The notes under the pieces: generated by a model
The model's input: the letters and a program-made list of their open reading frames with translations, nothing else
The model's database searches: none
Told to the model about the DNA's origin: nothing
Shown: piece after piece, positions 1 through 64,000 of the stretch
How the letters are laid out: each line of letters starts with the position of its first letter
How positions within the stretch are numbered: the first letter of the stretch is position 1
Assembly: GCF_000301075.1 (NCBI RefSeq)
Contig: NZ_JH932293.1
Span: 1,101,755 to 1,165,754 of the forward strand
From: Bergeyella zoohelcum ATCC 43767
GTDB lineage: Bacteria; Bacteroidota; Bacteroidia; Flavobacteriales; Weeksellaceae
Reading direction: 5' to 3'
Length of the DNA stretch: 64,000 nt
Translations under genes and position numbers: made by a program

Positions 1-298
1 TTCGGCGAAAGATAACACCAATATTGAGATATTAAAACAAGAACTTTCGGATTATGTACAAAGCCTGAAAACCGATGAAAATAATGTGGTAATTACCAAC
101 CAAAGACATTACGAAGCCCTACAAAAATCATTGGATGCTATACATCGTGTAGAAGAAGCCATTGCTCACCATATCCAGACGGAACTTTTGGCCTATGAAC
201 TTCGTTCAGCATTAGAACATCTCGGCGAAATTTCTGGAGAATTTACCAATGACGAAGTACTCGGAAATATCTTTGCAAATTTCTGTATCGGAAAATAA
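1..298 (+). CDS. mnmE: tRNA uridine-5-carboxymethylaminomethyl modification GTPase MnmE, 3' end only
   Basis: This is the C-terminal part of MnmE (TrmE/ThdF), which with MnmG modifies the wobble uridine of certain tRNAs. The frame is open from base 2, so the start lies outside the window. The visible residues contain the helical C-terminal domain and end in FCIGK. That terminus is nearly invariant in MnmE because the Cys belongs to the C-terminal CxGK motif needed for modification. The stop at 296-298 lies inside a 30-bp repeat that recurs at 7639-7668, so the gene end serves as an integration site and the reading frame is kept intact by the insertion. The family assignment is secure; nothing can be said about the G domain, which is outside the window. 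Confidence 0.93.
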
Positions 299-309
299 CT
301 GCTATTTTT
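280..309 (+). repeat. left attachment site (attL), inside the mnmE 3' end
   Basis: This is a 30-bp sequence starting TTTCTGTATCGG and running through the mnmE stop codon into the intergenic DNA. It is repeated without mismatch at 7639-7668. Weaker similarity continues for about 60 bp beyond both copies, including gtaat-ggtag and a gtttcca-taattaag stretch. Confidence 0.85.
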
Positions 310-580
310 GTAAGTAATTGGTAGTTAGTGTTTTGTGTTTGTAAATAAGTGGTTTCCAACTAATTAAGGTGGAAATTTTTATTACTTTTTGATACATTTT
401 GTTGTTTTTTGATACCAAATTAGGGTGCAATTTGGGATACGATGTTGGATTGAGGAGTAGTTTTGAGGACTTTTAGGGCTACGATGGCGAAATTACCAAT
501 GGCAAATACTGCTAAATAATGGTAAATACACGCAAATACTGGGAGAAATTATTAACATACTGAAAGACAAAAAGTGTAAA

Positions 581-961
581 ATGAGTAGTAATATTAGAAT
601 TAATCGCATTTGTAAACAATGTGGAGAGACATTCGTAGCCAAAACATTTAAAACTCAATTTTGTTCTCATACCTGTAATTCAAGATTTTATAAGCAAAAA
701 AAGAGAGAGGAAAAACTACAAAAAGCAAAAGAGGAATATTCCACTGATTTGAAAATAAGTAAATTAAAATCTACCAAAAGGCATTTTGATTTGGAGGAAC
801 TAAAAGCTAAAAGTTATTTAAGTATTGCAGAGACTTGTGCTTTGGTTGGAATGAGTGATTCCACAATTAGAAAACTTATCAAGGAGCAACAACTAAAAAC
901 CATTAGACTTGGCAAAAAGCATTTAATTTTGAAATCTCAATTAGATGATTTAATGAATTGA
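581..961 (+). CDS. zinc-finger plus helix-turn-helix DNA-binding protein (excisionase-like)
   Basis: This 126-residue protein has two recognisable parts. Residues 10-35 hold four cysteines in a CKQCG ... CSHTC arrangement, a likely zinc ribbon resembling those in other Bacteroidota mobile-element proteins. Residues 75-124 form a HTH_17/excisionase-type module (SIAETCALVGMSDSTIRKLI, then a basic wing). A Lys/Glu-rich linker joins them. It is the first gene inside the left attachment site and is separated from the integrase by about 700 bp. A role in excision control or in regulating the integrase is inferred from position and fold only. The start ATG at 581 follows an A-rich stretch without a clear ribosome-binding site. 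Confidence 0.6.
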   Translation: MSSNIRINRICKQCGETFVAKTFKTQFCSHTCNSRFYKQKKREEKLQKAKEEYSTDLKISKLKSTKRHFDLEELKAKSYLSIAETCALVGMSDSTIRKLIKEQQLKTIRLGKKHLILKSQLDDLMN

Positions 962-1335
962 TTGAGTTTAACATTGTTTATTTTAAAGTATCACATCTTA
1001 AATATCAAAAATGAGTATTAACTCAAAAATAAAAAAATCATCGTTAAAATCGCTTAAAAATCATTTGGCAGCCTTTATAATGTTTTTATTAAAATAGTTT
1101 TGTTGTTTAAGTTGTTAATTAATAATGATTTGAATTTTAAAAAAGCAATAGCCCTTATATTATATACCAATTTATATGTATATAGTTATATTATAGTATT
1201 TATATAAAATATAATTATATATAATATAAGCAAATAATAAATTAAAAAAAGTAATAAAAATAAGATAATTAACTATAAATAAGTTAATAAAAAATAAATA
1301 GAGGAGCGAAAAAATTTTAGCAGAGGAGTAAATTG

Positions 1336-1380
1336 AAAACCTGCCGAAAGAGAACAGAATGTTGGCTTTTGGTAGGTTTT
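1336..1380 (+). other. 15-bp RNA-type hairpin with G-U pairs
   Basis: Bases 1336-1350 pair with 1366-1380 over 15 consecutive positions around a 15-nt loop. Both non-Watson-Crick pairs are G-U when read on the plus strand and would be A-C on the minus strand, so the structure favours a plus-strand transcript. It is followed by TAATTT and not by a long T run. Confidence 0.55.
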
Positions 1381-1454
1381 TAATTTAGGAGTGCATAAAT
1401 ATGTAAAAAAATGTTGCCAATAACACAAAAAATATGAACTTTACACCCCAATAA

Positions 1455-1468
1455 TTGAGGAGGTCGAA
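1455..1468 (+). repeat. 14-bp motif shared in inverted orientation with 5490-5503
   Basis: TTGAGGAGGTCGAA here is the exact reverse complement of 5490-5503, which forms one arm of the long palindrome at 5391-5505. Both copies are intergenic within the element. Function unknown. Confidence 0.6.
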
Positions 1469-1496
1469 ATCCTTAACATTGCTTTTTAAGTAATGG

Positions 1497-1528
1497 AAAT
1501 CCAAGCCAAAAAAGGTTTGGATTTTTTT
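1497..1528 (+). terminator. probable rho-independent terminator upstream of the integrase
   Basis: An 11-bp stem (AAATCCAAGCC with GGTTTGGATTT, one G-U pair in the plus sense) with an A6 loop is followed by a T7 run. It lies 128 bp before the integrase start. It would end a short upstream transcript or act as an attenuator for int. Confidence 0.6.
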
Positions 1529-1655
1529 GTTTTTTAATACTGGATAAATAGAGGATTTTTGGAAAGGAAAAGTAAGAATGAGCTTGAATATAGGTGTTTG
1601 CTGTTGTCTCGTGTTCCTCAATAGGGGGAATGTTGCAACATCAAAATAAAAAGCA

Positions 1656-2795
1656 ATGAAAGTTTATTTAAGAATAAGAAAAGGACAATTGAGCGAACTA
1701 AATAAGCAAAAAGGAAAAGCAAGAATGAATACATTTTACTTGAAATATTACGATGAAGAAACCAAAGAATGCACTTATGAATCCTTGAAACTACAAATAT
1801 ATGATAAGCCTAAAAACTTTGTAGAAAAGCAACATAATAAAGAGACCATTTTATTAGCAGAAGCAGTGAGAAGTGAAAAAATATTGGAAATACAAAGTGG
1901 TCGTTTTGGATTTGTAAGCAGTAGTAGTGGAAAGATAGGATTTTTAGCATACTTTGAAAAAATGGTAGAAAAGAAATATGATGTGAATGGAACTTATGGA
2001 AATTGGAAAAGTGCATTTAAACATTTAGTCAACTACTGCAAAGGAAAAGAAATCCAAATATCAAAAGTAGATGAAGTATTTTTAGAGGGGTTTAAGGACT
2101 ATCTTTTGAATGAAAAAATATCAGACAAAGGAGGAAAGTTAGGGCAAAATACAGTATTATCTTACTTTAATAAAATTAGAACAGCCTTAAAAGAAGCTCA
2201 TAGAGGCAGATTAATATCAGAAAATCCAGTATTGAGAGTAAGAGGAATAAAAGAGGAGGAAACCAATAGACAATATTTAACCTTGGAGGAAATCCAAAGT
2301 TTAGTACAGACTGAATGTGATAACCCATTGATAAAAAGAGCATTTTTATTTAGTTGTATGACAGGATTAAGATTTTCAGATATTGCAAATTTGAAGTGGA
2401 AGAACTTAAATTATGATGAAAATAATGGTTGGGTATTGAAATTCACAATGAAGAAAACCAAAGGAGTAGAGAACTTACCTATAAATGAACAAGCTATACA
2501 ACTAATGGGAAAGAGAGGAAAAGATGAAGAGCAAGTATTTGAAAATCTTGTGTATAGTGCATATGGCAATAAAAAACTACACAAATGGGTAAAGGAAGCA
2601 GGAATAGATAAGCATATTACATTTCACTCTGCAAGACATAGTTTTGCAACATTGCAACTGACAATGGATACTGATATTTATACAGTTAGTAAATTATTAG
2701 GACATAAAAACTTAAAGACCACAGAAATATATGCAAAAGTAATAGACAAGAAAAAAATTAATGCAGTATCAAAAATTCCTAATATTTTTGTATGA
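1656..2795 (+). CDS. int: tyrosine-type site-specific integrase
   Basis: This 379-residue tyrosine recombinase is presumed to integrate and excise the element at the mnmE 3' end. The N-terminal third looks like the arm-binding and SAM-like core-binding domains of Bacteroidota integrases. The catalytic set is visible: R239 (TGLRFSD), H324 and R327 (HSARHSFA), H350 (LLGHKNLKTT) and the nucleophile Y359 (TEIYAKV). Length and spacing are normal, so the protein is likely active. The gene ends 13 bp before the start chosen for the next gene, so the two are probably co-transcribed. It sits on the mnmE side of the element and reads away from mnmE. Confidence 0.93.
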   Translation: MKVYLRIRKGQLSELNKQKGKARMNTFYLKYYDEETKECTYESLKLQIYDKPKNFVEKQHNKETILLAEAVRSEKILEIQSGRFGFVSSSSGKIGFLAYFEKMVEKKYDVNGTYGNWKSAFKHLVNYCKGKEIQISKVDEVFLEGFKDYLLNEKISDKGGKLGQNTVLSYFNKIRTALKEAHRGRLISENPVLRVRGIKEEETNRQYLTLEEIQSLVQTECDNPLIKRAFLFSCMTGLRFSDIANLKWKNLNYDENNGWVLKFTMKKTKGVENLPINEQAIQLMGKRGKDEEQVFENLVYSAYGNKKLHKWVKEAGIDKHITFHSARHSFATLQLTMDTDIYTVSKLLGHKNLKTTEIYAKVIDKKKINAVSKIPNIFV

Positions 2796-2808
2796 AAATA
2801 TTAGGGCT

Positions 2809-4092
2809 ATGATACATAATGATTTAGAAAATGAAGAGTTTGATAAGGACGAATATGAGAGAGATTTAGAATATGAAGAGTGGTGGGAAGGTAAGGAAGG
2901 AAAAAGATGGAGAAATATAGAAAGAGCCATAAATCAAATAGAAGATGAAGAGTTTAGAAAAAAAATAGAGAAATTAAGGGAAAGTAAGGAGTATGCAAAA
3001 GATAAGAAGTGGGAGTTAGTTAAGGAGTTTGGGGAATTGAAAACATATGAAGATAAACTCAATTTTTGGATAGAGAAAGGGTTGAGTTTATTTGATACAA
3101 GATATTTTGATGATTTGGAGGGTTTTAAAAATGTTATGTTGATTGACCCTACGAATGATAAAGAAAAAAGCATATATTTAATCAAACTTACAGAATGGAT
3201 AAATATTGTAAATGAGGAGGAAAAAGATAAAAGTTATCAAACTTTGATTGAGAAATATCATAAAGCAGATATAAATAGGAAGTTTATTAAAGAACAGATA
3301 GAAATTGCAGATAATTCTGTTGAAAATATAATGAGGGAGTTTGGATTAGAAGCAAATTTGATAAACAATTTTTTGAGTATGTATCAACAAAAAAAGAATC
3401 CAAATTGGTATGGTTTATCAAATCATTGTTTAATGCCATTAGGATTTAAAATCATTGCATATAAAACATCAAAGGTTATTGGATTTGTAAAATATAAAGA
3501 GTTTTTAAAAGGAGAACTGGAAAATATAAATGAAATTGAAGAAGTAAAAGAAATGGAAATAGAAAAAGCAGTAGAAATAGAAATAAAAGAGGAGGTAGAT
3601 AAGGTTGTAGAAATTGAGGAAGAAATAGAATATGTTGTAAGTGGGTATAGAACATTTAGAAGAAATGAAAAATTTAGTGATGATGTCAAATTGAGAAAAG
3701 TGTTTGATGAACTAATTAATTTGGTTTTTATAGAAAAAATGGTTTTTGATGATTTTAAAAAAGTTTTTGATTATCAAGAAATTGAGATAGGAAGAAAAGA
3801 GTTAAAGAATAAAATTATTTGGAAAAAAGAAGCCAATAATTCAAGAGATGACAAAAAAGCCTATAATTGGTCTGAATTACTAACTTTGATAGATTATATT
3901 ACAGATATTGATTTTAATAGATACACAAGAGAGATAAAGGAAATTATTATTTGTTGTTTTGATTTTCCAGATAAATCATTAGAAAATAAGATAGAAGATA
4001 TACCAGATAGGATAAAAGCCTATATAGACAGAGAAAATAGTAATAGGAGAAATAAATCCAAAGTAGAGAAAATTTTTGATAACATAGTTTAA
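2809..4092 (+). CDS. unknown element protein with Glu/Lys-rich central segment
   Basis: This is a protein of 427 residues with no family that I recognise. It is highly charged: the N-terminus is acidic (DLENEEFDKDEYERD), and a segment around residues 240-285 is a low-complexity run of Glu, Ile, Val and Lys that could be an extended or coiled linker. There are no signal peptide, membrane segments or recognisable catalytic motif. The start at 2809 was preferred to 2761 because the earlier start overlaps the integrase. It is followed directly by a terminator, so int and this gene form one unit. A role in replication, transfer or phage interaction cannot be assigned. Confidence 0.6.
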   Translation: MIHNDLENEEFDKDEYERDLEYEEWWEGKEGKRWRNIERAINQIEDEEFRKKIEKLRESKEYAKDKKWELVKEFGELKTYEDKLNFWIEKGLSLFDTRYFDDLEGFKNVMLIDPTNDKEKSIYLIKLTEWINIVNEEEKDKSYQTLIEKYHKADINRKFIKEQIEIADNSVENIMREFGLEANLINNFLSMYQQKKNPNWYGLSNHCLMPLGFKIIAYKTSKVIGFVKYKEFLKGELENINEIEEVKEMEIEKAVEIEIKEEVDKVVEIEEEIEYVVSGYRTFRRNEKFSDDVKLRKVFDELINLVFIEKMVFDDFKKVFDYQEIEIGRKELKNKIIWKKEANNSRDDKKAYNWSELLTLIDYITDIDFNRYTREIKEIIICCFDFPDKSLENKIEDIPDRIKAYIDRENSNRRNKSKVEKIFDNIV

Positions 4093-4122
4093 GCCCCCAA
4101 AAAAGGGGCTTAACTTTTTTTT
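4090..4122 (+). terminator. rho-independent terminator after the int operon
   Basis: The stem TAAGCCCC / GGGGCTTA with a CAAAAAA loop is followed by AACTTTTTTTT. It overlaps the stop of the preceding gene. Confidence 0.8.
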
Positions 4123-4181
4123 AAAGGGGCTTAAAGCCATTTAGATTTGCACCATAATTTAATAAAGTAATTATTATAATT

Positions 4182-4415
4182 ATGGAAGATAAAATGAATA
4201 TGTTAAATGTAAAAGAGGCTGCTCCTTATTTAAAATTAAGTGAGCAGTATATCAGAAGATTGTACAACAGAGGTAAATTGGTAGGATATAAACCAAATGG
4301 AGGAAAAATCTATTTTGCTCTTGAAGATTTAGAAAGTTTTTTGAGAAGAAATAGAAGTATGAGTGAAGAAGAGATTTTAAGTAAAAGTTTAACATTTAAA
4401 AAAATTGCAATATGA
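4182..4415 (+). CDS. helix-turn-helix (HTH_17, excisionase-type) protein
   Basis: This 77-residue protein starts with NVKEAAPYLKLSEQYIRRLYNRGKL, a winged HTH typical of excisionases and of the small DNA-binding proteins that precede replication genes in Bacteroidota elements, and then has a basic wing (GYKPNGGKIYFAL). Its stop overlaps the start of the following VirE_N gene by ATGA, so the two are translationally coupled. It probably regulates the replication gene or binds element DNA. The exact role is inferred. Confidence 0.75.
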   Translation: MEDKMNMLNVKEAAPYLKLSEQYIRRLYNRGKLVGYKPNGGKIYFALEDLESFLRRNRSMSEEEILSKSLTFKKIAI

Positions 4416-5269
4416 ATGTATTTAATTTAGACACTTGGGAAAACTATAAACATAGTGGAGTTATGTATTTATATGAGATATACGATAGTATAAAAGAGGG
4501 AGAATATAAGAATGAAATAGAAAAAATTAGATTGCTGTTAAAAAAAGAAATGAAACAAGAAGCTGATGAATTAAAAAGAAAATTACCTGCTTTTACTGTA
4601 TCAGGGATTTTTAATACAAACAGAAGAGAGGAATATCTTATAAAATATTATGGCTTGATGACTTTGGATATTGATAACTTAAAAGATGAGGAAGAAGTAA
4701 AAAGAATAAAAGAAAAAATATGTAAAATAAAATATACTAAAATGGCTTTTATCTCTCCATCAGGTTTGGGAATTAAAATCATTGTGGAAACCAATAATAC
4801 AAATGTGGAAAAGCATAAAGAAGTTTATAAAGAACTTTTAAATTATTACAAACAAGAACTGGATATAGAATTTGATGAGAAAACGATTGATGTTGCAAGA
4901 TTGTGTTTTATCTCTTATGATGAAGAGGCATATTTAAATTTGGATTCAGAGATTTTTATAAGTAAAAATACGAATATTGGCAAAGAAAAAGTAGATGATG
5001 AGTTTGATAGAATAATTGAGAAAATAATAGAATTTACAAAGAAACGACAAGAATTTAAAAATGGAAATAGAAATCGTTTTGTATATTTATTGGTAAAGAA
5101 TAGTAAAGGAGCTGGAATTACAAAGGAAAGAATATTAGAGTTTTGTTTAAATAACTGTATAGAGGAAGATTTTACAGAAGAGGAAATTCAAAATATTGTA
5201 AAGAGTGTATATAATGATGACAAAGTTTGTTTTGGACAATGGAAATATAAGTATAAGAAAAATTTATGA
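4412..5269 (+). CDS. VirE_N / BT4734-like domain protein, probable element replication protein
   Basis: This 285-residue protein has the N-terminal BT4734/VirE_N pattern of Bacteroidota mobile elements: KLPAFTVSGIF near residue 58, YGLMTLDIDNL near residue 84 and AFISPSGLGIKIIVET near residue 112. In related islands this domain is fused to, or sits beside, primase or helicase domains and is thought to act in element replication. Here it stands alone, with only an about 85-residue C-terminal helical region resembling a primase C-terminal domain. It lacks the usual large helicase partner, which suggests a minimal or host-dependent element. It is coupled to the upstream HTH gene by a 4-bp overlap. 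Confidence 0.75.
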   Translation: MNVFNLDTWENYKHSGVMYLYEIYDSIKEGEYKNEIEKIRLLLKKEMKQEADELKRKLPAFTVSGIFNTNRREEYLIKYYGLMTLDIDNLKDEEEVKRIKEKICKIKYTKMAFISPSGLGIKIIVETNNTNVEKHKEVYKELLNYYKQELDIEFDEKTIDVARLCFISYDEEAYLNLDSEIFISKNTNIGKEKVDDEFDRIIEKIIEFTKKRQEFKNGNRNRFVYLLVKNSKGAGITKERILEFCLNNCIEEDFTEEEIQNIVKSVYNDDKVCFGQWKYKYKKNL

Positions 5270-5390
5270 AATGATTTGTGTCAGAAGAAAATTTGATTAA
5301 ATTTGCTCTACAAAATAGGTAAAATTATAAGAGAGAAAACATAGATTTTAAATAAAATTTGACGACATACATTTTGTAAACTGATTTGTG

Positions 5391-5505
5391 TATTTGAAAG
5401 GTCGAAAATTCAAAATATCCACACAATAAAGTTTAGCAAAGTGTTTAGGCTAATAGGCTTAAACATTGCTTTACTATGTGGATAGGGAATTCGACCTCCT
5501 CAAAT
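5391..5505. repeat. long imperfect palindrome (MITE-like or structured RNA)
   Basis: The two halves pair over about 50 nt each: TTTGAAAGGTCGAA...TTC against GAATTCGACCTCCTCAAA, then TATCCACA against TGTGGATA, then an inner part around a TAATA loop (GTTTAGGCT / GGCTTAAAC). A second, overlapping inverted pair links AATAGGCTTAAA (from 5452) with TTTAAGCCTATT (to 5535), so alternative folds are possible. It lies between the VirE_N gene and the lipoprotein gene. Confidence 0.6.
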
Positions 5506-5568
5506 ACGAGTGAAGCAAATGCTTTAAGCCTATTTTGTTGTTTTATGGAATATAAAAAAGAAAATCAT

Positions 5569-5925
5569 ATGAAAAGAAAAATCGCTTTTGGATTATCAGT
5601 ATTACTATTAAGTTTTACACTTATAAGCTGTAAGAATGATAGAATACAAGGTGTTTATCATTATGTGGAAAGTGAAAATAAAGATGATAACAATATTTTC
5701 AGAATGGGTATTAGATTGAGATGTGCATTAATAGGGGAAGTAGAATTTAAAAAAGGAAAATGCTATGTGAATATTGGAGGAATAGAAAAAAGGCTTGATT
5801 ATGAAATAGATGGCAATGAAATCTATGTGAAAAATGATGATGGAACAGAAGATGTCATTAAAATAGTAGATAATAACACTATTATTGTAGCAGGTTGTAC
5901 CTTTAAAAAAGATAAAAACAATTAA
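5569..5925 (+). CDS. small putative lipoprotein
   Basis: This 118-residue protein starts at MKRKIAFG. A hydrophobic signal region ends in a lipobox-like sequence (FTLISC, Cys near residue 21), so export and lipidation are likely. An upstream in-frame ATG at 5476 was rejected because it would precede the signal peptide and overlap the long palindrome. The mature part has IQGVYHYVE and repeated short beta-strand-like patterns with many Asn and Asp residues, resembling small lipocalin-like or copper-resistance-type lipoproteins, but no family is recognised. It is cargo of the integrative element, placed 15 bp before the next gene. Confidence 0.65.
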   Translation: MKRKIAFGLSVLLLSFTLISCKNDRIQGVYHYVESENKDDNNIFRMGIRLRCALIGEVEFKKGKCYVNIGGIEKRLDYEIDGNEIYVKNDDGTEDVIKIVDNNTIIVAGCTFKKDKNN

Positions 5926-5940
5926 ATAAATTATAGCATT

Positions 5941-6537
5941 ATGTGGAATACAAGAAACATTAATTTTGAGATTATTAAGAATGATAGCCAAAAAGTAGAA
6001 AAAGATAGATATATGGATATTTATCCTATATTTATAGATTTTTTTAAAGGTAGAGAATTAGATAAAGAAGCTATTATTTTAGGTATATCGTTAGTGTATA
6101 GTTGGATGCCAACCATACCAAAAATAAATTTAGAAAATATAGATGAAGTTGTAGAAATCATCAAAAAGGAGGAACTTACAGCAGATGATTTAGAGGAATT
6201 ATCAAAATGTTTTAATAATTCAGTGATTGGAACATCTAAACTATTACATTTTATTTATCCAAACAAATATCCTATTTGGGATAGTAATGTTTTTAAGTAT
6301 TTTTATGATGGTTTGGCATTTGAATATAAGGTAAACAAAGTAAGACATTATTTAAATTATTTTGATTTTTGTAATGATTTGATTGCTAATAATGAGGAAG
6401 AAATAACAAAAATACAAAAGGATTTTATTAATAAATTTGGAGTGGAAGTAAGTAAAATGAGAACTTTGGAGCTGATATTTTTCCAAGTAGGAAAGACCAA
6501 AAAAGAAGCTCCTATAACATCAAAAACTCATAGATAA
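5941..6537 (+). CDS. hypothetical protein with TSKLLHF-P-YPIWDS motif
   Basis: This 198-residue soluble protein contains, around residues 98-120, the block GTSKLLHFIYPNKYPIWDS. I have seen similar blocks in small unassigned proteins of bacterial accessory regions, where the pattern recalls a helix-hairpin-helix-type fold. No catalytic residue can be named. It starts 15 bp after the lipoprotein gene, and its stop overlaps the next start by one base (TAATG), indicating co-translation. It is part of the integrative element cargo; function unknown. Confidence 0.6.
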   Translation: MWNTRNINFEIIKNDSQKVEKDRYMDIYPIFIDFFKGRELDKEAIILGISLVYSWMPTIPKINLENIDEVVEIIKKEELTADDLEELSKCFNNSVIGTSKLLHFIYPNKYPIWDSNVFKYFYDGLAFEYKVNKVRHYLNYFDFCNDLIANNEEEITKIQKDFINKFGVEVSKMRTLELIFFQVGKTKKEAPITSKTHR

Positions 6538-6770
6538 TGGATTCAGAGGAAGAAGATAAGATAAGAGAGAAAATTTATAAATTGCACGAAAGGTTGATAA
6601 GTAAAGAGTGGGCAGAAGATAGAAAAAGAGCCTATGAATCGATAAAAGAGATGCAAAAACACTTGGAGTCTTTATCAGAAGAAGAAGCTCACAAACTAAT
6701 GGTAGAGCAGACTCAAAGGATATTGAAAGGTGGTCAATTAAGTAGAAGACGAAAATTTAAGAAAATATAG
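6537..6770 (+). CDS. small charged helical protein, paralogue of the 7231-7494 gene
   Basis: This 77-residue, strongly charged, probably all-helical protein overlaps the preceding stop by one base. Its second half (SLSEEEAHK ... SRRRKFKKI) matches the gene at 7231-7494 in both protein and DNA sequence, and both genes are followed by the same 76-bp repeat. The pair thus arose by a local duplication in the element. The basic C-terminus RRRKFKKI could bind nucleic acid. No family is recognised. Confidence 0.55.
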   Translation: MDSEEEDKIREKIYKLHERLISKEWAEDRKRAYESIKEMQKHLESLSEEEAHKLMVEQTQRILKGGQLSRRRKFKKI

Positions 6771-6777
6771 AGAAAAT

Positions 6778-6853
6778 AAAGCTGTTTTGAAATGATTTTC
6801 AAAGCAGTTTTTTATTTTTGCAAACCATACAAATCATATAATGCTTTTAGTAG
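6778..6853 (+). repeat. 76-bp direct repeat, copy 1, containing a terminator
   Basis: It is identical to 7503-7578. The left part is a rho-independent terminator: CTGTTTTGAAA pairs with TTTCAAAGCAG (one G-U) across a short loop, followed by TTTTTTATTTTT. The right part ends at an ATG (6841) that opens only a 22-codon frame here. Confidence 0.9.
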
Positions 6854-6950
6854 GGGAAGAAAATATTAATGGAGAATATGATGATGTTTTTTTTGTAAAG
6901 TATTAATTAATAGGACTTTTTTATTAAATTTACTGTAAATAAAAAATATT

Positions 6951-7205
6951 ATGAAAATTGAAGATAGATATAGAGAATTGAAAACAGCTGATAATTTAAT
7001 GAGTAATCATTTACATAATAAGTTATCTACTGTATTGAGAGATATAATATCATTAGTAAAAGATACTGAACATGAGAAAATTCTAAAAGATTTTTATAAA
7101 GAGACAGAAGATATTCCTTTTGCAAAAAAAGGAAGTGAAGAGTTTTTAGAGATTAGTAAATTATCTTATAAGGTTTTGCAATATATAGAAGAGAATTTAC
7201 TTTAA
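6951..7205 (+). CDS. hypothetical small helical protein
   Basis: This 84-residue protein is rich in Lys, Glu and Leu, with no signal peptide, membrane segment or family that I recognise. Predicted helices cover most of it (RYRELKTADNLMSNHLHNKL, then LRDIISLVKD). It lies between the two 76-bp repeats within the integrative element, in an A/T-rich context that matches its neighbours. The ATG at 6951 follows an AT-only stretch with no obvious ribosome-binding site. Confidence 0.45.
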   Translation: MKIEDRYRELKTADNLMSNHLHNKLSTVLRDIISLVKDTEHEKILKDFYKETEDIPFAKKGSEEFLEISKLSYKVLQYIEENLL

Positions 7206-7230
7206 TAAATTTACAAAGAAAACCAACTTT

Positions 7231-7494
7231 ATGAGGACAATGATTTTAGTAGGTACATTTACACAGAAAGAGATATTAGAGCACAAAATAAAGGTGATGG
7301 GGAAAGATTGGGTGCAAAACAGATTGGAAGCAAAAGAGCAGGTTCAAGATATGAAAAAGCGACAGAATTCTTTATCAGAAGAAGAAGCTCACAAAGAAGC
7401 AATGGAACAAGCAGAGAAAATCAAAAGATTGAGAGAAGAGAGAATGAGTAGAGGAGAGGATAGTTTTAGTAGAAGAAAATTTAAGAAAATTTAG
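7231..7494 (+). CDS. small charged helical protein, paralogue of the 6537-6770 gene
   Basis: This 87-residue protein has a short hydrophobic start (MRTMILVGTFTQKE), then a long charged helix, the shared NSLSEEEAHKEAMEQAEKI segment and the shared basic end SRRKFKKI. The N-terminal half differs from the copy at 6537, while the C-terminal half and the 3' flank are conserved. This points to duplication with replacement or rapid divergence of the front half. It is followed by the second 76-bp repeat and its terminator. No function can be assigned. Confidence 0.5.
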   Translation: MRTMILVGTFTQKEILEHKIKVMGKDWVQNRLEAKEQVQDMKKRQNSLSEEEAHKEAMEQAEKIKRLREERMSRGEDSFSRRKFKKI

Positions 7495-7502
7495 AGTAAA
7501 TA

Positions 7503-7578
7503 AAAGCTGTTTTGAAATGATTTTCAAAGCAGTTTTTTATTTTTGCAAACCATACAAATCATATAATGCTTTTAGTAG
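7503..7578 (+). repeat. 76-bp direct repeat, copy 2, containing a terminator
   Basis: It is identical to 6778-6853. Near-identity also extends about 30 bp upstream into the 3' ends of the two paralogous genes. The embedded hairpin followed by TTTTTTATTTTT should terminate the cargo operon. Confidence 0.9.
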
Positions 7579-7638
7579 TCAGATTACAAAATGGGCTACG
7601 ATTGATTTTAAAACATACTTAAATGGGAAGTATTACAT

Positions 7639-7668
7639 TTTCTGTATCGGAAAATAACTGCTATTTTT
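7639..7668 (+). repeat. right attachment site (attR)
   Basis: This is an exact copy of 280-309. It still reads as the last MnmE codons (TTC TGT ATC GGA AAA TAA) although no mnmE body precedes it. Chromosomal genes resume to its right. Confidence 0.85.
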
Positions 7669-7845
7669 TTGAGTAATGGGTAGCTGATTTTATTAAATGA
7701 TTAGTTTCCACTAAATTAAGTTGAGGTTGGTGTTAAACTATAAAAATTTGGTTTTTTGAGTCCAAAAGAAGTATATTTGAAAACGATTAATAATAACGGA
7801 AAGTTAGTTTTATAAGCTGAATCTAGATTTTTAATTATTATGATA

Positions 7846-8688
7846 ATGAAAAAAATTAGTCTATTTCTATTGGTTTTTGTTGTTAGTTTTGTATTTGCTC
7901 AAAACTATAAAGTGGTATATCAAGTTTCTTGGAAACCTTCTAAGGAAAAGGATTCTGTATATACAGATTTATCCGTTTTGGTAATTGATGAAAACAAATC
8001 ATATTTTGCAGGATATAATACCTATTATTCTGATTCTCTGAAGACAAATATTGTTGATAGTTATATCTCTAACTCTAAAGATGGGAGCTTGAGAATTCCT
8101 GATTCAAAAAAAAGTTTATTTAGAAAGATTATTTTAAAAAATATCGCTTCCGATAGCATTATTCAAGAAGAAAAATTTTATACCACTACATTCCATATAC
8201 AGTCTTCTTGTAAACCCAAATGGAAACTTCACAATGAAGAAACTTTAATTTTGGGATATAAGGCTAAAAAAGCAAGTACAGAGTTTAGAGGAAGAAAATG
8301 GTCGGCTTGGTATGCAACTGAAATTCCAATATCTGATGGTCCCTATAAGTTTTATGGTTTACCTGGACTTATATTAAAAATATCTGATGAAAAAGAAGAT
8401 TATATCTTTGAAGCAAAGGGAATTACAAATGAAATGGTTAAATTGCATTACAGACATTTTGGTCTTCCGAATCCCGTTTTATTAACAGAGAAAAAATGGT
8501 TTGATTTTTACAAGAAATATCAAAAACACCCCTCTATAGTTTTGGAAAATCTAAATACATCTTCTACCACCTTTGTTATCAATGGAAAAGAAATAGACAG
8601 AGATATAAAAAAGGAATATGATGAAAGAGAAAAGAAATATCTAAAAGATAATAATAATGAAATAGAATTAAGTAGCTCTTGTTTATAA
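7846..8688 (+). CDS. GLPGLI family exported protein
   Basis: This 280-residue protein starts with a signal peptide (MKKISLFLLVFVVSFVFAQ). It contains the family signature YGLPGLILKISDEKEDY about two-thirds along, preceded by WSAWYATEIPISDGP, which is the conserved core of the GLPGLI family (TIGR01200-type). These proteins are common and paralogous in Flavobacteriia and are thought to act in the periplasm or at the surface; no enzymatic role is established. The start at 7846 is preferred over an ATG two codons upstream because it gives the usual MKK signal start. It is the first chromosomal gene right of the integrative element. Confidence 0.85.
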   Translation: MKKISLFLLVFVVSFVFAQNYKVVYQVSWKPSKEKDSVYTDLSVLVIDENKSYFAGYNTYYSDSLKTNIVDSYISNSKDGSLRIPDSKKSLFRKIILKNIASDSIIQEEKFYTTTFHIQSSCKPKWKLHNEETLILGYKAKKASTEFRGRKWSAWYATEIPISDGPYKFYGLPGLILKISDEKEDYIFEAKGITNEMVKLHYRHFGLPNPVLLTEKKWFDFYKKYQKHPSIVLENLNTSSTTFVINGKEIDRDIKKEYDEREKKYLKDNNNEIELSSSCL

Positions 8689-8894
8689 AGAACTCGTCTT
8701 GACTTTTTATTTTGCTTAAATCCCTTGAGTTTTATACCACTTTAAATCTCTTTGTAGAAGTACTAAAAACTTTGACAAAATACCCAAAAGGGTGAAACTC
8801 ATTCAACTCAATATTCTTCTATAGATTTCTAAAAAGCTTAAACAAGTTCTATAATAATGTATAGTGAATAAATCTTGATAAAAAGAACGAAATC

Positions 8895-10298
8895 ATGATT
8901 TTAAATATTACCACTACCCACTCACCCGCTACGGATTTGGGGTATTTGCTTCATAAACATCCAGATAAGTTTCAGACTTTTGATTTGTCTATAGGAAGGG
9001 CTTTGGTGTTTTACCCTGAAGCAACAAATGAAAAAACAACCGTGAGCTTGTTGCTGGACATTGACCCTATTGATATGGTGAGAGGAGTGCGGAAAATGGG
9101 CGGAGATAATTTTGCCTTGGGACATTATGTAAATGATCGTCCTTATGTGGCCTCGTCTTTTATGAGTGTGGCAATTGCAAAGGCTTTCTCTTCAGCGATG
9201 AACGGAAAATGTAAAGATAAACCTGAATTGGTAGATAAGAAAATACCTATTGAGGTCAATATCAGCTCCATTCCTGCTCCTAAAGGAGGTGAACTTTTAA
9301 TCCGAAAATTGTTTGAACCTTTGGGGTACAAAGTAGTACTGACACGCCATACTTTAGACCAAAAATTTCCCGAATGGGGACAAAGTAAATATTTTTCGCT
9401 CCAATTAGAGCATACCATAACCGTGAAAGAACTGCTCTCTCATTTGTATGTATTAATACCTACTTTGGACAATGATAAACACTATTTCGTTAGTGAAAGC
9501 GAGATTGAAAAATTGCTCCAAAAAGGGGAAGGCTGGCTCAGGGAGCATCCAGAAAGAGAACAAATTATTCGGCGTTATCTTATTAATTTAGCTTCCCTAT
9601 CAAAACGAGCTTTAGAAAGAATCAGTGATGGAGAAACTGTAGACAATATAATAGATGAGTCTACAGAAAATAGCCAAATTCAAAAAAAGAAAGAAAGCCT
9701 GCATGATAAGCGCTTAAATTTGGTGGTAGAAAAACTTATAGAATCAGGAAGCGAACGCGTTTTAGACTTGGGTTGTGGTGAGGGGAAGCTCATTAAGCTG
9801 CTGCTCAAAGAAAGGCAATTTACAGAAATAGTAGGTATGGATGTATCTTACAGTGAATTGCTCAAAGCCAAAGAAAAATTGCATTTCGATGAAATGCCTC
9901 CTAAGCAGAAGGAAAAACTCCAGCTTTTTCAAGGTGCTCTGACCTATAGAGACCAGCGTCTCCATGGTTTTGATGCTGCTGCCGTAGTGGAAGTTATAGA
10001 GCATTTAGATTTAAACAGGTTGCAAGCTTTTGAACGCGTATTGTTTGGATTTGCTCAGCCAAAAACCATCGTGCTTACCACACCTAATAAAGAATATAAT
10101 GTAATGTGGGAACAATTGGAAGCCGAGAATATGAGGCATGATGACCATCGTTTTGAATGGACAAGAGAAGAATTCCAGCAGTGGGCAGATAAAATAGGAA
10201 AAATGTATAACTATAGTGTGGAGATTTTACCCATCGGATATGAAGAAGAAAATATCGGTGCTCCCTCACAAATGGCAATATTTAGATATGGAAATTAA
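8895..10298 (+). CDS. hen1: 3'-terminal RNA ribose 2'-O-methyltransferase Hen1
   Basis: Bacterial Hen1 methylates the 2'-OH at the 3' end of cleaved RNA and, with Pnkp, repairs tRNAs cut by ribotoxins so that the junction resists a second cut. At 467 residues the length is normal. Residues 1-240 match the N-terminal Hen1 domain that activates the Pnkp ligase. Residues from about 270 form the methyltransferase with the SAM-binding motif VLDLGCGEGK (289-298) and the metal-binding set E366, E369, H370 (EVIEHLD) and H415/H418 (RHDDHRF). The 3' end overlaps the pnkp start by 11 bp, so the two are translationally coupled. The family assignment is strong; its physiological trigger is unknown. Confidence 0.95.
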   Translation: MILNITTTHSPATDLGYLLHKHPDKFQTFDLSIGRALVFYPEATNEKTTVSLLLDIDPIDMVRGVRKMGGDNFALGHYVNDRPYVASSFMSVAIAKAFSSAMNGKCKDKPELVDKKIPIEVNISSIPAPKGGELLIRKLFEPLGYKVVLTRHTLDQKFPEWGQSKYFSLQLEHTITVKELLSHLYVLIPTLDNDKHYFVSESEIEKLLQKGEGWLREHPEREQIIRRYLINLASLSKRALERISDGETVDNIIDESTENSQIQKKKESLHDKRLNLVVEKLIESGSERVLDLGCGEGKLIKLLLKERQFTEIVGMDVSYSELLKAKEKLHFDEMPPKQKEKLQLFQGALTYRDQRLHGFDAAAVVEVIEHLDLNRLQAFERVLFGFAQPKTIVLTTPNKEYNVMWEQLEAENMRHDDHRFEWTREEFQQWADKIGKMYNYSVEILPIGYEEENIGAPSQMAIFRYGN

Positions 10299-12864
10299 AG
10301 TACCAGAGCTTTCATTAGTAGTGTTAATAGGTGTTTCTGGTTCGGGAAAAAGTAGTTTCGCGAAAAAACTGTTTAAACCTACAGAAATATTATCCTCTGA
10401 CCAATGTAGAGCATGGGTTTCAGATGATGAAAATAATCAGGCAGCTACCAATGACGCCTTTGATGTATTGCATTACATTGCAGATAAACGCCTTAAAAAT
10501 GGTTTACTGACCGTAATTGATGCAACGAATGTGCAAAAATCAGCACGAAAAGGATTGATAGAATTGGCAAAAAATCATCATTGTTTACCTGTAGCAATAG
10601 TGCTAGACTTGCCCGAAAAAGTTTGCGAAGAAAGAAATCAAAACAGAGTGGATAGAAATTTCGGAAATCATGTTATTCGTAGACAAGCTCAAGACTTGAA
10701 AAAATCCATTAAAGGGCTAAAACACGAAGGGTTTAGGCATATCTATGTTTTGAAATCGGCTGAGGAAGTGAATGCCGTAGAAGTCATCAAAAGAGAAAAA
10801 CTCTACAATGACAAAAAAGAAGAAAAAGGTCCATTTGATATTATTGGTGATGTTCACGGGTGTTTTCAGGAGTTGGAAGAATTGCTATTGAAACTGGGGT
10901 ATCAAATCAATAGAGTTGAAGAAAATACTAACAATTTTGGTTTTGAAGTCATTGCTCCCGAAAATAGAAAAGCCATTTTTCTTGGTGACCTAATTGATAG
11001 AGGTCCAGATTCGCCTTCGGTTTTGAAATTGGTCATGAGTATGGTAAACTCTGGTATAGCATATTGTGTACCAGGGAATCATGATTTGAAATTGCAGAAA
11101 TACCTCAGTGGGAAACAGGTACAGCTCAAACATGGGTTAGATCTTACCGTACAGCAATTAGAAAATGAAACTTCGGAATTTAAGAAAACCGTTGAGCAGT
11201 TTTTATATGGTCTCATCAGTCATTATGTTTTTGATGATGGGAATTTAGTAGTGGCTCATGCAGGATTAAAAGAAGAGATGCAAGGGCGTGGCTCAGAGGC
11301 GGTTCGTGCATTTTGTTTGTACGGTGAAACAACGGGGGAGATGGATGAGTTTGGTCTTCCTGTACGCCATAATTGGGCAGATGAGTACCGTGGAAAGGCG
11401 AAAGTGGTGTATGGACATACGCCCGTCCCAGAAGCTCAGTGGCTTAATAGAACCATTGATATTGATACCGGGTGTGTATTTGGAGGAAAACTAACCGCTC
11501 TTCGTTATCCTGAAGAGGAAATAGTATCCGTAAAGGCAAAACAAATTTACTGCGAACCTATAAGGCCACTACATTTTAATGAATCAGTTCAGCATCTCGA
11601 TGCTCAACAAGCGTACGACGATGTTTTGGATATAAAAGATGTTATAGGTAAAAGAATTGTACAAACCCGACTGAAAAACAATATTACCATTCGTGAGGAA
11701 AATTCCATTGCCGCTTTGGAGGTGATGAGCCGTTTTGCGATTAATCCTAAATGGTTAATTTATTTACCTCCTACCATGTCTCCATGCGAAACGAGTACTT
11801 TGCCCGAATTTTTGGAATATCCCGTCCAAGCTCTTAATTATTACAAAAAAAGAGGAGTGAAAACTGTGATTTGCGAAGAAAAACACATGGGGTCGCGGGT
11901 TGTTTTGGTTATTTGTAAAGATGAAGCGGCAGCATTTAAACGCTTTGGTGTGGAAAATGAAGGCATTGGCGTTTGCTATACACGGACGGGAAGAAACTTT
12001 TTTAATGATGCAGAAATAGAAAAAGTATTTTTATCTCGTGTAAATCAGTGTCTTACTAATACCCATTTTTGGGATAAATTTCATACCGATTGGGTTTGCC
12101 TTGATGCTGAGCTGATGCCTTGGTCAGCAAAAGCACAAGCTTTGATAAAAGAACAATATGCGTCTGTAGGAGCGGCAGCAAGTGGTGCTCTTCCAATGGT
12201 AGAGCAGGCTTTACAGATGGCTGTTGATAGAGGGATTAAGGATGCCTTGCCTTCGTTGGAAAAATTTTCACAGAAAAATAAAGCCATTGAAAAATATGTA
12301 CACGCTTACCAAAATTATTGCTGGCCAGTAACAAGTATTGATGATTATAAGCTCGCACCTTTTCATATTTTAGCTACAGAGGGGCAAGTGCATTTTGATA
12401 AAAATCATCAATGGCACATGAAAACCATCCAAGAAATAAGTAAAGGTGATGATCAGCTTTTTATGGCAACACCTCATAAAATAGTGGATTTAACAGATTC
12501 CAAGAGCTTTGAAGAGGCAGTACAATGGTGGCTAGATCTTACCCAAAATGGCGGTGAAGGAATGGTGGTAAAACCGTATGAATTTATTACTTACGGTACC
12601 GAAGGAGTATTGCAACCTGCAGTGAAATGCCGAGGGAAGGAATATCTCAGAATCATCTATGGTCCCGAGTACGATGCACCAGAAAATCTAGAACGCCTAA
12701 AAAATAGAAGCCTTTCCAGAAAACGCTCCTTAGCAATTAGAGAGTTTGCCCTTGGGCTAGAATCCCTCGAACGATTCGTGAAAAAAGAACCTCTAAGACG
12801 CATTCATGAAAGTGTCTTTGGGGTACTGGCCCTCGAAAGTGAAGATGTAGATCCAAGATTGTGA
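10288..12864 (+). CDS. pnkp: polynucleotide kinase-phosphatase-ligase Pnkp (bacterial RNA repair)
   Basis: This 858-residue trifunctional RNA-repair enzyme has three domains in order. The kinase P-loop is GVSGSGKSS (15-23). The metallophosphatase has GDVHG (187-191), GDLIDRG (233-239) and PGNHD (262-266). The adenylyltransferase/ligase has motif I EEKHMGSR with catalytic K532 and motif IV GGEGMVVKP (755-763). It heals 5'-OH and 2',3'-phosphate ends and, with Hen1, seals and methylates the break. The ATG at 10288 is chosen because it places the P-loop at the usual distance and overlaps the hen1 stop; the in-frame start at 10216 would add 24 residues lying within hen1. All key residues are present, so activity is expected. 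Confidence 0.95.
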   Translation: MEIKVPELSLVVLIGVSGSGKSSFAKKLFKPTEILSSDQCRAWVSDDENNQAATNDAFDVLHYIADKRLKNGLLTVIDATNVQKSARKGLIELAKNHHCLPVAIVLDLPEKVCEERNQNRVDRNFGNHVIRRQAQDLKKSIKGLKHEGFRHIYVLKSAEEVNAVEVIKREKLYNDKKEEKGPFDIIGDVHGCFQELEELLLKLGYQINRVEENTNNFGFEVIAPENRKAIFLGDLIDRGPDSPSVLKLVMSMVNSGIAYCVPGNHDLKLQKYLSGKQVQLKHGLDLTVQQLENETSEFKKTVEQFLYGLISHYVFDDGNLVVAHAGLKEEMQGRGSEAVRAFCLYGETTGEMDEFGLPVRHNWADEYRGKAKVVYGHTPVPEAQWLNRTIDIDTGCVFGGKLTALRYPEEEIVSVKAKQIYCEPIRPLHFNESVQHLDAQQAYDDVLDIKDVIGKRIVQTRLKNNITIREENSIAALEVMSRFAINPKWLIYLPPTMSPCETSTLPEFLEYPVQALNYYKKRGVKTVICEEKHMGSRVVLVICKDEAAAFKRFGVENEGIGVCYTRTGRNFFNDAEIEKVFLSRVNQCLTNTHFWDKFHTDWVCLDAELMPWSAKAQALIKEQYASVGAAASGALPMVEQALQMAVDRGIKDALPSLEKFSQKNKAIEKYVHAYQNYCWPVTSIDDYKLAPFHILATEGQVHFDKNHQWHMKTIQEISKGDDQLFMATPHKIVDLTDSKSFEEAVQWWLDLTQNGGEGMVVKPYEFITYGTEGVLQPAVKCRGKEYLRIIYGPEYDAPENLERLKNRSLSRKRSLAIREFALGLESLERFVKKEPLRRIHESVFGVLALESEDVDPRL

Positions 12865-13140
12865 TGCGACTGTATATTGAAAAAAATGAAGAAAGTAAGT
12901 ATTATAGTGCTTTTTTAAATGTTTGAATTGTTGTATACCAATTAATATTTTATTTATTTGAAGTAATCTAGCTCCTGATGTTATTAAAAAAAAGCTGAAA
13001 ATCTGGGGATTAAATTTCACTTACCATGATGTGGTATTTTGTATATTACAGGTTTATTTTTATTTTTTTCTAAAGAAAATTTTGAAAAATGAACATTTTA
13101 AGAATGGGGCTAATTATTTAAAATATTCATTCCAAAACAG

Positions 13141-13149
13141 TATATTTGC
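13141..13149 (+). promoter_or_regulatory. Bacteroidota -7 box for the polyprenyl synthase gene
   Basis: TATATTTGC fits TAnnTTTG. It lies 15 bp before the GTG start, in an otherwise featureless gap (12865-13163). No clear TTG was seen at the -33 position. A TTG codon inside the box would extend the gene in frame but is better read as promoter. Confidence 0.5.
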
Positions 13150-13163
13150 AAAAATCAATTATA

Positions 13164-14141
13164 GTGGCGTCTATTGTAGAGCAAATAAAGCAACCTATAC
13201 AAGGAGAAATGAAACTTTTTGAAAAAAAGTTTTATGAGTCTATGCAAAGTAAAGTTCCTCTGCTAGATAAGGTAACGCGTTTTATTGTTACTACAAAGGG
13301 AAAACAGATGAGACCTATGTTTGTTTTTCTTACGGCGAAGTTAGTAGGAGAGGTAAATGATAAAACCTATCGTGCAGCTTCTATGATAGAGCTTATCCAT
13401 ACGGCTACATTGGTACATGATGATGTAGTGGATGAAAGTTTTAAGAGGAGAAATTTCTTTTCTATTAATGCGTTATGGAAAAATAAAATTGCAGTATTGG
13501 TAGGAGATTATTTGCTTTCTAAATCCGTTTTACTCTCTACAGATCATAAGGATTATGATTTATTGGCCGTAATCTCTAGAACCATCCGAGAAATGTCTGA
13601 AGGTGAGCTTTTGCAATTGGAAAAAGCAAGAAAACTAGACATTACCGAAGAGGTGTACTATGAAATTATTCGTCAGAAGACGGCTACCCTTATAGCGGCT
13701 TGTTGTGAAGCGGGAGTGCTTTCTAATTCTGCAGATGAGCAACTTGCGGAGAAAATGAAGCGTTTTGGGACTTATACGGGAATGGCATTCCAAATTAAGG
13801 ACGATTTATTTGACTATTTGAGTTCTAATATCATCGGGAAGCCTGTGGGCATTGATATTAAAGAACAAAAGATGACTCTTCCACTGATTTATACTTTGAA
13901 AAATACCAATGAAACGGATAGAAAAAGGTATTTTGAAACGATAAAAAGATACAATAATCACCCTAAGAGAGTAAAAGAACTCATTGAGTATGTAAAAAAG
14001 TTTGGTGGACTAGATTATGCTATTGGAGTGATGAAAGAGTACCAAGAGAAAGCCAAAGCTATTCTTAATGAATTTCCAGATTCTGAAGCGAAAAAATCTC
14101 TCCATCTTATGTTAGACTATGTGATAGAAAGGAAACTGTAG
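13164..14141 (+). CDS. polyprenyl synthetase (trans-isoprenyl diphosphate synthase)
   Basis: This 325-residue enzyme is expected to elongate isoprenoid diphosphates, probably making the octaprenyl-type chain for menaquinone. The first Asp-rich motif is DDVVD (86-90, in LVHDDVVDES), the second is KDDLFDY (D213, D214, D217), and GKQMRPMF near residue 47 is the usual IPP-binding region. The GTG start at 13164 gives the N-terminus VASIVEQIKQPI, which matches family members in Flavobacteriia; the more upstream TTG lies in the promoter box. It is a single gene facing the convergent nfu/mrp pair. Confidence 0.88.
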   Translation: MASIVEQIKQPIQGEMKLFEKKFYESMQSKVPLLDKVTRFIVTTKGKQMRPMFVFLTAKLVGEVNDKTYRAASMIELIHTATLVHDDVVDESFKRRNFFSINALWKNKIAVLVGDYLLSKSVLLSTDHKDYDLLAVISRTIREMSEGELLQLEKARKLDITEEVYYEIIRQKTATLIAACCEAGVLSNSADEQLAEKMKRFGTYTGMAFQIKDDLFDYLSSNIIGKPVGIDIKEQKMTLPLIYTLKNTNETDRKRYFETIKRYNNHPKRVKELIEYVKKFGGLDYAIGVMKEYQEKAKAILNEFPDSEAKKSLHLMLDYVIERKL

Positions 14142-14173
14142 TCCTTTCTTTTTCTGTAGATATTTTTTGAGAT

Positions 14174-14202
14174 AAAAAAAGAGGAATCATTATTCCTCTT
14201 CT
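14174..14202 (-). terminator. terminator of the mrp-nfu operon
   Basis: Read on the minus strand, GAGGAAT and ATTCCTC pair around the nfu stop codon and are followed by T7. The stop codon sits within the loop. Confidence 0.7.
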
Positions 14203-14435
14203 TCTATACTGATAACATCTGTAATTTCTGGTGCAAATTGTTTAATGGTGTTTTCTACGCCCAGTTTCATGGTAGAAAAATTCATGGGGCAGCCCACACA
14301 ATTGCCTTGGAACTTTACCCAAACCTTATGCTCTTCTATTTTTACCAGTTCTATATCGCCTCCATCTCTATTCAGGAAAGGTCTGATGCTTTCTAGTGCT
14401 TCTTGCACTTTTTGTGTAAGTGATTCTGAACTCAT
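14190..14435 (-). CDS. NifU C-terminal-domain (Nfu-type) Fe-S scaffold protein
   Basis: This 81-residue single-domain Nfu protein carries the CxxC cluster-binding motif GNCVGCPMN near residue 40, followed by TMKLGVENTIK, which is the standard NifU C-terminal domain. It receives or delivers Fe-S clusters to apoproteins. It lies 4 bp downstream of the mrp/apbC gene in the same operon, fitting a joint role as cluster carrier and scaffold. Length is typical for the stand-alone form; nothing is missing. Confidence 0.9.
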   Translation of the reverse strand: MSSESLTQKVQEALESIRPFLNRDGGDIELVKIEEHKVWVKFQGNCVGCPMNFSTMKLGVENTIKQFAPEITDVISIEEEE

Positions 14436-14439
14436 ATTT

Positions 14440-15543
14440 TTATTTTTTTGGTGAACATCCTGCCATTGTAGTAATTTTTACTGCTTCTGTAGGAGGTAGA
14501 AATTGGTTTCTTTCTACCAAGCTTTCTATCATACTTTTTGCGGTTTCGGTGTATTGGTGTGCGATAGGTGATGCCTCTTGCAATGCAGCAGGTCTGCCCA
14601 CATCTCCCGCTTCTCTGATGCTTTGAACCAAAGGTATTTCGCCTAATACAGGGATATTGAGTGATTCGGCAAGATTTTTAGCACCATTTTTTCCGAAGAT
14701 ATAATATTTATTTTCGGGTAACTCTTCTGGGGTGAAGTAGGCCATATTTTCTATCAGCCCAAGGACAGGAATATTAATGCTTTCCATTTGGAACATAGCG
14801 ATGCCTTTCTTTACATCTGCTAGTGCTACATGCTGAGGAGTAGAAACAATCACTGCTCCCGTTACAGGTACTTCTTGAATGATAGAAAGATGAATGTCTC
14901 CCGTTCCTGGAGGAAGGTCTATAAGTAAAAAATCCAATTCTCCCCAATGGGCATCTCTCAGCATTTGGCTCAGTGCCTTGGAAGCCATAGGGCCTCGCCA
15001 TACCACTGCTTGATTACCACCAGTAAAATAACCGATGGAGAGCATCTTTACACCATAATTTTCTATAGGTTTCATGAGGTTTTTACCGTTTACCTCTACA
15101 GAAATTGGTTTTTCTCCTTCGGTATCAAACATGGTAGGAACAGAGGGACCATAGATATCTGCATCTAAAATTCCCACTTTGAATCCCATTTTAGCGAGGG
15201 TTACCGCAAGATTTGCTGCCACAGTAGATTTACCTACGCCTCCTTTTCCAGAAGCGATGGCAATGATATTTTGGATACCAGGAATCATTTTTCCACGGAT
15301 GGTTTGTTCCGCAATGGCATCGGGAGAAGGAGAGTCTATCTTTAGCTTAAGCTGAACCTCTTCTCCAAACTGAGAAACGAAAGCCTGTTTCATGGCGGCT
15401 TCTAATTTTTTCTTTTCGTGCATCGCAGGGGAATGGGCTACCATGTCTATATAAACATCATTTCCCATGATTTGTAGATTATGAACAAGGTCATCTACTT
15501 CTATTTCTTTCAGGAATTCCTGTACAGTATTTTTGTTTATCAT
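14440..15543 (-). CDS. mrp: Mrp/ApbC family P-loop ATPase, Fe-S cluster carrier
   Basis: This 367-residue protein has an N-terminal MIP18/DUF59-type domain (residues 1-80), a deviant Walker A GKGGVGKST (99-107), and the Mrp blocks DADIYGPSVPTMF and LPPGTGD. The family loads Fe-S clusters onto apoproteins using ATP. The CxxC pair that binds the bridging cluster in other Mrp proteins is not seen at its usual place: the segment after ENMAYF reads TPEELPENKYYIFGK, and the only C-terminal cysteine is in AGCSPKK. This is probably a lineage variant. The nfu gene follows directly. Confidence 0.9.
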   Translation of the reverse strand: MINKNTVQEFLKEIEVDDLVHNLQIMGNDVYIDMVAHSPAMHEKKKLEAAMKQAFVSQFGEEVQLKLKIDSPSPDAIAEQTIRGKMIPGIQNIIAIASGKGGVGKSTVAANLAVTLAKMGFKVGILDADIYGPSVPTMFDTEGEKPISVEVNGKNLMKPIENYGVKMLSIGYFTGGNQAVVWRGPMASKALSQMLRDAHWGELDFLLIDLPPGTGDIHLSIIQEVPVTGAVIVSTPQHVALADVKKGIAMFQMESINIPVLGLIENMAYFTPEELPENKYYIFGKNGAKNLAESLNIPVLGEIPLVQSIREAGDVGRPAALQEASPIAHQYTETAKSMIESLVERNQFLPPTEAVKITTMAGCSPKK

Positions 15544-15560
15544 TATTAGAAATTGTCATG

Positions 15561-15568
15561 CAAATTTA
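15561..15568 (-). promoter_or_regulatory. promoter box for mrp-nfu
   Basis: TAAATTTG on the minus strand, 17 bp before the mrp ATG, matches TAnnTTTG. Confidence 0.55.
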
Positions 15569-15745
15569 CTGAATTTTATGGACTTTAGGCGGATGTCTTT
15601 TTAAACTTTTTTTAAGGTTTAAATTCCTTGATTAAGTGTATTTTTCTCTCTTAAAAAATCTTATTTCTTTTTTATTCCAAATATTTCTTTATCTTTACTC
15701 TTGCAGTTTGAAAATAGTAAGCATGGGTAAGGATTTTTTTATTCT

Positions 15746-15753
15746 TATTTTTG
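15746..15753 (+). promoter_or_regulatory. promoter box for the aspartokinase operon
   Basis: TATTTTTG, 37 bp before the chosen ATG at 15791. This supports the later start, because the ATG at 15758 would leave almost no leader. Confidence 0.45.
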
Positions 15754-15790
15754 TGCTTTGATGTTTTTTTTACCAACGAAATCGTTTTTG

Positions 15791-17044
15791 ATGAGAGTAT
15801 TTAAGTTTGGAGGAGCTTCGGTAAAAGATGCTCATGCAGTAAGAAACCTTAAAAAAGTACTGACTACCCAAGGTATGGTGTCAGGCGTCTTGGTTATTTC
15901 TGCCATGGGTAAAACCACTAATGCTTTAGAAAAAGTGGTGGATGCTTATTTCGAGAATGTAGACTGGCAGGTGTGGCTAGCAGATGTTTTTGAAAACCAT
16001 AAAAATATTATTCAGGAGTTATTGCCCAGTGATGAAAGTTTGCTTTTAGCTATAGAGCAATTGTTTTTAGAAGTACAGTTTTTTTTAGAAAGAAATAAAT
16101 CTCCATATCGTCCTTTTGTGTATGATCAAGTAGTGAGCTTAGGAGAATTGGTCTCTACCACCATTATTAGCTATTTTCTTAATGCCGAAGGTATTACTAA
16201 TGAATGGCTGGATGTGAGAGAGTGCATAAAGACCAATGCTCAATACCAAGAAGGCATCGTGGATTGGCAAGAAACTCAAAGAAGAATAGAGCAGATTGAT
16301 AACAATACACTTTTTGTTACTCAAGGGTTTATAGGAAGTGATGAAAATGGATTTACCACTACTTTGGGAAGAGAAGGGTCTGATTATTCCGCCGCTATTT
16401 TTGCTTATGGTCTTTCTGCTGAAAGTATGACGATATGGAAAGATGTACCAGGGGTGATGACTGCAGACCCGAGGTATTTTCCAGAAGCAAAATTGATTAC
16501 AGAAATGACTTATGAAGAAGCAATAGAGATGGCTTATTTTGGAGCATCGGTAATTCACCCTAAAACATTACAACCGCTCAAGCAGAAAAATATTCCTTTT
16601 TTTGTGAAATCTTTCCTCTATCCAGAGTTAGAAGGTACATCGGTAAAGAGTACAGTAGAGACTAAGATGCCTGAAAGTTTGATTTTAAAACAAAACCAGC
16701 AGTTGCTCTCTATTTCGTCTAAAGATTTTTCATTTATTGCAGAGAATCATCTCAGTGTTATTTTTAATTTATTGTCTGCTAAGAGAATAAAATTTTCACT
16801 TTTACAGAACTCAGCCATTTCACTCATGCTTTGTGTGGAAGATAAATTTCATCATTTGCCAGAACTTTTGGAAGAATTAGCCCCTGATTTTAGAGTGCAT
16901 TGCCAAGAAAATCTTTACTTATTGACCATTAGAAATATCGCTATTGAAGATATTGCGAGGTACAAGGAAGGTAAAAATATCTATTTGGAACAAATGACTC
17001 ATAATACGCTACAATTGGTCTATGCACCACAATCTAATATATGA
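15791..17044 (+). CDS. aspartate kinase (monofunctional)
   Basis: This 417-residue enzyme phosphorylates aspartate, the first step to lysine, threonine, methionine and diaminopimelate. The N-terminal motif is KFGGASVKDA (usual KFGGTSVxD), and GREGSDYSAAIFA plus VWKDVPGVMTADPR-like sequence (here IWKDVPGVMTADPR) are typical of the kinase core. A shorter C-terminal part shows only weak ACT-domain character, so feedback control may be reduced or different. The start is set at MRVFKFGG, the normal N-terminus. The olsF-like gene follows after 13 bp. Confidence 0.9.
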   Translation: MRVFKFGGASVKDAHAVRNLKKVLTTQGMVSGVLVISAMGKTTNALEKVVDAYFENVDWQVWLADVFENHKNIIQELLPSDESLLLAIEQLFLEVQFFLERNKSPYRPFVYDQVVSLGELVSTTIISYFLNAEGITNEWLDVRECIKTNAQYQEGIVDWQETQRRIEQIDNNTLFVTQGFIGSDENGFTTTLGREGSDYSAAIFAYGLSAESMTIWKDVPGVMTADPRYFPEAKLITEMTYEEAIEMAYFGASVIHPKTLQPLKQKNIPFFVKSFLYPELEGTSVKSTVETKMPESLILKQNQQLLSISSKDFSFIAENHLSVIFNLLSAKRIKFSLLQNSAISLMLCVEDKFHHLPELLEELAPDFRVHCQENLYLLTIRNIAIEDIARYKEGKNIYLEQMTHNTLQLVYAPQSNI

Positions 17045-17057
17045 ATAACTGAATACC

Positions 17058-18893
17058 ATGAGTTTAATTTCAAAGAAAGATTTCATCTCCGCTGCAGGAC
17101 TCTCCAAGATAGGTTTCCTAAAGCAGCCAGTGGCTTCGGCATTGATGAAAATCACAAAATTAGATAAAGTAAATCACCTCTATGATAAACTCAAAGATAA
17201 ATCTGGAAAGGCATTTTTTGATGGATTCGTAGAGGAAAGAGATTTACAATATATTGTTTTTGAAGAAGATTTAGCTAAAATCCCTAAACAAGGCCCTTTT
17301 ATATTAATTGCGAATCATCCTCTGGGAGCGATAGACGGAATCCTGATGACTAAAATTCTCACAGAGATTCGTCCAGATTTTAAGGTAATGGGAAATTTTC
17401 TTTTGTCCAAAATAAAACCCATGTCGCCTTTTGTGATTTCCGTAAATCCTTTTGAAAATAGAAAGGAGGTATTTAATAGTATGCAGGGCATGCGGGAAAC
17501 GCTTAGACATCTTCAGGAGGGGGGATGTGTGGGGATTTTTCCAGCAGGTGAGGTGAGTAATAGGAATAATCCGCTTGGTGCAGTGGAAGATAAGGTATGG
17601 GAAGAGCCTGTGATGAAGCTCATTAAAAAAGCAAAAGTTCCTGTAGTGCCTATGTATTTTCATGCAAAAAATAGCAAGTTGTTTTATCAGGCAGCGAAGC
17701 TCAGCCCTTCTCTACAAACGCTGCTTCTCCCTTCTGAAATGATGGCCAAAAGGGATAGCCCCATCCGAGTGAGAATAGGGAAACCTGTTTCTGTAAAGAC
17801 CATTGCAGAGCAAGAGACAATATCAGAACTTACAGATTACCTCAGGAATAGAGTCTATATGATGAAGTCCTACTATGAAAAAAGAAAATCTATTCCTCAG
17901 ATGCTGAATCTTTCTAATCTTGTATTAAAATTTCCTATTTCACTCAAAGGAGAAACGGTGGCTCAGAATATCATAGATGAAACTCCAAAGGCTGATTTAT
18001 TGCAAGATATTAATAAACTCAGAAATACAGATAAGCATTTCTTTTCTAATGGTAATTATGAAGTGTATTTTGCTGCCTATCATGATATTCCTTCTGTAAT
18101 GAGAGAGATCGGTAGGCAAAGAGAGCTTACATTTAGAGCCATAGGGGAGGGGACCAATTTACCTTTTGATTTAGATGAGTATGACCAGTACTATCATCAT
18201 CTTTTCCTTTGGGATGCCGAAGCAGAGAAGCTGGCAGGGGCTTACCGTATGGGGCTGGGGAAAGAGATTATGAAGCAAAGAGGACTAGAGGGCTTCTATA
18301 CGCAGTCGCTTTTTGAGTTTGACCAAGAGCTACATCCTTTCTTTAGAAAAGTGATAGAAATGGGGAGGGCATATATCACTGAAGAATATCAGCAAAAGCC
18401 ATTACCTCTTTTCCTGCTTTGGAGGGGCATAGTCCATGTATGTCTTAGAAACCCAGACCATAAATTCCTGATGGGGGGAGTAAGTATATCAGATAAATTC
18501 TCAGATTTTTCTAAATCTATGATTATAGAATTTATGCGTTCTCATTATTATGATTCTGCGGTAGCCCAATATGTTCATCCGAAGAAAGAGTTTAAAGTAA
18601 AACTTCGGGAGCAGGATAGAAATATGATTATGGAAGAGATGAATGCAGATCTTAATAAGCTAGATAAATTCATTGATGATTTAGAACCTGAGTTGCGACT
18701 ACCCGTGCTTCTGAAAAAATACATTAAGCAAAATGCCAAGATGATTGCATTTAATGTAGATCCTAATTTTAATGATGCTATAGATGGGCTCATGTACATT
18801 AGAATTAGTGATTTGCCAGAATCTACCATTAAGCCCGTTTTAGAAGAAATGAGTAATCAGCTCAGGGAAAATGATAGTATTTACAGTGTATAG
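17058..18893 (+). CDS. olsF: bifunctional acyltransferase, ornithine-lipid synthase OlsF-type
   Basis: This 611-residue fusion has two parts. The N-terminal half is a PlsC-type O-acyltransferase with IANHPLGAIDG (the NHx4D motif, near residue 92) and GIFPAGEVSN. The C-terminal half is a GNAT-like acyl-ornithine N-acyltransferase (hemolysin/OlsB type) with LFLWDAEAEKLAGAYRMGLG and a RGIVHVCLRNPDHKFLMGG segment. This domain order is that of OlsF, described in Flavobacterium and Serratia, which makes phosphate-free ornithine lipids in one polypeptide. No signal peptide is present; it is expected at the inner membrane. It follows the aspartokinase gene by 13 bp, but a functional link is not evident. 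Confidence 0.82.
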   Translation: MSLISKKDFISAAGLSKIGFLKQPVASALMKITKLDKVNHLYDKLKDKSGKAFFDGFVEERDLQYIVFEEDLAKIPKQGPFILIANHPLGAIDGILMTKILTEIRPDFKVMGNFLLSKIKPMSPFVISVNPFENRKEVFNSMQGMRETLRHLQEGGCVGIFPAGEVSNRNNPLGAVEDKVWEEPVMKLIKKAKVPVVPMYFHAKNSKLFYQAAKLSPSLQTLLLPSEMMAKRDSPIRVRIGKPVSVKTIAEQETISELTDYLRNRVYMMKSYYEKRKSIPQMLNLSNLVLKFPISLKGETVAQNIIDETPKADLLQDINKLRNTDKHFFSNGNYEVYFAAYHDIPSVMREIGRQRELTFRAIGEGTNLPFDLDEYDQYYHHLFLWDAEAEKLAGAYRMGLGKEIMKQRGLEGFYTQSLFEFDQELHPFFRKVIEMGRAYITEEYQQKPLPLFLLWRGIVHVCLRNPDHKFLMGGVSISDKFSDFSKSMIIEFMRSHYYDSAVAQYVHPKKEFKVKLREQDRNMIMEEMNADLNKLDKFIDDLEPELRLPVLLKKYIKQNAKMIAFNVDPNFNDAIDGLMYIRISDLPESTIKPVLEEMSNQLRENDSIYSV

Positions 18894-19068
18894 TGATTCC
18901 CCTCCTTTTAAAGCGAGGGGAATTATATTGGGCAAAATTGGTATTGACTTTTTACCTTGCTTAGATTTCTTGAGTCTTAATAAAATATCAAAGCACTAAA
19001 AACATATTTGCTATGAAAATATTATAAGTAGGAAGCTATACGCCAATAGTCATTGTACTTTGTACTAA

Positions 19069-19091
19069 TTTCTAATCTCTAACTTCTAATT
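19069..19091 (+). repeat. 23-bp interspersed repeat, copy 1
   Basis: The sequence begins TTTCTAATCTCTAACTTC and is identical to 19168-19190. A degenerate third group lies at 36191-36232 between porV and porU. Confidence 0.75.
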
Positions 19092-19167
19092 TCTAACATC
19101 ATAATACTTTGCTATAGGCAGTAAGCAGTAGGCAATAAGCTTTTAGCGGTTGGGAATGGCTTTAAAC

Positions 19168-19190
19168 TTTCTAATCTCTAACTTCTAATT
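19168..19190 (+). repeat. 23-bp interspersed repeat, copy 2
   Basis: It is identical to 19069-19091, with 99 bp between start points. It lies just ahead of the aroC promoter box. Confidence 0.75.
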
Positions 19191-19214
19191 CCTAAATATT
19201 TCGTTTATCTTTAC

Positions 19215-19222
19215 TAAATTTG
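19215..19222 (+). promoter_or_regulatory. promoter box for aroC
   Basis: TAAATTTG, 4 bp before the aroC ATG. If used, the transcript would be leaderless or nearly so. Confidence 0.4.
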
Positions 19223-19226
19223 CATT

Positions 19227-20288
19227 ATGTTTCAATTGGGGGCTTTTTTATCTTTACATTCATTTGGCGAAAGTCATGGCAATGCTATAGGTGGGGTAGT
19301 ATCTAATTTTCCAGCAGGTATTTCCATTGATTTAAATGAAATTCAAAACGCCCTTGATAGGAGGAGACCAGGGCAATCTTCCATTGTTACCCAAAGAAAA
19401 GAATCAGATATTGTACAGTTGCTTTCTGGCGTGTATGACGGGGTGTCTACGGGGCAACCCATTGGTTTTTTAATTCCTAATGAAAATACTAAATCCAAAG
19501 ATTATGATCATATAGAAAAAGCATTTCGTCCCAGTCATGCAGATTTTACTTACCAGCAAAAATTTGGTATTCGTGATCACAGAGGAGGCGGACGGTCTTC
19601 GGCGAGAGAAACCGCTAATTGGGTAGTGGCAGGAGCTTTGGCGAAGCATATTTTACCACAGGAAGTGAAAATTCATGCCTTTGTATCTTCGGTAGGAGAT
19701 ATTCATTGTCCAGAGGAATATACGGCAATGGATTTAGCGAATATAGAAGCTACAGCAGTCCGATGTCCTCATTTGGAAACGGCAGAAAAGATGATTCAGC
19801 ACATCAAAGAAGTAAAGAAAAAAGGAGATACCATAGGAGGAGTGATTACAGGGGTTATTCAAAATCTTCCTGTGGGTATAGGTGAGCCTATTTTTGGGAA
19901 ACTTCAGGCACAGTTAGCACATGCCATGATGAGTATTAATGCGGCTAAAGGCTTTGAATATGGCAGTGGCTTTGCAGGTACGGCCATGCTCGGTTCCGAA
20001 CATAATGACGCCTGGAATTCAGATTTTAGTACGAAAACCAATTATTCTGGCGGTATCCAAGGAGGTATTTCTAATGGCATGGATGTTTATTTTCGTGTGG
20101 CATTTAAGCCTGTAGCTACCTTATTACAAAAACAAGAAAGTTATGATATCCATGGACGGCCTATCCTTTTAGAAGGCAAAGGTAGGCATGATCCTTGTGT
20201 GCTTCCTCGGGCAGTTCCCATTGTAGAGGCACTTGCTCAGTTTATCATTGCCGATTTATTTTTAATCCATACATTAAGAAAAATATAA
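19227..20288 (+). CDS. aroC: chorismate synthase
   Basis: This enzyme converts 5-enolpyruvylshikimate 3-phosphate to chorismate with reduced FMN, the last common step to aromatic amino acids and menaquinone. At 353 residues it has the family signatures [15 protein letters not shown] near the start, [15 protein letters not shown]-like sequence (here [14 protein letters not shown], near residue 118) and a C-terminal [18 protein letters not shown]-like block ([19 protein letters not shown]). Upstream in-frame codons include a stop at 19215, so ATG 19227 is the only good start. Three thioredoxin-fold genes follow on the same strand. Confidence 0.95.
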
Positions 20289-20295
20289 TATAGAT

Positions 20296-20859
20296 ATGAA
20301 CTTAGAGAAATTTTGGAACGAAGGGCTTACCTTCCAAGAATATGTAGATTTAGCAAAAGGTAAAGCTGAAAATACCCCTGAGAGTGATGATTATGCGAAG
20401 TACTATGTTCTCGGCTGGCAGCGTATTCAGCGTACCATGAAAACCATAAAGTCTCTTCCAGAGCTACAAGAAAAAGTGAAGAATAAAGATTTTAAGCTTC
20501 TCATCATCTCTGAACCTTGGTGTGGAGATGCCAGTACCACTGTTCCTGCTGTGGCTACTTTCTTCGGAGAAATGAATATTCCTGTAAAAATTTTCCTCCG
20601 TGATACCGATACCGATTTGATAGACCAATTCCTTACGGATGGTACGCGTTCTATTCCGAAAGTATTGGTACTCAATGCAGCCAATGAAGTACAGTCCGTT
20701 TGGGGGCCAAGACCAGCGTACGGGCTTGACCTTTTGAAAAAATTTAAACAAGACCCTGAAGCGTACCCCAGAGAAGAATTTTATAATGATTTACAGGTGT
20801 ATTATGCCAAAAATAAAGGTAAAGATGCCATTGAGGAAATTATTCATCTCATTTCTTAA
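20296..20859 (+). CDS. thioredoxin-like protein (thioredoxin_9 type)
   Basis: This 187-residue cytoplasmic protein has a thioredoxin fold with the active-site region SEPWCGDASTTVP in place of WCGPC, so only one cysteine is present (monothiol, Cys near residue 75). The later cis-Pro region is GTRSIPKVLVL. Such proteins are frequent in Firmicutes and Bacteroidota, and their substrate is not established. It begins 7 bp after aroC, and a TlpA-like gene follows after 9 bp, so all three are probably co-transcribed. Confidence 0.8.
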   Translation: MNLEKFWNEGLTFQEYVDLAKGKAENTPESDDYAKYYVLGWQRIQRTMKTIKSLPELQEKVKNKDFKLLIISEPWCGDASTTVPAVATFFGEMNIPVKIFLRDTDTDLIDQFLTDGTRSIPKVLVLNAANEVQSVWGPRPAYGLDLLKKFKQDPEAYPREEFYNDLQVYYAKNKGKDAIEEIIHLIS

Positions 20860-20868
20860 TATAGCAAA

Positions 20869-21417
20869 ATGAAAAAAGGTCAAAATATTATTTTCATCGT
20901 TCTCACGGTGGTCATAGTGGGGATGCTTTTTATTCCAGGGGTAAAAAGTTTTATACAAGAAATGATATTTCCCATAAAGAAGATAGAAAATGCCACTACT
21001 CTTAGTGATAAAGCATATCAAGTAGAGCTCAAAGGAATCAATACCTCGAATGCAAATCTTGCGGACTTTAAAGGTAAGAAACCGCTTTTTCTTAATTTTT
21101 GGGGAACATGGTGTGCCCCTTGTCGCGAAGAGTGGCCGAGTATCCAAAAGCTATATGATGAAAAGAAAGGAGAAATGGATTTTGTACTCATCGCTATGAT
21201 GGATAAAGAAGAAGCAGTGAGAAAATATTTGGAGGAGAATCAATTTACGGTTCCTGTATATCTAGCTGAATCTCCATTAGATGAGTCTATACTTCCAAAA
21301 TCTTTTCCGACCACTTTCGTTTTAAGCAAAGAGGGAAGAATTGTATTGAAAGAAACCGCTACCAGAGATTGGCATAGTGAATCCGCCCTGAATATCCTGA
21401 ACCAGATGGGAAATTAG
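20869..21417 (+). CDS. TlpA-family membrane-anchored disulfide reductase
   Basis: This 182-residue protein has one N-terminal membrane segment (IIFIVLTVVIVGMLFIPG) and a periplasm-facing thioredoxin domain with the active site WGTWCAPCREEWP near residue 82, followed by a SFPTTFVL cis-Pro loop. It is expected to keep periplasmic thiols, for example cytochrome c cysteines, reduced. The fused cytochrome c assembly gene ccsBA elsewhere in this window is a plausible functional partner. It ends the aroC operon, and a strong terminator follows. Confidence 0.85.
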   Translation: MKKGQNIIFIVLTVVIVGMLFIPGVKSFIQEMIFPIKKIENATTLSDKAYQVELKGINTSNANLADFKGKKPLFLNFWGTWCAPCREEWPSIQKLYDEKKGEMDFVLIAMMDKEEAVRKYLEENQFTVPVYLAESPLDESILPKSFPTTFVLSKEGRIVLKETATRDWHSESALNILNQMGN

Positions 21418-21441
21418 TAAAAGTAAAAGCATCATAAAGCG

Positions 21442-21480
21442 AAAAAGATTACCTAAAAAAGGTAATCTTTTTCAATTTTT
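21442..21480 (+). terminator. terminator of the aroC-trx-tlpA operon
   Basis: AAAAAGATTACC pairs with GGTAATCTTTTT around TAAAAAA, and the stem is followed by CAATTTTT. Confidence 0.85.
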
Positions 21481-21697
21481 CTCATCATTTGTACAGTTCA
21501 CTAGTACAACGAAGTATATGCTAATATCGTGCCAAAAAAGATGAATTAACTTGTTTTTTGATAAAAAGTTGCGTTTTTTTCTTTGTAGCAGTTGTTTTTA
21601 ACTGTTTGATAATTTTTAAGTGTGTTTTTAACGAATGTGGTATTTGATTTTTAGACATTATGTCACAGTGTCATTGTGTCACTGTCATGTAGTGTCA

Positions 21698-21728
21698 TTG
21701 TACCTTGCACATTATTTTCTTACTTTTG
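21698..21728 (+). promoter_or_regulatory. Bacteroidota-type promoter for the thioredoxin gene
   Basis: TTG at 21698 and TACTTTTG at 21721-21728 with a 20-bp spacer match the TTG-N19-20-TAnnTTTG consensus. It lies 20 bp before the chosen ATG. Just upstream is a short degenerate repeat (21660-21700) of GTGTCATTGT-like units. Confidence 0.65.
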
Positions 21729-21748
21729 TCATCATAATCGTAAAAATC

Positions 21749-22930
21749 ATGTACAGAAAAATAGCAATTGGGTTGTTTTCCACTTTTTTAGTATCTAGTG
21801 CTTTTGCACAAGGAATTAAATTTGAAAAAGGAAGTCTTCAATCTCTTATTGATAAAGCAAAAACAGAAAAAAAACTTCTTTTCATTGATGCAATGGCAGA
21901 TTGGTGTGGACCATGTAAACTCATGGATAAAAATATTTTTTCCAAGACCGAAGTGGGAAATTTCTATAACGCCAATTTTATCAATGCTAAATTTGATATG
22001 CAAAAGGATGCTGTAGGTAGAGAAATTGCACAAAAATTTAATGTCTATTCTTTTCCTACCTTTTTGTTTATTAATGGTGAAGGGCAGTTGGTGGTAGAGA
22101 ATAAAGGGTATATGGACGAAAAATCTTTCCTTCAGCTAGGAAAAGAGGCCGCAAATGCCACTACCATTTTAGCAGAAGTGAAAGATAAATTTCTCAAAGG
22201 AGATCATAGTCCAGAAGTACTCGCTACGGTGATTAGAACTTATACCCAATCAGACATGGAGCTGGCAAAAAAAGCTTCTGAAATTTATTTTGATAAGAAG
22301 AAAGATGCCACACTTTCACAGGAGGAAGTAGGGTTTTTATTGTCTTTTCTTCGTTCTACGGAAGATAAACACTATGCTTATTTTAAAAAATACCGTACTG
22401 AAATAGAGAAATATGTGAATCCTGAAATGGTGAAAAATTTTGATAATCAACTTCAGCTGGTAGATATTTGGAAACAAAGTTTAAATGTAGAAAAGAAAAC
22501 GGTAAACGATGCAAAGTTTATGGCTCTGGCTACTCCTCTTTTTGGGGAGATGATGGCAAAAAACCTGCTTAATCAATATAAATTAGGTTATTATGAAACT
22601 TCGAGGCAATTTACCAAGTATGAAAAAATAGCGAACGAACTTTTTGCTAACGAGGAGAAAATCAATGCTAACGAAGGACTAAAAGCAGCATGGAATATTG
22701 CCGAACAATCTACAGATAAGAAAATTATTAAAGCAGCTTCGGTATGGGTAGAAAAACAAGTGATGGGATATGAGACTTCTTATAATACATTTGTTTTGAG
22801 TAAATTATACCATAAGTTAGGTAAAAAGGCAGAGGCAATAATGTTTGCAGAATCGGCAGTACGATTGGCAGAACAGGAAGGGCAAGATAGCAGTGCGATG
22901 AAACAATTTCTTGAATCATTAAAAAAATAA
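21749..22930 (+). CDS. exported thioredoxin-domain protein with helical C-terminus
   Basis: This 393-residue protein starts with a signal peptide (MYRKIAIGLFSTFLVSSAFAQ), so it acts in the periplasm. A thioredoxin domain follows with DAMADWCGPCKLMD near residue 50 and the cis-Pro region FPTFLFINGEG. The remaining 250 residues are helical, resembling the TPR-like tail common in Bacteroidota DUF255/thioredoxin-fold proteins. The start at 21749 is set by the signal peptide and the promoter at 21698-21728; the longer frame from 21635 would include promoter sequence. The small membrane-protein gene starts 3 bp downstream. Confidence 0.85.
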   Translation: MYRKIAIGLFSTFLVSSAFAQGIKFEKGSLQSLIDKAKTEKKLLFIDAMADWCGPCKLMDKNIFSKTEVGNFYNANFINAKFDMQKDAVGREIAQKFNVYSFPTFLFINGEGQLVVENKGYMDEKSFLQLGKEAANATTILAEVKDKFLKGDHSPEVLATVIRTYTQSDMELAKKASEIYFDKKKDATLSQEEVGFLLSFLRSTEDKHYAYFKKYRTEIEKYVNPEMVKNFDNQLQLVDIWKQSLNVEKKTVNDAKFMALATPLFGEMMAKNLLNQYKLGYYETSRQFTKYEKIANELFANEEKINANEGLKAAWNIAEQSTDKKIIKAASVWVEKQVMGYETSYNTFVLSKLYHKLGKKAEAIMFAESAVRLAEQEGQDSSAMKQFLESLKK

Positions 22931-22933
22931 ACC

Positions 22934-23137
22934 GTGAAGCAGTTAAAAAGTCCAAAATTATGGATAGGAAGCCTGATAGCTTTTATCATTGTTTTTCTGA
23001 TGAGCTATCTGGGGAATAGTCAGGAGGATCGTTTAGAGAGAGCATTAATGGTTGCTGCTGGTGGTGCCATAGGAATGTTCTTTGGTTTACTTTTTCTAGG
23101 AAATACTAAAGACCAATTTCCTGATAAATTTGATTAA
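22934..23137 (+). CDS. small membrane protein
   Basis: This 67-residue protein with a GTG start has two hydrophobic segments (LWIGSLIAFIIVFLMSYLG and ALMVAAGGAIGMFFGLLFLG) separated by a short charged stretch, suggesting a two-pass inner-membrane hairpin. It starts 3 bp after the thioredoxin-domain gene, so it is likely co-translated and may be a membrane partner. No family is recognised. Confidence 0.65.
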   Translation: MKQLKSPKLWIGSLIAFIIVFLMSYLGNSQEDRLERALMVAAGGAIGMFFGLLFLGNTKDQFPDKFD

Positions 23138-23585
23138 TGGTATTTTCTACATGATTTCCCGTATTCCAATGGTTATTTAATCTCACGCATTAATTTTCGT
23201 AGTACTATTTATAGGGAAAAATAGGTTTATTAGTATTAACTTGTGGCAAATGGAATCTTTACTAAAACAGAATGTTTAATTCCTCTTTTTTCTTTTTAGG
23301 TAAATATTGGATAGTTTCTTATTAGCAATGCTGAGCAATTATTTAGCAGTGAGTTTTACTGTTTTATTTTTAAACTATAAAGAGGCTTTAGGTTTTGTAC
23401 CACGAGAAATAGTAATTACTTATTTATCTTCAAACCAATGAAGATGGCTTCAAAAAATGGTATTGTTAAATATATATAGTTGTTGATAAAATTGGATTGT
23501 TTTATTTTGCTGATTATCATTGATTTGAAAATTCAAATATTTCTGATAAATATACTAAATCAACAATACCCCAAAAATCACTTTT
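23138..23585. other. 448-bp intergenic region with no recognised gene
   Basis: It is AT-rich. A short palindrome ATTTGAAAATTCAAAT lies near 23522-23537. A TATTTAATCTCACGCATTAA sequence near 23172-23191 closely resembles 33714-33728 beside the transposase remnant, so an old IS end is possible. No coding frame was convincing. Confidence 0.5.
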
Positions 23586-24011
23586 ATGAAAAATATACCC
23601 CATCAGTTTTCCATTAGAGTGTATGGCTGTGCCGTGAAAGATAGTCATGTTTTGGTTTCTCATGAACATTATCAAGGGAGTTATTTTACCAAATTTCCTG
23701 GAGGTGGAGTAGAATTCGGGGAGGGGCTTCATGATGCACTCATCAGAGAGTGGAAAGAAGAAATGGGCTTAGATATTTCTATCCAAGCCCACTTTTATAC
23801 GCAAGATTTTTTTCAATCTTCTGCTTTTGACGCGACCGTTCAAATTGTTACTGTGTATTATTTAGTAGATATTCTTAATGAAAAACAGTTGGAAATATTA
23901 GACCATAGGCTTCAAGAAGTTAGATGGTTACCTATTTCATCAGAAAACCCTATGACTTTCCCTGTGGATCAACTGGTTCTTGAGAAGCTAAAATCTACTT
24001 TTTTACTTTAA
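23586..24011 (+). CDS. NUDIX hydrolase
   Basis: This 141-residue protein has a clear Nudix box: GGGVEFGEGLHDALIREWKE followed by EMGLDI (from about residue 38). It is a metal-dependent hydrolase of nucleoside-diphosphate-linked substrates; the actual substrate cannot be read from sequence. The 3' end overlaps the convergent DUF4294 gene by 17 bp. The normal length and intact box suggest an active enzyme. Confidence 0.88.
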   Translation: MKNIPHQFSIRVYGCAVKDSHVLVSHEHYQGSYFTKFPGGGVEFGEGLHDALIREWKEEMGLDISIQAHFYTQDFFQSSAFDATVQIVTVYYLVDILNEKQLEILDHRLQEVRWLPISSENPMTFPVDQLVLEKLKSTFLL

Positions 24012-24696
24012 ATTCAGATGCTCCTTCGTAAGGAACTAAGTTCCCATTGTTCCAGTGCGTTTGTAGTAGAGATTCTATGAATTCATCCGTTCTGTCTTCC
24101 TTTGGATTGTAAGGGGTTTTAATGTCTACTTCGGCAATGTTTCCCTTCACATTCCACCAAAAAGCACTCCAGCCTCCTCTGAGTTCTTTAATGATTTGAT
24201 ACACCGTTTTTCCAGTAGCTCTGCTCATGAGTTTAGCAAAGACACGCCCTTCCGTGGTAGTAAGATTTCTTAATTTAGTTTCGTACTCTGTAGCCAGCTC
24301 ACTTTGTTTTTTTCGGGCATAGGCTCTCTGTGCTTTTCTATCAAGATTTTCTAATTCTTCCTGAATGTCTTGATATTGTTCTAAAGCCGTTAAGAATAAC
24401 GGATATACACGCACCAATCGTTTGTTAATGAAAAAATAATAATTTCGGTCTAAAGGGTTGTTAAAAATAGGATTTTTTCTGAGAACAATTTCGTCTAAAA
24501 CCAATACCGTTTCTCCATTGATTTCATAAATTTTGGCTTTTTTCTTTTCGTCATAATAGTATTTTTGCCCGAATTCATCCGTTTTAATCCGTGTAGGATT
24601 TACCTTTGAAAGGGGCGTGATGTGAATGGTGTCTTGGGAAAAGAGCCAAGAGGAAAAAAAAAATCCCAAGAATAATAAAAATTTATAGGGTTTCAT
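23995..24696 (-). CDS. DUF4294 exported protein
   Basis: This 233-residue protein has a signal peptide (MKPYKFLLFLGFFFSSWLFSQ) and the DUF4294 pattern (VLDEIVLRKNPIF, RNYYFFINKRLVRVYPLFLTALEQY, then FAKLMSRATGKTVYQIIKELRGGWSAFWWN). It is conserved in Flavobacteriia, with unknown function. The gene stands alone on the minus strand, converges on the Nudix gene with a 17-bp overlap, and diverges from the M42 peptidase gene. Confidence 0.8.
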   Translation of the reverse strand: MKPYKFLLFLGFFFSSWLFSQDTIHITPLSKVNPTRIKTDEFGQKYYYDEKKKAKIYEINGETVLVLDEIVLRKNPIFNNPLDRNYYFFINKRLVRVYPLFLTALEQYQDIQEELENLDRKAQRAYARKKQSELATEYETKLRNLTTTEGRVFAKLMSRATGKTVYQIIKELRGGWSAFWWNVKGNIAEVDIKTPYNPKEDRTDEFIESLLQTHWNNGNLVPYEGASEFKVKK

Positions 24697-24752
24697 TATG
24701 ACTAATTCAATTTTTTTATGGAATTTTGACCATCAAAAACCATTCCTTTTTT

Positions 24753-25832
24753 ATGAAATATACAAAAAACAATTTAGCATTTTTAGAAAATTACCTTAAT
24801 GTAGCTTCTCCTACAGGTAATGAAAAAGCAGGGCAAAAAATATGGATGGACTATATCCGCCCTTTCGTAGATGAAGTGAGGTATGATGCCTATGGTACTT
24901 GCTATGGGGTGATAAATCCAGAAGCAGAGTTTAAAGTAGTCATTGAAGCACATGCAGATGAAATTTCTTGGTATGTAAATTATATTACCGATGATGGGCT
25001 GATTTATGTGATAAGAAATGGAGGTTCTGATCATCTTATTGCCCCTTCTAAAGTGGTGCATATTCATGGCGAAAAGGGAATAGTGAAAGGCGTCTTTGGT
25101 TGGCCAGCAATTCATACTAGAATAGGAGCAGAGAAAGAAACCACTCCTAAATTGGACAATATTTTTATTGATTGTGGAGCAACTTCCAAAGAAGAGGTGC
25201 TCAATTTAGGGATAGATGTAGGCTGTATGATTACTTATCCTGATGAGTTTTTTGAACTGAATGATAAATATTTTGTTTGTAGAGCTTTAGATAATAGAAT
25301 AGGTGGTTTCATGATTGCTGAAGTGGCAAGAAAACTCCATGAAAATAATGTGAAATTACCTTTCGGGCTTTATATTACTAATTCCGTTCAGGAAGAAGTG
25401 GGACTTTACGGTGCAGATATGATAGCAGATACTATAAAACCGAATATCGCTATTATTACGGATGTTACCCATGATACTACCACACCTATGATTGATAAAA
25501 AGAAAGAAGGCGACCAAAAATGTGGAGATGGTCCTGTGGTATTTTTCGCACCAAGTGTTCATCATAATATCCGTGAAACCATCATATCTGCTGCCAAAGA
25601 GAAGAACATTCCTTATCAGAGAGCGGCAGCTAGCAGAGCTACGGGAACAGACACGGATGTTTTTGCCCATAGTAATGGTGGCGTTCCTAGTGCATTAATT
25701 TCTTTACCATTAAGATACATGCACACTACTGTGGAAATGGTGGCGAAGGAAGATGTGAAAAATGTCATTGAACTGATTTATGCCACGCTTCTAAAACTTT
25801 CACCAGAAATGAAATTGAATTATTTTGATTAA
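24753..25832 (+). CDS. M42 family metallo-aminopeptidase (glutamyl/endoglucanase-like)
   Basis: This 359-residue dinuclear zinc peptidase has its metal ligands in family positions: IEAHADEISW (His), CRALDNRIGG (Asp), NSVQEEVGLYGAD (catalytic and ligand Glu pair), IITDVTHD (Asp) and RYMHTTVEMV (His). It probably trims peptides in the cytoplasm. The start is MKYTKNNLAFLENYL at 24753; the upstream ATG adds only nine unlikely residues. The rpe gene follows after 12 bp on the same strand. Confidence 0.9.
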   Translation: MKYTKNNLAFLENYLNVASPTGNEKAGQKIWMDYIRPFVDEVRYDAYGTCYGVINPEAEFKVVIEAHADEISWYVNYITDDGLIYVIRNGGSDHLIAPSKVVHIHGEKGIVKGVFGWPAIHTRIGAEKETTPKLDNIFIDCGATSKEEVLNLGIDVGCMITYPDEFFELNDKYFVCRALDNRIGGFMIAEVARKLHENNVKLPFGLYITNSVQEEVGLYGADMIADTIKPNIAIITDVTHDTTTPMIDKKKEGDQKCGDGPVVFFAPSVHHNIRETIISAAKEKNIPYQRAAASRATGTDTDVFAHSNGGVPSALISLPLRYMHTTVEMVAKEDVKNVIELIYATLLKLSPEMKLNYFD

Positions 25833-25844
25833 AAACAAATAACG

Positions 25845-26498
25845 ATGAGTAAAATAAAAATGATTGCACCGTCTCTACTTTCGGCGGACTTTGGGAATTT
25901 ACAGAGAGACATAGAAATGCTCAACCATAGCGAGGCAGACTGGCTTCATGTAGATGTAATGGACGGGAGATTCGTGCCTAATATCTCTTTCGGGTTTCCT
26001 GTGATGAAAACCATTAAACAGCATTCAAAAAAGTTTATAGATGTACACCTCATGATTGTAGAGCCTGAAAAATATGTAGAAGAGTTCATCCATCAGGGAG
26101 CAGATTTGGTATCGGTACATTATGAGGCATGTACGCATCTTCACAGAACGGTGAAGCAAATTCAAGATAAAGGAGCAAAAGCAGGAGTAGTGCTCAATCC
26201 TTCCACTCCCGTTTGGTGCTTAGAGGATATCATAAATGATGTGGATTTAGTCCTTTTAATGAGTGTTAACCCTGGGTTTGGCGGACAAAAATTTATAGAA
26301 AATACCTATAAAAAAGTAGCAGAGACTAAAGAAATGATTTTAAGTGCCAATGCTACAGCACTTATTCAAGTGGATGGAGGGGTGAATACAGAAAATGCAG
26401 CACAGCTTTTTGAAGCAGGAGCAGATGTCTTAGTGGCGGGGAATGCCGTTTTTGCAAGTGAAAATCCTCAGCGAACCATTGAACAGATGAAATTATAA
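25845..26498 (+). CDS. rpe: ribulose-phosphate 3-epimerase
   Basis: This 217-residue enzyme interconverts ribulose 5-phosphate and xylulose 5-phosphate in the pentose phosphate pathway. The TIM-barrel signature blocks are present: IAPSLLSADFGNL, LHVDVMDGRFVPNISFG, VHLMIVEPEKYV, LLMSVNPGFGGQKFI and IQVDGGVN. All catalytic residues expected (His and Asp in HVDVMDG, the Asp in QVDGG) are visible. It lies between the M42 peptidase and DUF4268 genes in one operon. Confidence 0.95.
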   Translation: MSKIKMIAPSLLSADFGNLQRDIEMLNHSEADWLHVDVMDGRFVPNISFGFPVMKTIKQHSKKFIDVHLMIVEPEKYVEEFIHQGADLVSVHYEACTHLHRTVKQIQDKGAKAGVVLNPSTPVWCLEDIINDVDLVLLMSVNPGFGGQKFIENTYKKVAETKEMILSANATALIQVDGGVNTENAAQLFEAGADVLVAGNAVFASENPQRTIEQMKL

Positions 26499-26502
26499 TC
26501 GG

Positions 26503-26940
26503 ATGTTTTCAAAAGCAGAAGCAGCACAGCTCAAAAAGGAATTTTGGACTGCCTTTGGAAAAAGTTTTCCAAGGAAGTGGCTATTGTATAATACTAAAAT
26601 TAAAGACTTTTCTTTTAAGTTTTATGTAGATAATCGTTCTGCAGGTGTTTTCTTAGATATAGAAATGAGTGATGCACAGCTCAGAGCATTGTATTTTGAA
26701 AAAATCGATACGCTGAGTGCATTACTAGAGGAGCATTTAGGAGCATATACGGTGCTAAAAGATCATGTTTTAGAAAACGGAAAAATGATTCATCGGTTTT
26801 CTGTAATGAAATATGATGTTTCCGTTTTTAACAAAGCAAGCTGGCAGTCTATTTTTGAATTCTTTGTAGAAAAAATGACGGCTTTTGAAACCTTCTTTTG
26901 GGAATATGAAGATTATATCAAGGCAATAGAAGCGTATTAG
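26503..26940 (+). CDS. DUF4268 domain protein
   Basis: This 145-residue protein has the DUF4268 pattern (FWTAFGKSFP, KDFSFKFYVDNRSAGVFLDIE, then WQSIFEFFVEKMTAFETFFWEY). The fold is thought to be nuclease-like in related longer proteins, but the stand-alone form has no proven function. It starts 4 bp after rpe and ends in a bidirectional terminator. Confidence 0.75.
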   Translation: MFSKAEAAQLKKEFWTAFGKSFPRKWLLYNTKIKDFSFKFYVDNRSAGVFLDIEMSDAQLRALYFEKIDTLSALLEEHLGAYTVLKDHVLENGKMIHRFSVMKYDVSVFNKASWQSIFEFFVEKMTAFETFFWEYEDYIKAIEAY

Positions 26941-26946
26941 TACCAT

Positions 26947-26982
26947 AAAAAAGAGGCTATCTCACTATGGATAGCCTCTTTT
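26947..26982. terminator. bidirectional terminator
   Basis: AAAAGAGGCTATC pairs with GATAGCCTCTTTT with a T run on each strand. It separates the rpe operon from the convergent barrel gene. Confidence 0.85.
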
Positions 26983-27001
26983 GTTATCTTTAATTATGAA
27001 A

Positions 27002-27655
27002 TTAAAAGCTGTATGAAAGTCCAAGCTGGATTACACTATTCTTATTAGAACCACCTGATTTTTTAGTAGAATCTGTAATTCCTGCTACATATCTTGCATT
27101 TACCCCGAATGTATTGGTGATATTTACTCCTGCACCTATTGCCACTCCGAAATTCATAGAATTAAGGTTTTCCTTTTTAAATGTTTCTTTAAAATGGTTA
27201 ATAGCATCATCCACTTCAGTAGCCACATTTCCATTAGAAATAGAAGTTTTTACATTAGAAGTAATTAGGTAGCTGAACTCTGGTCCCGCTTCTACATAGA
27301 GTAAAGAAGGAACGATGTGGTACTGTACCATTACAGGAACAGAAATGTAGTCTAAGTTCATGGTATTTTCCACTTTAGGTAATTCTATTCCTGGGATAAT
27401 ATTATTAAAACCAGATAAGTTAAGAGTAGTTTTTGCACCTAATTTGTTGTACATGATTTCGGGCTGGATGCTGAGTGCTGCACCCACAGGGATATTCACG
27501 AATGCTCCTGCATTAAAGCCTATTTTTGCTTTGGTTTCTTTCAATGCACCATCAGAGGAGAGGTTAGAAAGGTTAGCCCCTGCTTTAATTCCGAATTTTT
27601 GTCCGAATGCCACTGAACTTGCTACAACGGTCATTCCTAAAATGATTTTCTTCAT
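27002..27655 (-). CDS. outer membrane beta-barrel protein (PorT-like), copy A
   Basis: This 217-residue protein has a signal peptide (MKKIILGMTVVASSVAFGQ) followed by KFGIKAGANLSNLS and alternating strands ending in an aromatic residue (LGLSYSF), the OMP_b-brl_2/PorT-like pattern of Bacteroidota. It is probably an eight-stranded outer membrane barrel. It is a paralogue of the next gene (27841-28443), sharing the N-terminus, the GAGVNITNTFGVNARYVAG block and the end. Function beyond barrel formation is unknown. Confidence 0.82.
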   Translation of the reverse strand: MKKIILGMTVVASSVAFGQKFGIKAGANLSNLSSDGALKETKAKIGFNAGAFVNIPVGAALSIQPEIMYNKLGAKTTLNLSGFNNIIPGIELPKVENTMNLDYISVPVMVQYHIVPSLLYVEAGPEFSYLITSNVKTSISNGNVATEVDDAINHFKETFKKENLNSMNFGVAIGAGVNITNTFGVNARYVAGITDSTKKSGGSNKNSVIQLGLSYSF

Positions 27656-27781
27656 AGTTGTGAATAATTAATTTGTTTCTTATTTGTTATTTATTTTGTT
27701 TTAAAAGAGTAGTTTAGTACATTGGACTACCAGAAAAATAATTTTCTTGTAAAACAAATATAAGGAAATTATTTATCATAC

Positions 27782-27809
27782 AAAAAAGACTGCCCGAAGA
27801 CAGTCTTTA
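27782..27809 (-). terminator. terminator of barrel gene copy B
   Basis: On the minus strand AAAGACTG pairs with CAGTCTTT, followed by more T. It lies 32 bp after the stop. Confidence 0.8.
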
Positions 27810-27840
27810 CACAAACTATGAAAAGGATTCTGTTAGGTGA

Positions 27841-28443
27841 TTAAAATTTGAATGAAGCACCGAACTGTATATTGTTTACTTTATTTTTACCTTCTCCAGT
27901 TTTGGTAATATCATTAAAACCAGCTACATATTTAGCATTAATACCGAAATTGGGTGTGATATTAAATCCAGCCCCGATACCCATACCGAAGTTCACGGCA
28001 TTGAAATTATCTTTGTTTAGTTCTTTTACCAAAGAAGCCCCAGAAGATGAAGTATCTAATTTAGTAGTAGATTTAGCATTTACCAAAAAGTTTACCTCTG
28101 GTCCTGCCTCCATATAAAATTCAGGAACGAAATTGTACTGAATCATTACAGGAACAGTGATATAATTAAGGCTAAGATTACTTTCTCCTTTTATACTTTG
28201 GGTAAATTGATAAGTGGTTTTAGACCCTACATTGTTATACAATACTTCTGGTTGGATGCTGAAGTTTTCTGCTACTGGAAGATTCATAAAAACCCCTGCA
28301 TAGTAGCCCATTTTTCCTTTAGATTCAGAGATGCTTCCATCTGCTGAAAGATTAGAGAAGTTACCACCTGCTTTTACACCAAACTGTTGTCCGAATGCCA
28401 TTGAGCCTGCTGCAATGGCCATTCCTAAAAATATTTTCTTCAT
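27841..28443 (-). CDS. outer membrane beta-barrel protein (PorT-like), copy B
   Basis: This 200-residue protein starts at MKKIFLGMAIAAGSMAFGQ, a clear signal peptide; seven upstream in-frame codons are not needed. The mature part FGVKAGGNFSNLSADGSISESKGK, the block GAGFNITPNFGINAKYVAG and the terminal FGASFKF are close to copy A. It is separated from copy A by its own terminator, so the tandem copies are transcribed separately. The tandem arrangement suggests duplication followed by divergence in the central loops. Confidence 0.82.
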   Translation of the reverse strand: MKKIFLGMAIAAGSMAFGQQFGVKAGGNFSNLSADGSISESKGKMGYYAGVFMNLPVAENFSIQPEVLYNNVGSKTTYQFTQSIKGESNLSLNYITVPVMIQYNFVPEFYMEAGPEVNFLVNAKSTTKLDTSSSGASLVKELNKDNFNAVNFGMGIGAGFNITPNFGINAKYVAGFNDITKTGEGKNKVNNIQFGASFKF

Positions 28444-28653
28444 AATGTTAATTTTAAAAATCAAATTTTATTTTGACCATCAATCATTTTTCAAATGCCA
28501 TGCCAAAAAAATAATTTTTCCGTTCGTAATCATTAAAATAGTTAGTGTAATAATATAAATATTGGAATATTATAAATAAACAAGAATATTCTGAAAGAAA
28601 ATGATAATGATGCAGGAAAAGAGCTATTATGAATAATTTCGTAAATTTATCCG

Positions 28654-29475
28654 ATGGAAAAATTGTGTTCAGTAAAGCGGGTAAGCAGTGATTTTTTTGC
28701 CACTGATTTTAGTGATGAATGCTATCACATTATTTTACTCAAAGGGCGTGGTAAGATTTTCATAGACCTCGTAGAGTATGATTTTTCTGAGTACACCATA
28801 CTTTTTACCGCGCCGTATCAGAATTTTAAAATCATCACTCCGTCTTCTTTTGAGGTGGTATGGGCTAGTTTTCATGGAGATTTTTATTGCATTGAGTACC
28901 ATAAAAAGGAAGTGGCGTGTAATGGCTTACTGTTTAATAATATTTATCTCTTCCCGCATTTTAATTTAGAAAAAGAAGTATTGGAGGAGATAGAGGGGAT
29001 TTTAGATAAAATTTCTGCATTAGAAATCTCAGAACCGTATGCAGATGCGGTGATGAAATCTTATCTTCAGGTGGTTTTAGCTCTGTCTAGCAAGAAGAAA
29101 AACCAGCTACTGGATGCACAAAACCTGAACGAGGATTTTCATGAGGTAAAAAGATTCCAAAATCTGGTAGAGCAGTACTTTATTCAGGAGAGAAGTCCCT
29201 CTTTTTATGCTGAAAAACTTCATATTTCTCCTAACGCACTGAGCAAAAAGATAAAAAGAGAGTTTGCCAAAACGCCATCGCAAATTATTCAGGAGCGTGT
29301 AATTTTAGAAGCGAAAAAACAAATTCATCTTACCCGAAAGAGCATTAAAGAAATAGCTGCAGAGCTTCATTTTGATGATGAATTGTATTTCAGTAAATAT
29401 TTTAAAAAACATACTCAGGTATCTCCAAGCCAATTCCGAGATGCAGTAGGGATTTCTATAGTAGCAGATCAGTAA
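28654..29475 (+). CDS. AraC family transcriptional regulator
   Basis: This 273-residue protein has an N-terminal cupin-like sensing domain (residues 1-130) and a C-terminal double HTH (about 170-270) with AEKLHISPNALSKKIKREF and EIAAELHFDDELYFSKYFKKH, ending in the usual SPSQFR. Cysteines lie at positions 5, 23, 79 and 89 of the sensor domain. The next gene, on the same strand, is a DUF417 membrane protein, the family of RclC. In Escherichia coli that gene is controlled by an AraC regulator, RclR, with redox cysteines. A similar sensing role is possible but unproven here. Confidence 0.88.
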   Translation: MEKLCSVKRVSSDFFATDFSDECYHIILLKGRGKIFIDLVEYDFSEYTILFTAPYQNFKIITPSSFEVVWASFHGDFYCIEYHKKEVACNGLLFNNIYLFPHFNLEKEVLEEIEGILDKISALEISEPYADAVMKSYLQVVLALSSKKKNQLLDAQNLNEDFHEVKRFQNLVEQYFIQERSPSFYAEKLHISPNALSKKIKREFAKTPSQIIQERVILEAKKQIHLTRKSIKEIAAELHFDDELYFSKYFKKHTQVSPSQFRDAVGISIVADQ

Positions 29476-29665
29476 TTTCATTATTTTTTATGAAATTATC
29501 TGAACGGATGAGCTAAGAATAGCCATGTTTTGGGTGCTTTGCCAAAGTATTTTGAAAAAAATCTTTGTACTTTATACTTATTACATAGTACAATCAGAGA
29601 AGGTGCTTCCATTTTTTTCCATTGGTAAGCCTTATTTTTCCATTCTGTGATTCAAATGATTGAAC

Positions 29666-29673
29666 TAAATTTG
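29666..29673 (+). promoter_or_regulatory. promoter box for the DUF417 gene
   Basis: TAAATTTG, 15 bp before the chosen ATG at 29689. It lies inside the longer possible frame and supports the shorter start. Confidence 0.55.
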
Positions 29674-29688
29674 TCCAAATTTATTTTT

Positions 29689-30291
29689 ATGAGAGCATTA
29701 TTAGAGTTTTTAGCAAATTCACAGAGGAGTTTTATCCACTTTGTGAGAATAGGGATTTTTATAGTGATGGCTTGGATAGGCGGTCTGAAAGCATTTCAGT
29801 ATGAGGCAGATGGTATAGTGCCCTTTGTTACCAATTCTCCTTTTATGAGCTTTTTCTATCATAATTCTGGGAAAATGGCAGTGAATGACGAAGGTAAAGA
29901 AGTACCGGAATATACTTTACACAAAAACCCTGAGGGGAAAATGGTGCAGAAAAACATAGATTGGCACCAAGAGAACGGTACTTATCCTTTTTCTTACGGT
30001 TTAGGTACGGTGATTTGTATCATCGGATTGCTCACACTGTTAGGGATTTGGTATCCTAAAATTGGACTTTGGGGCGGGTTGCTCACTTTTGGGATGTCCA
30101 TCGTAACGCTTTCTTTTTTAATTACTACACCAGAGGTGTATGTCCCAAATTTAGGAGGAGATTTACCTACGCCTCGTTTTGGGTTTCCGTATCTTTCAGG
30201 AGCGGGTAGGCTGGTGCTGAAAGATATTATTATGATGGGCGGTGGTTTAGTGGCTGCGGGAGACTGTGCCAGAAGGCTTTTAAATAAGTAG
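29689..30291 (+). CDS. DUF417 (YkgB/RclC-like) inner membrane protein
   Basis: This 200-residue protein has four hydrophobic segments: around IGIFIVMAWIGGLKAFQYEA (near residue 20), LGTVICIIGLLTLLGIW, GLWGGLLTFGMSIVTLSFLITT and the C-terminal region around DIIMMGGGLVAAGD. The motif EADGIVPFVTNSPFMSF is typical of DUF417. Compared with RclC it has a longer loop between the first two segments (HNSGKMAVNDEGKEVPEYTLHKN). RclC belongs to a reactive-chlorine response, while the role of DUF417 proteins in other bacteria is unclear. Its own promoter and a following terminator make it monocistronic. Confidence 0.82.
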   Translation: MRALLEFLANSQRSFIHFVRIGIFIVMAWIGGLKAFQYEADGIVPFVTNSPFMSFFYHNSGKMAVNDEGKEVPEYTLHKNPEGKMVQKNIDWHQENGTYPFSYGLGTVICIIGLLTLLGIWYPKIGLWGGLLTFGMSIVTLSFLITTPEVYVPNLGGDLPTPRFGFPYLSGAGRLVLKDIIMMGGGLVAAGDCARRLLNK

Positions 30292-30318
30292 TATCACTAA
30301 TGTTTTGATTTTATGGCA

Positions 30319-30361
30319 GACCCCCTTTCAGTGTTTCAAAAGCTGAGAGGGGGTCGTTTTT
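30319..30361 (+). terminator. terminator after the DUF417 gene
   Basis: GACCCCCTTTCAG pairs with CTGAGAGGGGGTC, followed by GTTTTT. The minus strand lacks a T run. Confidence 0.8.
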
Positions 30362-30366
30362 CGGTG

Positions 30367-32478
30367 TTATTCTGTACCTATGCTGTAATCATTATTCATG
30401 AGGAGACGGGCGGTATTTTTATCTTCAGGAAGCCCTACTAAGCCTTTGATGATGGTGGTTTTTCCTTTGATGAGTAAGTCTATGACTTGTTTTTCGGTGA
30501 GTTTTTTACCAAAAATTTCAAAAGGAATGGTGAAATTACATTCATTATAATGGCTACATCCATAGGCTTTTTTTCCTTTTATGATGCCTTGTTTTTTACA
30601 TTTCGGACATTCTATTTCAGAAAAATGGATTGCTTTTTTTTCTTTTTTAGCAGATGAAGATGGTGTTTTCTGTGTTTTTTCTGGTAAAATTTCCACTGAT
30701 TTGCCCTTGCTATTAATGACTTTTTGAGTCAAATCTTTCACCATTTCTATCAGCTCGTTTTTAAATACTTGGGCATCGTATTCTCCTCGTTCTATTTTTC
30801 TTAGCTTATACTCCCACTCTCCTGTAAGTTCAGGGCTTTTTAGGAGTTCATCATCAATGGTATTAATAAGGCTGATACCTGTAGGCGTAGCAATGATATT
30901 TTTCCTTTTTTTCTCTATATATTTTCTTTTGTACAGTGTTTCTATGATATTAGCACGGGTAGATGGTCTTCCTATTCCGTTATTTTTCAGGCTTTCACGG
31001 AGTTCTTCGTCTTCTATTTGTCGTCCAGCGGTTTCCATTGCACGGAGTAGGGTAGCCTCTGTATAATGTTTAGGTGGTGTAGTCTTTCCATGGTGGATAT
31101 GAGGCGCATGTACTCCTTTTTCTCCCAGTTCAAAAAGTGGAATTTCTTTTTCTTCAGCATCATGGGGCTCTGCATCATTTTTCTTTTTATCCGAAGCATA
31201 GACGGCACGCCAGCCCATTTCCAAAATTTGTTTTCCACTGGTTTTAAAAGGAACAGTTCCTACTATGGCTTCTACCAAGGTATTTGAAATCTTACATTCT
31301 GGATAGAACACAGCGATGAATCTTCTGGCAATGAGATCATAGATTCTTTTTTCATCAGTGCTGATTTGGGAAGTAGGGATGATTTCCGTAGGGATGATGG
31401 CATGGTGATCCGTTACCTTCGTATCATCAAAAACTTGTTTGGTTTTAGGAATGGGTTTTTCTAAAAGAGGTGCAATGAGCGTTTGGTAAGGCGTCATCTT
31501 ACTGAGAATTCCTTCTATTTTAGGATATAGATTTTCAGAAAGGTAAGTGGTATCTACTCTGGGATAGGTAACATTTTTTTTCTCATATAGGCTTTGGACC
31601 AAATTCAGCGTTTGTTCTGCCGAGTAGCCGTATTTTTTATTGGCTTCTACTTGAAGAGCCGTAAGGTCAAAAAGTCTAGGGTTTTTCTCTTTTCCTTCTT
31701 TAATTTCAAAAGAAGTGATTTCTAACGGATGTTTTTTCAGATATTCCAAGCCACTATGTGCCCTTTCTTCCGTTTTTATTCTATCAATATCTGCGGTGAA
31801 GACGGTATCTCTATAAGTGGTTTTGAGTTCCCAGTAAGCTTCTACTACGAAACTATCTATTTCCTTCCATCTTTTCACCAGCATTGCCAGTGTAGGGGTT
31901 TGTACTCTTCCTATAGAGAGTACGGCTTTATTAGCCCCGTATTTTTTAGTGAAAAGTCGGGTAGCATTAATGCCCAAAAGCCAGTCGCCCACGGCTCTTG
32001 CATTACCTGCCAAGTAGAGATTATGGTAGTTTTCTTGAGGTTTTAGTTGCTCAAATCCTTCCAATATGGCATCTTCAGTAAGGGAAGAAATCCAAAGTCT
32101 TTTTACGGGTTTTGTATTTTTTGCTTTTTGGAGTACCCACCTTTGGATAAGTTCTCCTTCTTGTCCAGCATCCCCACAGTTAATGATTTCTTCACATTCT
32201 TCTACTAATTTTCGGATGGTTTCGAACTGATTTTTAACACCTTGATTTTCGATAAGTTTAATACCAAAAGCATTGGGAATGATGGGAAGGCTGAAAAGGT
32301 TCCATTGTTTTAGAGAAGGTTCATAGTCTTGCGGTTCTTTTAGTGTGCATAGATGCCCGAAAGTCCATGTTACGCAGTACCCATTGCCTTCCATATAGCC
32401 TTGTTTAGCAGTAGTAGCTCCTAAAACTTTGGCAATATCTCTGGCAACACTGGGTTTTTCGGCAATGCATAATTTCAT
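30367..32478 (-). CDS. topB: DNA topoisomerase III
   Basis: This 703-residue type IA topoisomerase opens with MKLCIAEKPSVARDIAKVLG (TOPRIM start with its Glu). NCGDAGQEGELIQRW supplies the acidic TOPRIM residues, SIGRVQTPTLAMLV follows, and the active-site region VTYPRVDTTYLSE holds the nucleophilic Tyr near residue 310. A C-terminal segment around residue 640 has a Cys-rich zinc-ribbon form (CPKCKKQGIIKGKKAYGCSHYNEC), as in Bacteroidota TopB proteins often found on conjugative elements. Here it is flanked by chromosomal genes, and no transfer genes are near. Confidence 0.92.
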   Translation of the reverse strand: MKLCIAEKPSVARDIAKVLGATTAKQGYMEGNGYCVTWTFGHLCTLKEPQDYEPSLKQWNLFSLPIIPNAFGIKLIENQGVKNQFETIRKLVEECEEIINCGDAGQEGELIQRWVLQKAKNTKPVKRLWISSLTEDAILEGFEQLKPQENYHNLYLAGNARAVGDWLLGINATRLFTKKYGANKAVLSIGRVQTPTLAMLVKRWKEIDSFVVEAYWELKTTYRDTVFTADIDRIKTEERAHSGLEYLKKHPLEITSFEIKEGKEKNPRLFDLTALQVEANKKYGYSAEQTLNLVQSLYEKKNVTYPRVDTTYLSENLYPKIEGILSKMTPYQTLIAPLLEKPIPKTKQVFDDTKVTDHHAIIPTEIIPTSQISTDEKRIYDLIARRFIAVFYPECKISNTLVEAIVGTVPFKTSGKQILEMGWRAVYASDKKKNDAEPHDAEEKEIPLFELGEKGVHAPHIHHGKTTPPKHYTEATLLRAMETAGRQIEDEELRESLKNNGIGRPSTRANIIETLYKRKYIEKKRKNIIATPTGISLINTIDDELLKSPELTGEWEYKLRKIERGEYDAQVFKNELIEMVKDLTQKVINSKGKSVEILPEKTQKTPSSSAKKEKKAIHFSEIECPKCKKQGIIKGKKAYGCSHYNECNFTIPFEIFGKKLTEKQVIDLLIKGKTTIIKGLVGLPEDKNTARLLMNNDYSIGTE

Positions 32479-32501
32479 ATTCGGACATAATAGTAGAAAC
32501 G

Positions 32502-32509
32502 CAAAAGTA
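32502..32509 (-). promoter_or_regulatory. promoter box for topB
   Basis: TACTTTTG on the minus strand, 23 bp before the ATG. Confidence 0.5.
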
Positions 32510-32586
32510 CAAAAAAGTAGAGGAAAATGGAGATAGTATTAATTGTTTATATTAAACATATATTTACTCCCTAAGTGCAATTTTTT

Positions 32587-32772
32587 ATGCCACGAATTTA
32601 TAAAGGGATATATTCAACCTACGAAGGTAACTTTTGCGGATTTCAATTACTTCACTACAACAAAAGCGAATACCATAGCATCAGAACTTATGGCAATACT
32701 CCAACAATTGTAATGCAATTTGAAAAAGCTGATTTAGGTATATTTAAAAGTGCTATTGAATACATTAATTAG
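32587..32772 (+). CDS. short hypothetical protein or gene fragment
   Basis: This frame of 61 codons reads MPRIYKGIYSTYEGNF... and ends in KSAIEYIN. It has ordinary amino-acid composition and might be a small gene or the C-terminal remnant of a longer one, since it sits next to a decayed transposase. No family, ribosome-binding site or promoter box was seen. The 335-bp gap around it (32479-32813) holds nothing else but the topB promoter. Confidence 0.35.
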   Translation: MPRIYKGIYSTYEGNFCGFQLLHYNKSEYHSIRTYGNTPTIVMQFEKADLGIFKSAIEYIN

Positions 32773-32813
32773 GTGATGTAATTATTATGAATAAATATGA
32801 AAAAATTTCTAGG

Positions 32814-33533
32814 CTAAACGCATGAAAAATTTTGGATAATATCTTTTAAGTAATCTGTATTGTAGGCGGCTTTGAGTCTTCGTTTCTTTAAGTTTAATGT
32901 ATCTTTTTGATTTTTAATCATTTGTAAGGATGATTTCCGCAGAGCAGATAGGTTTTCAGCCGAAAATCCCGCTCTGGCTCGGCACGAATCCTCCCGAAAT
33001 GTTACATCCAAATGCCAATGCAGTTTATTCTCAATCCCCCAATGCTCACGAACTAATTCATTGAAATAATCCGCAGATAAGCTCTCTTCACTGCTGATAT
33101 AATATCTCGTTTCTTTCTGAATATCAGTACCTAAATGCCTTTCAGACTCAATTTGAATCAAGGTTTTCAACCCCGCCCAAACCGATAAATTTTCGTCAAG
33201 CAACACATCTTTCGCCTGTAAAATACGGCATTTACGAGTTTCAAATCGAGACGAAGAATATTCCTATTCTTCTGAAAAACAATTACTTGACCTAGCTTTA
33301 AATCCGCAGACTACATCCTCAAATAATTCTGATTGATTCGATTTTAAGGACAGTAGATAATGCCCTTTTTTCGCCATAATTAAAGATGCTATTTCTTTCT
33401 GACAGCCCATCGCATCAATGCTAACTACCGAATTTTCAATATCTAAACTATTAATGATTTCAGGAATAGCCGTTATTTCATTGGATTTATCTGCTACTTT
33501 TTTCTGTCCGATGCAAAGTTCGTTTTTGCTCAC
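32814..33533 (-). pseudogene. ISAs1-family transposase remnant, interrupted by a stop
   Basis: Two pieces in the same frame make up the C-terminal two-thirds of an ISAs1/H-repeat transposase. They are VSKNELCIGQKKVADKSNEI ... SIDAMGCQKEIA (with the catalytic Asp of IDAMG) and, after a single in-frame TAG at 33264-33266, RFETRKCRIL ... REHWGIENKLHWHLDVTFRED with the catalytic Glu. Upstream, the frame closes at once with another TAG beside the GTG at 33531-33533, where the family usually has Trp, and no N-terminal part could be read. The two stops and the missing N-terminus mean it is dead unless supplied in trans. Confidence 0.85.
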
Positions 33534-33725
33534 CTAAGTATTTATAATGTAAAGAATTGTATTTTAGGTTTTTATGTGATTTGCATCTTTGACTTTATTC
33601 CCATTGGGAGCATTGACTGTGTATTGCTTTTTCCAGAAAACTGTCTCTTAATATTCATAAAGTCAATGACGGTCAATTATTTTTTGAATGTTCTTAAACC
33701 GAATTGGGGCTATTTAATCACGCAT

Positions 33726-33760
33726 TAAAAACCCTTTCAGTGCTGCTGAAAGGGTTTCTA
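33726..33760 (-). terminator. terminator downstream of dapA
   Basis: AAACCCTTTCAG pairs with CTGAAAGGGTTT. On the minus strand it is followed by TTTTTAATG. It lies 66 bp past the dapA stop, between dapA and the transposase remnant. Confidence 0.75.
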
Positions 33761-33825
33761 TTATTGGCTTATCGATATTGAACTTTCAACCACATCTGAC
33801 TGTCAGATAATGTAAAATGATTATT

Positions 33826-34698
33826 CTAAATCTTTTTCATTTCTTCTTTGATTTTCTCTTTGAGCCCCTCACTGGCACTTACTAATGGAAGACGAACGAT
33901 GTTTTTGGTAATTCCCATTTCCGCGAGTACTTGTTTGATGCCGCATGGATTTCCTTCCGCAAAGATAAGTCGAGTGATTTCTACCAATTGATTATGTATT
34001 TGGTATGCCTCTTTTACTTTCCCTTCAAAAGCAAGGTTTACCATGGTAGAAAATGCTTTAGGATAAGCCTGTGCAATTACTGAGATTACACCATCTCCTC
34101 CCGCAAGGGTTACAGGAAGTGTGTACTCATCATCACCAGAGAAAAGCTGGAAACCATCTTTTTTCTTTCTTAGAATGTCAAAATATTGCGTGATATTAGG
34201 TGATGCTTCCTTAATGGCGAAGATATTTGGGAAATCATTGGCAATTCTGAGCGTAGTTTCTGCCGATACATTTTGTCCTGTTCTAGATGGTACATTGTAG
34301 AGGATGATGTTTTTTCCAGTTTGGGCGAGCATTTTATAGTGCTGATATATGCCTTCTTGGTTAGGCTTATTGTAGTAAGGAGAAACTGAAAGTATCGCTT
34401 CAAAGTGGCTAAGGTCAGTATTTTCTATTTGATTTTTCACAGCCAGAGTATCATTTCCTCCTATTCCTAGTACCAATGGCAGTCTGCCGTTATTTACTTG
34501 GAGAATATGTTGTATCACTTTATTTCTTTCCTCGGTGGTAAGGGTAGCAGCCTCTGCGGTAGTCCCCATTACGATGAAAAATTGTGTACCACCTGAAATA
34601 TTGTGCTCTATAAGAGCAGTAAGAGCATCGTAATCTACAGAAAAATCTTCTTTAAATGGTGTGATGAGGGCTACACCTACGCCTTTGAGCTGTTGCAT
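33826..34698 (-). CDS. dapA: 4-hydroxy-tetrahydrodipicolinate synthase
   Basis: This 290-residue enzyme condenses aspartate semialdehyde with pyruvate on the way to diaminopimelate and lysine. It shows GVGVALITPFKEDFSVDYDAL at the start, MGTTAEAATLTTEER (usual GTTGE; here TAEA), the Tyr of ILYNVPSRTGQN and the Schiff-base Lys of FAIKEASPNI near residue 160. Family length is normal. It is transcribed alone from a TATCTTTG box at 34715-34722. The aspartokinase of the same pathway is at 15791-17044, unlinked. Confidence 0.93.
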   Translation of the reverse strand: MQQLKGVGVALITPFKEDFSVDYDALTALIEHNISGGTQFFIVMGTTAEAATLTTEERNKVIQHILQVNNGRLPLVLGIGGNDTLAVKNQIENTDLSHFEAILSVSPYYNKPNQEGIYQHYKMLAQTGKNIILYNVPSRTGQNVSAETTLRIANDFPNIFAIKEASPNITQYFDILRKKKDGFQLFSGDDEYTLPVTLAGGDGVISVIAQAYPKAFSTMVNLAFEGKVKEAYQIHNQLVEITRLIFAEGNPCGIKQVLAEMGITKNIVRLPLVSASEGLKEKIKEEMKKI

Positions 34699-34714
34699 AA
34701 CGAAAAAATTTACC

Positions 34715-34722
34715 CAAAGATA
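34715..34722 (-). promoter_or_regulatory. promoter box for dapA
   Basis: TATCTTTG on the minus strand, 16 bp before the ATG. Confidence 0.55.
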
Positions 34723-34801
34723 AAGAATGTTTTTGGAAAAAATCTAAAATAAACCTCAATTTTTTATGTGTATGAAAGGATATGTACCATATTTATTTTT
34801 C

Positions 34802-34840
34802 AAAAAAAACTACTTCCAAAATATGAAAGTAGTTTTCTTT
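34802..34840 (-). terminator. terminator of porV
   Basis: AAAACTACTT pairs with AAGTAGTTTT. The minus strand continues with a long T run. It lies 26 bp past the porV stop. Confidence 0.8.
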
Positions 34841-34865
34841 TATTTTTAAGATGAACGAGGAAAAT

Positions 34866-36035
34866 CTAGTAATCATTTGCATTAATAGATTCTTCACCGA
34901 TATTCCAAGTAAGCCCAAAACGAAGTGTATTGTCTAGTGCAGAATTCAGTTTAGAAGTATTGATCAAATAAGAGACATCTAAACTAAAGGCGTTGTATTT
35001 AAAACCTACCCCTGCAGTAGCAAACTGTCTTGCTCCTTGTATTTCGCTTTCGTGGAAATAACCGCCACGCACGAAGAAAGAGTTATCATAAGCATATTCC
35101 ACTGCACCAGAGAACATGATACTTTTAGGATTTTTAAATGATTTGGTAACTCCTTCCATTACTCCTACATTGGGTACTTCATAGACAGGTCTTTGGGTAA
35201 GTGGGTCTATTTTTACAAATTCGGAACCTGGAACGAGGATTTTAGAAGCCTCACCAGAGATGCTGAGTCGGCTGTCATTATCTAAGAACATATCATAGCT
35301 AGCTCCTAATCTTGCCATGGTAGGAAGATAGCTTCTAGAGGCATCATCACCAGTGTAGTCTAATTTAGGACCTAGATTTTGGATGGCCAAACCAGCGTTC
35401 ACTCTATTGTCCATACCTCCTACTCCTGAAAATCTAGGAGAAGAGTAGTACGAAGAAATATCTACGGAGAATGAATTGGCGGCTTTCAGTGTGGTGTCTG
35501 TATTAAATCCTCCAGCGAGGTCAGAGCGGATAAACCTACCTGTTACTGCCATGGAAAAGGCATCTGCTAGACGAAGTGCGTAGGCCACATCTATTGCTAA
35601 TTCATTAGGTTTGGCAGTTCCTTCTTTAGCAATTACATTATTGTCTACTAAACGCGTAAGCTCTACAGAACCTAAATTAAAGTAATATAAGGAAGCAGAA
35701 ATAGTAGAACGCTCATCTTGTCCTAGAAATTTATAATAGGAAGCGTAGAGTAAGAAAGTATTATTAGTAAGTTTTCCCATGTATGGAGTATAGTTTACCC
35801 CTAGTCCAGATGTATTTCTAGCGAAAGGATATTTTGCAGCATTCCAAAACTGTGAATATACATCAGCAGAAGTAGCTACCCCTTGGTCTCCCATACCTGC
35901 TGCACGAGCATCTGGTGCTATTCTTAGGAAAGGAGCACCCGTAAGCACAGGTCTTATTTTGCTAAGGTCCTGAGCAGTGGCATAAAAACTAGTGCCAATG
36001 CTTAATGCAATAAGTGATTTTTTTAATAATGCCAT
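34866..36035 (-). CDS. porV: type IX secretion outer membrane protein PorV (LptO)
   Basis: PorV is a FadL-like barrel that shuttles T9SS cargo to the PorU sortase. This 389-residue copy has a signal peptide (MALLKKSLIALSIGTSFYATAQ), then the PorV-type start LRIAPDARAAGMGDQGVATSADVYSQFWNAAKYPF. This is followed by many alternating strands ending with LRFGLTWNIGEES. Length fits the family. It is directly downstream of porU on the same strand, in the order porU-porV, with gldJ divergent from porU, as in other Flavobacteriia. A TATATTTG box at 36055-36062 suggests its own promoter. Confidence 0.93.
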   Translation of the reverse strand: MALLKKSLIALSIGTSFYATAQDLSKIRPVLTGAPFLRIAPDARAAGMGDQGVATSADVYSQFWNAAKYPFARNTSGLGVNYTPYMGKLTNNTFLLYASYYKFLGQDERSTISASLYYFNLGSVELTRLVDNNVIAKEGTAKPNELAIDVAYALRLADAFSMAVTGRFIRSDLAGGFNTDTTLKAANSFSVDISSYYSSPRFSGVGGMDNRVNAGLAIQNLGPKLDYTGDDASRSYLPTMARLGASYDMFLDNDSRLSISGEASKILVPGSEFVKIDPLTQRPVYEVPNVGVMEGVTKSFKNPKSIMFSGAVEYAYDNSFFVRGGYFHESEIQGARQFATAGVGFKYNAFSLDVSYLINTSKLNSALDNTLRFGLTWNIGEESINANDY

Positions 36036-36054
36036 AGATTATTATTTGAAGTCT

Positions 36055-36062
36055 CAAATATA
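36055..36062 (-). promoter_or_regulatory. promoter box for porV
   Basis: TATATTTG on the minus strand, 19 bp before the ATG. Confidence 0.5.
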
Positions 36063-36190
36063 TAAAAAAACTTATAAACTGTTCGTGTTTTCCAAAAATA
36101 TTTTAACCCGACGCCCGATGCTTACCTTGCAATGTTTTAAAAAGTGGCTGACGGTGTGGCGTATAACGAGTGGCTTCTCTCGACTAACTA

Positions 36191-36232
36191 ATATCTAATC
36201 TCTAACTTCCAATCTCTAACCTCTAATGTCTA
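36191..36232 (+). repeat. degenerate TCTAATCTCTAACTTC repeat cluster
   Basis: Three related units (ATCTAATCTCTAACTTCC, AATCTCTAACC, TCTAATGTCTAA) lie in the porU-porV gap. They resemble the 23-bp repeats at 19069-19091 and 19168-19190. The adjacent bases 36108-36178 are unusually GC-rich for a gap in this genome. Confidence 0.55.
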
Positions 36233-36249
36233 AAATCATTGTACAAATT

Positions 36250-39200
36250 CTATTTTAGTATTACCATTTTTTCTACAGCGGTAGCACTGCCTTTGCATTT
36301 TTCTTGGTTTTGGCTACGAACAAATACCTTGTACACATAAGTCCCTTTACCTACCAGCTGTCCATAGTCATCTCTGCCATCCCATGCTATGGCTTGTTTA
36401 GGCGTTCTGTATCCTTGTAAGAAAGGTTCTGAAACTACAGTTTGAGAGATGGTTTTTACCAGTTTTCCGGTGATGGTATAGATTTGTGCATTTACATCTA
36501 GGATATCGTCACAATTGTGCTCAAAATGGATATAGGTTTTATCAGTAAAAGGATTAGGCCAATTCAGCAGTCGGTTGATGACTAAGTTTTCTTGTTTTTC
36601 ATCTCTTACGGTAAAAGTAAGCGTTTCGGTGGTTGAGTTGTTATTAATATCCCAAATTTTAAAGGTAAGTGTATGCTCACCAGTGCTTAGATTTTTGAAA
36701 GGATACACTACGGTTCCCTTTTGGTAATCTTTGAGGTCCAGAAAGGTACAGCCTGCACCGTCTCCCGAGGTGTAGAAGTCATTCAGCACAGTGGTATTGA
36801 TAATCTTTCCATCCAGATAGGTAACGATGTCATGGCCTACTCCTGCTCCTGTGGAGTTAATCCCTGTATCATCTGTAACACAAGCGATGAGTGTAGGGTC
36901 GGTATTGGTAATTCCTCCATTGGCAAAATGAATATTGTTCATATAGAGTTTTACTTTTGGAGGTTCGTTATCATTGAGTCCGTCAGGGTTAATACCACCG
37001 ATGATGTATGGCATATTTTTCATTACATCGTATTCTCCATTGTCTGCATAGGCAAGGATTCTCCCCATTCCTAAGGTGTAATTGATGTCATTGGGCATAT
37101 AAAATTCGGCTGTAAAAACGCCATTCACTACCTTTCCTACAGCTTTTACTATAGGGGTACCTTCTTCTTCATAACGAATAGTGGGGTTCATACAGCCGCT
37201 ATTATCATTATTGCGGGTAGATTTTGTAATTTTTTTATCGTAAATATAGACTTGTGCTTTACCATTGAAATTGGGATTTACAGTGCCATTGGCATTCATT
37301 ACTCTTCCAGTAATTTTGACAAAATCTAATGCTCTTAGCTGTCCCGCTACAGGAGATTCTATATTGTCTATTTCTAAAAGTTTTTTAGGGCGATTCAGCT
37401 TCATGGCAGGGTCTCCCAGGAAGTTTACTTTGAGGTGATTGTAATTAGGGCCTTGTCTTTTTTTGGCTTCTAGGTGAGCAAAACCTAATTCTCTGAAATC
37501 ATCATTTTCTATTCGGGTGATTTCTTCGGTGAAAGGTCTGGTGAAATTAATTCCATAGATGACATCAATGGCTCTACTAGAAGTAATCATGCTGGCTGCT
37601 CCTCCTGACTTGAGTTTAATGAGCTGCTCACCCGCAGAGTTGGTATTAGGTTCATCCCAAAGGGAAAATTCGCAAGTGATGGTAGAAACCAGTGGAAATC
37701 TAGAAAAGAGGCTGTTATAGTTGTTGATATTTTGAATTTCGTTAGAGGTAAAAATTCGTTCTTGTGCCCATCCATTGATTCCTCCATGACCGAAATAAAA
37801 CTGGTACAAGCTATTATTAAATCCTGTATTGAGCGTTTGGGTAATTTCGGGATAACGCTGTCCTCCTGCGGTATTAATTTGCGGATAAGCATCCATATAC
37901 AATTTACGGATATTGTATTCAGGTTTGTCAGTATTAGGAGCTTCAAATACGCCCGTGAGGGTATTTTCTACATAATTATGGAAGGCGTTTCCTAAATCAC
38001 AATCATCATCTACGGTAAAATCCATTCGGGTTCTCCAAATTCCGAAAGGAGTAGACTGATTAGGAAGTGCATTATAATATGCTAAGGTTTTATCTACTAA
38101 TAATTTAGCCTCAGATATATTAGCGGCGGGAAGTCTCCCAATGGGGATGTCAGGAAGCATATTTCCGATGAGGGAAGAGTTTTGGGGTTTTGTCATTACG
38201 ATATAATCATCACTAACGAAAGAAGAGGATACATTGGCACTTTGCTCACTTTGATAGCTGAGAACGAGATTGGTATTATTGGGGATTCTGTTTTTAAAAT
38301 CATAGGAAGTATCCCCTAGTAGTAATACATTTTTTAGAGTACCTGCGGGGGTATTAAGTTTAGTAATGAAGTCTCTGAGTGCGGTAAGGTCTTGGCTTCC
38401 ACTGCTAAATTCATTATAGATTTTATGAAGCTCTACTATTTCTACCTGATAATTATTTTTCGTTCTATGATAATCCGCTAATCTTTGGGCTTCGGCAAGA
38501 AACTGAGTAGGAGTGATGATGAGGTATTCTACTCCGGAGAGTGCAGAAAGGTTTTGATTATCAATTTTTCCTACAAAGGAAGGGGTGTAGGCGGCATCAT
38601 TTCTAAAGGCTACAAATTCATTATTAAAATTTTGATTATTGGCTATATACCCGAAATTAAAAGTATTTCCTGATGCCTTATTTACCTTTCTTGTCGCATT
38701 GGTAATATCGGTAACATCCCATATTTGCTCTAAACCAGAGGCATTGGCTACCGAAAAACCATAGAGCGTCCCCGTGCCGCTATCGATATTAAAATCTCTG
38801 AAATTCATTTGGCTGCCATTGAAAGACAAGTTTTCTTTGTATTGGGCCTCTACATAATCTAGATAGAAAACACCATTAGGATTGGCACTGATATTGGGGG
38901 TCAGTTGGAAAGAAATTTGATTGCCTTGTTGGTTTACCACTGTACCTGCGTATTCCATGGGGAAAAAACCGGTGGCGTTAGAAGGGATATTAAAGGTAGA
39001 GTTATTTTGGGCGTTGATACTCATATTGAGTTGGTTACCATTAGAGCCATAACCGATGACTTTAGCTTTGTACCGAATGACATCTGTAGGCTGAATGGCA
39101 GAATGAGTATGGAGAGTAATATTTTTTTCGTTGTAGAAAGATTGATTTTCTACCCATATTCGTCCTAATCCTACGAGGTTTTTCTCGTCGTTATTGATGA

Positions 39201-40131
39201 ATTGGTAAGCATCGTATCGGGTAATCAGTTCGTTGGGGAGTTGGGCATCTTCATCGGTTACTCTTTTACCAGGGCCTATATCAAAATTAATGAAGTAGTA
39301 AGCCGCATCTTCGTAGATGTTTTTCAGATGGTTACTTCTATCCGTTCGGGTTTCTACTCTTTTGTAGCCATTTCCGTTGGTATTGTTGTATAAATTATAG
39401 CCATCAGGACCTTGAGCATAGAAGAGTGCGTAGTCTCCATCATTCCATACTCCATCTTCTTCACCGATGACTTGGATGGCATTTTCTTGGAGTGCCGAAT
39501 ATCGGGTGTCTAAATTATATTCTGGAAGCATGATACCTCCGTTTCCATAGATTCGGAAATTTCGTGGGTTAATAGAGGAAGGGGAGATGCCATTGGCTTG
39601 CAGGAAATCTTTGGTGATTTTAAAAATTCCTGATTTATCTACCTTTATCTTGTAGAAGTTTCCAGAAGCCAAAGGGTTTTCTGTAGTACCTGTTCTTTGG
39701 AAGTTTTTATTTGCTATATCTGTATTTCTTATAGTAAAAGAACGAAGCCGATAGGCTTGTTTGCCATCGTATTTGAGCGTAGCAATTTTAATTTGGGCCA
39801 TTCTTTGTCCCTCTTTATTGATACTGTAATGAATATCAAAAATCTCATGCTTCGGGAGTAGCGTTTCGGTAAGATGAAAAAGTTCTTTAGATGAAATTTT
39901 TTCCCATTTTGGTTGCTCTATTCTTATGTCATGTCCATTGGCAGGAAGGGTATGGTTATAGAAAACCACATGGTCTGCTAGTTCTAGTCCTTTGTTATCA
40001 AAAGAAGGAACGGTAACTTTCTCTATACCATAGTCTATAGTGGTAAAATTATTCCAATTTAAAGTAATTTCCTGAGCGGATACGAATAGCGAACCCGCTA
40101 TAACGGATAGGATGCCAATTGTTTTTTTCAT
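36250..40131 (-). CDS. porU: type IX secretion C-terminal signal peptidase PorU
   Basis: PorU is the surface C25-type cysteine peptidase (sortase) that removes T9SS C-terminal signals and attaches cargo to lipopolysaccharide. This 1293-residue protein has a signal peptide (MKKTIGILSVIAGSLFVSAQ). The catalytic His is in YQFYFGHGGINGWAQERIF (about residue 785) and the catalytic Cys in VSTITCEFSLWDEP (about residue 822). It ends with a FlgD-like/CTD module (WDGRDDYGQLVGKGTYVYKVFV) typical of PorU. Length is normal. It diverges from gldJ and is followed by porV. Confidence 0.94.
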   Translation of the reverse strand: MKKTIGILSVIAGSLFVSAQEITLNWNNFTTIDYGIEKVTVPSFDNKGLELADHVVFYNHTLPANGHDIRIEQPKWEKISSKELFHLTETLLPKHEIFDIHYSINKEGQRMAQIKIATLKYDGKQAYRLRSFTIRNTDIANKNFQRTGTTENPLASGNFYKIKVDKSGIFKITKDFLQANGISPSSINPRNFRIYGNGGIMLPEYNLDTRYSALQENAIQVIGEEDGVWNDGDYALFYAQGPDGYNLYNNTNGNGYKRVETRTDRSNHLKNIYEDAAYYFINFDIGPGKRVTDEDAQLPNELITRYDAYQFINNDEKNLVGLGRIWVENQSFYNEKNITLHTHSAIQPTDVIRYKAKVIGYGSNGNQLNMSINAQNNSTFNIPSNATGFFPMEYAGTVVNQQGNQISFQLTPNISANPNGVFYLDYVEAQYKENLSFNGSQMNFRDFNIDSGTGTLYGFSVANASGLEQIWDVTDITNATRKVNKASGNTFNFGYIANNQNFNNEFVAFRNDAAYTPSFVGKIDNQNLSALSGVEYLIITPTQFLAEAQRLADYHRTKNNYQVEIVELHKIYNEFSSGSQDLTALRDFITKLNTPAGTLKNVLLLGDTSYDFKNRIPNNTNLVLSYQSEQSANVSSSFVSDDYIVMTKPQNSSLIGNMLPDIPIGRLPAANISEAKLLVDKTLAYYNALPNQSTPFGIWRTRMDFTVDDDCDLGNAFHNYVENTLTGVFEAPNTDKPEYNIRKLYMDAYPQINTAGGQRYPEITQTLNTGFNNSLYQFYFGHGGINGWAQERIFTSNEIQNINNYNSLFSRFPLVSTITCEFSLWDEPNTNSAGEQLIKLKSGGAASMITSSRAIDVIYGINFTRPFTEEITRIENDDFRELGFAHLEAKKRQGPNYNHLKVNFLGDPAMKLNRPKKLLEIDNIESPVAGQLRALDFVKITGRVMNANGTVNPNFNGKAQVYIYDKKITKSTRNNDNSGCMNPTIRYEEEGTPIVKAVGKVVNGVFTAEFYMPNDINYTLGMGRILAYADNGEYDVMKNMPYIIGGINPDGLNDNEPPKVKLYMNNIHFANGGITNTDPTLIACVTDDTGINSTGAGVGHDIVTYLDGKIINTTVLNDFYTSGDGAGCTFLDLKDYQKGTVVYPFKNLSTGEHTLTFKIWDINNNSTTETLTFTVRDEKQENLVINRLLNWPNPFTDKTYIHFEHNCDDILDVNAQIYTITGKLVKTISQTVVSEPFLQGYRTPKQAIAWDGRDDYGQLVGKGTYVYKVFVRSQNQEKCKGSATAVEKMVILK

Positions 40132-40166
40132 AAAAAAATCATTACTTTTCCGAATACAAATTACGG

Positions 40167-40185
40167 CAAAAATATCTCAAAAATA
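40167..40185 (-). promoter_or_regulatory. two overlapping-range promoter boxes for porU
   Basis: TATTTTTG occurs twice on the minus strand, at 40167-40174 and 40178-40185, 36-54 bp before the porU ATG and inside the 161-bp divergent region shared with gldJ. Confidence 0.45.
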
Positions 40186-40292
40186 GAGTGCTTAATGAAA
40201 AAAAATGAAATTTGTAAAAAAAAATGTTCACATTATTTGATTATTTGAATAAAAAATTATTTCTTTGTAGCTAAGAAACAATTATAAGCACT

Positions 40293-41888
40293 ATGAAAAA
40301 ACTCAAGTTGTTTTCATTACTAGCCCTCGGTTCTACTTTGGCACTTACTAGCTGTGGAGGAAATAATGGTGGCGGTACCAAAAGTTTTGTGAGTAAAACT
40401 GGTTGGAAACCAAATGACTCTAGAGGTTGGTTCTTTACAGGGAAGTCTCAAAAAATGAAAGGGTGGCCAGGGATGGTCTATGTAGAGGGAGGTACCTTTA
40501 CAATGGGACAAGTGAAAGATGATGTCATGAAAGACTGGAATAATACACCAAGGCGTATGACGGTAAGTTCTTTCTTCATAGGAGAAACTGAAATTACCAA
40601 CTATGAGTATAGAGAGTATCTTACTTGGTTAAAGTATGTATTCCCACCTTCTGACCCTAATTTCCGTGAAATATATAACGGAGCATTGCCAGATACTCTA
40701 TTATGGGATAATAAACTGTCTAGAAATGATTTTTCTGAAACTTATTTCCGCTCTCCAGAGTTTGACTATTACCCAGTAGTAGGGGTAAGCTGGAGCCAAG
40801 CCAATAAATACTGTGAATGGCTTACGGATAGAGCAAATGAAAAAGCATTAATGGATGCAGGGGTTCTTACTAAAGATTTGTATAAAGATGAATCATTAAA
40901 TCTTGGTGGTGCATCTTTTAATTTGGATAAATTCCGTGCGAATGACCCAGAGATTCGTGCTTATATTAATGAAAGAAGAGAGCAGCAGCAAATGGGAATG
41001 AGAAATGCAAACCAAAGACTCATCGCTGCAAATAAATCTCCAGGTGCACCAATGGTACAAAAATTCAGACTTCCTACAGAAGCAGAATGGGAATTTGCAG
41101 CTCTCGGAATGTCTAAAGATAGAAATTATAATAACTATAAAGGAAAAAACCCATACACTAACAAGCTAAGAGCGAAGAGAGGTGGAAACCAAGGAATGTA
41201 CTTGCAAAACTTTAAGCAAGGAGCTGGAGACTATTCAGGTACAGCAGGATGGAAAAATGACGGTTCTGCATACACTTCTGATGTGAAAAAATACCCTGCC
41301 AATGACCTTGGAATTTATGGAATGTATGGAAATGTATCTGAATGGACGGCAGATGTTTACAGACCTATCATTGATACAGATTACTCAGACTTTAACTATT
41401 TCCGTGGAAATGCTCCTCAGCGTATCTTGAGAAATGGAGATGGTACCATGAAAAAGGTAGAAGCTGGTGATATTAAATATGATACTCTAGCAGACGGAAG
41501 ACTTCTTTATAGAAATTTACCAGGTCAGTTTGATAGAGAAACGGTAGCCAATTATAGTAACTTTAGAGATGGAGATAGACGCTCTTCACTGAACTATAGA
41601 TCAGGAGGAGAGGAAGCAGAAGATAAAGGATATAGTATGTATAATAGTCCAAGAAAAGAATTCTTTGTAGATGCAAGAGGTAGAGTGGTGATGCAAAAAG
41701 ACGAAACGAAGAGGTCTTCTGCTATATCTAACGAAATCCGAGTGGTGAAAGGTGGCTCTTGGCAAGATACCGCATATTGGCTAGACCCAGGACAAAGACG
41801 CTATAAAGGTCAAAATAATGGGTACAGATGGATTGGTTTCCGTGTGGCTCAGGATGCAAGAGATACTGGTAAGCGTACGAGAAGATAA
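40293..41888 (+). CDS. gldJ: gliding motility lipoprotein GldJ
   Basis: GldJ is an outer-membrane-associated lipoprotein needed for gliding and for stability of the T9SS component GldK. This 531-residue protein has a lipoprotein signal (ALGSTLALTSCGG, Cys near residue 21) and a formylglycine-generating-enzyme-like domain with VYVEGGTFTMGQ, FRLPTEAEWEFAALG, YGMYGNVSEWTADVY and WIGFRVAQD. The enzyme-like domain is structural in GldJ. It diverges from porU, the usual arrangement in the class, and ends in a terminator before murF. Confidence 0.94.
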   Translation: MKKLKLFSLLALGSTLALTSCGGNNGGGTKSFVSKTGWKPNDSRGWFFTGKSQKMKGWPGMVYVEGGTFTMGQVKDDVMKDWNNTPRRMTVSSFFIGETEITNYEYREYLTWLKYVFPPSDPNFREIYNGALPDTLLWDNKLSRNDFSETYFRSPEFDYYPVVGVSWSQANKYCEWLTDRANEKALMDAGVLTKDLYKDESLNLGGASFNLDKFRANDPEIRAYINERREQQQMGMRNANQRLIAANKSPGAPMVQKFRLPTEAEWEFAALGMSKDRNYNNYKGKNPYTNKLRAKRGGNQGMYLQNFKQGAGDYSGTAGWKNDGSAYTSDVKKYPANDLGIYGMYGNVSEWTADVYRPIIDTDYSDFNYFRGNAPQRILRNGDGTMKKVEAGDIKYDTLADGRLLYRNLPGQFDRETVANYSNFRDGDRRSSLNYRSGGEEAEDKGYSMYNSPRKEFFVDARGRVVMQKDETKRSSAISNEIRVVKGGSWQDTAYWLDPGQRRYKGQNNGYRWIGFRVAQDARDTGKRTRR

Positions 41889-41909
41889 TTTTGATAAAAA
41901 TAGCTTTTA

Positions 41910-41937
41910 TCCTTCCCTATTCGGGAAGGATTTTTTA
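41910..41937 (+). terminator. terminator of gldJ
   Basis: ATCCTTCCC pairs with GGGAAGGAT, followed by TTTTTT, directly before the murF promoter box. Confidence 0.85.
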
Positions 41938-41944
41938 TTTTTGA
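41937..41944 (+). promoter_or_regulatory. promoter box for murF
   Basis: TATTTTTG, 3 bp before the murF ATG. Transcription from it would give a leaderless or very short-leader mRNA. Confidence 0.4.
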
Positions 41945-41947
41945 AAA

Positions 41948-43237
41948 ATGATAACTTTGGATGAACTTTACGCACTTTATAAAAAGTCTTCTGCTGTAAC
42001 TATTGACAGTAGAAAAATTCAGGGAGGTGAGCTGTTTTTTGCCTTTTCGGGAGAAAATTTTAATGCAGCAACATTAGCACATGAAGCCGTGCAAAATGGT
42101 GCCTTAGCAGTTATTGTAGAAGATGAAAATTTTGCCGATGTACAGCAGAATATTTACTATGTTCCCTCTACACTTCAGACTTTACAAAACTTGGCGAAAT
42201 ACCACCGTCAGCAGCTCAGTATTCCCATCATAGCACTTACAGGGAGCAATGGAAAAACGACTACCAAAGAACTCATTCATGCGGTGTTATCTCAGAAATT
42301 TAATGTTCAATATACACTAGGGAATCTCAATAACCATATTGGGGTGCCACTTACTCTTCTTAGTATCAATGAGAAACATGAAATGGCCATCGTGGAAATG
42401 GGAGCCAATCATCAGCAAGAAATAGCATTACTATGTGAAATCGCTCAGCCTGATTATGGATATATTACTAATTTCGGGAAAGCCCATTTGGAGGGGTTTG
42501 GTGGCTTTGAAGGAGTAATTAAAGGCAAATCAGAAATGTATTCGTATCTCATGGCCCATCAGAAGACCATTTTGGTAAATGCTGAGGATGAAATTCAGGT
42601 GGAAAAAGCAAAAGGATATTCCCCAAAAATTTCTTTTGGTAATGAGTGGCTACATACGGTAAATTATGGCTTTGAGGAAATTGTTCAGGCACATAGAGTA
42701 GGTGTTCGTTACAAAAATAGGGATATATGGTCTCAGCTTACAGGGGTGTATAATTATACTAACCTTTGTGCCGCTGTTGCTCTAGGGCTCCATTTTGAGG
42801 TAGAATTAGAAAAAATCCAACAAGGAATTACCAATTATTTTCCTAGTAATATGCGTTCTCAGATAGAGAAAAGAGGAGCGTATAATATCGTAGTAGATAC
42901 TTATAATGCCAATCCGAGTTCTATGGAATTATCACTGAAAAATTTTAAAGATTTTGAAGGGTATAAAATTGCCATTCTCGGAGATATGCTAGAACTGGGA
43001 GAGGTAAGTCATGAGGAGCATAAGAAAATTTATCAATTCGCAAAAGGTTTAGGTATTGATGAAATTTATACCGTTGGAAAGTTTTTTATGGAAATTAATC
43101 ATGAAAAATCCTTTGAAAAAACACAAGAATTAGCACAATATCTGGCTACGAATCCATTATTACAAGGACATGTGTTACTGAAAGGTTCCCGAGGCATGAA
43201 GCTAGAACAGTTATTAGACGAAGTGAGAAAAGTGTAA
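41948..43237 (+). CDS. murF: UDP-N-acetylmuramoyl-tripeptide--D-alanyl-D-alanine ligase
   Basis: MurF adds D-Ala-D-Ala to the UDP-muramoyl tripeptide, the last cytoplasmic step in forming the peptidoglycan pentapeptide. At 429 residues it has the N-terminal substrate-binding domain (VTIDSRKIQGGELFFAF), the ATP loop LTGSNGKTTTKELI near residue 97, NHIGVPLTLL, AIVEMGANHQQEIALL and VVDTYNANPSSMELSL. Family length is normal. It stands alone between terminators, and no other mur or fts gene lies nearby. Confidence 0.94.
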   Translation: MITLDELYALYKKSSAVTIDSRKIQGGELFFAFSGENFNAATLAHEAVQNGALAVIVEDENFADVQQNIYYVPSTLQTLQNLAKYHRQQLSIPIIALTGSNGKTTTKELIHAVLSQKFNVQYTLGNLNNHIGVPLTLLSINEKHEMAIVEMGANHQQEIALLCEIAQPDYGYITNFGKAHLEGFGGFEGVIKGKSEMYSYLMAHQKTILVNAEDEIQVEKAKGYSPKISFGNEWLHTVNYGFEEIVQAHRVGVRYKNRDIWSQLTGVYNYTNLCAAVALGLHFEVELEKIQQGITNYFPSNMRSQIEKRGAYNIVVDTYNANPSSMELSLKNFKDFEGYKIAILGDMLELGEVSHEEHKKIYQFAKGLGIDEIYTVGKFFMEINHEKSFEKTQELAQYLATNPLLQGHVLLKGSRGMKLEQLLDEVRKV

Positions 43238-43239
43238 AA

Positions 43240-43272
43240 AAATGGTGGAAATTATTCCACCATTAGTTTTTT
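43240..43272. terminator. bidirectional terminator between murF and the lysozyme gene
   Basis: AATGGTGGAA pairs with TTCCACCATT, with T7 runs on both strands. The stem overlaps the 3' end of the convergent GH25 gene. Confidence 0.85.
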
Positions 43273-44112
43273 TAGAACGCTTTTTCCTCCATTTACTACA
43301 TTCAAATCTACTTTGGTATTGATACCATAGACAATGCCTTTTTCTGTAAATTGCCATATTTTCCAGTCAGAATTGGGAGAGGGTTCAGGGACATCGTTGT
43401 AATTTGCCAGCCATAGTGGATATTCATCAAAGTTTCCTTCTAGATAATCTTTATGGTAATGGTAATAGGTGTAGATAATGGTTTTTTTATCGTATTTTTC
43501 TTCTACTATTTTCAGCCAAATTTTGAGGTTTTCTATGAGTTTTTCCTGCGTTATCTTTATTGGGCTTTTCTCTATGTCTAATACTGGTACCAAATCACCT
43601 TTCTCTAGTTGTACGCTTTCTAAGAAATTATTTGCCTGAAGTACAGGATCTTGGTCGGGTCTGTAAAAATGATAGGCACCACGGATGAGCTGATGTTTCC
43701 TCGCCTGTTTCCAAAAATGCTTAAAATTTTTATCCTTACTTTTATTCCCCATAGATGCCCTCATCACTACAAATGAAAGTGGTATGGTTCGGTGACCGAT
43801 GGATAGAGAATCCCATTGAATGTCTTTGATTTCTTGATAATGAGAAATGTCTATTCCAAAGGCGTTATCTGCGTATTGGGTTACTATTTTTTCTATTCTT
43901 TTTTCTTCGGCAGGGGAGTTTTTGAGTACTTTATGCTGAAATTTATTGAAATATAAAGCGTAAAAATAGCTGATTTTCTGCTTCATATACAGCCCTGTTA
44001 CCAAGAGAGCAAGTCCGAAAACTAAAAGTAATACATAACGCTTTAGCAGGAAATTTTTCTTTCTTACCTTTTGCCTTTTTTTTCGGGTGCTGCTGTTCTT
44101 TTTTGCCTTCAT
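43252..44112 (-). CDS. glycoside hydrolase family 25 lysozyme-like protein, membrane-anchored
   Basis: This 286-residue protein starts MKAKKNSSTRKKRQKVRKKN, a strongly basic cytoplasmic tail, followed by one membrane segment (YVLLLVFGLALLVTGLYM). The outer part is a GH25 fold: FGIDISHYQEIKDIQWDSL near residue 85 (catalytic Asp), FVVMRASMG, GAYHFYRPDQDP, LVPVLDIE and WLANYND plus WKIWQFTEKG. These enzymes cut the N-acetylmuramic acid linkage in peptidoglycan. The start at 44112 is supported by a TATTTTTG box at 44120-44127; 14 upstream in-frame codons cover this box and are excluded. Confidence 0.87.
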   Translation of the reverse strand: MKAKKNSSTRKKRQKVRKKNFLLKRYVLLLVFGLALLVTGLYMKQKISYFYALYFNKFQHKVLKNSPAEEKRIEKIVTQYADNAFGIDISHYQEIKDIQWDSLSIGHRTIPLSFVVMRASMGNKSKDKNFKHFWKQARKHQLIRGAYHFYRPDQDPVLQANNFLESVQLEKGDLVPVLDIEKSPIKITQEKLIENLKIWLKIVEEKYDKKTIIYTYYHYHKDYLEGNFDEYPLWLANYNDVPEPSPNSDWKIWQFTEKGIVYGINTKVDLNVVNGGKSVLKKLMVE

Positions 44113-44119
44113 ACAAAAG

Positions 44120-44127
44120 CAAAAATA
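44120..44127 (-). promoter_or_regulatory. promoter box for the GH25 gene
   Basis: TATTTTTG on the minus strand. It is back to back with the plus-strand box at 44142-44149, giving a compact divergent promoter. Confidence 0.5.
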
Positions 44128-44141
44128 AGATAAAATATCCG

Positions 44142-44149
44142 TACCTTTG
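44142..44149 (+). promoter_or_regulatory. promoter box for the ribB-type operon
   Basis: TACCTTTG, 20 bp before the ATG at 44170. No FMN riboswitch-like leader fits in the short gap. Confidence 0.55.
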
Positions 44150-44169
44150 TCCAATATCTAAATTAAATC

Positions 44170-45294
44170 ATGTCTGAAATAAAACTCAATACAATTCCTG
44201 AAGCCATTGAGGATTTAAAAAATGGAAAAATCATCATCGTAGTAGATGATGAAAATAGAGAAAATGAAGGAGATTTCCTTTCTGCTGCTGAACTTACCAC
44301 TCCTGAAATTATTAATTTTATGACCATCCACGGAAGAGGACTGATATGTACACCACTTCCAGAAAAAAGATGTGATGAACTAGGGCTAGACGCTATGGTG
44401 ACTCGGAGTAGTGACCCCAAAGAGACCGCATTTACCGTGTCTATTGACCTTTTAGGAGATGGAGTATCTACAGGAATCTCTGCAAGTGATAGAGCCAAAA
44501 CTATCCTTGCACTGATGGATGAAAATACCAAACCTACAGATTTTATGCGTCCTGGTCATATCTTCCCGCTCAGAGCCAAGAAAGGAGGTGTACTGAAAAG
44601 AGCAGGACATACTGAAGCTGCCATAGACCTTACTCGTTTAGCAGGGCTTAAAGAAGGAGGCGTAATTTGTGAGATTATGAATGATGATGGTACCATGGCA
44701 AGGCTACCACAGCTGGTGGAACTGGCAAAAAAGCTCGACTTGAAAATTGTTTCTATTGAAGATTTAATCCATTATCAGCTCCAAAAAGGAGACCTGATAG
44801 AGAAAATAGAACAAAGAAAAGTAAAAACTTTCTACGGGGAGTTTGATTTTTTTGCATTCAAAGAAGAAGGAACGAGCCAAATTCATTTTGCACTTACCAA
44901 AGGAACATGGACAGCAGATGAACCCGTTTTAGTAAGGGTGCAGACTTCTAATGCGTATTTTGATGTCTTGAGTAGATTAACCTCTGGTGAAAAGCCACAG
45001 CTGGAAAGGATTGCTCAAATGATTGATGAAGAAGGAAAAGGAGCCATCGTTTTTATTAATAATGTTTCCACAGAAGAAAATACCATGAGAAAGCTACAGC
45101 AGTTTATTGATTTTCAAGAGGGAGCAGCACAAAGAGCTACCTTGGCTTCTAATTTTAGAGATTATGGAATTGGTACGCAGATATTAAAATATTTGGGAAT
45201 CAATAAATTTAAGGTAATTACTCAAAATCCAGACCTTAAACCTGTAGTGAGTGGTTATGATGTGGAAGTAACGGAAATGGTTTCGCTTTGGTAA
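44170..45294 (+). CDS. ribB: 3,4-dihydroxy-2-butanone-4-phosphate synthase with degenerate GTP cyclohydrolase II domain
   Basis: This 374-residue protein has the RibBA layout. The N-terminal RibB domain is intact: VDDENRENEGDFLSAAE near residue 25, IHGRGLICTPLP, SIDLLGDGVSTGISASDRA and GVLKRAGHTEAAIDL. It makes the four-carbon unit of riboflavin. The C-terminal half keeps the RibA fold (LVRVQTSNAYFDVL ... DYGIGTQILKYLG). However, it has no cysteine at all where the zinc ligands (CxxGD...CxCG) should be, and EEGKGAIVFIN replaces the catalytic RQEGRGIGL region. GTP cyclohydrolase activity is therefore unlikely, and a separate ribA elsewhere is expected. It heads an operon with mazG. Confidence 0.88.
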   Translation: MSEIKLNTIPEAIEDLKNGKIIIVVDDENRENEGDFLSAAELTTPEIINFMTIHGRGLICTPLPEKRCDELGLDAMVTRSSDPKETAFTVSIDLLGDGVSTGISASDRAKTILALMDENTKPTDFMRPGHIFPLRAKKGGVLKRAGHTEAAIDLTRLAGLKEGGVICEIMNDDGTMARLPQLVELAKKLDLKIVSIEDLIHYQLQKGDLIEKIEQRKVKTFYGEFDFFAFKEEGTSQIHFALTKGTWTADEPVLVRVQTSNAYFDVLSRLTSGEKPQLERIAQMIDEEGKGAIVFINNVSTEENTMRKLQQFIDFQEGAAQRATLASNFRDYGIGTQILKYLGINKFKVITQNPDLKPVVSGYDVEVTEMVSLW

Positions 45295-45305
45295 TAAAAG
45301 ATTTT

Positions 45306-46070
45306 ATGAACAGAGAAAGACAGCTACAAGCATTTTCAAAATTGCTAGACATCATGGATGAGCTGAGAGAAAAATGCCCTTGGGATAAAAAGCAAACCAT
45401 GGAATCTCTCCGATATCTTACCTTGGAAGAAGTTTATGAACTTTCTGATGGCATCCTGAAAAAAGATTTGGAGGAAATCAAAAAAGAGATAGGTGATGTG
45501 CTGCTTCATTTGGTTTTTTACGCTAAAATCGCTTCAGAAAAACAGGCATTTGATGTCGCTGATGTCATTGAATCACTGAATGAAAAATTGATTTTTAGGC
45601 ATCCGCATATCTATGGTGATGTGGAAGTGGCAGATGAGAAAGAAGTGAAAGAAAACTGGGAAAAACTCAAACTAAAAGAGGGAAATGACTCAGTACTTTC
45701 GGGCGTTTCTAAGGGATTGCCCAGCATGATAAAAGCCACGAGGATTCAGGAAAAAGCCAGAGGCGTAGGCTTTGATTTTCCTACCACAGAGGAGGCTTGG
45801 CAAAAAGTAGAAGAAGAGATGAAAGAGTTCCGTAATGCGGAAAATCCTCAGAATAAAAATGATGAACTGGGAGATGTGCTGTTCTCTATCATTAACTATG
45901 CAAGGCTGTTAAACCTCAATCCTGATGAAGCATTAGAACGAACCAACCTGAAATTCATCCAAAGATTTCAATATATAGAACAAAAAGCTAAAGAAAAGGG
46001 TACTTCCATTACTGAACTGAGCCTTCAGGAAATGGACGAATACTGGAACGAAGCAAAAAAAGAAAAATAA
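45306..46070 (+). CDS. mazG: nucleoside triphosphate pyrophosphohydrolase MazG
   Basis: This 254-residue two-domain MazG hydrolyses NTPs to NMP and pyrophosphate, cleaning the nucleotide pool. The N-terminal domain has CPWDKKQTMESLRYLTLEE followed by EEIKKEIGDVLLHLVF (the ExxE...ExxD metal set). The C-terminal domain has EEEMKEFRNA and KNDELGDVLFSIINYARLL (second ExxD). The start is MNRERQLQAFSKLL, 11 bp after the ribB stop; the GTG at 45288 overlaps ribB and is less likely. The small HMA-domain gene follows after 6 bp. Confidence 0.92.
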   Translation: MNRERQLQAFSKLLDIMDELREKCPWDKKQTMESLRYLTLEEVYELSDGILKKDLEEIKKEIGDVLLHLVFYAKIASEKQAFDVADVIESLNEKLIFRHPHIYGDVEVADEKEVKENWEKLKLKEGNDSVLSGVSKGLPSMIKATRIQEKARGVGFDFPTTEEAWQKVEEEMKEFRNAENPQNKNDELGDVLFSIINYARLLNLNPDEALERTNLKFIQRFQYIEQKAKEKGTSITELSLQEMDEYWNEAKKEK

Positions 46071-46076
46071 AACAAT

Positions 46077-46298
46077 ATGGAAAATAAAAAAATGACCTTC
46101 AAAACCAATCTTAATTGTGGAGGATGTGTAACTAAAGTTCAAAATGATTTTGATAACGCCGAAAATATTTCAAAATGGAATGTAGATACGGAAAATCCGA
46201 ATAAAATTCTTACCGTAGAAGGCGAAATCGTTCCTCAAGAAGTAATGGATATGGTGAAAAGCAAAGGTTTTGAAATAGAACAGCTGAATAACGACTAA
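46077..46298 (+). CDS. heavy-metal-associated domain protein (copper-chaperone-like)
   Basis: This 73-residue single HMA-type domain is KMTFKTNLNCGGCVTKVQNDF followed by beta-alpha-beta elements. The metal site reads CGGC in place of the usual MxCxxC, which keeps the two cysteines. A copper or other soft-metal chaperone function is likely. It lies between mazG and ccsBA with 6 and 16 bp gaps. Linkage to cytochrome c assembly, which needs redox-clean thiols and is copper-sensitive, is suggestive but not proof. Confidence 0.75.
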   Translation: MENKKMTFKTNLNCGGCVTKVQNDFDNAENISKWNVDTENPNKILTVEGEIVPQEVMDMVKSKGFEIEQLNND

Positions 46299-46314
46299 AA
46301 ACACTATCATCCTC

Positions 46315-49300
46315 ATGAAAAAACTTCAAAATCTGCTCATTTCTACCCGTACCATGGCTGTCCTTATGGTCATCTACGCTGTAGCAATGGGCTATGCTAC
46401 TTTCTTAGAAAATGACTACGGAACGCCTGCTGCCAAAGCACTGATATATGAGGCTTTTTGGTTTGAGATGGTGATGTTCTTATTGATACTCAATTTTATA
46501 GGGAACATCGTTCGCTATAGGCTTTGGACTAAGCAGAAATGGCCTATTATGGTCTTTCACCTAGCTTTCGTCTTTATGTTCATTGGTGGAGCCATTACTC
46601 GCTATATCAGTTTTGAAGGGCTGATGCTCATCAGAGAAGGGCAATCCTCTAACGAAATCATTACGGATAAAAATTTCTTCAAAATTCAAATCGAAGAGAA
46701 AGGAGATGTACTCGCTTTCCAAGATGTACCGTACATGATGTCTCCTGTACACAAAAATTTTAACGCTACCTATGATTTTAGAGGTAAAAAAATAGTAGTG
46801 AAAACTTTGGATTTTGTGCAAAGAAAAAAAGACAGCCTCATTGCCGATGAAAACGGTTTGGAGTATCTGCACTTTGTTACTGCGGGAGAGAATGGGAGAA
46901 TCAATTATTTCCTGAAACCAGGTGAAACAAAATCTATTCAAGGGACTTTGGTTTCTTATAACAGACCAATAGAGGGAGCCATAGAATTTAAAAATGAAAA
47001 TGGAAACCTCTTTATCAAAACACCTGTGGATGCAGAGTATATGGTGATGGCTACTCAACAAAAAGGAGCTACTAAAAAAGATGATTATCAGCCACTTTCA
47101 CTTAGAAGTCTTTACACCATTAATGATATTAGAATTGTAGTACCTGAGGGATTAAAAAGAGGAACAATAAAGCAGTTTGAAGGCGATAAAAATAAGGATA
47201 AGGCACTTCCAGATGCACTTACGATTGAACTGCAAGGCTCTAAGACCAAACATATTGTAGAACTTCCTGTAGAGAAAGGAAACCCGAATTTATTCAAACA
47301 AATTACGCTGGATGGTCTCAATATCATGGTAGGTTTTGGCCCAAAAATTTATAATACACCTTTTGAAATTAAACTGGAGGACTTCGTTATGGAAACTTAT
47401 CCTGGCTCTACCGCACCGAGTGCCTACGAAAGTCATGTGAAAATCATAGATGAAGGAAAAGAAACACCGTACAAGATTTATATGAATAATGTATTAGACC
47501 ATAAGGGATATCGTTTCTTCCAGGCAGGCTTTGACCCTGATAGACAAGGGACACACCTCTCTGTAAACCATGATTATTGGGGAACGCTTGTTACTTACAT
47601 TGGTTACTTTTTATTGTTTACCTCCATGTTTATGATTTTCTTTTGGAAAGGTACGCACTTCAGTAAGCTCAATGAGAGTCTTAAAAAACTCAATAAGAGA
47701 AATACAGCATTGCTATTGGCATTTTTATTTTCCATTACGGCTTCGGCTCAAACCATAGAAACACATGGTACAGATGACGGAAGTGGAACTAACAAAACAC
47801 ATACGCATGCAGATGGTACCGTACATCAAGGAGAACATCATGAGGATGCTCCTAAAGAGGAAACTAAAACGGTAGGGCAGATGATGCCAAAGATGAGAGA
47901 AATCTCCATTGATGAAATTGTTGCTCGTACTAAAATATCTAAGGAACATGCCAAACAGTTTGGTTATCTTTTGGTACAAAATATTGAAGGACGAATAGTT
48001 CCCATAAATACACAGGCACTAGATATCCTCAGAAGACTGCATAAAGGGGATAAAATCAAGGCAAGTAATGGAAATGTGCTTACTGCTGAACAGTTTTTCC
48101 TTTCTGCCAATACCGATGCAGCCTCTTGGGCGATGGTTCCTTTTATAAAAATCAATAAAGGAGGAGATGCACTAAGAAAAAAAGCAAAAACCAATGCCGA
48201 TGGCTATACCAGCCTCATGAACCTATTCCCAGTGGATGCTCATGGAAATATGAAATACATCCTTGAAGAAGATTACCAAACGGCTTTTGCTAAAAAACCT
48301 GCAGAACAATCTACCTATGACCAAGCCGTAATAGAGCTGAATGATAGAGTACAAGCCTTTAATGGGCTTTTCAGTGGGCAATACATGCGTATCGTTCCCG
48401 TGAAGAATGACCCTAACCATACTTGGCACTCTTGGCTAGACCAAAATATGGAGCCTGATATGGAAAGCCAAAAAGTAATGGGGCCTTATTTTGCGGAAGT
48501 AGTCTTCGCACAGCAATCGGGGAAATGGGATAAAGCGAATGAACAGCTGAAAATCCTTTCCGATTACCAAAAGAAATGGGGAAAAACGGTAGTTCCTTCA
48601 GAAAATCAAATTCAGCTGGAGGTTTTACTTAATAATTTGAATATTAATTATATTCTTCTTGTTTTTTATGCCATCATCGGGACATTTTTGGTGGTTTTAG
48701 GATTCGTGGATTTATTTCAATCTAAAAAATGGATAAAATACATCATCCAATCGCTCATTGTCCTTGGAATGGTAGGGTGGTTTGCTCAGCTTTTGGGCTT
48801 AATCGGGAGGTGGTACATCTCTGGGCATGCACCGTGGAGCAATGGTTATGAAGCTATTATTTTTATCTCATGGGTAGGGATTACGGCCGGTATGGCATTG
48901 TACAGAAACTCCAATGCTTTGATTCCTGCTGCTGGTTTCTTGGTAGCGGTAATCATGATGGGCTTTGCACATGGAGGGTCTGCTTTGAATCCTCAGATTA
49001 CGCCTTTGGTACCAGTGCTTAAATCATATTGGCTCATTATCCATGTAGCGATTATTACCGCCTCTTATGGTTTCTTTGGGCTTTCCTTTGTCATTGCGGT
49101 AATCTGTTTACTTTTTTATATCATCAGTGGTAAAACCATTTTTAAGAAGCATTATACTACCACCATTAAGGAGCTGACCATTGTTTCTGAAATGTCTCTC
49201 ACCATAGGGCTGTATGCACTTACTGTGGGTACATTTTTAGGAGGAATATGGGCAAATGAATCTTGGGGAAGATACTGGAGCTGGGATCCAAAAGAAACTT

Positions 49301-49575
49301 GGGCGTTCATCTCTGTAATGGTTTATGCTTTTGTTCTTCACATGAGATTAGTGCCAGGACTTAGAGGTAACTGGGCATACCACACAGCAAGTATGTTTGC
49401 CATTTCCTCGGTGATTATGACTTATTTCGGGGTAAATTACTATCTCAGTGGATTGCATTCCTATGCGGCGGGGGACCCTATCCCTGTACCTCTTTGGGTA
49501 TATTTAGGTACGGCAGGAATGTTCATCTTGGCGATAGCTTCTTACTTTAAGTTCAATCAATTAAAGAAAGGATAA
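46315..49575 (+). CDS. ccsBA: fused cytochrome c biogenesis protein CcsBA (ResB-CcsA)
   Basis: This 1086-residue system II heme-lyase delivers heme across the inner membrane and attaches it to apocytochrome c. The N-terminal part is ResB-like: membrane segments near residues 10-35, 45-70 and 80-95, and a large periplasmic region with GYRFFQAGFDPDRQGTHLSV. The middle has a His-rich stretch (HGTDDGSGTNKTHTHADG...). The C-terminal part is CcsA with several membrane helices and the heme-handling WWD motif WGRYWSWDPKETW near residue 980. Fused CcsBA is usual in Bacteroidota and epsilonproteobacteria. A terminator follows. Confidence 0.93.
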   Translation: MKKLQNLLISTRTMAVLMVIYAVAMGYATFLENDYGTPAAKALIYEAFWFEMVMFLLILNFIGNIVRYRLWTKQKWPIMVFHLAFVFMFIGGAITRYISFEGLMLIREGQSSNEIITDKNFFKIQIEEKGDVLAFQDVPYMMSPVHKNFNATYDFRGKKIVVKTLDFVQRKKDSLIADENGLEYLHFVTAGENGRINYFLKPGETKSIQGTLVSYNRPIEGAIEFKNENGNLFIKTPVDAEYMVMATQQKGATKKDDYQPLSLRSLYTINDIRIVVPEGLKRGTIKQFEGDKNKDKALPDALTIELQGSKTKHIVELPVEKGNPNLFKQITLDGLNIMVGFGPKIYNTPFEIKLEDFVMETYPGSTAPSAYESHVKIIDEGKETPYKIYMNNVLDHKGYRFFQAGFDPDRQGTHLSVNHDYWGTLVTYIGYFLLFTSMFMIFFWKGTHFSKLNESLKKLNKRNTALLLAFLFSITASAQTIETHGTDDGSGTNKTHTHADGTVHQGEHHEDAPKEETKTVGQMMPKMREISIDEIVARTKISKEHAKQFGYLLVQNIEGRIVPINTQALDILRRLHKGDKIKASNGNVLTAEQFFLSANTDAASWAMVPFIKINKGGDALRKKAKTNADGYTSLMNLFPVDAHGNMKYILEEDYQTAFAKKPAEQSTYDQAVIELNDRVQAFNGLFSGQYMRIVPVKNDPNHTWHSWLDQNMEPDMESQKVMGPYFAEVVFAQQSGKWDKANEQLKILSDYQKKWGKTVVPSENQIQLEVLLNNLNINYILLVFYAIIGTFLVVLGFVDLFQSKKWIKYIIQSLIVLGMVGWFAQLLGLIGRWYISGHAPWSNGYEAIIFISWVGITAGMALYRNSNALIPAAGFLVAVIMMGFAHGGSALNPQITPLVPVLKSYWLIIHVAIITASYGFFGLSFVIAVICLLFYIISGKTIFKKHYTTTIKELTIVSEMSLTIGLYALTVGTFLGGIWANESWGRYWSWDPKETWAFISVMVYAFVLHMRLVPGLRGNWAYHTASMFAISSVIMTYFGVNYYLSGLHSYAAGDPIPVPLWVYLGTAGMFILAIASYFKFNQLKKG

Positions 49576-49580
49576 AACAA

Positions 49581-49619
49581 AAAAAGCTACACCTGATACA
49601 GATAAGGGGTAGCTTTTTT
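49581..49619 (+). terminator. terminator of the ribB-mazG-ccsBA operon
   Basis: AAAAAGCTAC pairs with GTAGCTTTTT around an 18-nt loop, followed by TTG. Confidence 0.8.
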
Positions 49620-49674
49620 GAATATGAAAATCAGTATTTCAAAGAAAAGTTTTTTTACATAAAAAATAAATAAA

Positions 49675-51039
49675 ATGAAACCCAGTTTAGCGAAAGGAAC
49701 ACGAGATTTTACGGCCTTAGAAGTAGCCCGTAGAAGATATATTATCCATATTTTACAGAAAAATTTTGAGCTTTTTGGCTTTCAGCCTTTAGAAACGCCC
49801 AGCTTTGAAAACCTTTCTACACTCACGGGGAAGTATGGAGAAGAGGGAGATAGGCTCATATTTAAAATCTTAAACTCTGGAGATTTTTTAAACAAAATTT
49901 CCGAAGAAGAGCTTGCGGAGAAAAATGCAAAGAAATTAACGCCTAAAATTTCGGATAAAGCATTGCGGTATGACCTTACCGTACCTTTTGCCCGATTTGT
50001 AGCCATGCATCACGGACAGCTTAATTTTCCTTATAAACGCTATCAGATTCAGCCTGTTTGGCGTGCCGATAGACCTCAGAAAGGGCGATTTAGAGAATTT
50101 TATCAGTGTGATGCCGATGTGGTGGGCAGTGAAAGCATTTGGCAGGAAATAGAACTGGTGCAGCTGTATTTAAAATCTTTTTCTGAGCTCAATGTTCCTG
50201 TGGTGGTACATCTTAATAATAGAAAAATTCTTTCGGGACTTGCAGCGTATGCAGATATTTCTACACAACTTATTGATTTCACTGTGGCACTCGATAAGTT
50301 GGATAAAATAGGTAAAGAAGGAGTCATCCAAGAAATGAGAGCAAAAGGAATCTCTGATGCCGCGATACAAAAACTGGATTTTCTTTTTGATACTGAAAGA
50401 GATGATTTGGCTACTTTGGCACTTCTCAAAGAAAAATTCTCGGATATAGAGATAGGACGAGAGGGAGTAGATGAAGTATCGTTTGTCCTAAAACAATGTT
50501 TAGAGTTAGGCATCTCTGCGGAGCAATTAAAATTAGATATTACCCTTGCCCGTGGACTCGATTATTATACAGGAGCCATATTTGAAGTCAAAGCAAAAGG
50601 GGTACAGATAGGCTCCATTGGGGGAGGAGGAAGGTATGATAACCTTACCGAAGTTTTTGGGGTGAAAAATATTCCTGGTATAGGTATTTCCTTTGGGCTA
50701 GACCGTATTTACTTAGTGATGGAGGAGCTGGGGCTTTTCCCAAGTCATACCGAAGCTAATGTGAAATATATTTTTGCCAATTATGGAGAAAAAGAAGCCC
50801 TCTATGCATCTCAAATAATCATGCAACTAAGAAATAAAGGCATCTCTGCAGAGCTGTATCCTGAAGCAGCAAAGCTGAAAAAACAGTTTGCCTATGCAGA
50901 GAAAAAAGGAATACGCCATATTATTTTCATTGGTGAAAAAGAGATGGCTACGGCATCCGTTGCGGTAAAAAATCTCCTTACTGGTGAACAGACAGAGATG
51001 AAGGTGGAGGAGTTTATTCATCATGCCACTTCGCTGTAA
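49675..51039 (+). CDS. hisS: histidyl-tRNA synthetase
   Basis: This 454-residue class II synthetase charges tRNA-His. It shows [19 protein letters not shown] at the start, [16 protein letters not shown], motif 2 in [15 protein letters not shown] (about residue 142), the histidine-A loop [15 protein letters not shown] and motif 3 [16 protein letters not shown], with an anticodon-binding domain from about residue 360. Length is normal. It is flanked by terminators on both sides. Confidence 0.95.
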
Positions 51040-51040
51040 T

Positions 51041-51076
51041 AAAATAGGCTGCCTAAATGGGCAGCCTACTTTTTTA
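51041..51076. terminator. terminator between hisS and the deoxyhypusine-synthase-like gene
   Basis: TAGGCTGCC pairs with GGGCAGCCTA, with TTTTTT on the plus strand and TTTTAT on the minus strand. Confidence 0.85.
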
Positions 51077-51092
51077 ATGAATTCTATCGTTT

Positions 51093-52070
51093 TTAAGAAT
51101 TTTCTAAAACATAGGTAAACATGAGCGGTGCACAGATGGTAGCATCAGATTCCACAATGAATTTCGGTGTAGTAATGTCTAACTTACCCCAAGTGATTTT
51201 CTCATTTGGTACTGCTCCCGAATATGAACCGTAAGAAGTAGTAGAGTCTGAGATTTGGCAGAAATAAGACCAGAAAGGTACATCGTGCATTTCTAAATCT
51301 TGGTAGAGCATAGGTACTACGCAGATAGGGAAATCTCCTGCAATACCTCCCCCGATTTGGAAGAAACCTACGCCTTTACCTCCGCAATTATTTCTATACC
51401 AATCTGCCAAGAAAGTCATATACTCAATTCCTGATTTCATGGTAGAAGGCTTCAGCTCCCCTTTGATGCAATAGCTGGCGAAGATATTTCCCATAGTAGA
51501 ATCTTCCCACCCAGGTACCACGATAGGTAAGTTTTTTTCGGCAGCAGCCAACATCCATGAGTTTTCTTTCGGGATTTCATAGTATTGCTCTAATACACCC
51601 GAGAGAAGCATTTTATACATATATTCATGTGGGAAGTACCTTTCCCCTTTGACATCAGCATCTTTCCAAATTTCGTAGATATGTTTTTGGAGTCTTCTGA
51701 AAGCTTCCTCTTCTGGGATACAAGTATCGGTAACACGGTTAAGCCCTTTTTCTAATAAATCCCATTCATCTTGTGGGGTCAAATCACGGTAGTGTGGTAC
51801 TCTTTTATAGTGAGAATGAGCTACGAGGTTCATTAAATCTTCCTCTAAATTCGCTCCCGTACAAGAGATGATGTCCACCTTATCCTGACGAATCATTTCT
51901 GCCAGTATTTTTCCCAGTTCTGCCGTGGACATGGCTCCTGCAAGGGTAATCATCATTTTTCCACCATCTTTCAGGTGTGCCACATAGCCCTTAGAAGCAT
52001 CTACAAGAGCTGCAGCATTGAAATGTAGAAAATATTTTTCAACAAATTCCGTAATCGGTTTATTACTCAT
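51093..52070 (-). CDS. deoxyhypusine-synthase-like protein (possible homospermidine synthase)
   Basis: This 325-residue protein belongs to the deoxyhypusine synthase family: DIISCTGANLEEDLMNLVAHSHY (NAD-binding), VVPGWEDSTMGN, GVGFFQIGGGIAGDFPI and the conserved Lys in NEKITWGKLDI, which in the eukaryotic enzyme carries the butylamine intermediate. Bacteria lack eIF5A, so the usual protein substrate is absent. Bacterial members are thought to act on polyamines, for example in homospermidine synthesis. Its promoter, a TATCTTTG box at 52085-52092, and its first codons are duplicated at 58611-58713. Confidence 0.88.
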   Translation of the reverse strand: MSNKPITEFVEKYFLHFNAAALVDASKGYVAHLKDGGKMMITLAGAMSTAELGKILAEMIRQDKVDIISCTGANLEEDLMNLVAHSHYKRVPHYRDLTPQDEWDLLEKGLNRVTDTCIPEEEAFRRLQKHIYEIWKDADVKGERYFPHEYMYKMLLSGVLEQYYEIPKENSWMLAAAEKNLPIVVPGWEDSTMGNIFASYCIKGELKPSTMKSGIEYMTFLADWYRNNCGGKGVGFFQIGGGIAGDFPICVVPMLYQDLEMHDVPFWSYFCQISDSTTSYGSYSGAVPNEKITWGKLDITTPKFIVESDATICAPLMFTYVLENS

Positions 52071-52161
52071 TTTTTTAATTTTTACAAAGATATGAAAATT
52101 TACCGTTCATTAATTAGTATAAAGGGAATCCCAAAAAAAGGAACGGGCAGTTCCGCTCCTT
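52059..52161 (-). repeat. 103-bp direct repeat, copy 1 (5' end and promoter of the DHS-like gene)
   Basis: It covers the first four codons, the TATCTTTG promoter box (52085-52092) and an upstream hairpin of the AGGAACGGGCAGTTCCGCTCCTT type. It matches 58611-58713 with a handful of substitutions and one-base indels. Confidence 0.88.
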
Positions 52162-52165
52162 AAAA

Positions 52166-53557
52166 TTACATTTTTTCAGATTCTTTTAATATGTATTGGT
52201 ACAAATCTTTCATGCTTATGTTAGGATTTTCTTTGTATTTTGTGAGTAAAGCTCTGTTAAAAACTTTAAACCGATTGAATCCTCGGTCTTGTTCCATTTG
52301 TGCTTCCATTGATGGCAAGAATCCCAAAACTTCTTCTTCTGAATAATTGTCCCAAAGATACAGGCTGTACACTGCAAAAGTCATATACTCATTGAAAACC
52401 TTATATGCGTTGTTATAAGCTGTGGTAATTTCACTTTTTGCCCATGTTTCGCGATCTGCAAAAACCTTGTTTATATCTTCTATCATTGTGTCTGAAAGCG
52501 GATTTACATAATTGTGGTCTATCTCGGTAAAAACCACACGCCCTTGCTTGATTTCATTTTGAATGGGCGAAAGCCCTTGATCGTCTTCGGCTTTGCAGAT
52601 AAACATAAAAGTTTGCGAAAGTCCGTTGTCTTCATAGCGAACCGTGGAATGAGCTCCCTGAACCAATGGTGAAAAATAAACCATATACGAGCCGTATCCG
52701 AAACCAAATTTTGCATCCAACCAGTTTTGCATTTTTTGAATAGGATTTAGACGCTTGTAATCAGAAATTAGTTGATTGTAATAGCTTTGATTGTCTTTAT
52801 AAAATTGTCTGAAATTTGATTTTTGGGCAAAATCTGCAAAAACTTTCGCATCTTTCATGGGGTCAAAAGCAGTCCATCCTTTTGCCAATTGTTTTATATT
52901 ACCACTATTGACGATGTTTCCTTTTTTGTCAAATTCATAGGCACAAGCATTCATCTTCAGACCGTAATAATAGTAATAATCCTTAATAGGAAACATATAT
53001 TCATTAGACTCATTCAGTGCTACCTTGGTAATATACTTGTGAATGGTATCCATAGCCGGATGCTTGAGGTATGGGGCAAAATGTTTTTTGATACGCTTGA
53101 AATAATCGGTCTGTGTATCAAACATATTAGAGTCTTTTTCCGCATCGCTGTGTAGTGCCATGAGGATATTGACCAGTTCGCTCACCTCAGGAATGGCTAC
53201 AAAGGTTTTTCCTTGATGTTTCTGAACATATTTTTTAGAAAAAGTAATATTGGGGGCTACTGCTTTTATTTGGGTACGGAGGGTATCGTTTTGAGCGTTT
53301 ATAAACCAGATATCTGTAGGAATATTTCTTTCGAGACCGATGGTTTGTTGTTTTTTTCCATCGGATAGAGTGATTTTTATTTTCTTTTTGGTGGTTTCTA
53401 TTTCTTTGATTTTTTCTTTATCGGAAGCCCAATTCCAAGTACTAATTTTTTTATCGGTTTTGATTTCCAAACTGTTTTTGTCCGTATTAAAAATTACTTG
53501 CCCATAGGAAAATTGCATTCCTAAAATCAGCATTGTAAGGGTAGTTTTTGTTGTCAT
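52166..53557 (-). CDS. DUF4932 exported protein, putative metallopeptidase
   Basis: This 463-residue protein starts at MTTKTTLTMLILGMQFSYGQ, a signal peptide; 21 upstream in-frame codons are excluded. The mature protein fits the DUF4932 pattern: LVNILMALHSDAEKD near residue 150, VQGAHSTVRYED and VVFTEIDHNYVNPLS near residue 360. The conserved His and Glu residues suggest a zinc hydrolase, but the activity is not established. The gene is the third in a row after mkoA and mkoB on the minus strand, 70 bp downstream of mkoB, and lies inside the block bounded by the 103-bp repeats. Confidence 0.72.
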   Translation of the reverse strand: MTTKTTLTMLILGMQFSYGQVIFNTDKNSLEIKTDKKISTWNWASDKEKIKEIETTKKKIKITLSDGKKQQTIGLERNIPTDIWFINAQNDTLRTQIKAVAPNITFSKKYVQKHQGKTFVAIPEVSELVNILMALHSDAEKDSNMFDTQTDYFKRIKKHFAPYLKHPAMDTIHKYITKVALNESNEYMFPIKDYYYYYGLKMNACAYEFDKKGNIVNSGNIKQLAKGWTAFDPMKDAKVFADFAQKSNFRQFYKDNQSYYNQLISDYKRLNPIQKMQNWLDAKFGFGYGSYMVYFSPLVQGAHSTVRYEDNGLSQTFMFICKAEDDQGLSPIQNEIKQGRVVFTEIDHNYVNPLSDTMIEDINKVFADRETWAKSEITTAYNNAYKVFNEYMTFAVYSLYLWDNYSEEEVLGFLPSMEAQMEQDRGFNRFKVFNRALLTKYKENPNISMKDLYQYILKESEKM

Positions 53558-53627
53558 AAATGATTTCGTTGTTTTTATAATAAGATGAACCACTTTCTGA
53601 AATGTTACAAATATATTCAAAATTCTG

Positions 53628-54959
53628 CTACGGTAATTTATATTCTACCAAGACATTTTTTCTTTTTCCTTGTACATTCTCTTTCACTAATATACTTGAT
53701 TCATTCGCCACTTTTTCTCCTTCTTTCTTGTTAAAAGACAGAAAGTTAAAGCTTCCTTGTATATAATAATCATCATCTTTAATGACTAATTTACGATGCG
53801 TTCCTACTAATCTTCTTTCTCCAATTTTCTCAAAATGAGAAGGTAAATGAATCATTTTGAATAGGTTAAAATATTTTTCTTTCAACTTTTCTAATTTCTT
53901 AATCACTTCATAATGATGTTCATCATTATCTTTGATTCCGTAAAGAATGATGACTTCGACTTTATTTTTCAACAAGTTTTCTATATCATTTAAGTAATTA
54001 AGTGTTGCCTTTTTTATCCAAGGGCTCTCAATTAAAAGTTGTTTTTTGGCTGTTTTTAATGCCTCCTTAAATTTACTTTGAGTTTCCCAAATAGACAATT
54101 CAGAAACTAAATCGTTATCAGTAACTTTTTCCTGAAAAGAAGCAATTAATTCTGGTTCCTCTTCTTGAATTTCGGCTATTACATTTCTATCAGAATCAGA
54201 TAGTTGATAAACTATAGTGGGATATTCTTCTTGTAGTGATTTGGTTAATTCTTTATTTAATGAAAGGTCATTGTCATTATTTCTAACTTCAATAAATGGG
54301 TCGTTTTCATTGTTATTGTTGGGTTTGTATTCCACCATTATAAACTTTCCGAATACTTTTTTGTCAAAAAGTATTTCTTCTTTTTCATAATCAACCAAAT
54401 AAGATTCTTCTAAATGTTCTTCTTTATATACATCTTGAAGTTGCTGACTCTTTTCTTCCAACATTTTCACATCTTTGTGGCTAAAATCGAATTTAGGATC
54501 CAATCTTTTATATTCTTCCGAGTTGGCAGATGTTTTTATATTCTTTCTTGATATAATTTTGTTCGTGAAAACATCCAATAGAAAAGAAAATTCTTCCTTT
54601 TCTATTGATTTCAAAATGGTTGTATCTTGTAAAAATTTTTCACCTTGTGGAGTTATTAGCCATTTGTCTGAAATTAAATCAAGGAAACCTTTTTTTCTAA
54701 GATTGTAAAGTTCACGAATAATAAAATCATCTTTAGTTAGCCCTAGAAATTGTATCAAATCTTTTTCTGTATTGTATCCTATTTTAACTGTACGGAGCAA
54801 AACTGAATAAATCTGTTGAAGAGATTTTTCAGGAGATTTATTTACCAAAGCATTAATTTTCAACTCTCTGTATGGGTATAAGAAAGGAATTACCTCATTG
54901 ATTTTATACTCAATAGAGCATTTTTCTTTTAATTTATCATATATGCTTTTTAAGTCCAT
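53628..54959 (-). CDS. mkoB: Mokosh type I nuclease-like protein MkoB (PLD domain)
   Basis: This 443-residue cytoplasmic protein has a winged-helix-like N-terminal region near residues 55-110 (LIQFLGLTKDDFIIRELYNL ... WLITPQGEKFL), a variable acidic middle and a C-terminal phospholipase-D-type domain. That domain has the HKD motif H388-x-K390 ... D395 (THRKLVIKDDDYYIQGSFN). A single HKD motif implies dimerisation to complete the active site. It starts 3 bp after the mkoA stop, so the two are translationally linked. A PLD protein beside a kinase-helicase is the published layout of Mokosh type I anti-phage systems. Confidence 0.83.
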   Translation of the reverse strand: MDLKSIYDKLKEKCSIEYKINEVIPFLYPYRELKINALVNKSPEKSLQQIYSVLLRTVKIGYNTEKDLIQFLGLTKDDFIIRELYNLRKKGFLDLISDKWLITPQGEKFLQDTTILKSIEKEEFSFLLDVFTNKIISRKNIKTSANSEEYKRLDPKFDFSHKDVKMLEEKSQQLQDVYKEEHLEESYLVDYEKEEILFDKKVFGKFIMVEYKPNNNNENDPFIEVRNNDNDLSLNKELTKSLQEEYPTIVYQLSDSDRNVIAEIQEEEPELIASFQEKVTDNDLVSELSIWETQSKFKEALKTAKKQLLIESPWIKKATLNYLNDIENLLKNKVEVIILYGIKDNDEHHYEVIKKLEKLKEKYFNLFKMIHLPSHFEKIGERRLVGTHRKLVIKDDDYYIQGSFNFLSFNKKEGEKVANESSILVKENVQGKRKNVLVEYKLP

Positions 54960-54962
54960 TTT

Positions 54963-57900
54963 TTAAAAAATTTGTTCAATATTATTTACTCTCCACTCCT
55001 CTTTTATTGCTTTCAAATAATTTTGTAAAGCAACTTTTCCTGACGAATTATGTGATTTAGCTTGTAATAACCATTCGTAATTGCCTATAATGATAAGTAA
55101 TTTCTTATGGCGAGATAGTGCTACATTGATTCGATTGGCATTGGCTAAAAATCCGAGTGTATTTTGGTTGCTACGAACCAAATCAAAAATAATAATATCT
55201 TTTTCAAGACCTTGAAACTTATCTACCACAGAAACCGCCACATCTTTCATTTTTATTCTTTTTAATTTATTAGAATAAAGTGGTTTCAAATTTTTATTAA
55301 TTTCTCTAAGTTGAGCTTTGTAGCCTGTTATTACTCCAATAGAATAATTTTTAACCCTGTCGAAATTATCCAATTTTTGCAGTAATTGAGGAATAAGCTT
55401 AGCACTTACTCTATTTTTTGAGGAGCCATTACCATCTACTTCACTTCTTACGGCATTTCCTATATCCAAAAATATGATTGAACTATCTACCTTCAAATCA
55501 AGATTATGTTCTTGTTCTTTTGGTCTTTCCACTGGCTTAATAGCTTCATCTCCAAAAACTTCATAAAAATATTTTGAAGTGAGGTGTACAGCATCTTTTG
55601 GCATTCGTCTGCACTCTTCAAGCTGACTTTTATAATCTTCATCTATTTTTTTTATAATATTTTCAAAAAGACTTGGACGATTGAAATAATCCTCAAAATT
55701 TTTTATTTCATCTAAAATTTTAGCCTCATTTTTGTGTTTTTCTCGTAACCATTTTTCTACTTCTTTGTTTGAAGTAAGCATTGGTCTTAACTGTCTATGG
55801 TCACCCACTAAAACAGCATTATTACCCAAAACAAGTGGAATCAAAGACTCTGGAAGTGTGGCTTTCCCGCTTTCGTCCATAATCACATAATCAAACTCAA
55901 AATTATATTTAGCGTACTTTTTCGCAGCGATATGACTTGTAGTGGCTCCTATAACTCTAATGGTGTCAATCAGTTTTTGGTTGATTTGGCTTTTTTCATC
56001 TAATCCACTAACGACATTGCGCCAATCTTTATAAATGTTTTGTTTTTCAAAATAATCAGAAAATGCTAACCCTGTAAGTGCATCTAATGCTTGCAGAAAA
56101 TCTTTTTCGGAAGTTAATTCTGTAATTAGAAGGTTATATTTTTTACTGAATTTCAATTGTTTTTCAATATCCTTGCTTTTCTCTTTCCAATTCTTATTGG
56201 AAGAAAGCGTTTCAAATATTTGCCTTAAATCTTTATTTAATTTTTGAGCAAAAGCATTTTTAATAGATTTCCAATTCTCTTCTGTTCGTTTTTTAACTTC
56301 TTCCTTCCAGCCCTCAATTTTTCGTTCAAGAGTGTGTTTTTGTAACGACAGCTTTGGTTTTCGCACACCACTTAATCGAATTAAAGGAATATTTTTTTCT
56401 AGCAAATTATCCAATACATTATCCACAGCGTCGTTCGTTTGTGAGGTAATCAGTATTTTCGCTCCTCTGTCTCTATTTAGTATTTGAAATACAATTTCGG
56501 TAATGACCGTAGTTTTTCCTGTTCCAGGAGGACCTTGAATTACTGTAAGAGGTTTTCTGTGAATTGCATTTACGATTGCTTTCCGCTGATTGTAGCTGTA
56601 CTGATAAGATTTTCCATTTTTATCTGTTTGATAGACTTTTTCTAATTGAATATCTATATACTCACCTTCAAGTTTATCAGAATTAAATAGATAATGAATT
56701 AACTCAGTGCTTTGAACATCATTATTTCTGATTTTATTTAGTGCTTCTTGTTGGCGTTTTTTCTCTTCTTCTTGCCTACTAATATTCTCAAATAAGTAAC
56801 CATTTTTAGGAATTTTATTAGAATCGATAAATTCACAATCTTTGAATTTTAATATTTTTCCTGATAAATTTGAATCACTATCCTTTTTAGCTTCTTTTTG
56901 GTTCTCAATTTTTTCAAAATCATATGCTGTACCCAAAAATTTTAAAGTGTCTTTTTTTATTTGTTTTTTATCGGCTGTACTGCTTAAAATATATTCAAAT
57001 TCCTCAGGTTTAGGTGGCATTGATTTGTCTATGTGCGTATAAACCTGACTATCATCAGAATATTTTTCATTTTTAGCAATTTTAAACCAAATTTCATAAT
57101 CATTTATTTTTTTATAATCGGTATATTGTAATCTCAATGAATTTTTATGAATAATTTCTAACTCTTTCTCTATAAGCTCTTTGTAGAAATCCAATTCTTT
57201 ATAAATATTCTTTTTGATATTTCTATAAGAATTTTCAGCCTGTTTTTGTTTTAAGATTTTATCAAAGAAAGGTTTTAGTGAAAAGTAATTCTTTTCATAA
57301 TAAATTGGTTCATATTTATCACAATAAATTGGTTTATATTTAAAAAGTACAGGAACTTCTAGTTTTATACCTCTCTGAATTGTTTTTTTATAATTTTCTT
57401 CTTGGTCTCCTTTCCAAACATAATCAGTTATGTGTAAATCTTCTTCTTCCAGTCTCCATAATGCCTGAAAATAGTAATTTTTTGTTGCAACATTTAATAA
57501 AATATTGTTTCCTCCTTTCGGACTTATGTCAAAAACAGGCTTAACTTCTTCATTATTTAACTCTCCTAAAAAATCAATTTTTGCTAAATTATTCCTAACT
57601 GAAATAGGAACAAGTTCTTCATCTTCAAGAGAATTACTTTCTATAATTTTAGAGATTTTGGTGTGTAACTCATGATAATTGGGTCTATCTGATGGTTTGT
57701 TTTTACAAATATCTTTAACTAAATCATCTATCAAACCAATATTCTCATATTTAAAATACCATTCAATAACTTTTCCAATGGAGTATACATCAGATTGATA
57801 AGGAAATCCTTTTTCAACTTCTTTGTTCCATTTTTCAGGAGCAGCGAACTCACGAGCGAAAACTTCTATTTCTTTGGCTTGACTTAGTGTTGTGGCAATA

Positions 57901-58358
57901 TCTGTAATTCCAAAATCTATTAAATAGAAATTATAATCTTCATCTACCAGAATATTTTCGGGGGTAATATCTCCGTGCGAAATTCTATTTTTCAAATTAA
58001 GTTGTTGCAAACAATCTATAATCTGAAGTATGCCTCTTAAAAAGAAATTGGGATAATAATATTCCTCTTCAATATCCCATTTCAAAGTGTTAGCTTCTTG
58101 CTTATATTCAAAAATGATACAATAAGCCTTTTGAGTTTCATCCCACCCATATTCAATGACCTGAGGCAATACCTTATGTTTTGCCTTCTGCAAATTGCGA
58201 AGTTTGTCCGAAAGTATCCTGCTGGGTGTGCTATCTTTGTGTATGCCTCTCAGCCATTTTGCAAAGTAGTCTTCACCTCTTTCATTTTGAACAATTGCGA
58301 TTGAAGAATAACCTCTTTCGTTTATTTCTGATAGTAGTTGGTATTTGTTGAGAATCAT
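54963..58358 (-). CDS. mkoA: Mokosh type I kinase-helicase MkoA
   Basis: This 1131-residue fusion has two parts. Residues 1-240 are a Ser/Thr-kinase-like domain with the ATP Lys in YFAKWL, the catalytic loop H128-G129-D130 (HGDITPENIL, HGD for HRD) and DFG at 148-150. From about residue 590 it is an SF1 Upf1/COG1112-type helicase: Walker A GPPGTGKTT (K615), the DESGKA Walker-B box near 828, VLVGDHRQLRPML, VVDKFQGLEKDIIIFDLVRS and NVALSRHKKLLII. A kinase-helicase with an adjacent PLD gene defines Mokosh type I, a phage-defence system. All helicase motifs appear intact. Confidence 0.85.
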   Translation of the reverse strand: MILNKYQLLSEINERGYSSIAIVQNERGEDYFAKWLRGIHKDSTPSRILSDKLRNLQKAKHKVLPQVIEYGWDETQKAYCIIFEYKQEANTLKWDIEEEYYYPNFFLRGILQIIDCLQQLNLKNRISHGDITPENILVDEDYNFYLIDFGITDIATTLSQAKEIEVFAREFAAPEKWNKEVEKGFPYQSDVYSIGKVIEWYFKYENIGLIDDLVKDICKNKPSDRPNYHELHTKISKIIESNSLEDEELVPISVRNNLAKIDFLGELNNEEVKPVFDISPKGGNNILLNVATKNYYFQALWRLEEEDLHITDYVWKGDQEENYKKTIQRGIKLEVPVLFKYKPIYCDKYEPIYYEKNYFSLKPFFDKILKQKQAENSYRNIKKNIYKELDFYKELIEKELEIIHKNSLRLQYTDYKKINDYEIWFKIAKNEKYSDDSQVYTHIDKSMPPKPEEFEYILSSTADKKQIKKDTLKFLGTAYDFEKIENQKEAKKDSDSNLSGKILKFKDCEFIDSNKIPKNGYLFENISRQEEEKKRQQEALNKIRNNDVQSTELIHYLFNSDKLEGEYIDIQLEKVYQTDKNGKSYQYSYNQRKAIVNAIHRKPLTVIQGPPGTGKTTVITEIVFQILNRDRGAKILITSQTNDAVDNVLDNLLEKNIPLIRLSGVRKPKLSLQKHTLERKIEGWKEEVKKRTEENWKSIKNAFAQKLNKDLRQIFETLSSNKNWKEKSKDIEKQLKFSKKYNLLITELTSEKDFLQALDALTGLAFSDYFEKQNIYKDWRNVVSGLDEKSQINQKLIDTIRVIGATTSHIAAKKYAKYNFEFDYVIMDESGKATLPESLIPLVLGNNAVLVGDHRQLRPMLTSNKEVEKWLREKHKNEAKILDEIKNFEDYFNRPSLFENIIKKIDEDYKSQLEECRRMPKDAVHLTSKYFYEVFGDEAIKPVERPKEQEHNLDLKVDSSIIFLDIGNAVRSEVDGNGSSKNRVSAKLIPQLLQKLDNFDRVKNYSIGVITGYKAQLREINKNLKPLYSNKLKRIKMKDVAVSVVDKFQGLEKDIIIFDLVRSNQNTLGFLANANRINVALSRHKKLLIIIGNYEWLLQAKSHNSSGKVALQNYLKAIKEEWRVNNIEQIF

Positions 58359-58610
58359 TTTAATGAAAATGTTTTATTCGTTACATCGGATTTTTAATTA
58401 TTAAACATTGCTGAACTTTTATGTCTTGGTGTTTTGTTTACAAAATTTTGTATAATCAAATTTTATAAAAAATGATTGTCAGCTTTTTTTGGGTTTGTTT
58501 TTAATATACAAAAAATTAAGCTGTAATGAAATATTATTAGCTCAATATTCTAACAATTAAGGCAACTTATAAAAAACTTAAATTTTAGTGAATTTAAAAC
58601 GAAAATTTGA

Positions 58611-58713
58611 TTTATTACTCATTTTTTTTTATTTTTACAAAGCTATGAAAATTTACCGTTCATCAATTAGCATAAAGGGAATCCCAAAAAAGGAACGGGC
58701 AGTTCCGCTCCTT
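58611..58713 (-). repeat. 103-bp direct repeat, copy 2 (duplicated DHS promoter and start codons)
   Basis: It matches 52059-52161. The copy retains ATG plus three codons (MSNK) and a TAGCTTTG promoter box at 58638-58645. Downstream, the frame closes after 14 codons. The box points toward mkoA, whose ATG lies about 280 bp further on. Confidence 0.88.
58638..58645 (-). promoter_or_regulatory. duplicated promoter box upstream of mkoA
   Basis: TAGCTTTG in the second copy of the 103-bp repeat. It may now drive mkoA-mkoB. The intervening bases 58359-58610 are AT-rich and hold no other gene. Confidence 0.4.
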
Positions 58714-58851
58714 TTTTATCTGTCCGAAATATCGAAACAAATCGATTTGTTTTAAAATGTCGGAACGGCATCGATTCGTTTTAAATCTTCTATCGGAACG
58801 GCATCTATCCGTTTTAAAATGTCGGAACGAATATGTTCGTTCCCTACGGTT
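58714..58851. repeat. array of short imperfect palindromes, 3' of rhuM
   Basis: Successive units have palindromic cores separated by TTAAAATGTC or a variant: AAACAAATCGATTTGTTT, GGAACGGCATCGATTCGTTT, GGAACGGCATCTATCCGTTT and GGAACGAATATGTTCGTTCC. The last abuts the rhuM stop. The same family recurs at 59895-60003. Confidence 0.75.
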
Positions 58852-59850
58852 TCATTTTTTCCTGCTTTCTTTTTTGGCTTGTTTTTCTAATTGATGGAGG
58901 GTTTCTAGATAGCTTTCCTCTACGCTAGAAAGCGTTTTGGCGTTGTATTTTCGGTATTCGGTGAGGGCTTTTTCTTTGGCTTTTTCGGTGGAGATTTTTC
59001 CTGCATCGGTCAGTACTTTTCGCCCTGTGGAGGAGAGGATATTGTCTAGCTCTCGTGCATAATCTGCCATTTTCATTTCTCGCTCTTCGATGGCGTTGAG
59101 CTCTGCCAAATCAAAATACGCCGCTACCAAATTGTTGAGTACTTTGAGTTCTTGCTCTTTGAGGTAATTTTTGGCAATCATTGCTTCGGCTTGTGTGGGT
59201 TGTGAGCCTTTGAAATTCGTTAGCCCAGCAAAGGGTTTGTCGCTATCTACGCGATAATAAATCACTTCGCTTGCGGTGTTGCCGTGTGCGGCGTAGTGGA
59301 GTTTGTTCTGCACGATTTTGAAAAAATCTTGACTCACTTTGCTCTTGGGGTCGTAGTCGGTAGCGGTGGCGTACAAGTCCAATACTTGCCGATACATTAC
59401 TTTTTCGGACGAACGAATATCGCGGATTCTGTCTAAAAGTTCTTTCCAATGATTGCCACCGCCGAGGTTTTTCAGGCGTTCGTCATTGAGGGTAAAGCCT
59501 TTTACGATGTATTCTTTGAGACGCTCTGTAGCCCAAATACGGAATTTGGTAGCAATGTGAGATTTGATACGATACCCTAAGGAGATAATCATATCAAGGT
59601 TGTAATGCACTACATTGTAGGTTTTGCCATCGGTGGCAGTTGTTCGGAATTTCCGAACAACTGAATTTTCCTGCAATTCTCCTTCCTCAAATATATGACT
59701 AATATGCTCACTTACATTCGATTTACTTGTTTGGTAAAGCTCTACTAATTGCTGTTGAGTAAGCCAAATATTTTCGTCTTCCAAACGCACTTTCAGCTGG
59801 TTGTCTTCTGTGGTTTGGTAGATAATCGTTTTTTGGGTAGGATTTTCCAT
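58852..59850 (-). CDS. rhuM: RhuM family protein
   Basis: This 332-residue protein of the RhuM (virulence-associated) family begins with IIYQTTEDNQLKVRLEDENIWLTQQQLVELYQTSKSNVSEH, a HTH-like start. It continues with YNLDMIISLGYRIKSHIATKFRIWATERLKEYI, the family core, and has a long helical C-terminus. The family is frequently found inside restriction-modification loci and defence islands; its biochemical role is unknown. Here it lies between Mokosh and DUF6261. Its 3' flank carries the palindromic repeat family. Confidence 0.85.
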   Translation of the reverse strand: MENPTQKTIIYQTTEDNQLKVRLEDENIWLTQQQLVELYQTSKSNVSEHISHIFEEGELQENSVVRKFRTTATDGKTYNVVHYNLDMIISLGYRIKSHIATKFRIWATERLKEYIVKGFTLNDERLKNLGGGNHWKELLDRIRDIRSSEKVMYRQVLDLYATATDYDPKSKVSQDFFKIVQNKLHYAAHGNTASEVIYYRVDSDKPFAGLTNFKGSQPTQAEAMIAKNYLKEQELKVLNNLVAAYFDLAELNAIEEREMKMADYARELDNILSSTGRKVLTDAGKISTEKAKEKALTEYRKYNAKTLSSVEESYLETLHQLEKQAKKESRKK

Positions 59851-59894
59851 AGGTACCTTGTTTTAAAAAATTGTCCTTTATAATCAGGCAAATA

Positions 59895-60003
59895 TACCGA
59901 AAAAAGGAACGGATAGTTCCGCTCCTTTTTTATCTGTCCGAAATATTGGAACGCATCTATCCGTTTTAAAATGTCGGAACGAATATATTCGTTCCCTACC
60001 GTT
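59895..60003. repeat. palindromic repeats and terminator, 3' of the DUF6261 gene
   Basis: The same family as 58714-58851. It contains a perfect palindrome GGAACGAATATATTCGTTCC next to the DUF6261 stop, a GGAACGCATCTATCCGTTTT unit and, about 59900-59930, a terminator-type hairpin (AAAAAAGGAGCGGA with TCCGTTCCTTTTTT on the minus strand). Confidence 0.78.
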
Positions 60004-60705
60004 TTATTTTTTCTTGCTTCGGGCTTTGACTACCTCGTTCATATCGTTGATGATTTTTTCTACTTCGTGGACAAATTTTTGGTATTTTTCGGTGTCGGAA
60101 AGGTGCATGGCTACGAGGTATGGAATCAGTTTTTTGTTGATAAGTTCCAAAAGCGGTTTTCTTAGGCTACTGGCAGTGGCTTTGCTTTGCTGCTTGGCAA
60201 AAGCTGTTTCGTAAGCACGACGCACCTGCCCAAAATGTTCTTGTGCTGTGCGAATCCCTGCTATCGCCTCGCTCACTCCCGAAAGTGCTGTGATGGAAGC
60301 CTGCACCTCATCTGCTGAAAAATCCATGAGCAATGAATCTACAAGGTTGGACTGGCTGGAATAGTTTTCTGTGGTGATTTTCACACCGTATTTTTGGAAA
60401 ATTTCCGAGAGTCTCTCGCCGTGTGGTTTTAGACTCTCTACGGGGATTACCTCATAGGCTTTGAGGAGTTTGCCTAGCACGCGAATGGCCTCGTCTCTTT
60501 GGGCATCGGCCTCTTCTAGCTGAGACACGGCTTTGTATCGCTTTACAGCTTCGGTAAGGGCAGTGCCTTGGGTTTCCAATTCTGTAAAAGTTGATTTCAG
60601 AAAGGCATCGTCTTGCAGGGTAGCAGTTGCTTGGTAAAGGTCTACTAAACGGTTGGCTACATCGCCCACTTCGGTAATTCTGGATTGATAATTTAATGGC
60701 TTCAT
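60004..60705 (-). CDS. DUF6261 family protein
   Basis: This 233-residue, nearly all-helical soluble protein resembles DUF6261 members of Bacteroidota (start MKPLNYQSRITEVGDVANRLVDLY; end MHLSDTEKYQKFVHEVEKIINDMNEVVKARSKKK). No catalytic motif is visible. In genomes of this group such genes often occur beside mobile or defence genes; function unknown. Three TTTCACT-nn-AGTGAAA dyads lie upstream of its start, so transcription may be controlled by a repressor or activator. Confidence 0.7.
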   Translation of the reverse strand: MKPLNYQSRITEVGDVANRLVDLYQATATLQDDAFLKSTFTELETQGTALTEAVKRYKAVSQLEEADAQRDEAIRVLGKLLKAYEVIPVESLKPHGERLSEIFQKYGVKITTENYSSQSNLVDSLLMDFSADEVQASITALSGVSEAIAGIRTAQEHFGQVRRAYETAFAKQQSKATASSLRKPLLELINKKLIPYLVAMHLSDTEKYQKFVHEVEKIINDMNEVVKARSKKK

Positions 60706-60779
60706 AATAATATTTGTTAAATGTTAATGTTTGAATGGTTCATCATAGTGAAAAGGGGCATTTTATTTCTTTTCTGCCT

Positions 60780-60878
60780 TTTCACTTTAGTGAAAGAGCT
60801 ACTTATAGCTAAAGGAATGATTTCACTCCAGTGAAATACCTACCTAGTTATCTTTTCTTTCTTTTCACTGCAGTCAGA
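60780..60878. promoter_or_regulatory. three dyad sites at about 41-bp spacing upstream of the DUF6261 gene
   Basis: Sites TTTCACTTTAGTGAAA (60780-60795), TTTCACTCCAGTGAAA (60821-60836) and a half-degenerate TTTCACTGCAGTCAGA (60863-60878) have centres 41 and 42 bp apart, close to four helical turns. A further half site AGTGAAAA lies at 60747-60754. The pattern looks like cooperative operator binding. The rest of the 343-bp gap (60706-61048) is AT-rich. Confidence 0.55.
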
Positions 60879-60978
60879 GGGCTTCTTTTATTTGTTTTCT
60901 CCCTTTTTACTAAATTTTTATTTCTGATTTATACTACTGATTGCCAAATATAATGAATATTTTTAATGATTAAGGAAA

Positions 60979-61013
60979 ATAAAAAAAGTTATCCGATTTT
61001 TTTGGATAACCTT
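60979..61013 (-). terminator. terminator of the rloA-rloB operon
   Basis: On the minus strand GGTTATCC pairs with GGATAAC across an A-rich loop, followed by a T7 run. It lies about 40 bp after the rloB stop. Confidence 0.75.
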
Positions 61014-61048
61014 GGGAAATATATTTTTGAAATATCTTTTATTTAAGT

Positions 61049-61678
61049 TTAAAAATATTCTTTTAGTTCATCCGAATGGAAAAGCAATTCCATCTCGCAC
61101 ATTGTTTTTTGAGGATTTTGAGGGTCGAAATTTCCAAGAGATTTGGCGTTTTCTAAAGCAGTTGATAGATACTCTTTGAGTTTTAAGTAAATATCTTGAT
61201 TTTTTGTGAAAAAGTCTTCTGTTTTTTCGTATCCCTCTATATACTTTTTCAATTCCTTTTCTGCATTAGAGCAAGAATTAAATGTTTTTGTAGTTTTTAT
61301 ATAGTGAAGCAGAAACCAATATTCAAGACAAGGATTATTGACAATAACAACGACTTTTTTATTTTTGAGTAGCTTGTTTCTGTAGTTTATAAACTTCTCA
61401 CTTGGTTTTTGGTTTCCTTTTTTGGCTTCTCTATCTTCTTTGAGAATGGTATCAAAATCAATAATCCAAAAAACTTTGTCAAATTCCTCTTCGGCTAATT
61501 TACATACCTTATTGTATTGCTGCTCTATGCTTTTTTTCTGTGGAATTTCAGGTTTTATTTTCACTCGTATTTGTCGTTTATTTCGTTTGAGCATTTGCAA
61601 ATACCAGAACTCGGTATCTCCATCAACTACCACAGCAAAAGTGGGATTGGTTTTGGGTGTCCTTCTATTACTTTTCAT
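61049..61678 (-). CDS. rloB: RloB family protein (TOPRIM-like, AbiLii-type)
   Basis: This 209-residue protein of the RloB family has FAVVVDGDTEFWYLQML near residue 15 (acidic TOPRIM-like Glu), FWIIDFDTILKED near residue 70 (DxD) and NPCLEYWFLLHY near residue 118. The family pairs with RloA ATPases and with the lactococcal abortive-infection protein AbiLii. It is thought to be the effector nuclease-like partner. The start ATG at 61678 (MKSNRRTPKTN) lies 4 bp after the rloA stop; the TTG at 61688-61690 overlapping rloA is less likely. Confidence 0.85.
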   Translation of the reverse strand: MKSNRRTPKTNPTFAVVVDGDTEFWYLQMLKRNKRQIRVKIKPEIPQKKSIEQQYNKVCKLAEEEFDKVFWIIDFDTILKEDREAKKGNQKPSEKFINYRNKLLKNKKVVVIVNNPCLEYWFLLHYIKTTKTFNSCSNAEKELKKYIEGYEKTEDFFTKNQDIYLKLKEYLSTALENAKSLGNFDPQNPQKTMCEMELLFHSDELKEYF

Positions 61679-61682
61679 AGCA

Positions 61683-62975
61683 TTAATCAATGTAAGTATC
61701 GCCTAAATTAGGAGTTCCGCTTAGTTTTCCACTTTTGTAGGCATTCAAAATATTGGTTGTATCGCGAATAACCGAAGTATCAAAATCAGCCAATGAGTAA
61801 AGCTCTGTGGCACAACCTTCTCCTTTGTTGGTAAACCATATGGCATCGTTTCTGAAAAGGTCTTTATCGTTTAAAATTTCTCTGTTATGCGTGGTTGCGA
61901 TGAGCTGAGAATTTTTAGCATTTAAAAGAAACGAAAGCAAAAAGTGCAAATACAAATCAGGATGTAAAGAAGTTTCCAACTCGTCAATGGGAAAAGCCGT
62001 TGAAGTTTTTATCAGTAAAGCCAATAGTCCTGCAAAACTATAGTAGCGTTTTGTACCTTCGGATTCTAAATCTAAGGGGAGATAGTATTTGGCTCCATTT
62101 ACGGTATGCTCAAATTCTGTTTTAACTGCTGTGATTTTACCTTTTCTTTCTAATTCTATAATTTTTTCTTCAGGTATATCATTTTGTGTTTTCAGGAAAT
62201 CAAGAAAACCATTGGGCAATTTATTTTCTTCTTCTTTTATCACGATATCCGAAATATTCAAATCAGCTTTTTTTAGTATAGAAAGTATATCTGATTTAGC
62301 TATTTCCTTATTATCAATTTTACTTGTTACAAATCCTTCCAATTGGGTTTTCGTATAAATAAGAGGTTTTAAATAAGTCCTAAACCAATCCACGACTTCC
62401 TGCAATTCTTTACATTCGATATTGGTTTTTAAGAATCCACCCAAAACGGTATTGTTCCACAAAGTATTTGCTGTGAGGGTTTTCTGAGAAATAGTATCAA
62501 CACTGACTTTACTCCCAAAACTAATTTTGGTTAATTGTTTTTCCAAATCGGTCGTTCTTTTAAAAACATTGGCTTTTCTAGAATTGTTATAAGAATACAA
62601 GGCCTCCGAAACTATGGCTTTTTGGGAAAATTCTACTTCGTATAAGTATTTTACTTCGTTTTGGAGAAACTCAATGGTAAAAAAAGAATTTTGGTTGGGA
62701 GTATCAACATCAAACAAAAACGGATTAAAATCTAATTCTTCACTCTTTTTTTCCAAAGGATTCATTACCATACTACCCAAAAAGTTAAGAGCTTTGAGTA
62801 TGGTAGTTTTCCCAGAGGCATTAGCTCCATAAATTAGAGCAAGTTTCAAAATCCTATGCTTTCCTGATTGTATGATATAAGTATCTTCAAGATGTGTTGA
62901 TTTGTCTGCTTCAAATGAAAGCTTTTGCTTGTCCTTTATAGAGCCAAAGTTTTGAACAGTGAAATTAATAATCAT
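61683..62975 (-). CDS. rloA: RloA family AAA15/ABC-type ATPase (AbiLi-like)
   Basis: This 430-residue ATPase has FTVQNFGSIKDKQKLSFEA at the start (SMC/ABC-like), Walker A GANASGKT (50-57), a long helical middle, and a Walker B/D-loop region FPIDELETSLHPDLYLHFLL followed by SQLIATTHNREIL. It matches the RloA/AAA15 (COG1106) group. It is followed by rloB after 4 bp; the pair resembles AbiL and, more loosely, OLD- and PARIS-type ATPase plus TOPRIM immune modules. Motifs are intact, so the module is probably functional. The trigger is unknown. Confidence 0.85.
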   Translation of the reverse strand: MIINFTVQNFGSIKDKQKLSFEADKSTHLEDTYIIQSGKHRILKLALIYGANASGKTTILKALNFLGSMVMNPLEKKSEELDFNPFLFDVDTPNQNSFFTIEFLQNEVKYLYEVEFSQKAIVSEALYSYNNSRKANVFKRTTDLEKQLTKISFGSKVSVDTISQKTLTANTLWNNTVLGGFLKTNIECKELQEVVDWFRTYLKPLIYTKTQLEGFVTSKIDNKEIAKSDILSILKKADLNISDIVIKEEENKLPNGFLDFLKTQNDIPEEKIIELERKGKITAVKTEFEHTVNGAKYYLPLDLESEGTKRYYSFAGLLALLIKTSTAFPIDELETSLHPDLYLHFLLSFLLNAKNSQLIATTHNREILNDKDLFRNDAIWFTNKGEGCATELYSLADFDTSVIRDTTNILNAYKSGKLSGTPNLGDTYID

Positions 62976-63488
62976 TTTGATGCTCTTATTTGTAATTCGG
63001 TTACAAAAATAGTGTTTTATTTGTAATTATTTGCATATTTTAAAGTAAAAATAACTGTTTGTTTTTGGCGGGAAGTGGGGGGGCAAACCCCCGACCCTCT
63101 ACACTGAATTGAGATTACTTTTACAATTGCTCCCAATGCCTTATAGCGTTGGAACATAGCTCCATTCTTCCCGCGAGGGCTATCCCGCTCACTATACTTT
63201 TTATATTATTCATAGTCATAATAAGACATTCACTTTTTTCCATAATTATTTTAATTAGAGGGAAGAATATGAATACTCCAACTATGGACATTGTAGCATC
63301 AATTGTTACGGTAAACCTCAAAATTCAGTTCTTTCTGTTCCATTTATTATGGAACTATTTTTTATACTCTTTTTTATAAAGGAGGAAAAACCTTTTGCCT
63401 TTTTATTTCTTTGCCATTATCAATATCATTTAATAAAACGAGGTAATCCAATCTCTTAAATTACCTCATTCTCAAATTTCCAAATTAT
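62976..63488. other. 513-bp gap between rloA and valS with an odd GC-rich tract
   Basis: No gene was recognised. Bases 63066-63104 hold a G-rich then C-rich tract able to fold (GGGGGG and CCCCC a few bases apart), and 63165-63195 hold a second GC-rich piece (CCCGCGAGGGCTATCCCGC). Both contrast with the AT-rich surroundings. The tract does not fold as a tRNA by eye. Confidence 0.45.
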
Positions 63489-64000
63489 CTAATTCCCCAA
63501 CCCTCTCAATTTCTCTTCTAATAGAGCAATTTTCTCTTGGGCGTCTTTTTGTTTTTTGCGTTCGTTTTCTACGATTTCGGGTTTGGCATTGGCGACGAAT
63601 TTCTCATTGCTCAACTTCTTCTCTACTGAAACCAAGAAACCTTTTAGATAAGCCAATTCCTCTTCGGTTTTCTTTTTCTCTTCGCCCAAATCAAGGTTTT
63701 CACTGAGTGGAATGGAAATTTCCGTAGCTCCTACCAAGAAAGTAACGCTCGGCTTGTCGGTTTTCGTTCCAAAGTGAATTTCTGAAACATTGGCCAATTT
63801 TCTTACCACGGCTTCGTTTTCAAACGCTGTAGCATTGGTGTAGATTTCTACAACTTCCCTTGGCGAAATCCCTTTGCTTTGGCGGTAGTTTCTCACGCCT
63901 GAGATAAGTTCTTGAGCAAAAGCGAAAGCCTCTATCACTTTTGAGTCAAAGGCTGCAGCTGTTTTTTGTTGGGCAATGACTAGAGCCTCTTCGCGCGTGC
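63489..64000 (-). CDS. valS: valyl-tRNA synthetase, C-terminal part
   Basis: This is the 3' end of valS, with the frame open to the window edge (TREEALVIAQ... is read from base 63998 on the minus strand), so the start lies outside. The visible part includes the end of the anticodon-binding domain (FAQELISGVRNYRQSKGISPREVVEIY) and the ValS-specific C-terminal coiled-coil arm (EEKKKTEEELAYLKGFLVSVEKKLSNEKFVANAKPEIVENERKKQKDAQEKI), which binds the tRNA. The coiled coil distinguishes it from the isoleucyl and leucyl enzymes. Confidence 0.93.
   Translation of the reverse strand, partial: TREEALVIAQQKTAAAFDSKVIEAFAFAQELISGVRNYRQSKGISPREVVEIYTNATAFENEAVVRKLANVSEIHFGTKTDKPSVTFLVGATEISIPLSENLDLGEEKKKTEEELAYLKGFLVSVEKKLSNEKFVANAKPEIVENERKKQKDAQEKIALLEEKLRGLGN

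Follow-up and report, generated by a model that had tools for sequence, protein, structure and literature searches.

A duplicated terminator segment at a probable joint between two cargo modules in an mnmE-integrated island of Bergeyella zoohelcum

Two small genes, here called A and B, lie near the right end of a genomic island in a 64,000-nucleotide stretch of the Bergeyella zoohelcum ATCC 43767 genome (the window), and each is followed by the same 76-base segment. We think it probable, with some reserve, that this arrangement is the joint between two cargo modules and that it arose by addition or copying at the boundary of an island integrated at mnmE. Module 1 would end with gene A and its terminator segment; module 2 would comprise a degraded leader, a gene that we call M84, gene B, and the same terminator segment, after which the right arm of the island begins. 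Behind this reading stand the homology between A and B, their identical flanks, the anatomy and right arm of the island, the leaders seen in six further islands, and a duplication that one of those six shows in parallel; the comparison draws on collections with one genome per species, in which the genus is represented by this genome alone. The features concerned are as follows.

86 to 298, plus strand: open reading frame with the mnmE 3′ end (C-terminal end of the NCBIfam MnmE models, E 8e-16 and 4e-12)
280 to 324, plus strand: attL core, a 45-base repeat 93% identical to 7639-7683 and overlapping the mnmE 3′ end
1656 to 2795, plus strand: tyrosine recombinase (integrase; Pfam Phage_integrase E 4e-26, Phage_int_SAM_5 E 1e-21)
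4182 to 5269, plus strand: HTH_17 gene and BT4734-like/PriCT primase-like backbone gene (Pfam HTH_17 E 2e-12, BT4734-like_N E 6e-33, and PriCT_1 E 8e-4, the last below cut-off)
5941 to 6537, plus strand: gene 5941, 198 aa, the last gene in common with the Riemerella anatipestifer island (76% identity)
6537 to 6770, plus strand: gene A, 77 aa, a diverged member of the A/B family
6778 to 6853, plus strand: 76-base segment, copy 1, with terminator hairpin (6778-6811), T-run, and spacer (from exact repeat, fold, and terminator scan)
6903 to 6949, possibly from 6856, plus strand: putative degraded left-boundary leader (terminator remnant) preceding M84, from local alignment to leaders
6951 to 7205, plus strand: M84, 84 aa, the first cargo gene in four related islands
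7231 to 7494, plus strand: gene B, 87 aa, the family member nearest to the R. anatipestifer gene
7503 to 7578, plus strand: 76-base segment, copy 2, on the same basis as copy 1
7579 to 7638, plus strand: conserved right arm, from an alignment of eight right ends
7639 to 7683, plus strand: attR core, the repeat of 280-324

Judged by its sequence, the window holds a tyrosine-recombinase island integrated at mnmE, having the att repeat on both sides and the recombinase inside, as in mnmE/trmE-integrated islands. Between attL and attR lie the integrase, a 443-aa gene, the HTH_17 gene (probably excisionase-like), the primase-like gene, a lipoprotein-like gene, and gene 5941. The MnmE C-terminus encoded by the window frame is 74-83% identical in five other loci, and the integrase has matches at E<=1e-140 in 10 of 316 family genomes drawn, its own included (the R. 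anatipestifer genome fell outside that draw). The cargo of the window consists of small genes only, lacking a convincing PADLOC match, and runs from A and its terminator through the putative degraded leader and M84 to B, its terminator, and the right arm. The end of copy 2 comes within a few bases of the arm that eight right ends have in common; the 76-base segment looks like the 3′ boundary of a module. At 6535-6539 the stop of gene 5941 overlaps the start of A (TAATG), which suggests translational coupling. Beyond the island, about 1.2 kb from its right end, are genes for bacterial RNA repair, Hen1 and Pnkp (8895-12864; Pfam Hen1_L E 9e-109, PNKP_ligase E 5e-179), and two pairs of dispersed short repeats were also seen outside it (8691-8734 / 18936-18979, 80% over 44 bases; 19069-19096 / 19168-19195, 96% over 28 bases).

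The two copies of the segment agree at exactly 76 of 76 bases, as the initial annotation had it, and make up the longest exact direct repeat in the 64-kb window, where we found no exact inverted repeats of at least 25 bases. Genome-wide, only these two copies match the segment strongly; the third-best match has E 0.016. Each copy opens with a hairpin of 15-16 pairs and a T-run, and the intrinsic terminator proposed for this position is supported by folding relative to shuffles (z -3.1 and -3.3 for the flanks, -4.6 for the core) and by a terminator scan of 5900-7800, which returned two sites, both of them the 76-base copies, compared to a shuffle mean of 0.2. Upstream of the segment, near-identity continues for 37-40 bases, with two substitutions, one 3-base indel, and one 1-base indel, and it extends about 40 bases into the 3′ coding end of A. 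A 33-base piece of the flank had no match in viral contigs.

Relatives of A and B are few. Searching 320 family genomes with B gave six matches at E<=0.01, three of which we took as real: the genome itself, R. anatipestifer CCUG25054 (G308, NZ_QXHU01000001.1), likewise a member of the Weeksellaceae, and a Flavobacteriaceae MAG (G247, JAITMJ010000149.1). The A1 profile gave eight matches in the same 320 genomes, of which the same three were convincing; weak matches were set aside both for B (G141, G251, G297, and a second place in G247; E 0.002-0.007) and for the profile (G075, G083, G205, G210, G311; E 8e-4 to 0.0099). Among 395 genomes drawn from the order, the profile found its own genome only. 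B alone found nothing in the genome contig collection, where the A1 profile found two matches; no matches were seen in viral contigs for B, the profile, or gene 5941, in plasmids for A and B, or in phages for B.

Both genes are open reading frames at the places first given for them, and BLASTP aligns residues 19-77 of A to 21-87 of B (29 of 67 columns identical, 43%; E 2e-13), leaving only the first 18-20 residues of each outside. The common C-terminal part noticed at the outset is evident in the block SLSEEEAHK and the tail RRKFKKI. The N-terminal halves had been taken to differ as if unrelated; they are instead homologous, with 7 of 26 aligned residues identical upstream of SLSEEE and a score reached by 0 of 5000 shuffles. 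The corresponding score of A against the R. anatipestifer relative was likewise reached by 0 of 5000, and those against the more distant G247 protein by 14 (B) and 13 (A) of 5000. An alignment of A, B, the R. anatipestifer protein, and the MAG protein covers most of the length of each, with 12 invariant columns, four before SLSEEE (start Met included) and eight from SLSEEE onward. The end-to-end alignment that the initial annotation named as contrary to its view is thus in essence what the homologues show, and front domains were not exchanged. On these comparisons A and B belong to a single family of small genes and diverged long ago; they are not products of a front-domain swap.

The genes and their flank differ in apparent age. 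Between the coding sequences of A and B, dN is 0.36 and dS 1.39 (NG86; dS 1.59 when the last eight codons are left out), such that synonymous sites are saturated; differing sites number 26 of 59 at third-codon positions and 0 of 76 in the flank (Fisher P 9e-12). Constraint does not simply explain the latter, because copy 2 matches the flank of the B relative in R. anatipestifer at only 51 of 73 aligned bases (with 5 gap columns); the right arm matches at 46 of 59. It follows that the identical end arose after the genes had diverged, and the proposal of a recent duplication stands for the flank but fails for the genes. B is 78% identical to the R. anatipestifer gene over 65 codons (dS 0.28), and A is 40% identical to the protein over 55. 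Differences between B and that gene fall 7, 7, and 10 by codon position, too few alone to fix the reading frame; the alternative frame at B, open for 104 aa in R. anatipestifer, was rejected, given that A, B, and the G247 protein match in the frame used here. At third positions, 10 of 65 differ in B, compared to 464 of 1106 in five backbone genes (P 1e-5 versus B) and 51 of 188 in gene 5941 (P 0.06). On these few sites, B may have been exchanged more recently than the island backbone.

An A/B-family gene lies near mnmE in all three genomes—beside attR in the window and in R. anatipestifer, and 640 bases past the mnmE stop in G247. In R. anatipestifer the backbone recurs at mnmE, its proteins 49-81% identical to those of the window, and is followed by a 1256-aa Tmn gene (PADLOC E 4e-75) and then B; the integrase gene of this island looks broken, with a short open frame and about 160 bases of the window copy missing. 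Near the left end of the island (L024), about 35-490 bases past the mnmE stop, a ~63-base unit is repeated in tandem (91-94% identity when the stretch is compared with itself). Relatives of gene 5941 also occur in G189, G237, and G316.

We compared thirteen stretches in all: the window, G308, G247, G182, G027, G123, G002, G190, G129, G112, G227, G219, and G119, the last having a broken M84 only. The first six include mnmE; the others end short of it, and insertion there is deduced from a related integrase and, where found, the att core, which was sought in G129 and not found. The cargo of these islands often appears to consist of defence genes: a type I methyltransferase and specificity gene with a PtuA-like ATPase in G182, ABC-3C/LmuB-like (Lamassu-like) genes in G027 with counterparts 92% alike in DNA in G123, KAP/PifA-like genes in G002 and G123, and PDC-M37A/B in G190. 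The scan left out G129, G112, and the ABC-3C/LmuB-like genes of G123, and three proteins scanned from the second G227/G219 module had no PADLOC match at E<=1e-5. A cargo-only island also lies at mnmE in G182 (L020:8657-15142); flanked by att-like cores, it carries M84 and a module of restriction type, and nothing in it matches the window integrase.

M84 stands ahead of the cargo in G002, G027, G123, and G182, where it is 60-62% identical to the window copy, and it has matches in 7 of 316 family genomes at E<=0.001, its own included (a weak match in G310, E 6e-4, was set aside). It belongs to no convincing Pfam family, one of five members matching ANTH at E 0.0097; its profile had no match among solved structures at E<=0.05, and none was found in viral contigs. 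On a Chryseobacterium shandongense plasmid (L009), a broken M84 relative follows two Abi-family genes.

Constant segments bracket this variable cargo. On the right, eight right ends have the arm in common; with the window and R. anatipestifer excepted, the remaining six place the stop of their last cargo gene 48-68 bases ahead of the att core. On the left, a terminator leader is present in 6 of 11 relatives (G027, G123, G002, G219, G227, and, as a partial match, G190), beginning 10-24 bases past the stop of the gene that we take as the last before the cargo; shorter matches occur in G182 (91 bases), G129 (53), and G112 (33). Searches of R. anatipestifer, G247, and G119 gave nothing better than E 0.028, and the lack of a leader in R. 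anatipestifer and G247 (best E 0.028 and 0.097) counts against a reading in terms of modules. The cassette-like exchange suggested initially for front domains is thus better applied to whole cargo modules, which differ among islands between constant boundary segments.

The islands of G227 and G219 offer a parallel, namely a terminator segment at the cargo boundary that is duplicated where an extra module is present. The two align for the most part, G227 having an additional ~4.6 kb between two leader copies that are 92% identical over 116 columns; within this addition lie a UPF0489 gene and a Tmn gene that is split between two frames. The two islands are not otherwise identical, as about 0.9 kb ahead of the leader differs as well, a point against the module reading.

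In the window itself, local alignment finds that 6903-6931 resembles the leader of related islands. Against eight leader copies from seven islands, the score was reached by 0, 0, 0, 1, 1, 1, 16, and 18 of 1000 shuffles, and the alignments start just past copy 1 (6856-6857) in three cases and at 6897-6909 in five. BLAST gives E 0.008, a value equalled by an unrelated place at 1191-1227. A leader remnant is thus supported but weak, and the equal unrelated match, the two higher shuffle counts, and the minority of alignments reaching copy 1 all tell against the module reading. If the stretch is a leader, copy 1 of the segment abuts a left boundary just as copy 2 abuts the right arm.

We therefore favour, at the strength given above, a joint between modules. 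After A and B had diverged, the last codons and terminator segment of one copy would have been copied onto the other, or carried along with it, by recombination as one module was added beside the other at the right boundary. We infer both this order of events and recombination at the shared boundary, no crossover point having been observed, and the terminators would keep the transcription units apart. Identity running into the coding end of A counts against this scheme, as gene conversion would explain it equally well.

Gene conversion is central to the next alternative, which we consider possible though rather doubtful: an old tandem duplication of gene and terminator, followed by divergence, later conversion of the 3′ tail and terminator, and insertion of M84 in between. 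An identical end on a diverged gene, with the identity tapering off across about 40 bases, is what conversion would naturally leave. Moreover, the flank end ATGCTTTTAGTAGG (6841-6854, 7566-7579) recurs at the start of B as ATGATTTTAGTAGG (7240-7253), as if B had once directly followed the flank; this recurrence was reached in 9 of 2000 shuffles, and with at most one mismatch the match occurs at four places in the window compared to a shuffle mean of 0.10, one of the four being unrelated (118-131). The start of the R. anatipestifer gene differs from the start of B that repeats the flank end. On the other hand, B is far closer to the R. anatipestifer gene than to A, such that the duplication would have to predate the split, and A is missing there; nor would this history predict the (weak) leader-like stretch past copy 1.

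Less probable again is that two islands once sat in tandem at mnmE, a site common to several islands, and that a deletion ran from the cargo of the first to the leader of the second. One step would then yield the observed order, but a random deletion is not expected to stop at a boundary, and neither att nor right-arm remnants lie between the copies: the candidate at 6854-6953 was rejected, its score against right arm plus att being reached by 101 of 1000 shuffles and that against attL by 216. This history and the favoured module joint both lean on the leader remnant, and the weakness of that remnant lowers our confidence in each. The account given initially, in which variable fronts are swapped onto a constant back as in arrays of toxin-immunity or anti-defence genes, has in its favour that the DNA of the 5′ parts is far less alike than that of the tail and flank, but with fronts homologous to each other and to those of relatives, and no toxin, immunity, or anti-defence family beyond weak matches, it is very improbable.

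The family matches in question are an affiliation of A with PADLOC Cas13d (E 0.0026) and PD-T4-6 (0.0039), of B with the PHROG Rz-like spanin (0.02), and of the G247 protein with NCBIfam HelR (0.0037, far below cut-off), which we read as chance matches of charged helices. Beyond these, neither A, B, nor M84 showed a toxin or immunity family, and with their homologous fronts A and B thus lack the marks of a polymorphic toxin-immunity array. As for integron cassette arrays, which have an IntI integrase and an attC site behind every gene, the island integrase matches the general Phage_integrase and Phage_int_SAM_5 models and the repeat contains a terminator hairpin. An AlphaFold2 model of B has three helices (mean pLDDT 69, pTM 0.33, low confidence); fold searches of PDB and BFVD gave nothing better than E 5, so we claim no fold for it; the A/B profile likewise had no match to solved structures at E<=0.05. 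The toxin-immunity or anti-defence character first ascribed to the pair finds no backing in these results. A and B are small and basic (pI 9.2 and 9.8) and, by loose reasoning, are perhaps nucleic-acid-binding accessory proteins of the cargo.

P4-like satellites combine a fixed site with variable defence cargo. The same combination is reported for hotspots in E. coli and Pseudomonas (PMC10121019, PMC10250203), and it recurs among the mnmE islands compared here; a possible difference is that in the window island the boundary terminator segment itself is duplicated where modules would stack. Salmonella Genomic Island 1 and its relatives are described as islands with variable cargo in the 3′ end of trmE/mnmE (PMC8409611, PMC7449626), and thus resemble the window island in insertion gene end and in cargo variability. 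They belong to Gammaproteobacteria and the accounts stress antibiotic resistance, whereas relatives of the window island carry defence-type genes; the likeness is one of site and cargo. Closer in taxonomy is the R. anatipestifer 10K genomic island (PMC6764341), which is small, integrase-bearing, flanked by direct repeats, and from the same bacterial family, but is described at an Arg-tRNA gene with a 53-base repeat rather than at mnmE; a further report concerns tRNA-site islands (PMC9745183). In literature searches on trmE/mnmE islands in Bacteroidota or with defence cargo, and on defence cargo exchanged at conserved flanks or terminators, no title or abstract opening among the papers listed describes these islands.

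More tentatively, the Weeksellaceae mnmE islands might form a cassette system that lacks a cassette recombinase. Interchangeable defence modules would be bracketed on the left by a constant terminator leader, in many cases with M84 behind it, and on the right by an equally constant arm; they would stack by boundary recombination and leave duplicated terminators behind. In this scheme M84 would be a general module companion and A/B a further cargo family. The arrangement in the window is a modest example of how mobile islands are assembled. If modules do stack at terminator boundaries, duplicated terminators would mark sites where defence cargo was added, and A, B, and M84, all of them small genes, would be assigned to the defence slot of a mobile element.

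Follow-up and report, generated by a model that had tools for sequence, protein, structure and literature searches.

A Mokosh type I operon with an atypical kinase-like domain in Bergeyella zoohelcum

Results

Two adjacent genes with kinase-like, helicase, and nuclease domains

We analysed a stretch of 64,000 nucleotides of the genome of Bergeyella zoohelcum ATCC 43767 (contig NZ_JH932293.1), hereafter called the window. It carries two adjacent genes of the minus strand, mkoA and then mkoB, which are distinct ORFs with a stop codon in between and a gap of 3 nucleotides (Table 1). An earlier note, made from the sequence alone, had placed both ORFs exactly to the base, and had described a 1131-residue fusion of a kinase-like domain with an SF1 helicase directly before a PLD protein with a single HKD motif. 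This description is confirmed by the Pfam profiles, the HKD motif, and the short gap. Pkinase matches residues 23–198 of MkoA (53.6 bits for a cut-off of 31.7), AAA_11 matches residues 589–863 (E = 7e-42), and AAA_12 residues 896–1094 (E = 1e-36). The match of PLDc_2 to residues 299–406 of MkoB is weak and under the cut-off (E = 1.3e-4). The helicase motifs of MkoA are invariant in a 9-member alignment (A3), save for single conservative positions, and are also conserved in a further alignment (A4). The single HKD of MkoB is conserved in the relatives that have a complete PLD domain. A text scan for promoters of the Bacteroidota type found a single consensus-like site, about 290 nucleotides upstream of mkoA.

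Table 1. Features of the mkoAB operon and of other loci in the window (residue numbers are those of the encoded protein)
Feature	Position	Strand	Residues	Description
mkoA	54963–58358	-	1–1131	1131 aa, ATG start; kinase-like domain and Upf1-type SF1 helicase
MkoA kinase-like domain	57639–58346	-	~5–240	RGYS 15–18 (Gly-rich loop position); K34 (beta-3 Lys); K52 (alpha-C Glu position); HGD 128–130 (catalytic D130); N135; DFG 148–150 (D148); APE 173–175
MkoA middle region			~245–585	
MkoA helicase core	55044–56594	-	589–1105	C-terminal, Upf1-like SF1; Walker A GPPGTGKT 609–616; motif II DESG 828–831; motif III GDHRQL 852–857; later motifs VDKFQGLEKD 1045–1054 and NVALSR 1078–1083
mkoB	53628–54959	-	1–443	443 aa, ATG start; single-HKD PLD protein
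MkoB winged-helix region			~43–116	Predicted; followed by a middle region
MkoB PLD nuclease domain			~290–435	C-terminal, single HKD
MkoB HKD signature	53742–53801	-	387–406	THRKLVIKDDDYYIQGSFNF
DUF4932 protein	52166–53620	-		Directly downstream of mkoB; G+C 35%, intermediate
RhuM-family protein	58852–59850	-		Pfam Virulence_RhuM, E = 3e-102; PADLOC candidate PDC-S05, E = 3e-153
AbiLii/RloB-like protein	61049–61690	-		PADLOC AbiLii, E = 1.6e-17; Pfam RloB, E = 1.6e-27; not Mokosh
AbiLi-like AAA ATPase	61683–62975	-		PADLOC AbiLi, E = 4.6e-77; Pfam AAA_21; not Mokosh
Hen1 and Pnkp RNA-repair pair	8895–12864	+		TIGR04074, TIGR04075; ~41 kb from mkoAB

The AF2 models of the two proteins, built from 9-row alignments, are poor overall (mean pLDDT of 48.7 and 50.2), and only parts of them are confident. 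In MkoB, residues 43–116 were modelled as a winged helix, with pLDDT mostly between 80 and 90 over residues 50–110. This region has only weak Pfam matches, and its comparison with the PDB retrieved CggR, MarR, and DtxR (Z scores of about 8–9.4 over 65–81 residues). The fold comparison of the MkoB model, which is uninformative for the PLD part, returned no PLD fold. This one local region of a poor model suggests that MkoB has a conserved and so far unannotated N-terminal winged helix, which may be its link to MkoA.

Assignment to Mokosh type I

Mokosh is reportedly a system from Millman et al. 2022. The earlier note had recognised the architecture of its type I in the window, and the PADLOC profiles name Mokosh for both genes, with no family outside Mokosh scoring better. 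The MkoA profile (PDLC03920) matches residues 2–1120 of MkoA with 477.9 bits (E = 2.3e-143), and the MkoB profile (PDLC03922) scores 118.8 bits (E = 1e-34), its best stretch covering positions 10–380 of 610. All the proteins scanned with the same profiles, 12 MkoA and 11 MkoB including the window copies, were matched. Type I is described as having helicase and PLD on separate genes, plus a Ser/Thr kinase domain (PMC11672841), and this is what we find: a Pkinase-matching domain and a helicase in MkoA, followed on the same strand by MkoB. MkoA has been assigned to the SF1_Upf1 group (PMC10925250), and the solved chains nearest to the window protein by sequence are those of NAM7/Upf1. The PADLOC scores and a gene order that recurs in 22 other loci rule out a chance pairing. 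We conclude that the locus is almost certainly a complete Mokosh type I anti-phage operon, probably acquired by horizontal transfer (see below). It is an ordinary, complete copy of an already described system.

The NCBIfam search returned no model with Mokosh in its name, and its best matches fell below their cut-offs. Among these, PLuB was rejected with 156.8 bits for PLuB_AAA against a curated cut-off of 999, as was the IGHMBP2-family helicase (TIGR00376), which covers the helicase part only, with 210 bits against a curated cut-off of 348.9. Mokosh type II (MkoC) has helicase and PLD modules too, and its profile matches both MkoA (E = 2e-32) and MkoB (E = 8e-14). It was set aside because it needs the two modules on one polypeptide, whereas the window operon splits them over two genes and has a kinase-like domain. 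Single ORFs with a fused, type II-like layout, about 1200 residues long and bearing a PLD domain, do occur in four genomes of the family to which the window genome belongs.

The operon shares with type I the two adjacent genes, the first encoding an STK-like domain and a Upf1-type helicase and the second a separate PLD protein. It differs from it in the length of MkoB, 443 residues for a profile of 610 positions, and in the kinase, which lacks the alpha-C Glu, the glycines of the Gly-rich loop, and the Arg of HRD. The C-terminus of MkoB is related to the PLD nuclease domain of DrmC from DISARM (E = 3.6e-8), a match also seen in the MkoB set (7 of the 11 proteins), but no further DISARM gene was found by PADLOC among the eight island ORFs scanned. 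An analogy between the domains of Mokosh and those of the piRNA pathway has been published (PMC11291487). MkoA does share a Upf1-type SF1 helicase with eukaryotic Upf1/NAM7 and with the helicase/PLD proteins of that pathway, but the mkoAB operon has neither an Argonaute/PIWI partner nor a guide RNA, and the likeness is one of analogy only.

The kinase-like domain departs from the standard pattern in Bacteroidota

We compared the kinase residues in an alignment of 22 MkoA N-termini and in alignments A3 and A4. The catalytic loop reads HGD instead of HRD, as the earlier note had observed. The entire Bacteroidota branch shares this feature; it is not confined to the window copy. Every Bacteroidota MkoA whose catalytic loop can be recognised (12 proteins, the window copy among them) has HGD, a Lys at the alpha-C Glu position, and RGYS in place of the Gly-rich loop, and these proteins retain the catalytic Lys, Asp, Asn, DFG, and APE (or SPE). 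The kinase-bearing relatives outside Bacteroidota (n = 8) all have the alpha-C Glu, together with HRD in the seven cyanobacterial and actinobacterial proteins and HND in that of Aliarcobacter. The cyanobacterial MkoA of Aulosira gave no kinase match, and one Bacteroidota MkoA (L032) has lost all the catalytic kinase residues, with no HxD, Asn, or DFG left.

The usual partner of the beta-3 Lys in kinases is the alpha-C Glu. The altered motifs are invariant across the 12 Bacteroidota proteins, which argues for constraint rather than drift. The domain probably still does something in this branch, even if phosphotransfer cannot be read from the sequence. Since several standard elements are lost, the label 'STK' may not describe its role correctly. 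One tentative and rather doubtful possibility is that it became an atypical, perhaps non-phosphorylating, nucleotide-binding switch that would gate the nuclease by binding ATP or a ligand, and not by conventional kinase signalling. The earlier note had deemed the locus functional because its motifs are intact. The helicase and HKD motifs are indeed intact, but the inference goes too far, since the kinase lacks several standard residues.

Relatives and distribution

A mkoB-like gene directly follows mkoA in all 22 other loci, which come from four phyla (Bacteroidota, cyanobacteria, actinobacteria, and Campylobacterota) and comprise eight close relatives from a genome scan, five Bacteroidota loci from genome searches, and nine plasmid loci. 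The two genes usually overlap by a few nucleotides or leave a short gap, suggesting that their products are made together. The close relatives have 55–78% identity. The nearest is a Capnocytophaga metagenome-assembled genome (MAG; 78% for MkoA, 73–74% for MkoB), and the others are from Winogradskyella, Lacinutrix, Maribacter, Psychroserpens, Alkalitalea, and a Saprospiraceae MAG. The plasmid loci are from cyanobacteria, Streptomyces, Arthrobacter, and Aliarcobacter. Mokosh type I is rare in the family and phylum genomes surveyed: full-length MkoB relatives were found in 1 other of 296 family genomes and 2 others of 395 phylum genomes, alongside forms that were truncated or lacked the PLD domain. 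The only complete relative found in the family has 48% (MkoA) and 45% (MkoB) identity. Neither the phage records searched for relatives nor, for MkoB, the viral contigs contained any.

Some loci encode shortened MkoB proteins. In the Capnocytophaga MAG, the mkoB ORF (L029:5097-6311) ends early, just past HxKx4D, at 404 residues, which is either an assembly error or a real frameshift. We considered whether the PLD-less forms could be natural 'effector swaps', but they are better explained as truncations. In genome G630 (locus L031), a 272-residue MkoB stops before the PLD domain and a PD-(D/E)XK gene adjoins it. The end of this MkoB lies in a repeat also found upstream of mkoA and around the PDDEXK gene, and genes of the PDDEXK_3 type are common (3–5 per genome in the three genomes checked), so truncation by insertion of the repeat is the simpler reading. 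In the other case (L032:166-4418), the MkoA with the degraded kinase precedes a 293-residue MkoB without PLD. This locus has probably decayed, since its MkoB ends in unrelated sequence and its MkoA is a pseudokinase. It sits on a short contig, and the genome, which is fragmented, carries an intact mkoAB as well (L035).

Genomic setting and probable horizontal acquisition

The defence island that holds mkoAB in the window is small. It also contains a gene of the RhuM family, one for a DUF6261 protein, and an AbiL-like pair, and is bounded by a deoxyhypusine-synthase-like (dhs-like) gene and valS. The two ORFs of the AbiL-like pair overlap at 61683–61690 and form a second defence system, located some 2.7 kb upstream of mkoA. 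The RhuM-family gene adjoins the operon and has a G+C content of 42%, unlike mkoAB. The DUF4932 protein on the other side gave no defence match. The window also encodes a Hen1 and Pnkp pair. Such cassettes repair cut RNAs, and there could be a link with mkoAB if the latter cuts RNA.

The G+C content of mkoAB is low (28–30%), and its GC3 is 0.22–0.23, compared with 0.33–0.44 for hisS, the dhs-like gene, and valS. This composition, together with the much closer similarity to the Capnocytophaga copy (78/74%) than to the relative in its own family (48/45%), indicates that mkoAB was probably acquired by horizontal transfer. In an empty-site analysis, none of the relatives found had the dhs-like gene next to valS, so a clean insertion point cannot be defined.

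Across loci, mkoAB is often beside other defence genes. It is associated with type I restriction-modification (R-M) genes in several Bacteroidota relatives (L024:4894-7953, L028:4894-7953, L030:4557-7766, and L031:1116-13404): hsdR is immediately upstream in the first three, ending 47 nucleotides before mkoA in L024 and L028, and in L031 the operon is inside an hsdM...hsdS-hsdR cluster. L035, with an N6-methylase gene downstream, belongs to the same R-M group. MzaC/MzaE-AIPR genes are neighbours in L029, and an AbiU-like AbiU/AIPR protein is encoded next to L033. On a conjugative plasmid of Nostoc (L036:4920-10476), mkoAB is closely followed by a type II CBASS (CD-NTase, E2, Mov34/JAB).

Discussion

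A possible mechanism and its alternatives

We propose that MkoA, as a translocase of the Upf1 family, would engage nucleic acid of foreign origin, with phage RNA as the likeliest target. MkoB would be held to it by the N-terminal winged-helix and middle regions, and would have to dimerise because one HKD is half an active site. Translocation driven by ATP would then bring the substrate to the PLD nuclease, or free the nuclease, which would cut it and might thus protect the cell from phages. The kinase-like domain would be a regulatory nucleotide-binding module, with a switch being a likelier role in the Bacteroidota branch than that of a conventional Ser/Thr kinase activated by phosphorylation. 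A 2026 review enters the mechanism of Mokosh as unknown (PMC12926258). We regard our scheme, with its translocase, PLD dimer, and regulatory module taken together, as evenly poised between right and wrong, and the overall explanation—a Mokosh type I operon working along these lines—as probable.

The same operon might instead target DNA, with MkoA moving on single-stranded DNA or R-loops and MkoB cutting the DNA of the phage. Other PLD restriction nucleases cut DNA, MkoB matches DrmC, the Upf1-like PDB matches of MkoA include the DNA enzymes SMUBP2 and DNA2, and mkoAB directly adjoins type I R-M genes in several relatives. We find this rather unlikely, if well worth considering, and favour an RNA target because of the relationship with Upf1, since the solved proteins nearest to MkoA are RNA helicases, and because Mokosh is regarded as RNA-directed in the literature (PMC11291487), although both arguments are indirect.

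The operon could also be drifting, a locus derived from Mokosh that no longer defends and whose kinase domain is a dead remnant. The residues missing from the kinase would fit such decay, as would the complete loss of catalytic residues in L032 and the absence of PLD from the MkoB of two relatives. We think it improbable: both ORFs are full length, with conserved helicase and HKD motifs, and the altered kinase motifs, invariant in 12 Bacteroidota proteins, are a mark of constraint. An origin in another kinase-helicase family, such as PglW/BREX, PD-T4-6, MADS, or a PLuB-type system, is extremely unlikely and essentially refuted by the profile scores. MkoA does have weaker matches to mad6 (E = 6e-15), PD-T4-6 (E = 1e-11), and PLuB_AAA (E = 5e-46), but they are partial, score far below the MkoA profile, and leave the linked MkoB unexplained.

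Significance

The Mokosh type I operon of the window adds one more well-formed example from Bacteroidota to a system that the 2026 review still lists without a known mechanism. The operon is unusual only in its kinase, which, as in its Bacteroidota relatives, misses several standard regulatory residues. Annotation by profiles hides two features of these operons: the non-canonical kinase conserved in the whole Bacteroidota branch and the winged helix that appears to be conserved in MkoB.
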